Positions 1 through 35,437 of a stretch of 35,437 nucleotides of DNA are shown in pieces. The stretch comes from a virus. How positions within the stretch are numbered: the stretch's first letter is position 1; each line of letters opens with the position of its first letter. The stretch spans positions 1-35,437 of IMG/VR virus record IMGVR_UViG_3300022723_000019. One strand, 5' to 3'. The position numbers and the translations under genes are program-made. Under the pieces are notes generated by a model, which was not told where the DNA came from, made no database searches, and worked only from the letters and a program-made list of their open reading frames with translations.

Positions 1-49
1 GCTCGATTTTTACGCGGACATATTTAGCACGCGGGGGGTAGACCATCCC

Positions 50-703
50 ATGAACAATCCCGGCAACGGTCTCCAGGTCACGTATCGAAAGACCTCAGAC
101 CTGATCGAGTACGAGAACAACGCTCGGACTCACTCGGACGAACAGATCGCCCAGATCGCGAACTCGATCAAGCAGTTCGGCTTCGTCAATCCAATTCTGA
201 TCGATCCCGGCAAGACCATAATCGCCGGTCACGGCAGGTGGGCCGCAGCGAATACCCTCGGCCTCGACGAAGTGCCTTGCATCACCGTGGGGTATCTCAA
301 CGACGAGCAGCGCAAGGCGTTGGTGATTGCCGACAACAAGCTGGCGCTGAATGCGAGTTGGGATTGGGACGTGCTGAAGTTCGAGTTGAACGCGCTCGCC
401 GCCGCAGAGTTCGACCTGGACACGGTCGGCTTTTCCGACGTGGAACTGAAGGCGTTCTTCGGGACCACTGCCGATGATCCCCGAAAAGAGTGGAAGGGGA
501 TGCCCGAATACGTGCAGGAAAACGCCGAGGCGTTCCGCTCGATCATCGTTCACTTTCACGATCAGAAGGGGGTCGATGAGTTCATCGAGAAAACAGGAAT
601 GAAGATCAGGCCATCGACGAAATACAGTTGGTATCCCGACATCGAGATCGACAGCGTCAGGGACTTGGGCTGGTCAACCGAAGACGAGGAGGGCGCGGAG
701 TGA
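50..703 (+). CDS. ParB/Srx-fold N-terminal domain protein
   Basis: The N-terminal half (about residues 10-100) has the ParB/sulfiredoxin-like pattern: NARTHSDEQI, a SIKQFGFVNPIL stretch, then IIAGHGRWAAA. In phages this domain is often fused to a DNA methyltransferase, but here no methyltransferase motif follows. Instead there is a C-terminal region with IVHFHD and TKYSWYP (about residues 155-205) that I recognise from other phage ParB-like proteins but cannot assign a function. The start is the first ATG in frame; the frame is open to base 1, so a longer N-terminus outside the window cannot be excluded. It overlaps the next gene by 4 bases. Role is inferred: DNA binding or nicking, possibly coupled to DNA modification or packaging. 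Confidence 0.8.
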   Translation: MNNPGNGLQVTYRKTSDLIEYENNARTHSDEQIAQIANSIKQFGFVNPILIDPGKTIIAGHGRWAAANTLGLDEVPCITVGYLNDEQRKALVIADNKLALNASWDWDVLKFELNALAAAEFDLDTVGFSDVELKAFFGTTADDPRKEWKGMPEYVQENAEAFRSIIVHFHDQKGVDEFIEKTGMKIRPSTKYSWYPDIEIDSVRDLGWSTEDEEGAE

Positions 704-1644
704 AGAAGATCATCGTGACAGGCGGGACCGGATTCATCGGGCGGTACGTGGTCGAGGAACTACACCGGAACGGGTATCACGTGATTCAGTTCGACAGGCA
801 CAAGCGTGACCTGGAGAGTATCGAGACGAATGGCCCGGTCGATCTATTCGTGGGCGACGTGATGAACAACCGGGACGTGACGGAAGCGTTCGCGCACGGT
901 CATGCGTTCGTGCATCTTGCGGCGGTACTCGGGACGCAGGAAACCATCGCGAACCCGATACCCGCAGCCGAGTCGAACCTGCTCGGTGGGCTCAACGTCT
1001 TGCAGGCGGCAGCGCAATACGAGGTGCCGGGTGTCTATATCGGCGTCGGCAATCACTGGATGAACAACACGTATTCGATCACGAAGACGATGATCGAGCG
1101 GTTCGTCGACATGTACAACAACGACCGGGGAACTTGCGTGAACATCGTACGGGCGATGAACGCCTACGGGCCACGGCAGATTCCCGCCGAGCCGTATGGT
1201 CCGGCGAAGGTACGCAAGATCACCCCGGCTTTCGCGTGTCGCGCACTGTCCGGTATCCCCGTCGAGGTATACGGCGACGGTCTCCAGGTCTCCGATATGA
1301 TTCACGTTCGCGACGTGGCGACTGCACTCGTGCTCGCGATGGAATGCGCCATGCTTGGCAAGCGATTGGAGAAGGTGGTCGAGATCGGGCCGGTCGATAA
1401 TTCGAGCGTGAACGAGGTCGCGAAACTGATCATCGAGATCGCCGGGAGCGAAGTACCGATCAAGCACCTGCCAATGCGTCCCGGGGAGATACCGGGATCG
1501 ACGGTCTGTGCGGATACCGACACGCTCGCGCAGATCGATATGGACCCCGCGTGCCTGATACCGCTCGAAGACGGGATGACGGAGACGGTCGAATACTTCC
1601 GAAACTATCTCCAGGAGACCGGATACTCGAACCATGAGCAGTAA
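700..1644 (+). CDS. NAD-dependent epimerase/dehydratase (extended SDR)
   Basis: This is an extended short-chain dehydrogenase of 314 residues. The Rossmann glycine motif GGTGFIG is at residues 8-14, the region HLAAVLG follows near residue 72, and the catalytic YSITK (Y125, K129) is intact. Enzymes of this family convert nucleotide-sugars by 4-epimerisation or dehydration; the exact substrate cannot be read from sequence. The GTG start at 700 overlaps the upstream stop (GTGA) and follows a GAGGAGGG ribosome-binding site, so I prefer it to in-frame ATGs further upstream, which would lie inside the ParB-like gene. It lies between a ParB-like gene and a glycosyltransferase, so it probably supplies the sugar donor for that transferase (inference). 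Confidence 0.85.
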   Translation: MKKIIVTGGTGFIGRYVVEELHRNGYHVIQFDRHKRDLESIETNGPVDLFVGDVMNNRDVTEAFAHGHAFVHLAAVLGTQETIANPIPAAESNLLGGLNVLQAAAQYEVPGVYIGVGNHWMNNTYSITKTMIERFVDMYNNDRGTCVNIVRAMNAYGPRQIPAEPYGPAKVRKITPAFACRALSGIPVEVYGDGLQVSDMIHVRDVATALVLAMECAMLGKRLEKVVEIGPVDNSSVNEVAKLIIEIAGSEVPIKHLPMRPGEIPGSTVCADTDTLAQIDMDPACLIPLEDGMTETVEYFRNYLQETGYSNHEQ

Positions 1645-2554
1645 GAGCCCGCCACAATTTCCGATCTACATTCCGTCGAAGGGACGCAGCGAGTCTCGCC
1701 TGACAATGAAGTGGTTCGAGAAGGTCGGGTGTCCGTACAACGTGGTGGTCGAGGAAGAAGATCACGATGACTATGTCGCGTCGCTCGACCCTGATCTGGC
1801 TCGCGTGATCATTCTGGATCCGAAGTATCAGGACGAGTACGACACGTGCGATCCGGGCAGTCGCGAGGCCGGTAAGCTGGTCGGCGCGGGAGCGGCAAGG
1901 AACTTCGCGTGGGAGCACTCGATGTCGGAGGGTCACGATTGGCATTGGGTGATAGACGACAATATCCGAGGGTTCTACCGCCTGAATCGCAACCGCAAGA
2001 TTCCGTTCCGTGACGCGGTCGTCTTCCGAATGATGGAGGACTTCGTGCTGCGATACACGAACGTCGCAATGGCGGGTCCGAACTACTATATGTTCGCGCC
2101 TCGCAAGCAGAAGTTTCCACCGTTCGCGACGAATACCCGCATCTATTCCTGCAACCTGATTCGCAACGACATTCCGTTCCGATGGCGAGGACGGCTCAAC
2201 GAGGACACGATCCTGAGTCTCGACATCTTGAAGGGCGGTTGGGCGACGATTCAGTTCTATACGTTCCTCGCGAAGAAGATGGTGACGCAGGTCGTCAAGG
2301 GCGGCTACACCGAGCAGTATCTCGACGAGGGAACGAAGGCGAAGACGCAGATACTCGTGAACGCTCATCCAGACGTGACCGAACTGGTGTGGAAGTTCTC
2401 GCGGTGGCACCATGAAGTGGACTACAGTCAGTTTCAGTTCACGAAGTTGGTCAAGCGCGATGACCTGGAGATACGGCCGGGCAACGACAGTTACGGCATG
2501 AGGTTAAGGGACTATGGGAAGACGCGGTCCGAAGCCGACTCCGCGCAATCTTAG
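1634..2554 (+). CDS. GT-A glycosyltransferase, TAGT (TET/JBP-associated)-like
   Basis: The 306-residue protein starts with a GT-A-like strand and loop, IYIPSKGR (residues 11-18). It has a metal/nucleotide-binding type motif WVIDDNI (105-111), in the place of a DxD motif, and an acidic RLNEDT segment (187-192) that would supply the catalytic acid. This combination resembles the phage TET/JBP-associated glycosyltransferase (TAGT) family, whose proposed role is adding sugar to hydroxymethylated bases in DNA. No TET/JBP oxygenase gene is visible in this window, so the acceptor base is open. It overlaps the epimerase by 11 bases and the small terminase by 41 bases, so the cassette is co-transcribed with packaging genes. 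The family call is from memory of motifs; a different GT-A family is the main alternative. Confidence 0.65.
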   Translation: MSSKSPPQFPIYIPSKGRSESRLTMKWFEKVGCPYNVVVEEEDHDDYVASLDPDLARVIILDPKYQDEYDTCDPGSREAGKLVGAGAARNFAWEHSMSEGHDWHWVIDDNIRGFYRLNRNRKIPFRDAVVFRMMEDFVLRYTNVAMAGPNYYMFAPRKQKFPPFATNTRIYSCNLIRNDIPFRWRGRLNEDTILSLDILKGGWATIQFYTFLAKKMVTQVVKGGYTEQYLDEGTKAKTQILVNAHPDVTELVWKFSRWHHEVDYSQFQFTKLVKRDDLEIRPGNDSYGMRLRDYGKTRSEADSAQS

Positions 2555-2933
2555 ACTCGTCAAGGGAATAGATCGCAAGGATCGAATCAATACCGACGAG
2601 CCAGAGGTTGAGGTAACGATACCCGACCCACCGGATCATCTGACCGAGGAGGAGGCCGACAAGTTTCGCGAGATGGGCGCGAAGCTGGCACGCATGCGCG
2701 TGATGTCGGATGCAGATGTCGATGCGCTGGCTCTTTACTGCGTGGCGTTCCTGCGGATGGTCGAGGCCGATAAACGAATCAGGGAAACGGGGATGATGAT
2801 CAAGAGCCCGAAGGGATACCCGATTCAGAATCCGTTCCTCGCGATCAGCAATCGAGCTCGTAAGGACTGCCAATCGATTCTAGCGGAGTTCGGGATGACG
2901 CCGAGTAGCCGAACGAGGGTGAAGGCGACGTGA
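2514..2933 (+). CDS. terS: terminase small subunit, P27-like
   Basis: The 139-residue protein has the P27-family layout: a basic Gly/Pro-rich start (MGRRGPKPTPRNLRLVKG), an acidic linker with proline pairs (PDPPDHLTEEE), then helices and a C-terminal SNRARKDCQSILAEFGMTPS segment, which is typical of the family's end. The small terminase recognises the packaging start site on phage DNA and loads the large subunit. The ATG at 2514 lies inside the end of the glycosyltransferase gene (41-base overlap), and the stop overlaps the large terminase start. Position directly before the large subunit supports the call. Confidence 0.9.
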   Translation: MGRRGPKPTPRNLRLVKGIDRKDRINTDEPEVEVTIPDPPDHLTEEEADKFREMGAKLARMRVMSDADVDALALYCVAFLRMVEADKRIRETGMMIKSPKGYPIQNPFLAISNRARKDCQSILAEFGMTPSSRTRVKAT

Positions 2934-4618
2934 GCCTCAAGACTGAAGCGCCACACGTTTACAAGGCGATTCAGTACGCAGATCGAGTCGTGGCCGGGAA
3001 GGAAGTCGCCGGTCTCCTGGAGATTAAAGCCTGCGAGAGATTCCTGAACGACCTCGACCGGGCAAGCGCGCCGTTCTATCTCGACTCCGCTGCCGCCGAG
3101 AAACCGTGCCGATACATCGAGCGACTTCGTCACATCAAGGGCGAGTGGGCGAAGCGGCGGGAGACCATCAAACTGGAACCGTGGCAGTGCTTCAACATCG
3201 TCAACGTGTTCGGGTGGATACTCGTCGAGGAAGCCGTGCGCAGGTTTCGGATGGCGTACACGGAAGTCGCCCGTAAGAACGCGAAGTCAACGCTCGCGGC
3301 AGGCGTCGGACTTTACATGGTGGACGAGGACGACGAGGCGGGTGCGGAGGTATACAGCGCGGCCACTACTCGAAATCAGGCCAAGATCGTATTCGGTATC
3401 GCTCAGGCGATGGCCCAACGGTGTCCCGAACTACCCTTAGAGGTGCGCGCTCACAACATTCATAACCTCGACAGGGCATCGAAGTTCGAGGCGCTTCACG
3501 CGCAGGGCGAAACTCTCGACGGTCATAACATTCACTGCGCGATCAACGACGAGCTCCACGCGTGGAAGAACCGAAGCGTGTACGACGTTATCGAGACCGC
3601 TACTGGTTCACGGACGCAGCCGCTGATCTACAACATCACGACGGCCGGAAGCGACACGAGCGGCGTGTGCTACGACACGCGCAGGTACATCGAGCGGATA
3701 CTGCTTGGCAAGACCGAGGACGACTCGGTGTTCGGAATCATCTACACGCTCGACAAGGAAGACGAGTGGAGCGACCGGAAGGTGTGGCGCAAGGCGAACC
3801 CGAACCTGAACGTGTCCGTGTACCCGATGGACTTGGAATCACTGGCGAAGAAGGCATCGGAGATCTCCAGTCAGCAGAACGCTTTTCTCACTAAACGAAT
3901 GAACGTGTGGGTCAACGCCGCCGAGGCGTGGATGAACATGCGGCAGTGGGAGGGGTGTTACGACGCTGGCCTGGAGATACAAGACTTCGAGCTCGAAGAT
4001 ACGTGGGCCGGAATCGACCTCGCTTCCAAGATCGACCTGAGTAGTCAGGCGCAGATATTCGCGAAGGAGATCGACGGAAAGGATCACCTGTACTGCTTCA
4101 TGCGTCACTGGTTGCCGGAAGCCGCGGTCGAGGAAGACCCGAACGGACTTTACGACGGTTGGGTGCGCGCCGGTCACATCAGAACCACTCCGGGAAACGT
4201 CATCGACGTGGACAAGATCGAGGACGACACCATCGAGGAAGTGGCAGCGCCGTTCAATCTGGTCTCGCTGGCGGTCGATCCGGGCCACAACTCCACGCAG
4301 TACGGGGTCCACATGGCGCAAGAATTAGGACCGATTGTTATCGACGTGCGTCCTACGGTGCTAAACTTCAGCGAGGCGATGAAGTGGCTCGAAGCCTACG
4401 TCAAGGACGGACGCTTTCACTTCTGCTGCCCCGTACTGACTTGGATGGTCTCGAACGTCGAGGTGAAGCGAGACCACAAGGACAATATCTATCCCCGGAA
4501 AAGTGCGCCGATGCGCAAGATCGACGGAGTGATCGCACTGCTGATGGCCATAAACCGCTACCGACTGGCGCTGGAAGGTGGCTCGATCTACAACGAGCGG
4601 GGAGTCGTTTCCGTATGA
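2930..4618 (+). CDS. terL: terminase large subunit
   Basis: This is the ATP-driven DNA packaging motor with a nuclease domain, 562 residues, the usual size. The Walker A-like ARKNAKST is at residues 114-121 and the Walker B-like CAINDELHAW at 203-212, where the acidic pair follows a hydrophobic strand. Aspartates in GIDLASKIDL (about 362) and LAVDPGHNS (about 445) fit the RNase H-like nuclease domain that cuts concatemers. The GTG start overlaps the small-subunit stop (GTGA). It belongs to the HK97/P27-associated terminase group rather than the lambda gpA type. Translationally coupled to the portal gene downstream (ATGA). Confidence 0.93.
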   Translation: MSLKTEAPHVYKAIQYADRVVAGKEVAGLLEIKACERFLNDLDRASAPFYLDSAAAEKPCRYIERLRHIKGEWAKRRETIKLEPWQCFNIVNVFGWILVEEAVRRFRMAYTEVARKNAKSTLAAGVGLYMVDEDDEAGAEVYSAATTRNQAKIVFGIAQAMAQRCPELPLEVRAHNIHNLDRASKFEALHAQGETLDGHNIHCAINDELHAWKNRSVYDVIETATGSRTQPLIYNITTAGSDTSGVCYDTRRYIERILLGKTEDDSVFGIIYTLDKEDEWSDRKVWRKANPNLNVSVYPMDLESLAKKASEISSQQNAFLTKRMNVWVNAAEAWMNMRQWEGCYDAGLEIQDFELEDTWAGIDLASKIDLSSQAQIFAKEIDGKDHLYCFMRHWLPEAAVEEDPNGLYDGWVRAGHIRTTPGNVIDVDKIEDDTIEEVAAPFNLVSLAVDPGHNSTQYGVHMAQELGPIVIDVRPTVLNFSEAMKWLEAYVKDGRFHFCCPVLTWMVSNVEVKRDHKDNIYPRKSAPMRKIDGVIALLMAINRYRLALEGGSIYNERGVVSV

Positions 4619-5868
4619 ATATCTTCAAACCGTCCACGTGGTTTCAGGGCGAGCAGGTAGAGGAAAAGTCAACGACGCTGACGCTGGATCAGGCGATCAA
4701 GCGATGGCTTTCGCTCACGAATACCATGTCGGGCGAACAGATCACGCCGGATACCGCACTGCGCGCTCCCACCGTTTTCGCGATCGCGACAGGACTCTCC
4801 AGGTCACTCGCCATGCTTCCGTTCGGCGTGCATCGCGACGAGTCCGAACCGGGACGCCGCAAGGTAGCGAAGCTGGACGCGCACCCGCTCGCACGACTGA
4901 TGCGCACTCCGAACGCTTGGCAGACTCCCTATGAATACTGGTCGCTCGTTGCAACGCGACTCGTGCTGTGGGGAGAGTATTACGCGATCAAGGGTCAGGC
5001 CGCGAACGGAGTCATCACGAACCTGATGCCGGTGATTCCGAGTAACGTCGATTCTGAGCAACTCGGGTCTGGCCGACTCCAGTTTCAGGTAACGATGTCG
5101 AACGGCGAGTACGTGACCGTGCCGCAGGAAAAGATGCATCGCATCGTGCTGTTCTCGACGGACGGCATACGCGGCGAGACACCCGTTCAGAACTGTAAAG
5201 AGACGATAGCAATGGAGATCGCCGCCGAGAAGTTCGGCGCGGCTACGTTCGGCTCAGGCGCAATCCCGAACGTCGTGTTGCGACACCCGTCACACTTCAA
5301 GGATGCAGATGCGGTCGAGCGATTCCGCGAGTCGTGGAATAAAGCCTTCAAGAAGAAGCGCGGAACGGCGGTCCTCGAGGACGGCATGGAAGTCGAGGCG
5401 ATGCAGATGAACAACGAGGAATCGCAGTTCATCGAGACCCGCAAGTTGCAGCGGTCGATCATCGCTGGCGCATGGGGCGTTCCACCGCATATCGTCGGTG
5501 ACCTGGAGAGGGCAACTTTCAGTAACATCGAGGAGCAGACGTTGAACATGCTGGTCGGCACGCTTCAGCCGTACATCGAGTGCATACTGTCTGCGGTCTC
5601 GCGCGATCTGATCTCTCCCTCCGACATCGGCAGTGGTGTATTCGCGTCCTTCGATACGAAGGCGCGAGTCAAGGGCGACATGAAGACTCGCAGCGAGTCG
5701 CTTGCGATTCAGCGTCAGAACGGCATCATCAGCGCCAACGAATGGCGCGCTATGGAAGGTCTCGACGCACGCGAGGACGATGAGGGCGACGACTACATGA
5801 CGCCCCTTAATTTCCGGTTATCAGACGAGGACGAGGACGATGTGGCGATAGACCAAGACGATCCCTAG
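4615..5868 (+). CDS. portal protein, HK97 family
   Basis: The protein (417 residues from this start) forms the dodecameric ring at the capsid vertex through which DNA enters and leaves. Family hallmarks seen are an N-terminal MNIFKPSTWF, the TALRAPTVFAIATGLSRSLAMLPF helix-rich region near residues 50-75, LMRTPNAWQTPYEYW, and GVPPHIVGDLERATFSNIEEQ near 290-310. The ATG at 4615 overlaps the terminase stop. The reading frame is open far upstream, but that extension lies inside the terminase gene and is rejected. The C-terminus is very acidic (DEDEDDVAIDQDDP). Confidence 0.93.
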   Translation: MNIFKPSTWFQGEQVEEKSTTLTLDQAIKRWLSLTNTMSGEQITPDTALRAPTVFAIATGLSRSLAMLPFGVHRDESEPGRRKVAKLDAHPLARLMRTPNAWQTPYEYWSLVATRLVLWGEYYAIKGQAANGVITNLMPVIPSNVDSEQLGSGRLQFQVTMSNGEYVTVPQEKMHRIVLFSTDGIRGETPVQNCKETIAMEIAAEKFGAATFGSGAIPNVVLRHPSHFKDADAVERFRESWNKAFKKKRGTAVLEDGMEVEAMQMNNEESQFIETRKLQRSIIAGAWGVPPHIVGDLERATFSNIEEQTLNMLVGTLQPYIECILSAVSRDLISPSDIGSGVFASFDTKARVKGDMKTRSESLAIQRQNGIISANEWRAMEGLDAREDDEGDDYMTPLNFRLSDEDEDDVAIDQDDP

Positions 5869-5883
5869 CAGCGATCCCGAGTA

Positions 5884-5900
5884 GTCACGCTGCGCGTGAC
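5884..5900. other. 7-bp hairpin between portal and protease genes
   Basis: GTCACGC and GCGTGAC flank a three-base loop in the 86-base spacer between portal and protease. No T-run follows on either strand, so it is not a typical intrinsic terminator. It could be an mRNA processing or stability element; nothing decides this. Confidence 0.4.
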
Positions 5901-5954
5901 GCGGTAACATTCGCGTACCGAGTTAATCAGCGCGGCCCGAACTGAGGGCACACT

Positions 5955-6602
5955 ATGCAAGCATTGAACAAGGGCAGAGCGTTTGCGGTTGACGTGAAGG
6001 ACGTTACGTCCGAGGGGCAGATAGCGGGATACGGAAGCGTGTTCGGCAACGTCGATCAGGGCTTCGACATCGTCGAGCCGGGATCATTCGACAAGTCTCT
6101 CGAAACACGCGGGATGCCGAAGATGCTATTCGGTCACGATATGTGGGAACCGCCGATAGGCAAGTGGACGAAGGCCGGGGAAGACAAGGACGGCCTGGCG
6201 TTAGAAGGCTCACTGAACATGGACACGCAGCGCGGATCGGAAATCCACGCTGGACTAAAGATGGGAACACTCGACGGACTGTCGATTGGATTCTTGCTGA
6301 AGGACTCCGAAGTAGACAAGCGGGGTATTCGGCACATCAAGGAAGTAGATTTATTCGAGGTGTCAGTCGTCACCTTCCCGATGAACGAGTTAGCGCGCGT
6401 CGATGCGGTCAAGCAACTCGTAGACGACGGCATCTCGAAGCGCACGCTGGAACGAATACTGCGGGACGCAGGTTTCACAGGGGCGCAGGCGAAGGCTCTC
6501 ATTGCAGAGGGCTACAACGGAATCGCACCCCGGGACGGGTTATGCGAACAGGAAAAGGAAGCGGAAGTGGTTCGGGACACTCTGCGATCATTGTTCAAGT
6601 AA
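5955..6602 (+). CDS. HK97-type prohead (maturation) protease
   Basis: This 215-residue protein matches the HK97 prohead protease family (a herpesvirus-assemblin-like serine protease). Seen are GSVFGNVDQGFDIVEPGSF (residues 27-45), LFGHD with the presumed catalytic His61, LDGLSIGF with the presumed nucleophile Ser110, and FEVSVVTFPMN near 134-144. It is expected to cleave the capsid N-terminal delta region and itself during prohead maturation. It has its own spacer with a GAGGG ribosome-binding site and is followed 13 bases later by the capsid gene. Confidence 0.92.
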   Translation: MQALNKGRAFAVDVKDVTSEGQIAGYGSVFGNVDQGFDIVEPGSFDKSLETRGMPKMLFGHDMWEPPIGKWTKAGEDKDGLALEGSLNMDTQRGSEIHAGLKMGTLDGLSIGFLLKDSEVDKRGIRHIKEVDLFEVSVVTFPMNELARVDAVKQLVDDGISKRTLERILRDAGFTGAQAKALIAEGYNGIAPRDGLCEQEKEAEVVRDTLRSLFK

Positions 6603-6615
6603 CGGAGACCAAGTA

Positions 6616-7935
6616 ATGGACCTCAAGGAAATGAAGGCGCTCTTCGATGAAGTGAAGACCGACTTCGAAACATTCAAGGCCGCGAACGACGCGCGTCTCG
6701 ACAAGATCGAGAAGGGCGAGGGCATCGCGGAAATCGTTGAAAAGCTGGAAAAGATCGAGACGAACATCGACGAGACACAAGTCGAGTACGAAGCGACCAT
6801 CCAGAAGATGAGCGCGGCGAACGAACGCATCGAAAAGTTGGAAGGTCAACTCGATACGGTCGGTCTCGTTGGCGCAGACGGCAAGCCGATCCGCAAGGAT
6901 CTCCAGGAATACGACAAGGTGTTCGATTCGTGGATGCGGTCAGCAGCGCAGTACGGCGGCAAACAAGCCGACCCGGACCTGACGAAGAAGCTGATCGAAA
7001 TGGCGAAGGAAATTCCCGAGTACAAGGACATCGCGACGACGACTGGTGCTGCCGGTGGTTTCGCGGTTCCCGAGCAGATCGCACGCGACATCGCGGATCA
7101 GGTTCGGGAACTGTCTCCGCTTCGGGACGTCGTTCGAGTCGTGACCGTAGGCACTTCCGACTACAAGGAACTGCTCAACATTCACGGCGAGAGTTCCGGC
7201 TGGGTAGGTGAGACCGGTACACGTACCTCGACCGCCTCGCCGACGCTGCGCGAGAGGACTCCGACTGCCGGCACGCTGTATGCGTACCCGCAGGCAACTG
7301 AGGAATCGATGGACGACATCTTCTTCGATGTTGGTGCGTTCATTACCGACGCGGTTGCATTGGAGTTCGCGATTCAGGAAGGAACGGCTGTCGTTTCCGG
7401 CAACGGAACCAACAAGCCGACCGGCATTCTGGACGGCACGCCCGTAACCACTGACGACGACGCTTCCCCAGTTCGTTCGGCAGAGGTGATCGAGTACCTG
7501 CCAATCGGAACCGGCTCTCCTGTCGCACTGTCTGCCGACGCGTTCTTCGACATCGTCTACGGCCTGAAGGAGCAGTACGCGATGAACGCGATGTGGCTGA
7601 TGAACCGCACCGTGACCGGCGCAGTTCGGAAGCTGAAGGACTCGCAGAGTCAGTACCTGTGGGCGCCGGGTCTTCAGGCCGGTGAACCCGCGACACTGTT
7701 GGGTCATCCCCATCGCGCTATCGGCGCGCTGGCGAACCTGACCGCAGACGCGCATCCGGTACTGTTCGGTGACTTCAAACGCGGCTACGTAATGACAGAT
7801 CGCGTCGGTCTGCGCGTGACGGTCGATGCCAACATAACGACTCCGGGCTACATCAAGTGGTACGTTCGGAAGCGGGTTGGCGGCATCATCAAGGACAACA
7901 ACGCGATCAAGGCCGGTAAGTTCGCAGTCAGCTAA
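6616..7935 (+). CDS. major capsid protein, HK97 fold
   Basis: The start is ATG 6616, behind ACGGAG; the frame is open upstream but only inside the protease gene. Residues 1 to about 75 form a charged heptad-rich coiled coil (LDKIEKGEGIAEIVEKLEK and onward), the delta scaffold domain that the protease just upstream should remove. The remainder carries HK97-type landmarks: ATTTGAAGGFAVPEQIARDI, LRDVVRVVTVG, AYPQATEESMDD, GNGTNKPTGIL, MNRTVTGAVRKL, and the C-terminal FGDFKRGYVMTDRVGLRV. At 439 residues, length is typical. It should form the icosahedral shell. Confidence 0.94.
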   Translation: MDLKEMKALFDEVKTDFETFKAANDARLDKIEKGEGIAEIVEKLEKIETNIDETQVEYEATIQKMSAANERIEKLEGQLDTVGLVGADGKPIRKDLQEYDKVFDSWMRSAAQYGGKQADPDLTKKLIEMAKEIPEYKDIATTTGAAGGFAVPEQIARDIADQVRELSPLRDVVRVVTVGTSDYKELLNIHGESSGWVGETGTRTSTASPTLRERTPTAGTLYAYPQATEESMDDIFFDVGAFITDAVALEFAIQEGTAVVSGNGTNKPTGILDGTPVTTDDDASPVRSAEVIEYLPIGTGSPVALSADAFFDIVYGLKEQYAMNAMWLMNRTVTGAVRKLKDSQSQYLWAPGLQAGEPATLLGHPHRAIGALANLTADAHPVLFGDFKRGYVMTDRVGLRVTVDANITTPGYIKWYVRKRVGGIIKDNNAIKAGKFAVS

Positions 7936-7970
7936 TCCCTGTTCATCCTCCAACCGAGGGCAGGCACCGA

Positions 7971-7999
7971 GGATCGGGTCACAGGACGTGGCTCGATCC
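7971..7999. other. inverted repeat between capsid gene and accessory cassette
   Basis: GGATCG (7971-7976) pairs with CGATCC (7994-7999) across a 17-base loop, just 11 bases before the next ATG. No T-run follows. It may act as an attenuator or processing site that lowers expression of the accessory cassette below that of the capsid gene. This is inference only. Confidence 0.35.
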
Positions 8000-8010
8000 C
8001 CACTTACAAC

Positions 8011-8676
8011 ATGATCGAGCAGCGATACACTCACGGCGCGGCAGTGTTAATCGCAGGCGGCCCCTCCCTGACTCGGGAGCAGGTCGAAGCGTGCAGACCG
8101 CTACACGACGAAGGTCAGTTAGCTGCCTTCGGGTGCAACGACGCATATCGCATCTGCGATTATCTCGACGTTCTCTACGCTGCCGACTACCTCTGGATTC
8201 ACCATCACTTCGACGAAGTCTCCAGGTCTTCGATCTCGAAGCTGTACACGTCGAGGGAAGATCGCAACGACCAGTTCCCGCAGTGGACGCAGGTCACGGT
8301 CGATTCGACGGGCTACGGTTTCAGCGAAGATCGCACTATGCTATGGAGCGGCCATCACGGCGGCTATCAACTCATTCAACTGGCGTACCTGAGCGGCATC
8401 ACGACGATGCTTCTGATCGGGTACGACGGAACGAGCGGAGGAAATCACTGGTTCGGGCCACACCCGACACCGGGGATGAATCTGCAAGGGAACTACGAGG
8501 GCAAGTGGAACGAATGCCACGACGTACTCGCGCAGCGCGCGCGATCCCTCGGAGTGACCATTATCAACTGCTCGCCGGGATCGCGGATCGGTGCTTATCC
8601 GCGTCTTGATTTAGCGAGCGCACTGGAGGCCATCAATGACACACCCGGAAAAGTGGAAGTACGAAAAGTGCTATGA
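8011..8676 (+). CDS. Rossmann-like protein, DUF115/sialyltransferase-like
   Basis: The protein begins with a strand then AGGPSLT (residues 15-21), followed by GCNDAYRICDYLDVLYAADYLW (41-62) and a C-terminal half with LLIGYDGTSGGNHWFG. The GGPSL start and the Cys-Asn block resemble the MptE-like/DUF115 and CstII-type sialyltransferase folds, which phages carry as putative glycosyltransferases (the so-called norphogenetic proteins). Substrate is unknown. The ATG at 8011 has no visible Shine-Dalgarno; I found no better start. It overlaps the methyltransferase by 41 bases, so the three genes 8011-10053 form one cassette placed between capsid and connector genes, where it could decorate virion proteins or a glycan. 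Confidence 0.6.
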   Translation: MIEQRYTHGAAVLIAGGPSLTREQVEACRPLHDEGQLAAFGCNDAYRICDYLDVLYAADYLWIHHHFDEVSRSSISKLYTSREDRNDQFPQWTQVTVDSTGYGFSEDRTMLWSGHHGGYQLIQLAYLSGITTMLLIGYDGTSGGNHWFGPHPTPGMNLQGNYEGKWNECHDVLAQRARSLGVTIINCSPGSRIGAYPRLDLASALEAINDTPGKVEVRKVL

Positions 8677-9253
8677 CCTGGAGACCTATCGCATGGGACC
8701 GGCGCGGCTCGCCTACGCCCTGAACGACATCGGTCACTTCAAGGCGGAGTTTCCCATCGATACGGAAGTACCAGAAGATGAAAGCCCGACATTAGCGGCA
8801 ACGTATCTCGACGTTGGCTGCGGACGCGGCGAAACTCTCATCGAGGCACGCAAGCGCGGCCTCATAGCGTGGGGTACCGAACTGGTCGATGCGCTTATCG
8901 CTACCGACGACAACATCATTTACGGCGAACTGGAAGGGCTGCCGTTCGATGATCACACGTTCGATTACGTGACCTGCTACGACGTTCTCGAACACCTGAT
9001 TCCCGGCCACGAACAGGTGGCACTGGATCAACTCGGACGGGTATGCCGGAAGCAGCTGATCATCAGCACGAACAATCGCCCGTCGCACCTGCCGGACGGA
9101 ACCGATCTTCACATCAACAAGCGCGATTGCTCGGAGTGGGCGCAGGACATTCACAACCGCTGGCACGGTCACGCTCGCATCTTCTTCAAGAACGAGGGAC
9201 ACCTCGGCAACGACTGGCATTGGAGGATCGTCTTCGACGATGATCTTGCGTGA
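8636..9253 (+). CDS. class I SAM-dependent methyltransferase
   Basis: Motif I, LDVGCGRGE, is at residues 58-66; an acidic residue at the end of strand 2 (E82) follows; FDDHTFDYVTCYDVLEHL (104-121) is the usual motif of small-molecule methyltransferases, in the UbiE/methyltransferase-11 style. There is no DPPY/NPPF motif, so DNA adenine or cytosine N4 methylation is unlikely. The target is probably a sugar or other small group, in line with its two glycosyltransferase-like neighbours (inference). It overlaps both neighbours. Confidence 0.75.
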   Translation: MTHPEKWKYEKCYDLETYRMGPARLAYALNDIGHFKAEFPIDTEVPEDESPTLAATYLDVGCGRGETLIEARKRGLIAWGTELVDALIATDDNIIYGELEGLPFDDHTFDYVTCYDVLEHLIPGHEQVALDQLGRVCRKQLIISTNNRPSHLPDGTDLHINKRDCSEWAQDIHNRWHGHARIFFKNEGHLGNDWHWRIVFDDDLA

Positions 9254-10053
9254 ACGCATATCTCTACTATCGCCCGAACCAGCAGCATCAACTCGATGCG
9301 ATGTTTCAACTCTCGAAGGGATTCATGCGGCACGGCATCACGCCGAACCTCTACCCGGATTGGAGCAACTATCAGTGCGGGGACTTCGTCGTCTGTTGGG
9401 GCGACAAGGTGCCGGCACACATCGACCGGCCTCGACTGATACTTGAGGCCGGCTACATCAACGGGCGGTCGGGCCACTACGTGGAGGATCGCCTGCTGTT
9501 CGTTTCAGCCGGGTGGAATGGGCTGCATGGCCGCGCCGATCCCCTACGGTCTGACCGCCCACCAGATCGCTGGAACTCGCTCGGCATCGAACTCAAGCCA
9601 TGGAAACATGACGGCGCTTACGTCGAGACGGCACTGATCTGCGACCAGCATCCCGGAGACCAGCAGGCGGGACCGCTGAAGTGGTGGGAGCCGATTGCGG
9701 ACGGGCTCATCAGGTCGGGCGTATCGAACGTGAGGTATCGACCGCACCCGCTGTTCACACCCGACCTGCCGCCGCTGAATGAATCGTTGCAAGAAGCCGA
9801 CCTGTGCGTGACCTGGAGTAGCACGTGCGCAGTCGAAGCGGTCATCGCAGGCGTGCCGACGATCACTCGCAGTCAGGGTTCCGTGGCATGGGATATCACG
9901 AGTCACAGTCTGGATACTCCGCTTTATGTTGGGCCGCGGGAGCAGTGGGCGTACAATCTTGCATATCGCCAGTTTACGTCGGACGAACTGAAGGACGGAA
10001 CCGCATGGGAGGTGCTTCAAGATGGGCTTACGACGAACGAGCGAGCCAACTAA
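9250..10053 (+). CDS. GT-B-like glycosyltransferase
   Basis: This 267-residue protein ends with features of GT-B enzymes: NVRYRPHPLF (about residues 160-169) and TWSSTCAVEAVIAGVPTI (about 188-205). The latter resembles the donor-site loop of capsular polysaccharide, KDO and glycerophosphate transferases. The N-terminal half (MNAYLYYRPNQQHQLD, FVVCWGDKVP) matches nothing I know precisely. The GTG start overlaps the upstream stop (GTGA). The end overlaps the connector gene by 32 bases. Likely function is transfer of a sugar or related group as the last step of the cassette; the acceptor is unknown. Confidence 0.6.
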   Translation: MNAYLYYRPNQQHQLDAMFQLSKGFMRHGITPNLYPDWSNYQCGDFVVCWGDKVPAHIDRPRLILEAGYINGRSGHYVEDRLLFVSAGWNGLHGRADPLRSDRPPDRWNSLGIELKPWKHDGAYVETALICDQHPGDQQAGPLKWWEPIADGLIRSGVSNVRYRPHPLFTPDLPPLNESLQEADLCVTWSSTCAVEAVIAGVPTITRSQGSVAWDITSHSLDTPLYVGPREQWAYNLAYRQFTSDELKDGTAWEVLQDGLTTNERAN

Positions 10054-10621
10054 CGAGCCGGTGACACTCGCCGAGGCGAAACTACACCTTCGAGTCGATC
10101 ACGACGAAGAAGACGATATGATTCGCCAGTACGTTAAGTCGGCTCGTGCCGCCATCGAGGAATACACTCGACGAGCGGTCATCACGCAGACGTGGCAGTT
10201 GACACTGCCGGACTTTCCGCAGGTGTATCCATTCGAGATCGTGCTTCCACTCGGGAGAGTCAGTTCGGTGACATCGATTGCGTACACCGACAGCGACGGC
10301 AACCCGCAGACGTTGACGGGACCATCGTCTGGCTCTCCTGCAGGAACCGGCTATCAGGAAGACCTTTCGTCCGACGAGCAGGCGCGACTGCGACCGCCAG
10401 TGGCAGGCGAGTGGCCGAGCGTTCAGGACGAGGCGATTCAGCCGGTCACTGTGACGTTCGTCGCTGGTTACGGAGCGGACACGAAGGACGTGCCGGACTC
10501 ACTGCGAACCGCGGTGCTGTATCAGCTAACCGATCTTTATGAGTTTCGAGGAGCAATCGACGGTATCATTGGAAACGCGCGGAAGTTGGCTTCACCCTAT
10601 CGGTTAACGAAATTCGAGTAG
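10022..10621 (+). CDS. head-tail connector protein, HK97 gp6-like
   Basis: The N-terminal region EPVTLAEAKLHLRVDHDEEDDMIRQYVKSAR with following helix and TRRAVITQTW is the hallmark of the gp6-like DNA-packaging/connector family, which binds below the portal. The C-terminal end LRTAVLYQLTDLYEFRGA is also typical. It has 199 residues, longer than HK97 gp6 because of a mid insertion rich in Gly/Pro/Ser (residues 90-130). A strong GGGAGG ribosome-binding site inside the previous gene precedes ATG 10022. Confidence 0.85.
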   Translation: MGLRRTSEPTNEPVTLAEAKLHLRVDHDEEDDMIRQYVKSARAAIEEYTRRAVITQTWQLTLPDFPQVYPFEIVLPLGRVSSVTSIAYTDSDGNPQTLTGPSSGSPAGTGYQEDLSSDEQARLRPPVAGEWPSVQDEAIQPVTVTFVAGYGADTKDVPDSLRTAVLYQLTDLYEFRGAIDGIIGNARKLASPYRLTKFE

Positions 10622-10624
10622 ACG

Positions 10625-10951
10625 ATGCCGGGAAAGTATCGACACCGCATGACGCTGCGCAAACGAGCGCACACCGTGGACGCGCACGGCGAAGACGTTC
10701 GCACGTACACGACGGTCTCGAAAGTATGGGGTAGCCTGGAGGCCGTTACCGCAAGGGAGCGATTCGAGTCTCAGCAGGTGCAGGCGAGCGTCACTCACCG
10801 CATCTCGATCCGCTTCGCGGAGATCTATCTTTCGGAAATGGGACCGGCCGACAGAATACTCGTCGGTACGCGCACATTCGAAGTCGTGTCACTGCTGGAT
10901 CGCGAGGGGCGGGAGCGAGAGATAGAGATCATGTGCGAGGAGCGTCAGTAG
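10625..10951 (+). CDS. phage head closure protein (head-tail adaptor)
   Basis: At 108 residues, it shows the head-closure family pattern: MPGKYRHRMTLRKRAHTVDAHGE at the start, VWGSLEAVTARERF in the middle (residues 35-48), then SVTHRISIRFAE and a C-terminal FEVVSLLDREGREREIEIMCEE. This family (SPP1 gp16-like) seals the connector after packaging and accepts the tail. It sits 3 bases after the connector gene; its stop shares one base with the next start. Confidence 0.88.
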   Translation: MPGKYRHRMTLRKRAHTVDAHGEDVRTYTTVSKVWGSLEAVTARERFESQQVQASVTHRISIRFAEIYLSEMGPADRILVGTRTFEVVSLLDREGREREIEIMCEERQ

Positions 10952-11457
10952 TGGCCGTGGAAATGCAACTTCGTAACCTCGGGAATCTCCAGGAGGTATT
11001 GCGTCAACTCCCGACGAGAGTAGCGAGCAAGCACGTGCGACAAGGAGCGGTCGAGGGCATTCGTCTGATACGCGACCACATCAAGCGCACGGCGCCAGTG
11101 CGAGGTGGTGACAGCGCGTATACCGGGATCAAGAACCGCAATCGAATCACGGTATTGAAGCGACCGCCACCGGGCCGACTTCGCCGACTGGTGAAAGCCC
11201 GTACTCGTCGCGGCAAGCGCGGCTACCAGAAGGCGAGTCTGTTCTATCCCACGGAGGGAACCGCACGTGACCCGAATAACGCGTTTTACTGGCGATTCGT
11301 TCAGGACGGCACGAAGTACATCGCGCCGCAGCCGTTCGTGACTGCCGCAGCCGACGCGCAGTTCAAGCCGGCAGTGAACAAGGTTATTCGCAGGATCAAT
11401 ACCGGCGTGCGCGAGGAAATGGCGAAGGCGAGAAAAGCGCAGGTGGACAAGCTATGA
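10951..11457 (+). CDS. HK97 gp10-like tail completion protein
   Basis: This is a 168-residue basic protein from GTG 10951, which follows GAGGAGCG at a proper distance; a GTG at 10933 in the same frame lies inside the upstream gene and is less likely. The N-terminal part (NLQEVLRQLPTRVASKHVRQ) and IRDHIKRTAPVRGG resemble HK97 gp10 family minor tail/completion proteins, and FYWRFVQDGTKYIAPQPFV is their typical C-terminal signature. It probably joins tail to head. The next gene starts inside its stop (ATGA). Confidence 0.85.
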   Translation: MAVEMQLRNLGNLQEVLRQLPTRVASKHVRQGAVEGIRLIRDHIKRTAPVRGGDSAYTGIKNRNRITVLKRPPPGRLRRLVKARTRRGKRGYQKASLFYPTEGTARDPNNAFYWRFVQDGTKYIAPQPFVTAAADAQFKPAVNKVIRRINTGVREEMAKARKAQVDKL

Positions 11458-11864
11458 CCATCGAGCAGGGGTTAGTCGCGGAACTGATCGGAGATGCCGG
11501 CGTTACTGCCATCGTTGGAACGAAAGTCCATCCGGGGGCGATCCCGCAGGATACGGAGCTCCCGGCCATCGTTTACACGCGGGTCAGCACGCCTCGTGAA
11601 CTGGCATTGGATGGAACCGTCGAAGCGGTCGCGGCTCGCTTTCGGTTGGACATCTGGCATACTTCGTACTCGAACGTGAAGACCCTTGCGGAAGCGGTAC
11701 GCACGGCGCTCAACAACATCGGAATCGGCGCGCAGAAGACACTCGGAAGTGAATCAGTGCAGGCAGTCTATATTGACGACGAAGCGGACTTGCCTGTATT
11801 CGATGGCGATCAGCGTGATCATCGCGTGTCGCAAGATTGGATAGTCGTCTATACGGAGTCATAA
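11454..11864 (+). CDS. tail completion protein, DUF3168 family
   Basis: At 136 residues it matches DUF3168: MTIEQGLVAELIGDAGVTAIVGTKVHPGAIPQ, then PAIVYTRVSTPRE and RFRLDIWHTSYSNVKTLAEAVRTAL. This family forms the tail terminator ring (like lambda gpU) that stops tail tube growth and binds the head. The position between gp10-like and tail tube genes is the usual one. Translational coupling through ATGA overlap. Confidence 0.85.
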   Translation: MTIEQGLVAELIGDAGVTAIVGTKVHPGAIPQDTELPAIVYTRVSTPRELALDGTVEAVAARFRLDIWHTSYSNVKTLAEAVRTALNNIGIGAQKTLGSESVQAVYIDDEADLPVFDGDQRDHRVSQDWIVVYTES

Positions 11865-11867
11865 AAG

Positions 11868-12281
11868 ATGGGTGTATTCAGAGGTGCAGGAACGAGCTTC
11901 CGTCGTGGCGATGGTGCGTCACCGGAAGTATTCACGAATGTCGGTGACGTTGTTTCAGTCAGCGGACCGCAGATCACTAAAGAGGAAATCGAGGTTACGG
12001 CCCTCGACTCCAGCGCGAAGGAATTTATTGGCGCACTGGACGATCCGGGCGAGCTCTCGATGGAACTCAACTTTAATCCGCAGGACACGCAGCACGTGAA
12101 CTTGCGGAGCGACGCGGAAGGAACGACCGTGCGGAACTACCGGCTGGTATTCAGTGACGTGTCTTCTACCCAAGTCGATTTCGCAGGCGAGGTTATGGAG
12201 TTCTCCATCAACACCGAGCCGAACGATGCGGTCAAGGCGAGCGTGAGAATCAAGATCACTGGCGCGTTGACCTGGAGTTAA
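11868..12281 (+). CDS. major tail tube protein
   Basis: The protein has 137 residues and a beta-rich composition with a tail tube pattern: FTNVGDVVSVSGPQITKEEIEVTALDSSAKEFIGALDDPGELSMELNFNPQD in the centre and VKASVRIKITGALTWS at the end. It resembles lambda gpV N-terminal and related tube proteins; no C-terminal Ig-like domain is present. The location between the tail terminator and the G/G-T genes supports the call. One copy of the dispersed octamer core falls at the very end of the gene (12271-12277). Confidence 0.85.
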   Translation: MGVFRGAGTSFRRGDGASPEVFTNVGDVVSVSGPQITKEEIEVTALDSSAKEFIGALDDPGELSMELNFNPQDTQHVNLRSDAEGTTVRNYRLVFSDVSSTQVDFAGEVMEFSINTEPNDAVKASVRIKITGALTWS

Positions 12282-12309
12282 TCGACTCAACACTCTACCC
12301 GGAGGAGCT

Positions 12310-12696
12310 ATGAAACGGCTGACAAGCGAGGAAATTCTCGCGATCGATGACCTGAAGCGTGAAGACGTAAAGATTCCCGAGTGGGACTGCTTCGTCACGG
12401 TTCAGGAATTAACGGCTACTGCACGAGACGAGTACGAGGGAAGCATCGTACAAGTTCAGGGCGATACTACGAGCATCGACAGAAGTAACCTGCGAGCGAA
12501 ACTGGTCGCACTGTCATGCGTAGACGAGAACGGCGAAAGGCTATTTAGCAAGAAGCAGGTGAAGGCGCTCGGCGCGAAGTCCGCATCTGCCATCGACCGT
12601 ATCGTTGACGTAGCGAGAAAACTGAGCGCGATTGGCGACGATGGTCTGGAAGAAGTGGGAAACGACTCGAAGGAGACACTTTCCGTCGCTTCTTAA
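12310..12696 (+). CDS. tail assembly chaperone, G-type
   Basis: The 128-residue protein has a preceding GGAGGAGC ribosome-binding site. MKRLTSEEILAIDDLKREDVKIPEW is the usual start of phage tail assembly chaperone G in this phage group. It should coat the tape measure before tube assembly. A fraction of ribosomes should slip near its 3' end (see the GGGAAAC site) to make the longer G-T protein. The stop is followed in another frame by the T segment. Confidence 0.8.
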   Translation: MKRLTSEEILAIDDLKREDVKIPEWDCFVTVQELTATARDEYEGSIVQVQGDTTSIDRSNLRAKLVALSCVDENGERLFSKKQVKALGAKSASAIDRIVDVARKLSAIGDDGLEEVGNDSKETLSVAS

Positions 12697-12866
12697 TGTC
12701 ACTGGCTCTCCACTTGGGGATGCCGGTGCGGGAAGTGCTCTCCAGGCACACGAGTTCTGAACTCACTGAGTGGATGGCGTACTTCATCATCGTTAACGAT
12801 CCGGGAAAGAAACAGTCGCCGGAAGATATGAAGACGAGGTTGAAGTCCATTGGCGAACGCAGCTGA
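12310..12866 (+). CDS. tail assembly chaperone G-T fusion by -1 frameshift
   Basis: This is the predicted fusion of about 185 residues: 118 codons of the G gene to AAC at 12661-12663, then 67 codons in the -1 frame from 12663. The T part reads RLEGDTFRRFLMSLALHLG then REVLSRHTSSELTEWMAYF, the usual pattern of T-type tail chaperones (Leu/Gly-rich helix, then SxxELxEWxAYF). The T segment alone could also start at ATG 12696 (56 residues), but no ribosome-binding site precedes it. The T domain recruits tube subunits to the tape measure. Its end overlaps the tape-measure start by 17 bases. Confidence 0.82.
12657..12663 (+). promoter_or_regulatory. programmed -1 frameshift slippery site GGGAAAC
   Basis: The heptamer G GGA AAC fits XXXYYYZ and lies in the correct zero frame (codons GGA AAC of the G gene). 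The -1 frame is open from 12609 to the TGA at 12864-12866, so a slip yields a fused product. Lambda uses GGGAAAG in the same gene position. Confidence 0.85.
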
Positions 12867-14718
12867 CATCATCGTAAATCTGATCGCGAAGACGGCCCGA
12901 TTCGAACGCGGAATAAATCGAGCCAATCGAAAACTCGGTGTCATGGCGAAGGCGTCTCGAACGGCGCAGTTCGCCATCCGGGGACTCGGTACTGCACTGG
13001 TCGGTCTTGGCGCTAGTCGCTTCGCGCAGGTCGCTCGCACTCAACTCAACATCGCTGGAAACCTTCAGCGGGTATCCGAAACAGTAGGATTCACCACCGA
13101 CGCGATTCAGGAACTTCGATTCGCTGGCGAGCAGTTGAACCTACAGCAGCGCCAACTCGATCTCGGTCTGCAACGCTTCTCCAGGAGAATCGCGGAAGCC
13201 GAGCAGGGCACCGGCGAGCTTCTCAAGGTAGCCAACAAGTACAACATCGTCCTGAAGGACTCGGACGGAAACCTCCGCAGTTCGATTGATCTTCTGCGCG
13301 ACTACGCCGACATCGTCGCGAATACTGAGAGCGAGCAGGAACAACTGCGACTTGCGTTCAAGGCGTTCGACACGGAAGGTGCCGCTCTGGTTCGACTGCT
13401 GCGGCAGGGGCGCGACGGTCTCGATGCGTTCGGAAGCGAGGCGCGGAAACTCGGCATCGTCGTGGACTCCACACTGGTCGAGAAGGCAGCGGAAGCCGAC
13501 CGACAGATGAACGAACTCTCGAACGTGCTTCGTGCTCAACTGCTGGTCGCCGTGGCCGAGAACAGCGATGGAATGGTCGAGTTCGCGCAGGCGATAAACC
13601 GGGTTCAGATCGCACTCATTGGTGCAACGGCAGGCGCTACGAACTTCATCGCGGGATTGGGCGAGGACTTCGCGGAACTGATTCACGGCAACGCGGACGG
13701 CATGGACCTGCTACTCGAACAGATACGCGAGACAGAGCGAGTCGCCAACAACGTCCGCAGTCCGCTCGCGCTATTCACTGGCGGTAACACCGACGAAGAA
13801 GTGGACGCGGCTGCTAAGCGCCTCGATTTCCTGAACGCCGCGTTCGATCAGTTTCTTACCGACAGCGCGAACAACTTCAACGCGCGGGTAGCGGAAGCGA
13901 AGCGACGAGCAGCGGAACTCGCGTCGGCCACTCCGGGGTCTCCAGGCCAAGTCGCTCCGCCGTTCGATACCAGCGGCGTCGAGGAAGTGGACATCACTGA
14001 TGTCGTCGTGCGCGTGAATCGCGTAATGAAGGATCGGGCTCGACTGCAAGAACTGATTAACGCCAGCCGACTGCGCGAAGAAGTGATCCTCGACAACATA
14101 CGTTTCATCACGCAGGCGATCCACAACGGCGAGGGAGACGTGAACGAACTGCTCGAAGTGCGTCGCCGTCTTTTCGTGGACCTGCAATCTGCGCTGGATA
14201 AGAACCTCGATCAGATGACGGAACTTGAGGAGTTCGGAGTGCAGGCAGCGCGCAATATGCAGACGGCGATGGCCGACTTCATCGCGAGCGGCGCGGACGG
14301 GTTCGACGACCTGCTACGGAACTTCCGCACGATGCTGATTCGCATGGTCGCGGAACTGGTTGCACGAAAGATACTGCTCTCGTTCCTCGGCGGTCTCGCT
14401 GGCGGCAGCGGCCCGTTTTCTGGATTCGCGAAGGCAGTGTTGGGCGACATCACGAAGCGACAGGCAGGTGGACCCCTGTCGAGTGGTCAGGCCGCGCTGG
14501 TCGGTGAACGCGGACCCGAACTGTTCGTGCCGAACACGGCCGGCAAGGTAATACCGCGAGCGGGTGGCTTCGGCGGCAGCATCGTGATTCACCAGACGAA
14601 CAGCTTCAACAGCGAGGGCGAGCTTCGACCTGGAGAAGTGATACCGCTCCTCGAGGAAAACAATCGCAAGCTGAAGGCCGAACTGCTGGATGAAATCGAC
14701 AGGAGTGCATTCGATTGA
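12850..14718 (+). CDS. tail tape measure protein
   Basis: This is a 622-residue, mostly helical protein. It starts IIVNLIAKTARFERGINRANRKLG and AQFAIRGLGTALVGLGASRF, a Gly/Ala-rich hydrophobic stretch typical of lambda-family tape measures. Long helices (residues 60-500) and a C-terminal block with GGPLSSGQAALVGERGPELFVP, the common tape measure end signature, follow. The start is TTG 12850, overlapping the T segment; no better start is visible. Tape length sets tail length; at about 1.5 angstrom per helical residue this predicts a tail near 90-100 nm. The stop overlaps the next start. Confidence 0.9.
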   Translation: MANAADIIVNLIAKTARFERGINRANRKLGVMAKASRTAQFAIRGLGTALVGLGASRFAQVARTQLNIAGNLQRVSETVGFTTDAIQELRFAGEQLNLQQRQLDLGLQRFSRRIAEAEQGTGELLKVANKYNIVLKDSDGNLRSSIDLLRDYADIVANTESEQEQLRLAFKAFDTEGAALVRLLRQGRDGLDAFGSEARKLGIVVDSTLVEKAAEADRQMNELSNVLRAQLLVAVAENSDGMVEFAQAINRVQIALIGATAGATNFIAGLGEDFAELIHGNADGMDLLLEQIRETERVANNVRSPLALFTGGNTDEEVDAAAKRLDFLNAAFDQFLTDSANNFNARVAEAKRRAAELASATPGSPGQVAPPFDTSGVEEVDITDVVVRVNRVMKDRARLQELINASRLREEVILDNIRFITQAIHNGEGDVNELLEVRRRLFVDLQSALDKNLDQMTELEEFGVQAARNMQTAMADFIASGADGFDDLLRNFRTMLIRMVAELVARKILLSFLGGLAGGSGPFSGFAKAVLGDITKRQAGGPLSSGQAALVGERGPELFVPNTAGKVIPRAGGFGGSIVIHQTNSFNSEGELRPGEVIPLLEENNRKLKAELLDEIDRSAFD

Positions 14719-15347
14719 GTACGTTCGACCTAACGATAGTCCCGAAGTCGATGACGATGGAACTCATCGGCAACACGGCGCTGTTCCCATCGCCGCTGAT
14801 CGCGAGCGCGCAGACGCTCGACCGAGGCGGTCAGAAGTTTCGGGCGACGCTGAACTTCCTCAATATGGTGGACGCGGATCGCGCCGTGATCATGGGGCTG
14901 ATCGCTCGCTTGCGAGGACAGGCGCATCGACTGCGGATACCCGTACACGACAATCCGAACCGCGGCGCATACGGTGGAACGCCGCTCGTCAACGGAGCAT
15001 CGCAGACGGGATCTGCACTGATCATCGACGGTTGCTCGAACGTGACGAACTGGATTCGTGCCGGCGACTACTTCTCAGTGGACGTTAACGGCGAGCACGA
15101 ATTGAAACTGTGCACGCAAGACCTGACGACCTCGGGCGGCGGCGGCACCGTGAACTTCGAGCCGCGACTACGCGCGTCACCGCTCAACAACGCGGCGATC
15201 TACGTCGAGGACGGAACGCTACCGAAACCGACGGGCGTGTTCGTGATGGACGGCAACACTACGGGATGGACCTCTAGGCCACACACAAGTACGCAGATCA
15301 GCGACTTCGTTCTACGGCTCGTTGAGGACGTGTTCGCGACACAATGA
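14715..15347 (+). CDS. distal tail/minor tail protein
   Basis: This is a 210-residue protein starting at TTG 14715. The region AQTLDRGGQKFRATLNFLN, then IMGLIARLRGQAHRLRIP (residues 60-77), resembles the N-terminal strand and helix of minor tail proteins that form the ring under the tube (Dit-like). It takes the place that a DUF2460-type protein takes in gene transfer agents: tape measure, this gene, DUF2163-like gene, peptidase, tip protein. It also carries two Gly-rich loops (SGGGG near 139). No firm family assignment; structural role is inferred from location. Confidence 0.6.
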   Translation: MSTFDLTIVPKSMTMELIGNTALFPSPLIASAQTLDRGGQKFRATLNFLNMVDADRAVIMGLIARLRGQAHRLRIPVHDNPNRGAYGGTPLVNGASQTGSALIIDGCSNVTNWIRAGDYFSVDVNGEHELKLCTQDLTTSGGGGTVNFEPRLRASPLNNAAIYVEDGTLPKPTGVFVMDGNTTGWTSRPHTSTQISDFVLRLVEDVFATQ

Positions 15348-15994
15348 CATCGAAACGGAGCATAGCGAGTGCCAACGAGACCGGGTTCCTTGATCAAGTC
15401 GTCAAGCCGGTTCTTTTCGCTCGCCTCGACTTTTCTTCTGGCGTGCAGCGGTTGCACACCGAGATCGGCGACCGAACCATTACGCATCCCGTGCATGGTT
15501 CGGAGACATATACGGGCATAGGTGACTTCGGCGGCGTGTCGTCGCAGGTCATCGAGTCGATCTCGGGTGCACCTGCTTCGCTCTCGATCAGTCTGACCGG
15601 AGTGAAGTCGGCATTTATCACGGACGCGCTGACGGACGATTACTTCCGACGTGATGCAGACGTACTCATAGGGCTCGACGATGTGTCTGGAACGCTTTTA
15701 GCGGATCCTGAGTATCTATTCAGCGGCTACATGGACAAGGTCGATATCGTCCTCTCAGAGGGTTTGGCTCAGATGACGCTGGTCTGCGAGTCGAGGGGTA
15801 CGAACCTGCTATCGGCACCGGACAATCGCTTCACGGACGAGGACAAGCAGGCCGAGGTGTCCGGCGATCTGTCGGGCGAGTACATCTATCGAATGGAAGA
15901 CCTGAACCTGTCGTGGGGCAAGTTCGGCGTGACGCTGACGGGCAATCCAGCCGACAACAGCGGTCGCAATCCGGGCGGCAGGGGGCGCAAGTGA
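15344..15994 (+). CDS. tail hub protein, DUF2163-like
   Basis: The 216-residue protein starts with ATG overlapping the previous stop. KPVLFARLDFSSGVQRLHT, YTGIGDFGGVSSQVIESISGAPASLSISLTGV, and FSGYMDKVDIVLSEGLAQMTLVCESR match the N-terminal part of DUF2163-type hub proteins, which are beta-barrels at the tail tip. It lacks the C-terminal part of full-length DUF2163 proteins and ends in a Gly/Arg-rich tail (NPGGRGRK). Coupled to the small peptidase gene downstream through GTGA. Confidence 0.65.
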   Translation: MTSKRSIASANETGFLDQVVKPVLFARLDFSSGVQRLHTEIGDRTITHPVHGSETYTGIGDFGGVSSQVIESISGAPASLSISLTGVKSAFITDALTDDYFRRDADVLIGLDDVSGTLLADPEYLFSGYMDKVDIVLSEGLAQMTLVCESRGTNLLSAPDNRFTDEDKQAEVSGDLSGEYIYRMEDLNLSWGKFGVTLTGNPADNSGRNPGGRGRK

Positions 15995-16368
15995 ACATCG
16001 AGGCGCTTCACGAGTACATGCGAGCGGCGGCGTCGAGGCAGTTTCGCCTCGGCGGCTACGACTGCGTTCGGTTCGTGGCAGAGTCGCTACTCGTCGGATG
16101 GAACAAGGACTACCTCGCGGCGCTCGGTTACACGGACAGGCGAACGGTCGTCAGGCGACTGCGCGGTGACGGCGGTCTCGCGTCCGCGTGCGACAAGGTG
16201 CTCGGCAGGCGGATTCGATGGAGTGACCTGGAGACCGGAGACGTGGCGTTCTTCGATGATCCGCGCGCAACGATAGGACTTCACATGGGCGCATACGTCG
16301 CGGTGAAGATGGGCGGTCAGATCGCCCGCGTCGAACCGACGTGGATCGACTTCGGATGGCGACCGTAG
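15991..16368 (+). CDS. NlpC/P60-like tail peptidase, DUF6950 type
   Basis: At 125 residues from GTG 15991, it has FRLGGYDCVRFVAE, where the Cys (about residue 25) is in the place of the NlpC/P60 nucleophile, and LHMGAYVAV with a candidate catalytic His near residue 98. The sequence SDLETGDVAFFDD is the usual strand before the His. This family works at the tail tip, cutting peptidoglycan cross-links during DNA injection. The reading frame extends upstream to 15913, but that is inside the preceding gene. The stop lies directly against the next start. Confidence 0.75.
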   Translation: MNIEALHEYMRAAASRQFRLGGYDCVRFVAESLLVGWNKDYLAALGYTDRRTVVRRLRGDGGLASACDKVLGRRIRWSDLETGDVAFFDDPRATIGLHMGAYVAVKMGGQIARVEPTWIDFGWRP

Positions 16369-19300
16369 ATGGGCGGCTTCTTCGTAGCGGCTGGCAAGTT
16401 CATCGCGGCGATATTCGTCGGCGCTGGTGCCGGCGCGTCTGCGGCATACGTGTTCGCGGTCAACGTCGCTCGACTCGGGCTTCTCGCGATCACTGCGAAA
16501 CTCGCGGCACCGAAGATCGACTTCAGCGAGAAGGCTCGCAACAAGGCACTGACGCTGCGCGATACCATCGCGCCTCAGAACTTCATCTACGGCGAGGACG
16601 TGGTATCGGGTCCGATGATCTTCGCGAACGTCGCGGGTACTGACAATCGCGACCTGTACTACTGCATCGCGTTCGCCGGTCACGAGGTCGATTCCGCGCA
16701 GGCGTATCGCATCGACGACACGGACATCGCGCTCGGTGATCTGAGCGGCGCGGAAGACGGCACCGTTAACGCCGGAAAGTTCAGTGGCGTAATGGAGATC
16801 GAACTGCTCAAGGGCGGGACGGCGCAGGCCGCTTCGACCCTACTGAACGGTGCGTTCCCGTCCCTGTGGACCGCGAGCCACACCGCGCGGGGGTGGGGAA
16901 CGATGGTCTTCAAGATGACCATCGACGAGACCAACGAAACCGCCTACGAGAACGGCGTGCCGCGGAACTTCCGCATCCGAGTTCGCGGCAAGCAAGTGTA
17001 CGACCCGCGCCTCGACGTATCGCCGGGAGCAAGCCCGAACAACGCGTCATACATCACGTGGTCCGACAATCCTGCCCTGTGCCTTGCCGACTGGATTCGC
17101 GACGACAAGTTCGGCATGAGCGAGGAAGACGACCGAATCGATTGGGACAAGGTAGTGACCGCCGCGAACGTCTGCGAGGAGACCGTGACCGTCCCAAGCG
17201 GAACGCAGGATCGGTACACGATCAACGGCACGTTCTCGGCAGGCGAGCAGAGAAGGAGCGTCCGCGACGAGCTCGTTAACGCGATGATGGGACGGCTCGT
17301 ATTCTCGCAGGGTCTGTGGATGATGTGGGCCGGTGATGTCGTAACGTCCGACGTGGAACTAACCGAGGCGAACCTTCGTGGCAGGATCAGTCTCCAGGCC
17401 AGCGCAGGATCGAAGGACCGATACAACCGCGTGCGCGGCAAGTTCGTCGACGCGAGCCGCAACTACACCCCGTCCGCGTACCCGGAAGTCAGGTCGAGCG
17501 CGTACGTCACGGAAGACGGCGGCGAGGTGCGCGAACTGGTGGCCGACTTCACTACCGCGCAGGACACCTACGAGGCACAGCGCGACGCGATCATCATCCT
17601 GAAGAAGTCTCGCAATCAGCGCATCGTCGTGTTCGAGGGCAACTACAGTTGCTTTCGCATTCAACCGGGGTCGGTAGTAACGCTCGACATCGACGAGTTC
17701 GGATTCGCGTCCGAGAAGTTTTTCGTAACGGAGTGGAAGTTCGGGCAGGACGGCATCGATCTGACGCTGGTAGAAGAAGACGACACCGTCTGGACCGATC
17801 CCTCCTCTCCTGGAGACTACACGGTACGATCCGCGTCCGGCGCACTGACGTTCGCGAACATCGGCGTGCTACCTCCGACCGCGCTGACTGCGACCGGCAC
17901 GTTCGACGGCGTTCAACTCGACTGGACACTGCCGCCGCTGGCGAACCACAAGTACATCGAGGTATGGGCTAGCGACGACAACGACCGCGCGAACGCGGTG
18001 ATCATTGGCGAAACGAACTCGAACAGATACATCGAGCCGCTGGTAGAGGACGACCGGACTCGCTACTACTGGATCAGGGCGGTCAACGACGTTGGCGCCA
18101 CATCGGACTACGAGCCAGACCTAACGACAACGACCGCCAGCGCGAAGAAGACCGCTCCCGGTAGTAACACCCTGATCGATCCTGACTTCGACAAGAACGA
18201 CGGCGGGCTCGGACCTTATTGGGGATCGAACGTCAAGCAGGGCACCGGACCATCGCAGACCGGATCGGTGTCGCTGTCAGTTGGGACCGGTGAAAATTCG
18301 TCGGACGCAGTGGACATCATCTGGTCTGGATCGGTGAGTGGCGCTTCCGATCTATGGGCGATCACTCGTCACCGATTGAATGGCGGATCGTTCGAGTTTC
18401 GCATCAGGTACAAGACCGTTGGTGCAGGCGACTCGTCGCCGCATGAGCTCACGCTTCAGGCGCAAGGCTACACCGCAGAGACGGGTGGCTCGCCAACGGG
18501 ATTTTCGACTCGCGTGGTGCTGCCGCGCTCCGCGTCGTACACGGAAGTCTCAGCCATAGCGACGTTCACGAGCGTCAACCTTTATCAGTTCTTCCGCTTC
18601 GGCGTCGGCGTCTGGCCAGTCGGCGGCACGCTCGACACGCTTCGCATCGACTCGATCTACGTTCATCCCGCTGCGGATCCATTCGGAACTCACCTCGACG
18701 ACGCATCGAAGGTGCTTCCCGGTCTCGTACCCGAAGCGCCATCGGCAGACGCGACGAACTTCTTGCGCGGTGACGGTACGTGGGCGGCTCCAGCATCGGG
18801 TAGTGGTCCTGCAGGAACAACGGACGGCGCTCTCCAGGCATGGGACACTTCGGTGAGTCCCGACGCGTGGGTCGAGATGACTCGCGTGCGCATTCCGACC
18901 GACGGCGACCTTCGCGTTTACAACTCTGGCGGGACCGACTACATCGGAGTCGATCACGACGGAACCGACGCGACGATCACCGGATTCCAGACGACGCGAC
19001 TAAACATCACTGGATTTAGTACCGGCCTCGAACTCGATACGGGAATGTCGGTTCGTTGGGGTGGCGGCGCTGGAACCACGCAGGCGCATCTTCAAGCATC
19101 GGACATCCTGCTCGAAGCGAGCGGAACGACAGAGCAGGTACGAGTCGCTTCTTCGACCGCGGGCGTCGAGTTCCTTGTCGGCACGATTGCGAACCCAGAC
19201 TCCGTGTTCTTCGTTTCGAGCGCGTCGATACTTCATTCCGGCGATACCGTGTGGACGGCAGGCAACGACGGTGCGGGATCGGGTCTCGACGCGGACTCGG

Positions 19301-20145
19301 TAGACAGTATCCCCGGATCGAACCTGATGACGTTTACTGGTGCTCAGGTGCCGGACCTCGGGGACATAGGCGACGTTACTGTGGTCGGCCCGGTAACGAA
19401 CGATCTCGTCTACTGGAACGGATCGAATTGGGCGCACGCAGCACCGGGCGCAATTCCCGGCGTTGGCGGCGGCGGTCTCGATAACGTGGTCGAAGACACG
19501 ACACCGCAACTAGGTGGAACGCTCGCGTCGAACGGTCAAGACATTCAGATGGCCGACAACGATCAGGTGCAGTTCGGGAATCTTCCCGACGCGGAAATCT
19601 ACTGGAATACCACGCGCCTCGTTGTGGCATCGGACGACGACATCGAGGTGTTCGTGCAGGGTAACGAGCGCGCGATGTACATGACCGGAAACGGCAACGT
19701 CATCCTGTACGAAGACGGCGTCGATGAGTTCCGCACGGCGCAGCACAATCAGTCCGGTCAGTCGTCCGGCGCGGAAGTGAAGGATCATTCCGGTGACTGG
19801 CAAGACGTTGGCTTCAATGTCATTCCGATATACGAGATCGACGCGAACGATAGTTTCGACGTAGATCATCAGGCGCACATGTGGCACAAGGACTCGGGTG
19901 GCTCCGTCACGTTCACGTGCCTGAACTCCAGCGACATTCCCAACGGCGCGACTTTTCACGTCGCGAACGAAGACACCGAGAACCTCACCATCGCGCAGGG
20001 AAGTGGCGTAACGATTCGTCACTTCGACGGCGGCGGCGCAGCACCACCGACGGGCAATCGAACCGTCGCGCGGGCCGGTTTCTGCACCGTCTATAAATAC
20101 TCTACGGTCGAGTACTGGATCCTCGGCGGCGTTGGTGTTACGTGA
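16369..20145 (+). CDS. tail tip/host specificity protein (gpJ-like)
   Basis: This is the largest protein here (1258 residues). Residues 1-45 are a hydrophobic Gly/Ala-rich segment (like lambda gpI fused in front). Residues 45-495 carry the hub domains (KALTLRDTIAPQNFIYGE, SWSDNP-type region TWSDNPALCLADWI near 228, FRIQPGSVVTLDID near 432). A fibronectin type III domain follows at about 497-594. A beta-sandwich, probably carbohydrate-binding, domain is at about 600-780. The C-terminal fibre part contains common phage fibre phrases: NFLRGDGTWAAP, GDTVWTAGNDG and EDTTPQLGGTLASNGQDI. It should bind the host receptor, and the end region is likely the variable part. Confidence 0.85.
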   Translation: MGGFFVAAGKFIAAIFVGAGAGASAAYVFAVNVARLGLLAITAKLAAPKIDFSEKARNKALTLRDTIAPQNFIYGEDVVSGPMIFANVAGTDNRDLYYCIAFAGHEVDSAQAYRIDDTDIALGDLSGAEDGTVNAGKFSGVMEIELLKGGTAQAASTLLNGAFPSLWTASHTARGWGTMVFKMTIDETNETAYENGVPRNFRIRVRGKQVYDPRLDVSPGASPNNASYITWSDNPALCLADWIRDDKFGMSEEDDRIDWDKVVTAANVCEETVTVPSGTQDRYTINGTFSAGEQRRSVRDELVNAMMGRLVFSQGLWMMWAGDVVTSDVELTEANLRGRISLQASAGSKDRYNRVRGKFVDASRNYTPSAYPEVRSSAYVTEDGGEVRELVADFTTAQDTYEAQRDAIIILKKSRNQRIVVFEGNYSCFRIQPGSVVTLDIDEFGFASEKFFVTEWKFGQDGIDLTLVEEDDTVWTDPSSPGDYTVRSASGALTFANIGVLPPTALTATGTFDGVQLDWTLPPLANHKYIEVWASDDNDRANAVIIGETNSNRYIEPLVEDDRTRYYWIRAVNDVGATSDYEPDLTTTTASAKKTAPGSNTLIDPDFDKNDGGLGPYWGSNVKQGTGPSQTGSVSLSVGTGENSSDAVDIIWSGSVSGASDLWAITRHRLNGGSFEFRIRYKTVGAGDSSPHELTLQAQGYTAETGGSPTGFSTRVVLPRSASYTEVSAIATFTSVNLYQFFRFGVGVWPVGGTLDTLRIDSIYVHPAADPFGTHLDDASKVLPGLVPEAPSADATNFLRGDGTWAAPASGSGPAGTTDGALQAWDTSVSPDAWVEMTRVRIPTDGDLRVYNSGGTDYIGVDHDGTDATITGFQTTRLNITGFSTGLELDTGMSVRWGGGAGTTQAHLQASDILLEASGTTEQVRVASSTAGVEFLVGTIANPDSVFFVSSASILHSGDTVWTAGNDGAGSGLDADSVDSIPGSNLMTFTGAQVPDLGDIGDVTVVGPVTNDLVYWNGSNWAHAAPGAIPGVGGGGLDNVVEDTTPQLGGTLASNGQDIQMADNDQVQFGNLPDAEIYWNTTRLVVASDDDIEVFVQGNERAMYMTGNGNVILYEDGVDEFRTAQHNQSGQSSGAEVKDHSGDWQDVGFNVIPIYEIDANDSFDVDHQAHMWHKDSGGSVTFTCLNSSDIPNGATFHVANEDTENLTIAQGSGVTIRHFDGGGAAPPTGNRTVARAGFCTVYKYSTVEYWILGGVGVT

Positions 20146-20615
20146 CCGGCGCGGTCTGCGGCGCTATCGCGTCGGGCGCGGTTCCTGCGACTGCGGCGGG
20201 TGTCGTCACGCTATCCGGTACTGCATCGCATACCGAATCGGGAGTCGGCACTCAGGAAATTCGCCTGCGCTTCAACACGGACGGAACGGTTGATCTCTAC
20301 AAGACCTCGACGGGCTACGTCCAGATCAGCGCGAGCACAGACTGGATCATTCCGAACGGCAGCGCGGATTCGTCATACGAAGTGCGCTGCGCGAGCGTTT
20401 CGAGTGGCGTATGGACCACGCAACCAGCGGCGGTCGGAACGTGGCTCGCGCTCAGTTCGAACCGCGAGTGGCTGCTGACTGACACGGACGCGAGCCCGTT
20501 CAACTTCGAGACCATAAGCGGAGCGGTGTTCGAAATTCGCAAGGACGGCGGCGCGGCGTTAGACTCCGGTACGTATCCAATAAGCGGCGCGCTCACAGCG
20601 AACCGCACTTCATAA
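20142..20615 (+). CDS. small Ala/Ser/Thr-rich tail-associated protein
   Basis: The 157-residue protein starts at GTG overlapping the tip gene stop. It is beta-rich, Ala/Ser/Thr-heavy and polar; LRFNTDGTVDLYKTSTGYVQISASTDWI resembles repeats in phage tail fibre decoration proteins. No signal peptide for export is convincing, although the N-terminus is small and hydrophobic. I do not recognise a family. Location suggests a virion or fibre accessory component. Confidence 0.6.
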   Translation: MTGAVCGAIASGAVPATAAGVVTLSGTASHTESGVGTQEIRLRFNTDGTVDLYKTSTGYVQISASTDWIIPNGSADSSYEVRCASVSSGVWTTQPAAVGTWLALSSNREWLLTDTDASPFNFETISGAVFEIRKDGGAALDSGTYPISGALTANRTS

Positions 20616-20624
20616 GGAGCAGGC

Positions 20625-20771
20625 ATGATCAAGAAGGCAGAGTTCGGTGACGACGGCGGCAAGGGAAGCGGCGTTGGCGATTACGTCAAGCGCGTGCCGA
20701 AGCCAGTGAAGATTGTTGTAGGGGTGATCGTTGCGCTGTTGGTCATCGCATGGATGATCGGCGGCATCTGA
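20625..20771 (+). CDS. 48-residue single-span membrane protein
   Basis: A very good AAGGAGC ribosome-binding site precedes ATG 20625. The protein has a basic stretch (YVKRVPKPVK) and a C-terminal hydrophobic segment (about residues 29-47, IVVGVIVALLVIAWMI), a clear transmembrane helix. It is the last gene of the rightward late structural run. Function is unknown; a small lysis or membrane effector is possible. Confidence 0.7.
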   Translation: MIKKAEFGDDGGKGSGVGDYVKRVPKPVKIVVGVIVALLVIAWMIGGI

Positions 20772-20781
20772 CAGGATTGGT

Positions 20782-20814
20782 CTCGCGGGAAGGTATGGGA
20801 GCGAGTGTTCTTTT
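20782..20814 (+). terminator. possible weak terminator after the tail operon
   Basis: CTCGC (20782-20786) can pair with GCGAG (20801-20805), followed by TGTTCTTTT. The stem is only five pairs with a 14-base loop, so this is weak; it would separate tail from lysis transcription. Confidence 0.3.
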
Positions 20815-20822
20815 AATGAAAG

Positions 20823-20857
20823 TTGACATCCACTGTCGTGAGGTCGATTAGGATAAT
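20823..20857 (+). promoter_or_regulatory. candidate sigma70-type promoter upstream of lysis genes
   Basis: A perfect TTGACA (20823-20828) is followed by an AT-rich -10 region. Spacing is unclear: GATTAG is at 17 bases, TAGGAT at 20, and the best -10 match, GATAAT (20852-20857), is at 23. It lies in the 198-base spacer between the tail operon and the lysis genes, the only long spacer in the rightward late region. Confidence 0.45.
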
Positions 20858-20969
20858 TGGGACGTTTTTCAGGGCACTAAGGTGCGATGACTCGTTCTGG
20901 TACTCCGCTGTTAAATAGACCGGTTGCTACCGCTCAATCTCTAGAGCCACCCGCGAGACCATCAACACC

Positions 20970-21317
20970 ATGAACGACCTAAAGGAAAAGGGCATCACGA
21001 TATCGCTGAGCACGATAGCGACATTGATTCCGGTATTAGCCTTCATCTGGTTCATCATCCAGCCTGTGCTGCTGACCAACATCAGCGATGCGATGGCAGA
21101 CGACATCGATAAGAAGATGAACGAACACAGCCGACCAATCGAGTCGGCGTTCAAGGTCATCATCAAGCAGGAAATAGCGAAGGCGCGTCGATCGATCGCT
21201 CTCCTGGAGTACCGCAGGGACCACGACCCCGACAGTTGGAATGAGGAGCACGCCCGTCTATTGGCAGATCGATACCTCGAATTGCAGGCACTACAGGAAG
21301 CGTACTCGGAGTTGTAA
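20970..21317 (+). CDS. single-span membrane protein, holin candidate
   Basis: At 115 residues, one strong transmembrane helix (about residues 14-37, TIATLIPVLAFIWFIIQPVLL) is followed by a charged helical region that may form a coiled coil (residues 45-115). It is the first gene after the candidate promoter in the lysis region. It could be a holin, an antiholin or another membrane lysis accessory; its soluble part is large for a holin. No family is recognised. Confidence 0.6.
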   Translation: MNDLKEKGITISLSTIATLIPVLAFIWFIIQPVLLTNISDAMADDIDKKMNEHSRPIESAFKVIIKQEIAKARRSIALLEYRRDHDPDSWNEEHARLLADRYLELQALQEAYSEL

Positions 21318-21394
21318 CTTGGGAATAAAAGACCAAGCGGAGGGAAAAGATTTTCGCTACGATTCTCAATGTTGCATAGTGCTGGAGTGCCTAA

Positions 21395-21631
21395 ATGGAG
21401 CCGATCACGTTTGACTTTAATACCTTGCTGGGGCTGGCCTTCAGTCTCTGGGCTCTTGTCATCGGATGGATCGGACACGGAATCAGATCGGACCTCAAGG
21501 GAATCCGAACCGACCTCCACGAAGAAAGCGCCAAGCTCAATCAATACATCGTCCAAACCGAACGCCGACTCTCGGTAGTCGAGGACCGACTCAAGATCAA
21601 CTCCACGCTCGGAAAGCGCCGCGGTGATTAA
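21395..21631 (+). CDS. small membrane-anchored coiled-coil protein
   Basis: The 78-residue protein has one transmembrane segment (about 10-29, TLLGLAFSLWALVIGWIG) followed by a heptad-type helix (RSDLKGIRTDLHEESAKLNQY and onward). The layout resembles DUF2730-like phage proteins. ATG 21395 follows GGAG. It overlaps the lysozyme-like gene by 8 bases. Its role in lysis is inferred from location. Confidence 0.6.
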   Translation: MEPITFDFNTLLGLAFSLWALVIGWIGHGIRSDLKGIRTDLHEESAKLNQYIVQTERRLSVVEDRLKINSTLGKRRGD

Positions 21632-22091
21632 CGTCTCGCAGTTCCGGCAACTGATCGTCGATCCCGCTCTCCAGGTCATCGAGCACTACTCCCCGGCCGC
21701 GAGCGATCTCGTTATGGGAACCGCAGCGGTGGAGTCTCGCTTCGAGCACATCAAGCAACTTGGTACTGGTCCTGCGCTCGGGTTCTTTCAGATGGAGCCT
21801 GCGACGCACAACGACATCTGGAACAACTACCTCGCATACCGTCGCGAGCTCCGCGATCAGATCGTGAATGCCTGCGAGTCGATAGTCGAACCGATGCCGG
21901 CAGAGCGAATGATGTACGACCTGCGATACGCCTCGATGATGTGTCGCGTTCACTACTTGCGAGTAAAGGAAGCGTTACCATCATCGAACTCCCCGGAAGA
22001 TCTCGGCGCGTATTGGAAGCGCCACTACAACACCGAACTCGGCGCGGGAACGGTCGATAAGTTCGTCGAGGCTTACGCCTTGACGCAATAG
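21624..22091 (+). CDS. endolysin, lysozyme/transglycosylase-like
   Basis: This is a 155-residue protein with the lysozyme-superfamily pattern MGTAAVESRF (candidate catalytic Glu37), then GPALGFFQMEPATH (residues 49-62), which matches the Gly-x-Phe-Gln substrate-binding strand of transglycosylases. There is no signal peptide, so release needs a holin from the neighbouring membrane proteins. The GTG start overlaps the upstream gene; it is the only good start before the motif. Confidence 0.75.
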   Translation: MINVSQFRQLIVDPALQVIEHYSPAASDLVMGTAAVESRFEHIKQLGTGPALGFFQMEPATHNDIWNNYLAYRRELRDQIVNACESIVEPMPAERMMYDLRYASMMCRVHYLRVKEALPSSNSPEDLGAYWKRHYNTELGAGTVDKFVEAYALTQ

Positions 22092-22100
22092 GAATCGACA

Positions 22101-22313
22101 ATGAACAAGCCATCAAGCACGATCACTGCCACCGCGATAGCGGGGTTTCTGGCCGCGACCTTCCTGCTGATCGTCAAGATCGCGTGGCCGGACATTTACG
22201 TGCAGATACCCGATACGTACCGCGCACACCTCGTCGTCGCGTTCGCGGTGATAGTGGGTTACTTCAAGAAGGAAAAAGTTCTCCAGGCCAAGCGAAATGT
22301 GGGACCGGATTAA
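22101..22313 (+). CDS. two-span small membrane protein, probable holin
   Basis: At 70 residues it has two hydrophobic segments (about 8-28 ATAIAGFLAATFLLIVKIAW and 42-55 AHLVVAFAVIVGYF) joined by a short loop, and a basic C-terminus (KKEKVLQAKR). This is the class II holin layout. It follows the endolysin with AGGA before ATG 22101 and overlaps the spanin gene. Best holin candidate in the window. Confidence 0.65.
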   Translation: MNKPSSTITATAIAGFLAATFLLIVKIAWPDIYVQIPDTYRAHLVVAFAVIVGYFKKEKVLQAKRNVGPD

Positions 22314-22641
22314 AGGCGCAGGCATAGCGATATGGGTAGCGGTCCTCGCCGCGCTGGCGTTCTATGCCGCCACGCGAGCCGCGTCCGAAAAGCGTAGCCG
22401 CGACAAGTGGATGGGCCAAGCGAAGGAGCACTCCGAGGCGCATCTTATTGAATCGATACACGAAGCCGAACACGCTCTGGACAGGGCGCACGTACATCGC
22501 AAACGAGCTCAGGCGGCGGCAACGAAAACCGAAAAGCGTCTCGACGCGATAGCGAGGAAGGACAATGAAATGGCCGACATTGTTAGTCGTTGGAATGCTG
22601 GTCGGTTGCGCGACGAACACGAGTCCCAATCCGTGGGATGA
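22297..22641 (+). CDS. inner-membrane spanin (Rz-like)
   Basis: This 114-residue protein has one N-terminal transmembrane helix (residues 6-25, KGAGIAIWVAVLAALAFYAA) and a long charged helix (26-110) with heptads, the i-spanin layout. It overlaps the next, lipoprotein gene by 77 bases in a different frame, as Rz/Rz1 pairs often do. In the family, the coiled coil reaches through the periplasm and joins the outer-membrane spanin to fuse membranes at lysis. Confidence 0.7.
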   Translation: MWDRIKGAGIAIWVAVLAALAFYAATRAASEKRSRDKWMGQAKEHSEAHLIESIHEAEHALDRAHVHRKRAQAAATKTEKRLDAIARKDNEMADIVSRWNAGRLRDEHESQSVG

Positions 22642-22987
22642 TCTCCAGGTCTCTGCGGATCCAGCGCAACGAGCCGTCACGCTTCCTGAATGGCCGGCTC
22701 CGGTGTCGTTTACGAGCGACACGGTTACGTTCGACCTCGATGGTGCTAAGAGTCTGGAACGCTTTCAGATCGTAGCAGAGGGGAACACCGACATTGCCGA
22801 AGCGAACGCAGACGAGATCGACGCACTCAACCGAGCAGCAGCAGCCCTCATTGAAGCTGGTCAGCGACAGCGTGCACTCACGGAACTCCAGCGCGAAATC
22901 CTCGAGGACGAACGACGACGACACTTCATCGAGAAGGTCGGATACTGGTTCGGATTCGCGGTCATCATCGCGGCGGCTTCGCTATAG
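22565..22987 (+). CDS. outer-membrane spanin lipoprotein with C-terminal membrane span (u-spanin-like)
   Basis: Residues 1-15 (MKWPTLLVVGMLVGC) form a lipoprotein signal with lipobox LVGC, so Cys15 would be lipidated and sent to the outer membrane. The middle has a beta-like part (PVSFTSDTVTFDLDG) and a helix (residues 85-125). The C-terminus is hydrophobic to the last residue (about 126-140, YWFGFAVIIAAASL). Lipobox at the front plus a terminal transmembrane segment is the layout of unimolecular spanins such as T1 gp11, yet an Rz-like gene overlaps it. AGGAAGGA precedes ATG 22565. Confidence 0.65.
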   Translation: MKWPTLLVVGMLVGCATNTSPNPWDDLQVSADPAQRAVTLPEWPAPVSFTSDTVTFDLDGAKSLERFQIVAEGNTDIAEANADEIDALNRAAAALIEAGQRQRALTELQREILEDERRRHFIEKVGYWFGFAVIIAAASL

Positions 22988-23040
22988 GTACAACTGGTCG
23001 TTGCGTTGCTGGATGACGATGAATCACTTCGTCTACTCAA

Positions 23041-23074
23041 TAAAAAAGCCCCCATCGAATTAACGATGAGGGCT
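23041..23074 (-). terminator. intrinsic terminator of the leftward operon
   Basis: An 11-bp stem (AGCCCCCATCG / CGATGAGGGCT, one mismatch that is a G-U pair in the leftward transcript) with a six-base AATTAA loop is followed leftward by a TTTTTT run. In the rightward direction no T-run follows. It lies between the converging lysis and early operons. The 199-base spacer 22988-23186 contains nothing else clear. Confidence 0.85.
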
Positions 23075-23186
23075 TCCTCGCTTGGGCCCCTTCGCGGCGA
23101 TGGCTTCGCCTGAGAAGGTGACTTTTCGCCCGGTGTCGGATGCTTCGTGATTGGTCGCGGACAGCGACTAAGAGAAGCCCGGGCGA

Positions 23187-23822
23187 TCAGTCAAGCGAAT
23201 TGTAGCGGGTCTTCCTGTCCTCGACTAGTCTTTTCACCTCCCGGTATAGTTCGAGGAATGCTGGCAGTAACGTGTTGTCGATGTACGCCTGATCTCGTTC
23301 GATGCGCTCGCGGAATCCCTTCTCAATTTCGTGATCATCCGAGCGCCAGTAATTGACGTAGTCGCACCACTGTCTGCCGGTCACGAATAGCTGCGTCTGC
23401 ACCTGCGCGATGACCGTGTTGTTCGCCCGAAGCGCGGCGTGCTGCTTGAACGTCTTGAGCGACTTGCGATACTTGATCTCCAGGAGACCGTCGTCGCCGA
23501 TCAGGCCGTCAGGACTGCAACCGATATACGAGTAGTCGTCGTGCACAATGAAGCCGGTCTGATCGACGTCCGTGTCGAACTTGAAGCTGTACCAGCCTCG
23601 CGCCCACGACTCGTAATAGCGACCGTCCGTGAACCACGGCGGCGGTTCTTCCTCGTCGAAGTTAGGCACTCCATCGATGTCGTCCGCGAGTTCTTCCACG
23701 TACCGTCGATACCCCTTCGTGTGCTTCGCCATCAGCGCAACCTGCGCTCGGGACGCGGAGATCACCCCGCGCTTCGCGGCAAGCCATTCCTGAGTACCCT
23801 GCTCCTTACAGAGCGTCTTCAT
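23187..23822 (-). CDS. YqaJ-like viral recombinase/exonuclease
   Basis: At 211 residues, it has the PD-(D/E)xK layout of phage YqaJ/lambda-exonuclease proteins: GTQEWLAAKRGVISAS near the start (the usual EWL..R.G.IGAS motif), then GCSPDGLIGDDGLLEIKYRK with the catalytic Asp, Glu and Lys. The C-terminal AQVQTQLFVTGRQWCDYVNY is the usual YqaJ end. It should digest one DNA strand to leave single strands for annealing. It is the last gene of the leftward operon, 113 bases before its terminator. A single-strand annealing candidate is encoded upstream in the same operon. Confidence 0.88.
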   Translation of the reverse strand: MKTLCKEQGTQEWLAAKRGVISASRAQVALMAKHTKGYRRYVEELADDIDGVPNFDEEEPPPWFTDGRYYESWARGWYSFKFDTDVDQTGFIVHDDYSYIGCSPDGLIGDDGLLEIKYRKSLKTFKQHAALRANNTVIAQVQTQLFVTGRQWCDYVNYWRSDDHEIEKGFRERIERDQAYIDNTLLPAFLELYREVKRLVEDRKTRYNSLD

Positions 23823-24174
23823 TGGCTTGCCTCCCTATGTCGTCGCACCCGCAATCGGGGCAGTAGTCCGTATCTTCCGGCGGTTCGCCCCTGCTACCGG
23901 CGAACGTGCGAACGGTGTTTATCTCCGACTCAGGACCGCGCCAGCCGCAGTGATTGCACGCGAAACACGCAGTCGTAGGATCGGGCAAGTGACCGTCCCT
24001 GCGCAGTAGAAGGTACGCCGCCGTCAACAGGTCCTGCGGCGAGCGGCGCCGCAGCGTGCCGGGATACGAATAGCGTTCATTCGATTCGCGCACGACCACG
24101 ACCAGCTCGCCGAAGTCCATGCCGCAGTCCGGCAAGTAGAGTTCGACCTGGAGAGTGTCATCCGAGGCGATCAT
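23806..24174 (-). CDS. zinc-ribbon protein, function unknown
   Basis: The protein has 122 residues from ATG 24174 (ATGA overlap with the upstream gene); a longer frame to 24249 is only upstream-gene sequence. The C-terminal half has two pairs of cysteines: CFACNHCGW and DYCPDCGCDD, a zinc-ribbon layout. The N-terminal half is beta-like (LQVELYLPDCG, ELVVVVRESNE). No family recognised. It overlaps the exonuclease gene by 17 bases. Confidence 0.7.
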   Translation of the reverse strand: MIASDDTLQVELYLPDCGMDFGELVVVVRESNERYSYPGTLRRRSPQDLLTAAYLLLRRDGHLPDPTTACFACNHCGWRGPESEINTVRTFAGSRGEPPEDTDYCPDCGCDDIGRQANEDAL

Positions 24175-24482
24175 GCACCCATCTCCCCGTCGTGTTCCCA
24201 TTGCGTTTCTCCACGGACCCACGCGGTTACGTTCTCGTGCGAGCCCCATATCCCCGAGCGCCGACTGGGCACGTGGTTGTAAAGGAACCTCACGTAGTCG
24301 CGCATCATGCGAGCGTTGGTATCGTCCGCATAAGAGAAGGCACCGATCAGGTCGTTAGCAAGAAGATTCTTTAGGAAGTCGCCGGTCGGTCGCCGGGTCT
24401 CGAAGAACGCTACGATGGATTCACCGAGCGGAAGTTCCTGCGCTCGGAGATGCGCTTCGGCGGTAAGTTTACACCCTTTCAT
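24171..24482 (-). CDS. hypothetical phage protein (103 residues)
   Basis: Start ATG 24482 follows GAGGAGAG; the longer open frame upstream is out of phase with the real neighbour. MKGCKLTAEAHLRAQELP, then ESIVAFFETRRPTGDFLKNLLANDLIGAFSYAD, is a helical, neutral sequence with a Trp-rich end. It resembles uncharacterised phage proteins that carry NDL.GAFS.AD, but no function can be given. Coupled to both neighbours by ATGA overlaps. Confidence 0.7.
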   Translation of the reverse strand: MKGCKLTAEAHLRAQELPLGESIVAFFETRRPTGDFLKNLLANDLIGAFSYADDTNARMMRDYVRFLYNHVPSRRSGIWGSHENVTAWVRGETQWEHDGEMGA

Positions 24483-24826
24483 AGCTCTCTCCTCACTGAA
24501 ATGATCCGAACCCCGAACGTCTTGTCGAACGACGCCTTGAGGGTGCAGTTCCGCATCGACGCGGCCTTCGCCGCCTGCTCGACGGTCATGCTCGGCTTGA
24601 TCCACGACGGGTTGACGGTCTCGCGCTGATAGTCCCTTCCCTTCTGAGCGAGGCGAGCGAACACGATGTTTCTCGCGTCGTCCGCATTGCCAGCTTCGAA
24701 CGGTCCGGTGGACTGATCCACGAACGGAGACTCGTTGGCCTCCTCGATGTCGCGCTTGTCGAAGTATCGCTTCGTGTGAATCGTGCCGTTCGTGTGGCGG
24801 TATCCCCACCATTGAATTGCGCTCAT
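24479..24826 (-). CDS. hypothetical phage protein (115 residues)
   Basis: Start ATG 24826 follows GAGGGGA, and overlaps the RadC-like stop. MSAIQWWGYRHTNGTIHTKRYFDKRDIEEANESPFV and GPFEAGNADDARNIVFARL form a pattern seen in many uncharacterised phage proteins. C-terminal FGVRIISVRREL is basic. I do not know the function. Confidence 0.7.
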   Translation of the reverse strand: MSAIQWWGYRHTNGTIHTKRYFDKRDIEEANESPFVDQSTGPFEAGNADDARNIVFARLAQKGRDYQRETVNPSWIKPSMTVEQAAKAASMRNCTLKASFDKTFGVRIISVRREL

Positions 24827-25308
24827 AGCATTCCCCTCGACGCGAGCGACGTACACTTCTCGCGAGTAACGCTCAGGTGATCGAGCGTGCGAATGTCCAC
24901 CATTTCCAGCGCGGCCTTAATGCGCCTCGTGATTCGCTCGTCGGCCTGACTCGGTTCGGCCACCCCGGACGGGTGGTTGTGACACAGGATGACCGCAGCC
25001 GCGTTGAAGCGCAGCGCGTTCTTCACGACCTCCCTCGGATAGACGGACGTGCCGTCGATGGTGCCGTTGAACTCGACGCGGAACGTGATCACACGATGCC
25101 GGTTGTCGAGGTAGACGATGCAGAAACGCTCCGATAGTTCGTCGCGTAGCCGCTCCTGCAGGAACGTCTCGGTATCTCCAGGAGATCGAATGACGGTCCC
25201 TTCGAGGTCGAATAGCTGCGACCGATACTTCGCCGCCAGTTGAAGCACGGTTTCGGAATCGGCAACGGCGTATCGACCGTTCGGTTTTTTCACGTACAGT
25301 TCTTTCAT
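24823..25308 (-). CDS. RadC-like JAB/MPN domain protein
   Basis: The 161-residue protein carries a complete JAMM metal site: His110-Asn-His112-Pro-Ser-Gly, then Ser120 and Asp123 (HxH x7 S x2 D). The strand EFNGTIDGTSVYPREVVKNAL and end RTLDHLSVTREKCTSLA match RadC. It lacks the helix-hairpin-helix part of full-length RadC, as do the short plasmid and phage versions. Its biochemical role is unsettled; metal-dependent peptidase or nuclease activity are both proposed for the family. Confidence 0.88.
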   Translation of the reverse strand: MKELYVKKPNGRYAVADSETVLQLAAKYRSQLFDLEGTVIRSPGDTETFLQERLRDELSERFCIVYLDNRHRVITFRVEFNGTIDGTSVYPREVVKNALRFNAAAVILCHNHPSGVAEPSQADERITRRIKAALEMVDIRTLDHLSVTREKCTSLASRGML

Positions 25309-25323
25309 TGGTTCACCCTCCAG

Positions 25324-25803
25324 TTAAATGAAGTACGTCAGACAGCGCGCCGCTTCCATGCGGAACTCCCTGTCGTTGTACTTGGTATTGCGACCAGACG
25401 GATGCGGGAAACAATGAAATCTCATTGTCGATCCGTCCGGTCTTGTGTACTCGGTGGTCTCCAGGTCTTCGCAGGTCAGGCCGACGTGATGCGACATAGC
25501 CGCCTGCACTCGATTGCCGAGCAGGAAGACATCGTCGTATCCGCGGTCGATCACGTAGACGAGGAGCCACTGCGCCATCGCGCGGTCGAACTTGAATGCG
25601 CCCTTGCCGCTCGCTGCCCGGAAATGCGGGTACAGGTTGATGCGGTCGAACGACTTCATGTAGTCGCTGACCGTGAACGGTTTCCGGTACTCCGCGATCA
25701 TCTTGCGCAGGCGATCCCCGGTACACCCTTTCGGGACCGGGAGTAGCGCCTGCAAGTGCGAGGTGCCGTGCGGGTTATCAAGGCCGACGAGCAACGGTTT
25801 CAT
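25324..25803 (-). CDS. uracil-DNA-glycosylase-superfamily-like protein
   Basis: From ATG 25803 (159 residues, ATGA overlap upstream), it has the superfamily order: LLVGLDNPHG (residues 4-13, motif I region), SFDRINLYPHF (51-61, like the middle F.R.N motif), DDVFLLGNRVQAA (90-102), and FPHPSGRNTKYND (132-144, the motif II region HPS). Known members remove uracil or damaged/modified bases from DNA. The polar residue of motif I is not typical (LDNP), so substrate and even activity are uncertain. A frame extending to 25872 has no support. Confidence 0.6.
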   Translation of the reverse strand: MKPLLVGLDNPHGTSHLQALLPVPKGCTGDRLRKMIAEYRKPFTVSDYMKSFDRINLYPHFRAASGKGAFKFDRAMAQWLLVYVIDRGYDDVFLLGNRVQAAMSHHVGLTCEDLETTEYTRPDGSTMRFHCFPHPSGRNTKYNDREFRMEAARCLTYFI

Positions 25804-26381
25804 CGCTTGCCACCCATGTACTTCGGATCGTCTTCCGTTACCTCGACGCAGCGACGCTGATGTTGCTCCCACGCCTCGCGTTGATCGGGGTTGCAGAGGA
25901 CGAGTTCACGCGGCACGACTTCGGCGGTCAGCTTCCCGAACTGATCACGGTCGAGCGCGATGAAGTCCTTGTGGTGATACCACTCGATCACCTTGCGGTT
26001 CTGATCGTAGAGTTCACCGATGTCGGACTGAACGACAAGGACGGGAATCGTGATGCTCCACTGCTTGAGCTTCCGAATCAGGCGACGATCCTTCTTGTAG
26101 CCGCGACGAACGTCGCATTGAATGACCGGCATTTCCTCACCGGTCGGCGACAGCATCTTCGTCGCCCACACGACAGCGTGAACCCGGTTCGGTTGCATGC
26201 GCAGGGGCAGCGCGCCCTCCTTCCACGCGCAGGTAAATTCCCGGCAACAGTTGGGCCGCTTCGAGTAGATGCCGCAGCCGGTTCGGTTGAGGAAGTGACA
26301 GGGAGTATCGGGCGGCTTGTTAAGCGGCTCGACGGTCAGGACGATGCAGCACTCGCGGCAGTCGCCGCACTTACGTTCCAC
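25800..26381 (-). CDS. YkgJ-type cysteine-cluster protein
   Basis: GTG 26381 is preceded by GGAGG at ideal spacing, so I choose it over 26423. The 193-residue protein starts ERKCGDCRECC and continues PCHFLNRTGCGIYSKRPNCCREFTCAW: nine cysteines at 5, 8, 11, 12, 28, 36, 45, 46 and 51, the pattern of the YkgJ family (putative Zn/Fe-S chelating). The C-terminal half, with LVLCNPDQREAWEQHQ, is less conserved. Function of the family is unknown. Confidence 0.8.
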   Translation of the reverse strand: MERKCGDCRECCIVLTVEPLNKPPDTPCHFLNRTGCGIYSKRPNCCREFTCAWKEGALPLRMQPNRVHAVVWATKMLSPTGEEMPVIQCDVRRGYKKDRRLIRKLKQWSITIPVLVVQSDIGELYDQNRKVIEWYHHKDFIALDRDQFGKLTAEVVPRELVLCNPDQREAWEQHQRRCVEVTEDDPKYMGGKR

Positions 26382-26580
26382 GGCGCACCTCCTCGATGAC
26401 TTCGTCGAGAAAATCCTTCGCACTGTTGAAAACGTAGTCCGCTTCTTCCTTGATGATTTCCGAGAGAACGTCGCCGTCGAGTTCGCCGTGCTTGTAGAGG
26501 TGAGCGTCGATCCGCGCCTTGACCCTGAACACGACTACCGACTTTAGGTCGTCTGTGAACTTGTCGATAGGATCAGCCAT
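26371..26580 (-). CDS. small hypothetical helical protein
   Basis: This is a 69-residue protein, start ATG 26580 overlapping the upstream stop by a few bases. MADPIDKFTDDLKSVVVFRVKARIDAHLYKHGELDGDVLSEIIKEEADYVFNSAKDFLDEVIEEVRR is acidic and helical, with no known motif. It ends within the start of the cysteine-cluster gene (11-base overlap) and its last codons form that gene's ribosome-binding site. Confidence 0.6.
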   Translation of the reverse strand: MADPIDKFTDDLKSVVVFRVKARIDAHLYKHGELDGDVLSEIIKEEADYVFNSAKDFLDEVIEEVRRGT

Positions 26581-27502
26581 CGGCTTCACCGTTCTCGCTC
26601 GCCCTTTCCTCAAGGCTACGAATTGCATCCTGCAATCTGTACGCGGGAATCTTGTACGGGTCGCCGTCGTCGATGTGAAAGCGGCGCCGCGCGAGCGACT
26701 TGACTACCTGATCACCGTCGTCCCCGAACAGTTCACGCGAGCAGGTCAGCAGGTAACGAACACCGTCCGCGTCGAGAGTTGCGCCTGCGTTATCCTGCGG
26801 CGACTCGTCGTCCGAGAGGTCTTGTGTAAAGACTTCGGACATGCCGCACGCGTTTAGTACGGCATCGATGAGCGACGACTTCTTCGCCATCTTGATCGCC
26901 TTGTTGATGTTGTCGTAGTCGTCCGACATCATCCGAGCGCCGATTCCCTGACTGATCTCGTCTCCGTTCGAGTTCACCAGTATGCAGGTGAGCACGATGC
27001 GTCCGTGACCCTCCATGACCATCTGACCGATCTCAGCGAGTCGCGGCCAGACGGGACGCAAGCCGAGCATCCCTGCGATTTTTTCCGCGCCGGCCTTCCA
27101 GAGCGACGGCTTCGACCAGTGCCATTCTTCCGTGCAGCGATTTCCCTTCTTGCACTTCTGACCGTTCGCATCCTTCATCGCGATGTGAATGCGACCGAAG
27201 TCGGTCCCGTCAACGAGCGCCTCGCGCACCCAATCCATGACCGTCGTGCGGTTTTCGGTGCGGACCTGGAGACCTTGTTTCAGTTGTTCCGGGTCAGAGT
27301 CCTGCCACGTATGCACAGGAGAAGGGACCGGCACCGGAGGATTCCACGCTTCTGGATAATCCTTGCTGACTATCTGCATCAGGTCATCGTGCGAGTATTG
27401 GTTTCCGGCAGGGTCGAGGAACACTCGCTCATCGTCATCGAGCGCAGTTGTCTCGATCCAGCCTTCGGGGAGTTCTAGGTCTCCCGGTTGTGTCGTTGTC
27501 AT
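26573..27502 (-). CDS. probable single-strand annealing/recombination protein
   Basis: The 309-residue protein has TEEWHWSKPSLWKAGAEKIAGMLGLRP (residues 124-150), then NINKAIKMAKKSSLIDAVLNACGMSEVFTQDL (198-229). This second block is shared with phage proteins that I recall as Rad52-like or RecT-like single-strand annealing proteins next to exonuclease genes. A helical C-terminal extension follows. The YqaJ-like exonuclease in the same operon makes a recombination pair likely. I cannot name the SSAP family with certainty. Confidence 0.5.
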   Translation of the reverse strand: MTTTQPGDLELPEGWIETTALDDDERVFLDPAGNQYSHDDLMQIVSKDYPEAWNPPVPVPSPVHTWQDSDPEQLKQGLQVRTENRTTVMDWVREALVDGTDFGRIHIAMKDANGQKCKKGNRCTEEWHWSKPSLWKAGAEKIAGMLGLRPVWPRLAEIGQMVMEGHGRIVLTCILVNSNGDEISQGIGARMMSDDYDNINKAIKMAKKSSLIDAVLNACGMSEVFTQDLSDDESPQDNAGATLDADGVRYLLTCSRELFGDDGDQVVKSLARRRFHIDDGDPYKIPAYRLQDAIRSLEERASENGEADG

Positions 27503-27511
27503 GTTGCTCCC

Positions 27512-28009
27512 CTAAATGAAGTGAACGACGCCGCCTTCGGACGCGGCTTGAAACGCACGCTTCCACTGGCGATATTTATCGATCATCCAGCCGTCGGCTG
27601 GCAGAGTCAGTTCAACGAACTGCTGTTCGTTCTGAGCGAAGTCCTTGTACAGCTTCGACGCGGCCTTCGATCCGATGCACCCCTCGTTGTCCGCGAAGTT
27701 CACGAGCTCGAAGAACGCGCACTTTTCGTAGACGAGTGGATGCGCCCACACCTTTTCTGGCGTGGTCGCCATGCCGACCTGTGCCAGCCTTTCTCGGAAG
27801 CGGTTGTAGCCGCCATAGGAACCAGCCTCGAACGAGCCGTAGTCTCCGCTGCACTGCACCCATCCAGCCTCGACTGGTTCGAGGCGCTTCTCGAAGCTGG
27901 GCGGCGTGAAGTAGCGAATGATGCTCCCGTCAGCGAGCCATTCATCCGGGATCGGATGCGGCGCGGTGATGGGCGTGATGTTGCTCCAGTATTCAATGTC
28001 TAATCCCAT
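27512..28009 (-). CDS. hypothetical phage protein (165 residues)
   Basis: ATG 28009 is preceded by GACCTGGAGA (28016-28025), a copy of the dispersed octamer that here doubles as a ribosome-binding site. MGLDIEYWSNI, IPDEWLADGSIIRYF, and GSYGGYNRFRERLAQVG, with KAASKLYKDFAQNEQ near the C-terminus, match uncharacterised phage proteins that I have seen in early regions, with no known function. Confidence 0.7.
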   Translation of the reverse strand: MGLDIEYWSNITPITAPHPIPDEWLADGSIIRYFTPPSFEKRLEPVEAGWVQCSGDYGSFEAGSYGGYNRFRERLAQVGMATTPEKVWAHPLVYEKCAFFELVNFADNEGCIGSKAASKLYKDFAQNEQQFVELTLPADGWMIDKYRQWKRAFQAASEGGVVHFI

Positions 28010-28032
28010 TTCATATTCTCCAGGTCTCTCGT

Positions 28033-28056
28033 AAAACGGCCCCGCCGAAGCGGGGC
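28033..28056 (-). terminator. hairpin terminator with UUCG loop after DUF932 gene
   Basis: GCCCCGC (28039-28045) and GCGGGGC (28050-28056) enclose CGAA; read leftward the loop is UUCG, a very stable tetraloop, followed after two bases by TTTT (28036-28033). It lies 17 bases after the DUF932 stop, so it should end or reduce leftward transcription between two parts of the operon. Confidence 0.7.
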
Positions 28057-28072
28057 ACGAGTGGTTAGCGGA

Positions 28073-29173
28073 TCAGGCCGCTGCCGCCAACGTCTGCCAC
28101 TGCGAAGCTGGCAGGTCGATGATGTCCGCGCCGAGTTGTTCCAACTCCGTAGCGCGGTCGTACGAGTCAACGTCCTGCGACGTGCGAGTGATCGCTGCGT
28201 GCAGGCCGTACTTGGTCAGATCGCCGCCGCTGATCAGGTGGTTCAGAACCCCGCCTGATTCCTTGTCGGTGAATCCGAAACGGTCGGACACGATCTCGAT
28301 CATCTTGACCGGGTCGCCTTCGATCCGCTCGCCGCGTGCTTCACGTAGCCGCGCGACGATCTTCTCGAACAGCGTTCCGTCCATCGATGCGACGGTGAAG
28401 TCTCGGACCTGCGACCAGAGCGCCGCGTCGGATAGCTCCCGAGTCTGATCGGACATTACGTCCCAGATCATTGCCTCGGAATCGCCGCTGGCACGCTTGC
28501 CGAGGTGAACCTTCCTGTAGTTCGAGTCCTTGAACGAAGCGAGATTCGTGCATCGTTTCGTGAACACAGACGGCTGCACGTTCAGGCCACCTTGACCCGT
28601 CTCCGAGTTCGATATGGAAAGTCCGGCCTGCACCTTCTCGACGAAGAAGTTGTGCCCGATCCCCATCTGGTAGCCCTCGGGCGGTCCGAACTCTGCTTCC
28701 ATATCAGGACGAATCGCCTTGATGTACATGCGCGACTCGGTAACGTCGCACGAGATGACCTCGGCGTTGTTCTCCAGGAGAACCGGAAGAACCGCCTGAG
28801 CAAGATCGTAGTTGTCCATGATGCGATACGAGTCCGACAGGAATGCTCGCAGGTCGGTGTTGAGCGTCCTGACCAACTGCCGCTTCGGTTCTCGCTGGAA
28901 CAACTCGTTCACCGTGTGGCAGAGAAGATCGGGATGATCCTGCTCCAGACGATCAGCGAACTTCGCGGGAATGTTGAGCTTCCCCTCGATCTGCCGCAGC
29001 GCATGTGGGCGAACGACGAACTCCTCCTGATCCATCACGTTCGCGACGAGGTGCTTGCCGGACGGTACGGGTTCGAGGTGAATGCCGCGAGTATCGATGA
29101 TCAGGTCGCGCTTCGTGTTCTTGATCTGATCGAGTTTCGATGCCAAGTCTTGTAACGATATTCCTTCCTTCAT
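28073..29173 (-). CDS. DUF932 family protein
   Basis: At 366 residues, DUF932 is recognised by its conserved blocks: VRPHALRQIEGKLNIPAKFADRL near the N-terminus, VRTLNTDLRAFLSDSYRIMDNYDL (residues 100-123), MYIKAIRPDMEAEFG, GHNFFVEKVQAGLSISNSETG (173-193), and CTNLASFKDSNYRKVHLGKR. The family is common on phages and plasmids; its role is unknown, possibly linked to replication. ATG 29173 follows CTGGAGG. It is followed by a UUCG-loop hairpin terminator. Confidence 0.85.
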   Translation of the reverse strand: MKEGISLQDLASKLDQIKNTKRDLIIDTRGIHLEPVPSGKHLVANVMDQEEFVVRPHALRQIEGKLNIPAKFADRLEQDHPDLLCHTVNELFQREPKRQLVRTLNTDLRAFLSDSYRIMDNYDLAQAVLPVLLENNAEVISCDVTESRMYIKAIRPDMEAEFGPPEGYQMGIGHNFFVEKVQAGLSISNSETGQGGLNVQPSVFTKRCTNLASFKDSNYRKVHLGKRASGDSEAMIWDVMSDQTRELSDAALWSQVRDFTVASMDGTLFEKIVARLREARGERIEGDPVKMIEIVSDRFGFTDKESGGVLNHLISGGDLTKYGLHAAITRTSQDVDSYDRATELEQLGADIIDLPASQWQTLAAAA

Positions 29174-29210
29174 TGTTTCATCCTCCAGTTAGTGACGGAA
29201 TTGCCACCGA

Positions 29211-29236
29211 GCAGGGCGATCCGGTGACCGCCCTGC
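29211..29236. other. 8-bp inverted repeat between lipoprotein and DUF932 genes
   Basis: GCAGGGCG (29211-29218) and CGCCCTGC (29229-29236) are separated by 10 bases in the 74-base spacer. No T-run follows leftward, so it is not a clear terminator; it may be a processing or regulatory hairpin. Confidence 0.45.
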
Positions 29237-29247
29237 GCGCTGCCAAC

Positions 29248-29640
29248 TCAATAGACGGTATTCGTCGGGTTCAGCCGAATGACGAGCGGGTTCGGAACGA
29301 TGTCCTTCATCGCGCCCGTTCCCGCATCGACACCCGCACCGATAAGTCCACCGAGTATCACGTTGCCTGCCATGCCTGCCGCGCCCGATCCGGCGATCTT
29401 GTTGGTGAAACTGCCGGTTCCGGTCTCGTAGCCCTGCAATTCGCACGTGGCGACGCCCTCCGACTTGCGAGGCATCTTGATCGTGCAAGGAGTGGACGCG
29501 CAGTAGAAACCGTTCGAGAGCGAACACGCTGCGCCCTGCGGCTCCGTGTCGATGGTGAATGCGTCCTTCGATCCACGAGTGATCGTTGCGCAACCGCTCA
29601 GCAGCGCAACGGCGAAAATCATTATCAGTAGTCGTCTCAT
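29248..29640 (-). CDS. phage lipoprotein, possible exclusion or moron factor
   Basis: The 130-residue protein has a lipoprotein signal MRRLLIMIFAVALLSGC (lipobox LSGC, Cys17), then ATITRGSKDAFTIDTEPQGA and TPCTIKMPRKSEG with PEGA-like surface-layer features and three further cysteines. Similar small lipoproteins are common in proteobacteria. A hydrophobic glycine-rich segment follows (GMAGNVILGGLIGAGVDAG). GAGGAGAG precedes ATG 29640. It is flanked by inverted repeats on both sides and stands among DNA-metabolism genes, as phage morons do; blocking a receptor against superinfection is a reasonable guess. Confidence 0.7.
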   Translation of the reverse strand: MRRLLIMIFAVALLSGCATITRGSKDAFTIDTEPQGAACSLSNGFYCASTPCTIKMPRKSEGVATCELQGYETGTGSFTNKIAGSGAAGMAGNVILGGLIGAGVDAGTGAMKDIVPNPLVIRLNPTNTVY

Positions 29641-29669
29641 TTTTCTCTCCTCGTTGGGGCGAAATTGCC

Positions 29670-29705
29670 ACCCGGAAGGCCACTCGCGAGAATGACCAAC
29701 CGGGT
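29670..29705. other. inverted repeats upstream of lipoprotein gene
   Basis: ACCCGG (29670-29675) and CCGGGT (29700-29705) enclose a perfect palindrome CTCGCGAG (29683-29690). It lies in the 71-base spacer upstream of the leftward lipoprotein gene. Possible operator or RNA structure; no T-run follows. Confidence 0.35.
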
Positions 29706-29711
29706 TTCAAC

Positions 29712-29906
29712 TTACCTCCGTAGCAGTTCGAGAATGACTTCGGCATCTTCGCGATGATCGAAGTAGCAGGTCTCGCGTGAATACGGCATCCCGTCCTTGT
29801 CGCGAAAGCCGATGTAGTAGCCGTTCACTGACGAATGCACCATCAAGTCAGTACCGGGATGATCGGCCCCGGATAGCACCGTTTCTCCGGGGATCACTTC
29901 GGCCAC
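29712..29906 (-). CDS. small hypothetical protein (64 residues)
   Basis: GTG 29906 start inside the end of the upstream gene (13-base overlap). MAEVIPGETVLSGADHPGTDLMVHSSVNGYYIGFRDKDGMPYSRETCYFDHREDAEVILELLRR is a compact alpha/beta sequence with no motif I can name. The gene order and overlap support it being real. Confidence 0.6.
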   Translation of the reverse strand: MAEVIPGETVLSGADHPGTDLMVHSSVNGYYIGFRDKDGMPYSRETCYFDHREDAEVILELLRR

Positions 29907-30136
29907 CGCTTCGCGCGACAGGCTTCGTGAATCTCCTCGTACTGCTCCTCGTCGAACACGGATTGCAGACCTCCGTCCGATTCCTTGTCCGTGAGAAAAG
30001 CGCGGACGGCGCGCTCAAGCCGCCAGTACGCTGTCAGTTCGTGGCGTTCGTCATACGCAATGAACTTCGTCGCGAGCTCGTCGAGGTCGATCTGCCATTC
30101 CGCGTCGGTGCGGTTGTCCTTCCAGAGCCGGATCAC
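29894..30136 (-). CDS. small hypothetical protein (80 residues)
   Basis: The protein is charged and helical (WQIDLDELATKFIAYDERHELTAYWRLERAVRAFLTDKE), with a basic end. Its start at 30136 overlaps the upstream stop (ATGA), placing it firmly in the leftward operon. No family recognised. Confidence 0.65.
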   Translation of the reverse strand: MIRLWKDNRTDAEWQIDLDELATKFIAYDERHELTAYWRLERAVRAFLTDKESDGGLQSVFDEEQYEEIHEACRAKRWPK

Positions 30137-30330
30137 GAGTTGATCCTCTGAATCTCGATCTCGCAGTCGATGCGAGACGCGAGGTCTTGCATAACGTCCA
30201 GAGCGCGATCAATCTCGCTGTCATCTACTACGAGGTCGAACGCGCGCTGCTCGTTGGTCTTTCCGTCGGCCGCTTCGAGAGCGTCCTCCGCGAGCGTCTT
30301 GATCTCTTCGAGTTTTTCGCGTGTGGTCAT
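30133..30330 (-). CDS. small acidic helical protein (65 residues)
   Basis: CTGGAG precedes ATG 30330 at good spacing. MTTREKLEEIKTLAEDALEAADGKTNEQRAFDLVVDDSEIDRALDVMQDLASRIDCEIEIQRINS is acidic and helix-rich. No known function. It is coupled to the next gene by ATGA. Confidence 0.65.
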   Translation of the reverse strand: MTTREKLEEIKTLAEDALEAADGKTNEQRAFDLVVDDSEIDRALDVMQDLASRIDCEIEIQRINS

Positions 30331-30343
30331 GGTGTTCTCCAGA

Positions 30344-30649
30344 TCAGAGTGTTTCAGAAAGGATTACAACGTCGCCGCCGTACCGCTTGCCGGGACGATT
30401 GCGAAGTGCGTTTTTAAGGATGTCGAGCAGTTCGGTTCCCTGCGTCGTGTCCATCAGATCGGGAACGGCGCGCACGAATGCCGTATACGATTCGAAGCAC
30501 AGCGCGACGGGGTACTGCATGACGTTGCGATCAGTCGGCTTGACGTGATCGGTATCGACGAATGCGTCGTGAACAAGTGCGGCCACGATCAGGCCGCGAT
30601 GAATTGGTGCCAGTTCCAGACCGGCTCGTTCGAGCGTATAGCTGTCCAT
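30344..30649 (-). CDS. hypothetical protein (101 residues)
   Basis: Start ATG 30649 follows GGAGG, so I prefer it to the upstream in-frame ATG at 30703. MDSYTLERAGLELAPIHRGLIVAALVHDAFVDTDHVKP, then ALCFESYTAFVRAVPDLMDTTQGTELLDILKNAL, is a mixed alpha/beta sequence. I do not recognise the family. Confidence 0.65.
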   Translation of the reverse strand: MDSYTLERAGLELAPIHRGLIVAALVHDAFVDTDHVKPTDRNVMQYPVALCFESYTAFVRAVPDLMDTTQGTELLDILKNALRNRPGKRYGGDVVILSETL

Positions 30650-30704
30650 ATTGAAGCCTCCGAATGAATGAAATATCTCGTAAGTTGCTGTCCGCAGGTA
30701 CATT

Positions 30705-30866
30705 CTAAAATGACTCTTTAAGAGTTGCCACGCAGTCGTATAAATGGGATAGGATATGGGTGTCGGGTGGTTCGTGATCGTCGGAAAATCCCAAGTCAGT
30801 AGCCATCACCCTCCAGGTCACGTGCCGCCCGACCTTCGCTCCGCAACGGTCACACGGATAGTTCAC
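30705..30866 (-). CDS. 53-residue zinc-finger-like protein
   Basis: This short leftward frame runs from GTG 30866 to TAG 30707-30705. It reads NYPCDRCGAKVGRHVTW, then MATDLGFSDDHEPPDTHIL and HLYDCVATLKESF. The CxxC pair near the start, a third Cys near the end and natural composition make it look like a real gene, like the small zinc-ribbon genes elsewhere in this window. An internal ATG (codon 21) behind CCTGGAGGG is an alternative start. It would be the first gene of the leftward operon. Confidence 0.55.
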   Translation of the reverse strand: MNYPCDRCGAKVGRHVTWRVMATDLGFSDDHEPPDTHILSHLYDCVATLKESF

Positions 30867-31075
30867 AGTCCCGGCGCGTCGGAATCAGGGTTGGAATAGG
30901 CGAACCGAGGACGTTTCAACTCAGGAGATAATCGGCACGGAGCCGATAGAAACTCGGACTGCACGAGGCTCCATACGCGGCGTGGCTGGCAGTAGAAACG
31001 AAGGCGACTTCGTGGGCTACTGCCGTTCACCACCACAACGTGACCACTTGGAAACCTCGAGGGGAAACGGAGAAG
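30867..31075. other. divergent spacer with strong inverted repeats
   Basis: This 209-base spacer separates the leftward and rightward early operons. It holds ATCGGC-ACGGA-GCCGAT (30931-30947) and a long two-part hairpin at 30988-31024. No convincing -35/-10 pair was found by eye on either strand. Divergent promoters, operators or a replication origin would fit such a location. Confidence 0.5.
30988..31024. other. long hairpin with GNRA-type loop
   Basis: GGCAGTAG (30988-30995) pairs with CTACTGCC (31017-31024), and inside it ACGAAG (30998-31003) pairs with CTTCGT (31008-31013) around GCGA. Internal bulges are AA and GGG. It is the strongest structure in the window and has no T-run on either side, so it is not a simple terminator. 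Confidence 0.65.
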
Positions 31076-31720
31076 GTGATAACGAAACAGGGTCCGGTCT
31101 ACGTAGTTCATCTGAATGCGGAACAGATCGAGTTCATCGAACAGAATTGCGAGCGTGCGAAGTCTCACTACGAAGACCTCGACCGCAATCACGGAAAATT
31201 TCACACAGACTGCGCCGTCTATTCTGGACGCGCAGGCGAAGTCGCCTTCTGCATCCTTCTGCGAGACTACGGAATCGGATACGCTTACAGCCCGAGTTCG
31301 ACGGAACCGTGGGACGTTCGCATCGGTAACGAACTGATCGATGTCAAGACGAGCGACCGATACTACTGGGGAGACACCTACCTCAAGATCAACGCGAACC
31401 AGTTCGACGCGAAGCAGCGAGGCGACACGACGATGTACGTAGCCTGCGCGCTCGCCGGCAAGCGTTGCATTCACATCATGGGCTCGATCCGAGTCAACGA
31501 AATCAACGAGTCACATCGCAAGGCGTGGGGTCAGGGCGCGGCCGCCGATGCGTACTCGATACACGAAACGAAACTCACGCCGCTATCGGAGACCTGGAGA
31601 CACTTCATCGAGGTGCAGCATGAGTATCTGCAAGCGAGAAAAGTGGACCGCGATAATCATCGCGATGGCGCTGATCGCCCTCGTCGGATGGTTGGTCATA
31701 TCGTTGGTCGTGCACGTTAA
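31076..31720 (+). CDS. PD-(D/E)xK-like nuclease
   Basis: From GTG 31076 (214 residues): Glu in GRAGEVAFCILL (residue 55), then EPWDVRIGNELIDVKTSDR with Asp80, Asp89 and Lys91, the arrangement of PD-(D/E)xK nucleases. GTG 31040 in the same frame is an alternative, but it has no ribosome-binding site, whereas GAGGGG and GGAG lie before 31076. The last ~33 residues (arginine-rich) overlap in another frame with the next gene's membrane segment, so the true C-terminus is unusual. Possible roles: host DNA degradation, junction or restriction-type cleavage. Confidence 0.6.
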   Translation: MITKQGPVYVVHLNAEQIEFIEQNCERAKSHYEDLDRNHGKFHTDCAVYSGRAGEVAFCILLRDYGIGYAYSPSSTEPWDVRIGNELIDVKTSDRYYWGDTYLKINANQFDAKQRGDTTMYVACALAGKRCIHIMGSIRVNEINESHRKAWGQGAAADAYSIHETKLTPLSETWRHFIEVQHEYLQARKVDRDNHRDGADRPRRMVGHIVGRAR

Positions 31721-31838
31721 CAAACCGAAGAAGGAGAAGACGAAATGCAGAGACCAATTCGGACATCAGATGACTTGCGATCCGCGCTGGGAACTTTCAA
31801 CGGCTGTCTCGGGGCGGCGCTATTCTGGGGTTTCCTGA
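31620..31838 (+). CDS. small membrane protein overlapping both neighbours
   Basis: ATG 31620 follows GAGG at proper spacing. The 72-residue protein has one strong transmembrane span (about residues 10-32, AIIIAMALIALVGWLVISLV) and then a basic and Cys-containing part (KPKKEKTKCRDQFGHQMTCDPRW). It overlaps the nuclease gene by 101 bases and the following lipoprotein gene by 94 bases, both out of frame. Function unknown. Confidence 0.6.
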   Translation: MSICKREKWTAIIIAMALIALVGWLVISLVVHVNKPKKEKTKCRDQFGHQMTCDPRWELSTAVSGRRYSGVS

Positions 31839-32134
31839 TCCTAATGATCGCGCTGACGGGGTGCAGTTCAACTCCGTTCCTTGAGTTGGGTGCCGGCTAC
31901 GATTTCAACAGGGGGAACTATGCGTTCTTCGAGCCGCATCCGACAGTGACGGGCGCGCTGCAACGAACACCGTTCGACCTCGACTGCGGCATTGGTTACG
32001 CGGCGGTCGGCGGCGATTGGGAAAACGGCATGACCTGGAGATACATTCACCAGTCTTGCATCGATCCGTCCCGGCCAGCGGAAAAGGTCACGGACGCAAT
32101 CATCATCACGAAGAAGTGGGGAGGTATTCAGTAA
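31745..32134 (+). CDS. lipoprotein
   Basis: AAGGAGA precedes ATG 31745. After a 20-residue polar lead, LGAALFWGFLILMIALTGC ends in lipobox LTGC (Cys40), an unusually long n-region for a lipoprotein signal. The mature part (LELGAGYDFNRGNYAFFEPHPTVTGALQRTP, DCGIGYAAVGGDWENGMTWRYIHQSC) resembles outer-membrane-barrel-associated proteins; two Cys might bond. Role is unknown; a cell-surface effector is possible. Confidence 0.65.
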   Translation: MQRPIRTSDDLRSALGTFNGCLGAALFWGFLILMIALTGCSSTPFLELGAGYDFNRGNYAFFEPHPTVTGALQRTPFDLDCGIGYAAVGGDWENGMTWRYIHQSCIDPSRPAEKVTDAIIITKKWGGIQ

Positions 32135-32400
32135 TGGATTGGAACGTAGCGGTCACGAACACACCCGGCCCGATTCTCGACGGTCGCTGGTGCGCACTTT
32201 TCATCGACGACGGCGAGGGGGATATGTACTACTCGACGGGGCGATGGGACGACACGGCTCGGTGCTGGTCACTCGGAAAAGAGGACGTTCGCATCTGGCA
32301 GGTCGGGGAGAAAACCGTGAAAATGTGGTGCGTGTTGCCCCCGGTCAAGAACTTCGGCAAGACTCTGGCTCAGATTGATGCCTTAGAGGCAGGGAAATGA
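32134..32400 (+). CDS. hypothetical protein (88 residues)
   Basis: ATG 32134 overlaps the preceding TAA by one base and follows GGGGAGG. MDWNVAVTNTPGPILDGRWCALFIDDGEGDMYYSTGRWDDTARCWSLGKEDVRIWQVGEKTVKMWCVLPP is a Trp-rich, beta-like sequence of unknown function. Similar short proteins occur in phage early regions. Confidence 0.65.
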   Translation: MDWNVAVTNTPGPILDGRWCALFIDDGEGDMYYSTGRWDDTARCWSLGKEDVRIWQVGEKTVKMWCVLPPVKNFGKTLAQIDALEAGK

Positions 32401-32636
32401 GTTCAGAACACGTTTCGGATTGCCAATACTGCGGTATACCCCTGCCCGAGAACTCGCGTCCTGATAGATGCTTCTGTAACGCCGTCTGTCGGCGCTCGGA
32501 TTTCGCGGAGAAGTCGCGCGAGGGCACCGTCCGGTCGGTGCGGTTCTTGAAGTCGGGGAAAATGAGTCTTGTCGTGTGGACGGACCACGATTCTGGACTG
32601 CGACCTGGAGACTCTATTCGCATGGCAGGCGACTGA
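32397..32636 (+). CDS. zinc-finger protein (79 residues)
   Basis: ATGA overlap with the upstream gene. CQYCGIPLPENSRPDRCFCNAVC (residues 9-31) is a zinc-ribbon-type pattern with four to five Cys; the C-terminal half is basic then beta-like (GTVRSVRFLKSGKMSLVVW). It may bind DNA or RNA, but no family is certain. Confidence 0.65.
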   Translation: MSSEHVSDCQYCGIPLPENSRPDRCFCNAVCRRSDFAEKSREGTVRSVRFLKSGKMSLVVWTDHDSGLRPGDSIRMAGD

Positions 32637-32671
32637 CTTGTTCGCTACTATGGATTGACGGAGGACATCGG

Positions 32672-32947
32672 ATGAAGCAACTACGGAACGCAATCAAGGT
32701 CGCGCGCGAGGCGGTCGACAAGGCCGAAGCGTTGCTCGACCAGCACGAGAAGAAGCTGACCGAATCTGTCACGTACGAACGCGACAAGGCGGTAAAGGCG
32801 GAAGCGAAGATCAACGAACTCGAAAAGCAACTTGCAGGGGCAGCGGCGCCACTGAAGAAGGCAGAGTCGCGAATCGAGAGACTTGAGAACCTATTGGCTC
32901 AGGCGAAGGACCGACTGAAAAAGTTGAAGGAAGACGACGGCAAGTAA
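32672..32947 (+). CDS. coiled-coil protein (91 residues)
   Basis: ATG 32672 follows CGGAGG. Nearly the whole sequence is a charged heptad helix (VAREAVDKAEALLDQHEKK, AKINELEKQLA, RIERLENLLAQAKDRLKKL). No hydrophobic span or enzyme motif. Function unknown. Confidence 0.65.
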   Translation: MKQLRNAIKVAREAVDKAEALLDQHEKKLTESVTYERDKAVKAEAKINELEKQLAGAAAPLKKAESRIERLENLLAQAKDRLKKLKEDDGK

Positions 32948-32965
32948 ACACATCGAGGTTGGACG

Positions 32966-33577
32966 ATGGCATACCCGGAGAAGTTCGAGAAGTTCTGGAA
33001 GGCATACCCGCGAAAGGTCTCTAAACCTGCGGCGGCGAAAGCGTGGGAAAAGAACGGCGTCGAGGAAGATATGTACCTCGCGCAAGCGGCAATAGACGAC
33101 GTTGAAAAGCGCAGCCGACTGAAATACTGGCCGCGCGACAAGACCAAGATTCCTCACCCCGCGACGTGGATCAACGCGCACCGATGGGAAGACGAGGGAT
33201 GGGAAGACGAGATCGGGAGCGGCGACGATCACGTTCCGGTCACGAAGCACTACGAGCAACCGGCAGAACCGACGCGCGACTGGCAGTGGTACGAACTCGT
33301 CCTGAATCGCTTGGGTCGCAACTACATTCTCCAGGCCAGTGGCCTTCCAGAGACCGACACGCTACTGAACACCCGCGACGAGCTCATCGCGCAGGACGTT
33401 CCCGCGTTCGTGGAAGAAGTGAACGGCGAGGCGATGACGATCAAGCAGGCGTGCATCGAACTCGGTCAGCTATTCCTGCGGCACCTCGATCACGCGTACC
33501 GACTGTCGATTGGCGTGACGGTGTTCAAGAAGTCGCTCTTGCCCGAGTCAGCCAGAAACACGGAGAAGGCATTATGA
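32966..33577 (+). CDS. replication/primosome-type protein
   Basis: The 203-residue protein starts FEKFWKAYPRKVSKPAAAKAWEK (residues 7-29) and continues KIPHPATWINAHRWEDEGWED (61-81). This pair of motifs is found in phage replisome organiser and helicase-loader proteins, usually as a C-terminal domain after a DNA-binding domain. Here it stands at the N-terminus without such a domain, and a helical C-terminal half (about 95-203) follows. It likely helps load the host helicase (inference). Confidence 0.6.
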   Translation: MAYPEKFEKFWKAYPRKVSKPAAAKAWEKNGVEEDMYLAQAAIDDVEKRSRLKYWPRDKTKIPHPATWINAHRWEDEGWEDEIGSGDDHVPVTKHYEQPAEPTRDWQWYELVLNRLGRNYILQASGLPETDTLLNTRDELIAQDVPAFVEEVNGEAMTIKQACIELGQLFLRHLDHAYRLSIGVTVFKKSLLPESARNTEKAL

Positions 33578-33777
33578 GTCGGCTCGATACCCTTACCGGA
33601 AAACACCACGCGGAGTTTTACTTCTTCGATCAGTACGACGCATTCGTGCCGAACGTCGAAGAGATCAACGTTGAGTCCGGGCCGGTATTCAGTACCGAGC
33701 AGGATGCTCTGGCCGCCGAAGAACTGGCCCACAAGGTTATGATGGAAACACTGATGGCAACGAGTAATAGACCATGA
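33574..33777 (+). CDS. hypothetical protein (67 residues)
   Basis: ATG 33574 overlaps the previous stop (ATGA). MSRLDTLTGKHHAEFYFFDQYDAFVPNVEEINVESGPVFSTEQDALAAEELAHKVMMETLMA is acidic. The frame is open for 400 bases upstream, but there it is only a shadow of the replication gene. Function unknown. Confidence 0.6.
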   Translation: MSRLDTLTGKHHAEFYFFDQYDAFVPNVEEINVESGPVFSTEQDALAAEELAHKVMMETLMATSNRP

Positions 33778-34022
33778 GCCAGTGTCGGTCATGCCGCGCG
33801 GACATCGTGTGGATGAAGACGACCACCGGGAAGTCGATGCCCGTCGATTTTCTGGAGTGCAAGTGCGCCGATACCGAGGGGTATCTATCGAGCCGCGGCC
33901 ATCATCCCGACTGTCCGAGATCGATATTCAATGGACTGCCCGACAGGACGTTCGATCCGAAACTTCACACGAGTCACTTCGCTACGTGTCCGAACGCGGA
34001 CCAGCACCGGCGACGCAGATGA
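33774..34022 (+). CDS. zinc-ribbon protein (82 residues)
   Basis: ATGA overlap. MSQCRSCRADIVWMKTTTGKSMPVDFLECKC is a well-known start of small phage proteins, with Cys pairs CRSC and CKC, then HHPDCPR and HFATCPNAD. Nucleic-acid binding is likely, with no specific role known. It overlaps RusA by 4 bases. Confidence 0.7.
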   Translation: MSQCRSCRADIVWMKTTTGKSMPVDFLECKCADTEGYLSSRGHHPDCPRSIFNGLPDRTFDPKLHTSHFATCPNADQHRRRR

Positions 34023-34402
34023 ATGACCTGGAGATTCGACTGCCGATACCGCCGACGGTCAATCACTATTGGGGCGAACGACGCAACATCAAGTGCCGGG
34101 TATGCCGACAGGCGAACACGGTGCCACCGAAGTACCTCACGAAGCACGCGAAGGAATTTCGCAAGGCGGTAGCGAGAGAACTGATTCATCAACCCGGATT
34201 CGGCAGTGCGTTACTGGCGGTTCGGGTCGATTGGTTTCCCCCGAGGGACGCAGGGGATATTGACAATCGCATCAAGCCATTGCTGGACGCTCTGGAAGAT
34301 GCGCGGCTGTTCCACAACGACAGTCAGATTAAAGACCTGCGCGTTGTGTGGCAGCACCCTGTTCCCGGCGGGTATTGTCGGGTGAAACTCTGGAGGATAT
34401 GA
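34019..34402 (+). CDS. rusA: RusA-like Holliday junction resolvase
   Basis: From ATG 34019 (127 residues): IPPTVNHYWGERR at the start and WFPPRDAGDIDNRIKPLLDALEDARLFHNDSQI (residues 72-104) give the RusA signature. Catalytic Asp candidates are Asp80, Asp82 and Asp101. An insert CRVCRQ (residues 26-31) carries a CxxC pair that classic RusA lacks. It resolves four-way DNA junctions that arise in replication and recombination, and would process branched concatemers before packaging. Frame upstream to 33782 is a shadow. Confidence 0.9.
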   Translation: MNDLEIRLPIPPTVNHYWGERRNIKCRVCRQANTVPPKYLTKHAKEFRKAVARELIHQPGFGSALLAVRVDWFPPRDAGDIDNRIKPLLDALEDARLFHNDSQIKDLRVVWQHPVPGGYCRVKLWRI

Positions 34403-34403
34403 A

Positions 34404-34883
34404 ATGTTCCAACTCAAGGCCGAAGCAGAGCTTCGGAATATCAACTGCCGAGCGGAAGCGCACGGCGAGGAAATGGTCAGAGCGATCGACCTCAAGCTAA
34501 TCGCCATCGACGCGAAGGCCGATAAGATGGACGGCGCGATCAACGGGTTCTTGAAGATGTACTACGACTCGAAGGGAAACCCGCTCGGTGCCGAGGCGTT
34601 CCCTCTGCGGATCCGACACAAGATCGACCGAGGTCGGGTGACGATCCAGCAGGGACGCAAGAAGGTGACGTTCCCGGACGTGACCATCAAGGCGATTCAG
34701 CTAACGCCGAAGTCAGGCAAGAAGGTGGACTGCACCTTCACCGTGCAGGTGTCCGACTACGACGACGGCGTGATGGACAAGGTCACTCACTGGCAACGGG
34801 AGATCGTCAAGGTCGAAGTCGAGCAGAGGCAACTCGACATCGATGAAGTGAAGCAGGACGAGCCAGCGGTGCGAGCAGCGTGA
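34404..34883 (+). CDS. conserved phage early protein (159 residues)
   Basis: It follows RusA by one base. MFQLKAEAELRNINCRAEAHGEEMVRAIDLKL is a beta-type start that many uncharacterised phage proteins share (they also contain GxE.V.A.D.K). The middle has PLRIRHKIDRGRVTIQQGRKKVTFPDV and the end is acidic (QLDIDEVKQDEP). It might be a DNA-binding protein, but no function can be read. Confidence 0.65.
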   Translation: MFQLKAEAELRNINCRAEAHGEEMVRAIDLKLIAIDAKADKMDGAINGFLKMYYDSKGNPLGAEAFPLRIRHKIDRGRVTIQQGRKKVTFPDVTIKAIQLTPKSGKKVDCTFTVQVSDYDDGVMDKVTHWQREIVKVEVEQRQLDIDEVKQDEPAVRAA

Positions 34884-35092
34884 CTGACAAGATCAAGGTC
34901 ATCGCAGACGGCCTCGGCAGAGGACGAGTCTGGTTCAACGACAGGGAGATTTCGAGTCTCGTTGTCGGTGTTCGGGCCAACGTCCGCGCCGGCAAGCCAG
35001 TCCGCGTGACCCTCGACGTGTATGTAGACGAACTCGAATTTCACGCCGCAGCGGTCGAAGTCAAGACGACACACCCGCCCGAGGACGAGTAG
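34880..35092 (+). CDS. hypothetical protein (70 residues)
   Basis: GTG 34880 overlaps the previous stop (GTGA). TDKIKVIADGLGRGRVWFNDREISSLVVGVRANVRAGKPVRVTLDVYVDELEFHAAAVEVK is a beta-rich sequence seen in many phages with no known role. Coupled to the next gene by one base overlap. Confidence 0.65.
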   Translation: MTDKIKVIADGLGRGRVWFNDREISSLVVGVRANVRAGKPVRVTLDVYVDELEFHAAAVEVKTTHPPEDE

Positions 35093-35286
35093 TGAGCGGA
35101 ACGATTGCCACTCTCCAGGAGATCAACGTCGCGGTCGAAGGAGACCTCGTCGCGATCTACATTCACGGAGCGGGGTGTCTGAAGATGCCGCCCGACGCTG
35201 CACACAAGTTCGCGCGGAACTTGGTCGGCGCGGCCAATGAGATCGAGCAGCGCCCGTCGTGGCCGCCGAAGCTAATGCGCAAGTGA
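35092..35286 (+). CDS. hypothetical protein (64 residues)
   Basis: GTG 35092 shares one base with the upstream TAG. SGTIATLQEINVAVEGDLVAIYIHGAGCLKMPPDAAHKFARNLVGAANEIEQRPSW looks like a small mixed alpha/beta protein. No family recognised. Confidence 0.6.
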   Translation: MSGTIATLQEINVAVEGDLVAIYIHGAGCLKMPPDAAHKFARNLVGAANEIEQRPSWPPKLMRK

Positions 35287-35437
35287 GCTTCGAGTCACGA
35301 AAGTTGCTCGACGCGGCGGCGGGTCAGTCGTGTGTGCTGTGTGATTCTGTTGGGACAGTAGTCGCAGCGCACTTACCGGGGGCGTTTTACGGAATGCCTG
35401 CGGGTACGGGTCAGAAGACCCACGACTGGCTCGCCGC
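35283..35437 (+). CDS. DUF1364-like nuclease, truncated by window end
   Basis: GTG 35283 overlaps the upstream TGA. The visible 51 codons read LLDAAAGQSCVLCD, AAHLPGAFYGMPAGTG, KTHDWLAA. The Cys-x-x-Cys, AH and GMxxGxGxKxxD pattern is that of DUF1364, an HNH/ninG-like phage nuclease next to RusA in lambdoid phages. The C-terminus lies beyond 35437. Confidence 0.65.
   Translation, partial: MSFESRKLLDAAAGQSCVLCDSVGTVVAAHLPGAFYGMPAGTGQKTHDWLA

What the first reader, a model, noticed from the sequence alone, without database searches (positions are those of the whole stretch)
50..2554. ParB-like protein, sugar epimerase and TAGT-like glycosyltransferase next to the terminase: a candidate DNA sugar-modification cassette
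The glycosyltransferase shows IPSKGR, WVIDDNI and RLNED features like the TET/JBP-associated glycosyltransferases proposed to glycosylate oxidised bases in phage DNA. The epimerase could make its sugar donor, and the ParB-like domain could give DNA targeting. The three genes overlap each other and the small terminase, so they are expressed together with packaging. No TET/JBP gene is visible here; it may lie outside the window, or the acceptor base may differ from known systems.
Basis: partly seen in the sequence, partly recalled or inferred. Interest (0 to 1): 0.8.

Follow-up and report, generated by a model that had tools for sequence, protein, structure and literature searches.

The report
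Phage DNA sugar-tagging cassette, unknown target base
Next to its DNA-packaging genes this virus of bacteria carries a sugar-transferring enzyme and its near-obligate small partner domain, probably to decorate its own DNA and hide it from host defences; related viruses lack the known enzymes searched for that prepare a DNA base for a sugar, so what the sugar is attached to is an open and testable question.

Summary
Window 50-2554 encodes, in overlapping order before the terminase, a ParB-domain protein, an SDR nucleotide-sugar epimerase and a TAGT glycosyltransferase (Pfam PF20691, E=7e-38). MPEF was found in 54 of 61 viral and 32 of 37 bacterial-genome loci fetched by TAGT alone (most exceptions are contigs cut at TAGT); TAGT was found in 117 of 120 loci fetched by a 10-residue MPEF motif alone. 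MPEF occurs free, fused to TAGT, or, as here, behind ParB_N. The same ParB_N heads phage DNA methyltransferases and lies upstream of TET in 18 of 18 Nigel-type TET loci, placing the cassette among DNA-base-modification modules. The 'TET elsewhere or hydroxymethyl pathway' idea gets no support: Tet_JBP 0/50, C5-methyltransferase 3/50, thymidylate-synthase family 3/50 and all ordinary. Most likely it is a DNA glycosylation system built on MPEF+TAGT with ParB_N as DNA tether, acceptor base unknown; confidence about 0.65. New variant of a known kind.

The parts
50..466 (+). ParB_N-type domain (ParB/CTPase fold, no HTH domain seen); N-terminal module shared with phage ParB-DNA methyltransferases and with the ParB protein upstream of phage TET
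   Evidence: PF02195 E=1.2e-9; phrog_498 'DNA methyltransferase' E=3e-50 over aa 8-146; PADLOC MTase_II N-terminus E=1.6e-38; Foldseek 7bm8 ParB E=8e-9
470..703 (+). MPEF domain (name coined here): ~75-aa unannotated near-obligate partner of TAGT, here the C-terminal part of the ParB protein
   Evidence: alignments; linked to TAGT in loci fetched independently from either side; no Pfam, PHROG, NCBIfam or PADLOC family above cut-off on stand-alone members
700..1644 (+). NAD-dependent nucleotide-sugar epimerase/dehydratase (SDR, GalE/RmlB-like); optional donor-sugar gene
   Evidence: PF01370 E=1.5e-38; phrog_540 nucleotide-sugar epimerase E=3e-57; UDP-glucose 4-epimerase 4zrm E=1.5e-29; YxxxK present (YSITK), the usual catalytic Ser not obvious (read from the sequence)
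1634..2554 (+). TAGT glycosyltransferase, GT-A fold, DDN and NED motifs intact
   Evidence: PF20691 E=7.3e-38; phrog_842 E=4.7e-45; invariant residues; fold of a relative GT-A
2514..2933 (+). Terminase small subunit (context, overlaps TAGT)
   Evidence: PF05119 E=1.8e-25
2930..4618 (+). Terminase large subunit (context)
   Evidence: PF20441 and PF03354

Best explanation
A phage DNA-glycosylation module. TAGT is a GT-A glycosyltransferase (DDN motif, so probably metal-dependent) that moves a sugar from a nucleotide-sugar onto a nucleobase of the phage DNA. It works together with the small MPEF domain, which binds TAGT or presents the DNA. In this phage the MPEF domain is carried on a ParB_N-type module, the same kind that heads phage DNA methyltransferases and accompanies phage TET, and this module tethers the complex to DNA. 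The epimerase widens the choice of donor sugar and is optional. Shown: families, intact motifs, overlapping genes, near-absolute MPEF-TAGT linkage, repeated MPEF-TAGT fusion, ParB_N shared with other DNA-modifying enzymes, absence of the known acceptor-making families searched in relatives. Inferred: DNA as acceptor, tethering by ParB_N, role of MPEF, anti-restriction purpose. Unknown: which base, which sugar, whether all sites or specific sites.
For: TAGT E=7e-38. A homologue in Aeromonas phage Aeh1 (46.5% identical) is very probably the Aeh1 'glucosyl transferase, presumably modifies DNA, unknown base' listed after Iyer et al. 2013 in PMC8056088 (that paper's ORF number differs from the RefSeq tag, so the identity is not proven). 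The characterised family member T6 TAGT glycosylates glucosyl-hmC in DNA (PMC13216743, PMC13390438). MPEF-TAGT linkage: 54/61, 117/120, 32/37 in three separately fetched sets; 100 of 105 non-redundant TAGTs have MPEF on the locus, 78 adjacent and 13 fused; the fusion label needs at least 5 changes on supported branches of the tree. ParB_N part homologous to 502 phage records, many annotated DNA methylase, and directly upstream of TET in all 18 Nigel-type TET loci. Terminase on the locus in 24/58 ParB-type loci; some relatives lie next to helicase/primase, SbcC-like or N6/N4 methylase genes.
Against: No biochemical data; the acceptor is not demonstrated. Relatives lack the recognised enzymes that would make a hydroxylated base, so a DNA acceptor requires an unknown chemistry or an unrecognised acceptor-making enzyme. 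Nearest solved folds include protein O-glycosyltransferases (COLGALT1, GalNAc-T), though at ~10% identity and generic GT-A level. ParB_N has altered CTPase motifs (GHGR for GxRR, ADN for ENxQR; read from the sequence, motif definitions from general knowledge), so NTP-driven sliding is uncertain.
Confidence: 0.65

Rival explanations
1. A variant within the DNA reading: the base is first hydroxylated or hydroxymethylated by an enzyme not recognised here (divergent dioxygenase, radical SAM enzyme, or a host enzyme), and TAGT then glycosylates it. This overlaps the best explanation, which leaves the acceptor open.
For: Radical SAM fused to TAGT (L021, L022, L062) or between ParB-MPEF and TAGT (L075) in a few relatives; three relatives carry a C5-methyltransferase; the characterised DNA glycosyltransferases (T4, T6, RB69-type) use a hydroxylated base made earlier.
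Against: No acceptor-making gene recurs next to MPEF-TAGT; Tet_JBP 0/50 and no hydroxymethylase in 50 records.
Confidence: 0.35
2. TAGT+MPEF glycosylates a protein (for example a virion or host protein) or another non-DNA target.
For: GT-A fold shared with protein O-glycosyltransferases; terminase-proximal position in this phage; other sugar-like genes near the capsid gene (8011-10053).
Against: ParB_N link to DNA methyltransferases and TET; the position differs between phages (terminase, replication genes, T4-like genomes) with no constant protein-coding neighbour other than MPEF; the T6 family member acts on DNA.
Confidence: 0.2
3. TAGT extends an existing sugar on a base, as in T6, rather than adding the first sugar.
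For: The only characterised family member does this; tandem or double TAGTs occur (L009, L042, L048, L057, L191).
Against: T6 TAGT is only remotely related (PF20691 E=5e-11; not seen by profiles of this subfamily). No thymidylate-synthase-family hydroxymethylase in the relatives searched. T4-type alpha/beta-GT families were not searched here.
Confidence: 0.1

Closest known systems
TAGT family, Pfam PF20691 (TET-associated glycosyltransferase; T6 beta-glucosyl-HMC-alpha-glucosyltransferase)
   Same: Family HMM match (131 bits), GT-A fold, DDN and NED motifs
   Different: Not TET-associated; the T6 enzyme is remote and needs glucosyl-hmC; here TAGT comes with a near-obligate MPEF domain and no hmC pathway was found in relatives
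Aeromonas phage Aeh1 / phiAS5 glucosyl transferase (prediction of Iyer 2013 as cited in PMC8056088)
   Same: 46-48% identical TAGT; in phiAS5 it carries the MPEF domain fused at its N-terminus
   Different: No ParB_N; MPEF fused rather than on a separate ParB protein; no epimerase between
Phage ParB-DNA methyltransferases (phrog_498; Bacillus cereus ParB-methylase)
   Same: Homologous ParB_N module (E=3e-50); at least one example near a terminase
   Different: The effector is a glycosyltransferase with MPEF, not a methyltransferase domain
Mycobacteriophage Nigel-type ParB-TET pair (gp1-gp2)
   Same: ParB_N protein overlapping the DNA-modifying gene, close to the terminase
   Different: TET oxygenase instead of TAGT; no TAGT or MPEF on those loci

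Membership tests
TAGT (PF20691) | Match above the curated family cut-off over the full model | tested here: met
   131 bits vs 27.5, model 1-205/205
TAGT (PF20691) | GT-A fold with acidic metal-binding-type motif | tested here: met
   DDN and NED invariant or nearly so; GT-A folds top the Foldseek list for a fused relative
TET/JBP-linked TAGT system | TET/JBP oxygenase in the same genome | tested here: not met
   PF12851 0/50 records and Nigel-TET protein query no match in the window or relatives, with Nigel as positive control; this record may be incomplete
T6-type second-sugar TAGT | 5hmC-making enzyme in the genome | tested here: not met
   No thymidylate-synthase-family protein in the window, and only ordinary thymidylate synthases in relatives
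T6-type second-sugar TAGT | First-sugar DNA glucosyltransferase (PF11440 or PF09198) | not tested
   these families were not searched directly
ParB-DNA methyltransferase | Methyltransferase domain following ParB_N | tested here: not met
   C-terminal part is the MPEF domain; no methyltransferase family on the protein in Pfam; the PADLOC MTase_II hit covers only the ParB part
ParB partition CTPase | ParB_N fold | tested here: met
   PF02195; Foldseek to ParB, Noc, KorB
ParB partition CTPase | CTP-binding motifs and HTH DNA-binding domain | tested here: inconclusive
   motifs read GHGR and ADN instead of GxRR and ENxQR, and no complete HTH domain is apparent before the MPEF domain (sequence); CTP binding itself not testable
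DNA glycosyltransferase (function) | Sugar transfer onto DNA | not testable with these tools
   needs LC-MS or an in-vitro assay

The most novel reading that the evidence does not exclude
MPEF+TAGT is a self-sufficient DNA glycosylation system that puts a sugar directly on an ordinary, unhydroxylated base, with the MPEF domain as base-presenting cofactor and ParB_N as a general DNA tether shared by phage methyltransferases, TET and glycosyltransferases.
Probability: 0.25. Interest if true: 0.85.

Novelty: new variant of a known kind. Interest (0 to 1): 0.62.

Why it matters
TAGTs without the classical glucosylation pathway are an acknowledged puzzle (288 of 753 phage genomes counted in PMC13216743 have a TAGT without alpha- or beta-GT). 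The MPEF domain gives this group a defining mark and a testable partner, and copies in genomes of cultured strains (Pantoea stewartii, Chryseobacterium gambrini DSM 18014, C. daeguense DSM 19388, Rhodovulum euryhalinum DSM 4868, Marivivens donghaensis) and in isolated Aeromonas phages make the unknown base directly measurable. The shared ParB_N suggests a common way for phage DNA-modifying enzymes to be brought to DNA.

Tried and rejected
Tet_JBP, C5-methyltransferase and thymidylate-synthase families searched as acceptor makers: absent, rare, or ordinary. MPEF in PDB by sequence: nothing significant. A literature link between ParB and DNA glycosyltransferases: none seen in the held library; Iyer 2013 and Burke 2021 are not held. 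E. coli genomes and plasmids: no relatives of the Pantoea-type locus. Two MPEF alignments were too variable for a collection scan, so a DNA pattern was used instead. An alignment mixing stand-alone MPEF with fused proteins was misaligned and dropped. PADLOC MTase_II on the ParB protein rejected as an N-terminal-only match. Restriction-resistance data for Aeromonas, Tenacibaculum or Vibrio phages with this TAGT: title/abstract lists were searched; of those papers two were opened at the relevant passages and gave no such data, the rest were not opened.

Full report
Observation. Window 50-2554 holds three overlapping genes in front of the terminase: a ParB-domain protein (50-703), an SDR nucleotide-sugar epimerase (700-1644) and a glycosyltransferase (1634-2554), with TerS 2514-2933 and TerL 2930-4618 following. 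Pfam names the transferase TAGT (PF20691, E=7.3e-38), the epimerase PF01370 (E=1.5e-38) and the first gene ParB_N (PF02195, E=1.2e-9). The window is a whole 35.4-kb virus record and may be a fragment.

The missed part. A scan of viral contigs with the TAGT gave 61 relatives. Profile searches of their ORFs showed that the last ~75 residues of the window's ParB protein recur without ParB: as free 76-98 aa proteins just upstream of TAGT, or fused to the TAGT N-terminus. In a 20-sequence alignment W, M, P, F and P are invariant, in a pattern W..MPEF...V.F...T.KTK.IW[YF]P. Stand-alone members have no Pfam, PHROG, NCBIfam or PADLOC family above cut-off and no solved relative by sequence. I call it the MPEF domain.

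Linkage test from both sides. The motif came from TAGT-linked members, so the sample may lean to them. In 117 of the 120 loci TAGT is present, usually as the next gene; of the three without it, L130 and L181 end within about 120 bp of the domain gene and L178 is a 1.3-kb contig. From the other side, 54 of 61 viral loci and 32 of 37 bacterial-genome loci fetched by TAGT alone carry MPEF; most exceptions are contigs that begin at or inside TAGT. L043 is a real exception by this profile. Among 105 non-redundant TAGTs, 100 have MPEF on the locus, 78 adjacent and 13 fused. On a maximum-likelihood tree the fused state needs at least five changes forced by supported branches, and ParB-MPEF at least six (bootstrap not settled). 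Repeated fusion argues that the two parts work together. ParB_N is optional: 58 of 105. It is the form more often beside a terminase (24 of 58, against 4 of 29 for free MPEF and 0 of 13 for fused, five TerL queries only, so counts are lower bounds).

ParB_N as a module of DNA-modifying enzymes. The window's ParB part matches the N-terminus of phage DNA methyltransferases (phrog_498, E=3e-50; PADLOC MTase_II N-terminus), and 502 phage records encode a relative, many annotated as DNA methylases (in P8625 a methylase and in RcBaka a free ParB protein lie near the terminase). A profile of the ParB_N part also finds a ParB_N protein directly upstream of the TET gene in all 18 Nigel-type TET loci; in Nigel the two genes overlap and lie near the terminase. 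The predicted fold (mean pLDDT 85.5) is that of ParB/Noc/KorB (7bm8, E=8e-9); the CTPase motifs are changed and no complete HTH domain is apparent.

Transferase. The motif residues are intact. The predicted model of a fused relative (pTM 0.74, TAGT part mostly above 90) is GT-A by Foldseek (heparosan synthase E=3e-5; COLGALT1; GalNAc-T). The MPEF part of that model is low-confidence and no interface claim is made.

Acceptor. Tet_JBP: 0 of 50 records; Nigel TET rings as positive control for both the family and the protein query while no relative does. C5-methyltransferase 3 of 50. Thymidylate-synthase family 3 of 50, all three ordinary thymidylate synthases by NCBIfam, so no hydroxymethylase was seen. 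Many records are fragments, but the phiAS5 (225 kb) and Ah1 (221 kb) records are genome-size. Sugar or transfer genes recur beside the pair in a minority of loci: SDR in 7 of 95, radical SAM, class-I methyltransferases including one fused to TAGT in L113. None is constant, so the core is MPEF+TAGT.

Known versus new. T6 TAGT adds a second glucose to glucosyl-hmC (PMC13390438, PMC13216743) but is remote from this subfamily. An Aeh1 glucosyl transferase, very probably this relative, is listed after Iyer et al. 2013 as DNA-modifying with unknown base (PMC8056088), and TAGTs without alpha- or beta-GT are flagged as potential novel transferases (PMC13216743). So the enzyme family and the idea of a DNA-modifying TAGT are known. 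The MPEF domain, its linkage to TAGT, and a ParB_N shared by methyltransferase, TET and TAGT were not found in the papers I could read. Iyer 2013 and Burke 2021 could not be read, so priority is uncertain.

Verdict. Observation confirmed; interpretation partly supported. Best reading: a DNA glycosylation cassette, confidence about 0.65, acceptor base unknown.

Noticed in passing
window 8011-10053: Three genes between the presumed major capsid gene and head-tail genes: sialyltransferase-like (phrog_4603 E=2e-26), SAM methyltransferase (PF08241) and a possible glycosyltransferase (DUF6716, weak). In L070/L111-type loci (same TAGT as the Pantoea stewartii locus L186) a trio that looks similar by eye sits directly upstream of ParB-MPEF-TAGT.
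   Followed up: partly
L021 9392-10741, L062 9392-10741, L075 665-1708: Radical SAM domain fused to TAGT, or encoded between ParB-MPEF and TAGT: a candidate acceptor-making or sugar-modifying step in some phages.
   Followed up: partly
L087 4757-5557, L073 3130-3933, L113 1690-3339, L004 9995-11728: A class-I methyltransferase between MPEF and TAGT, or fused to the TAGT C-terminus (FkbM type in L004).
   Followed up: partly
L009, L042, L048, L057, L191, L214: Two TAGT domains in tandem or in one protein, suggesting a second sugar may be added.
   Followed up: no
L184 1-789 and 776-1741 (Mycobacterium phage Nigel): ParB_N protein overlapping the TET gene; the ParB-TET pair recurs in all 18 related loci.
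   Followed up: yes
L223 (T6 MH550421, record 22359-22970): The T6 TAGT match in this record contains one in-frame TAG.
   Followed up: no
window 23187-25308 (- strand): YqaJ-like recombinase and RadC genes.
   Followed up: no
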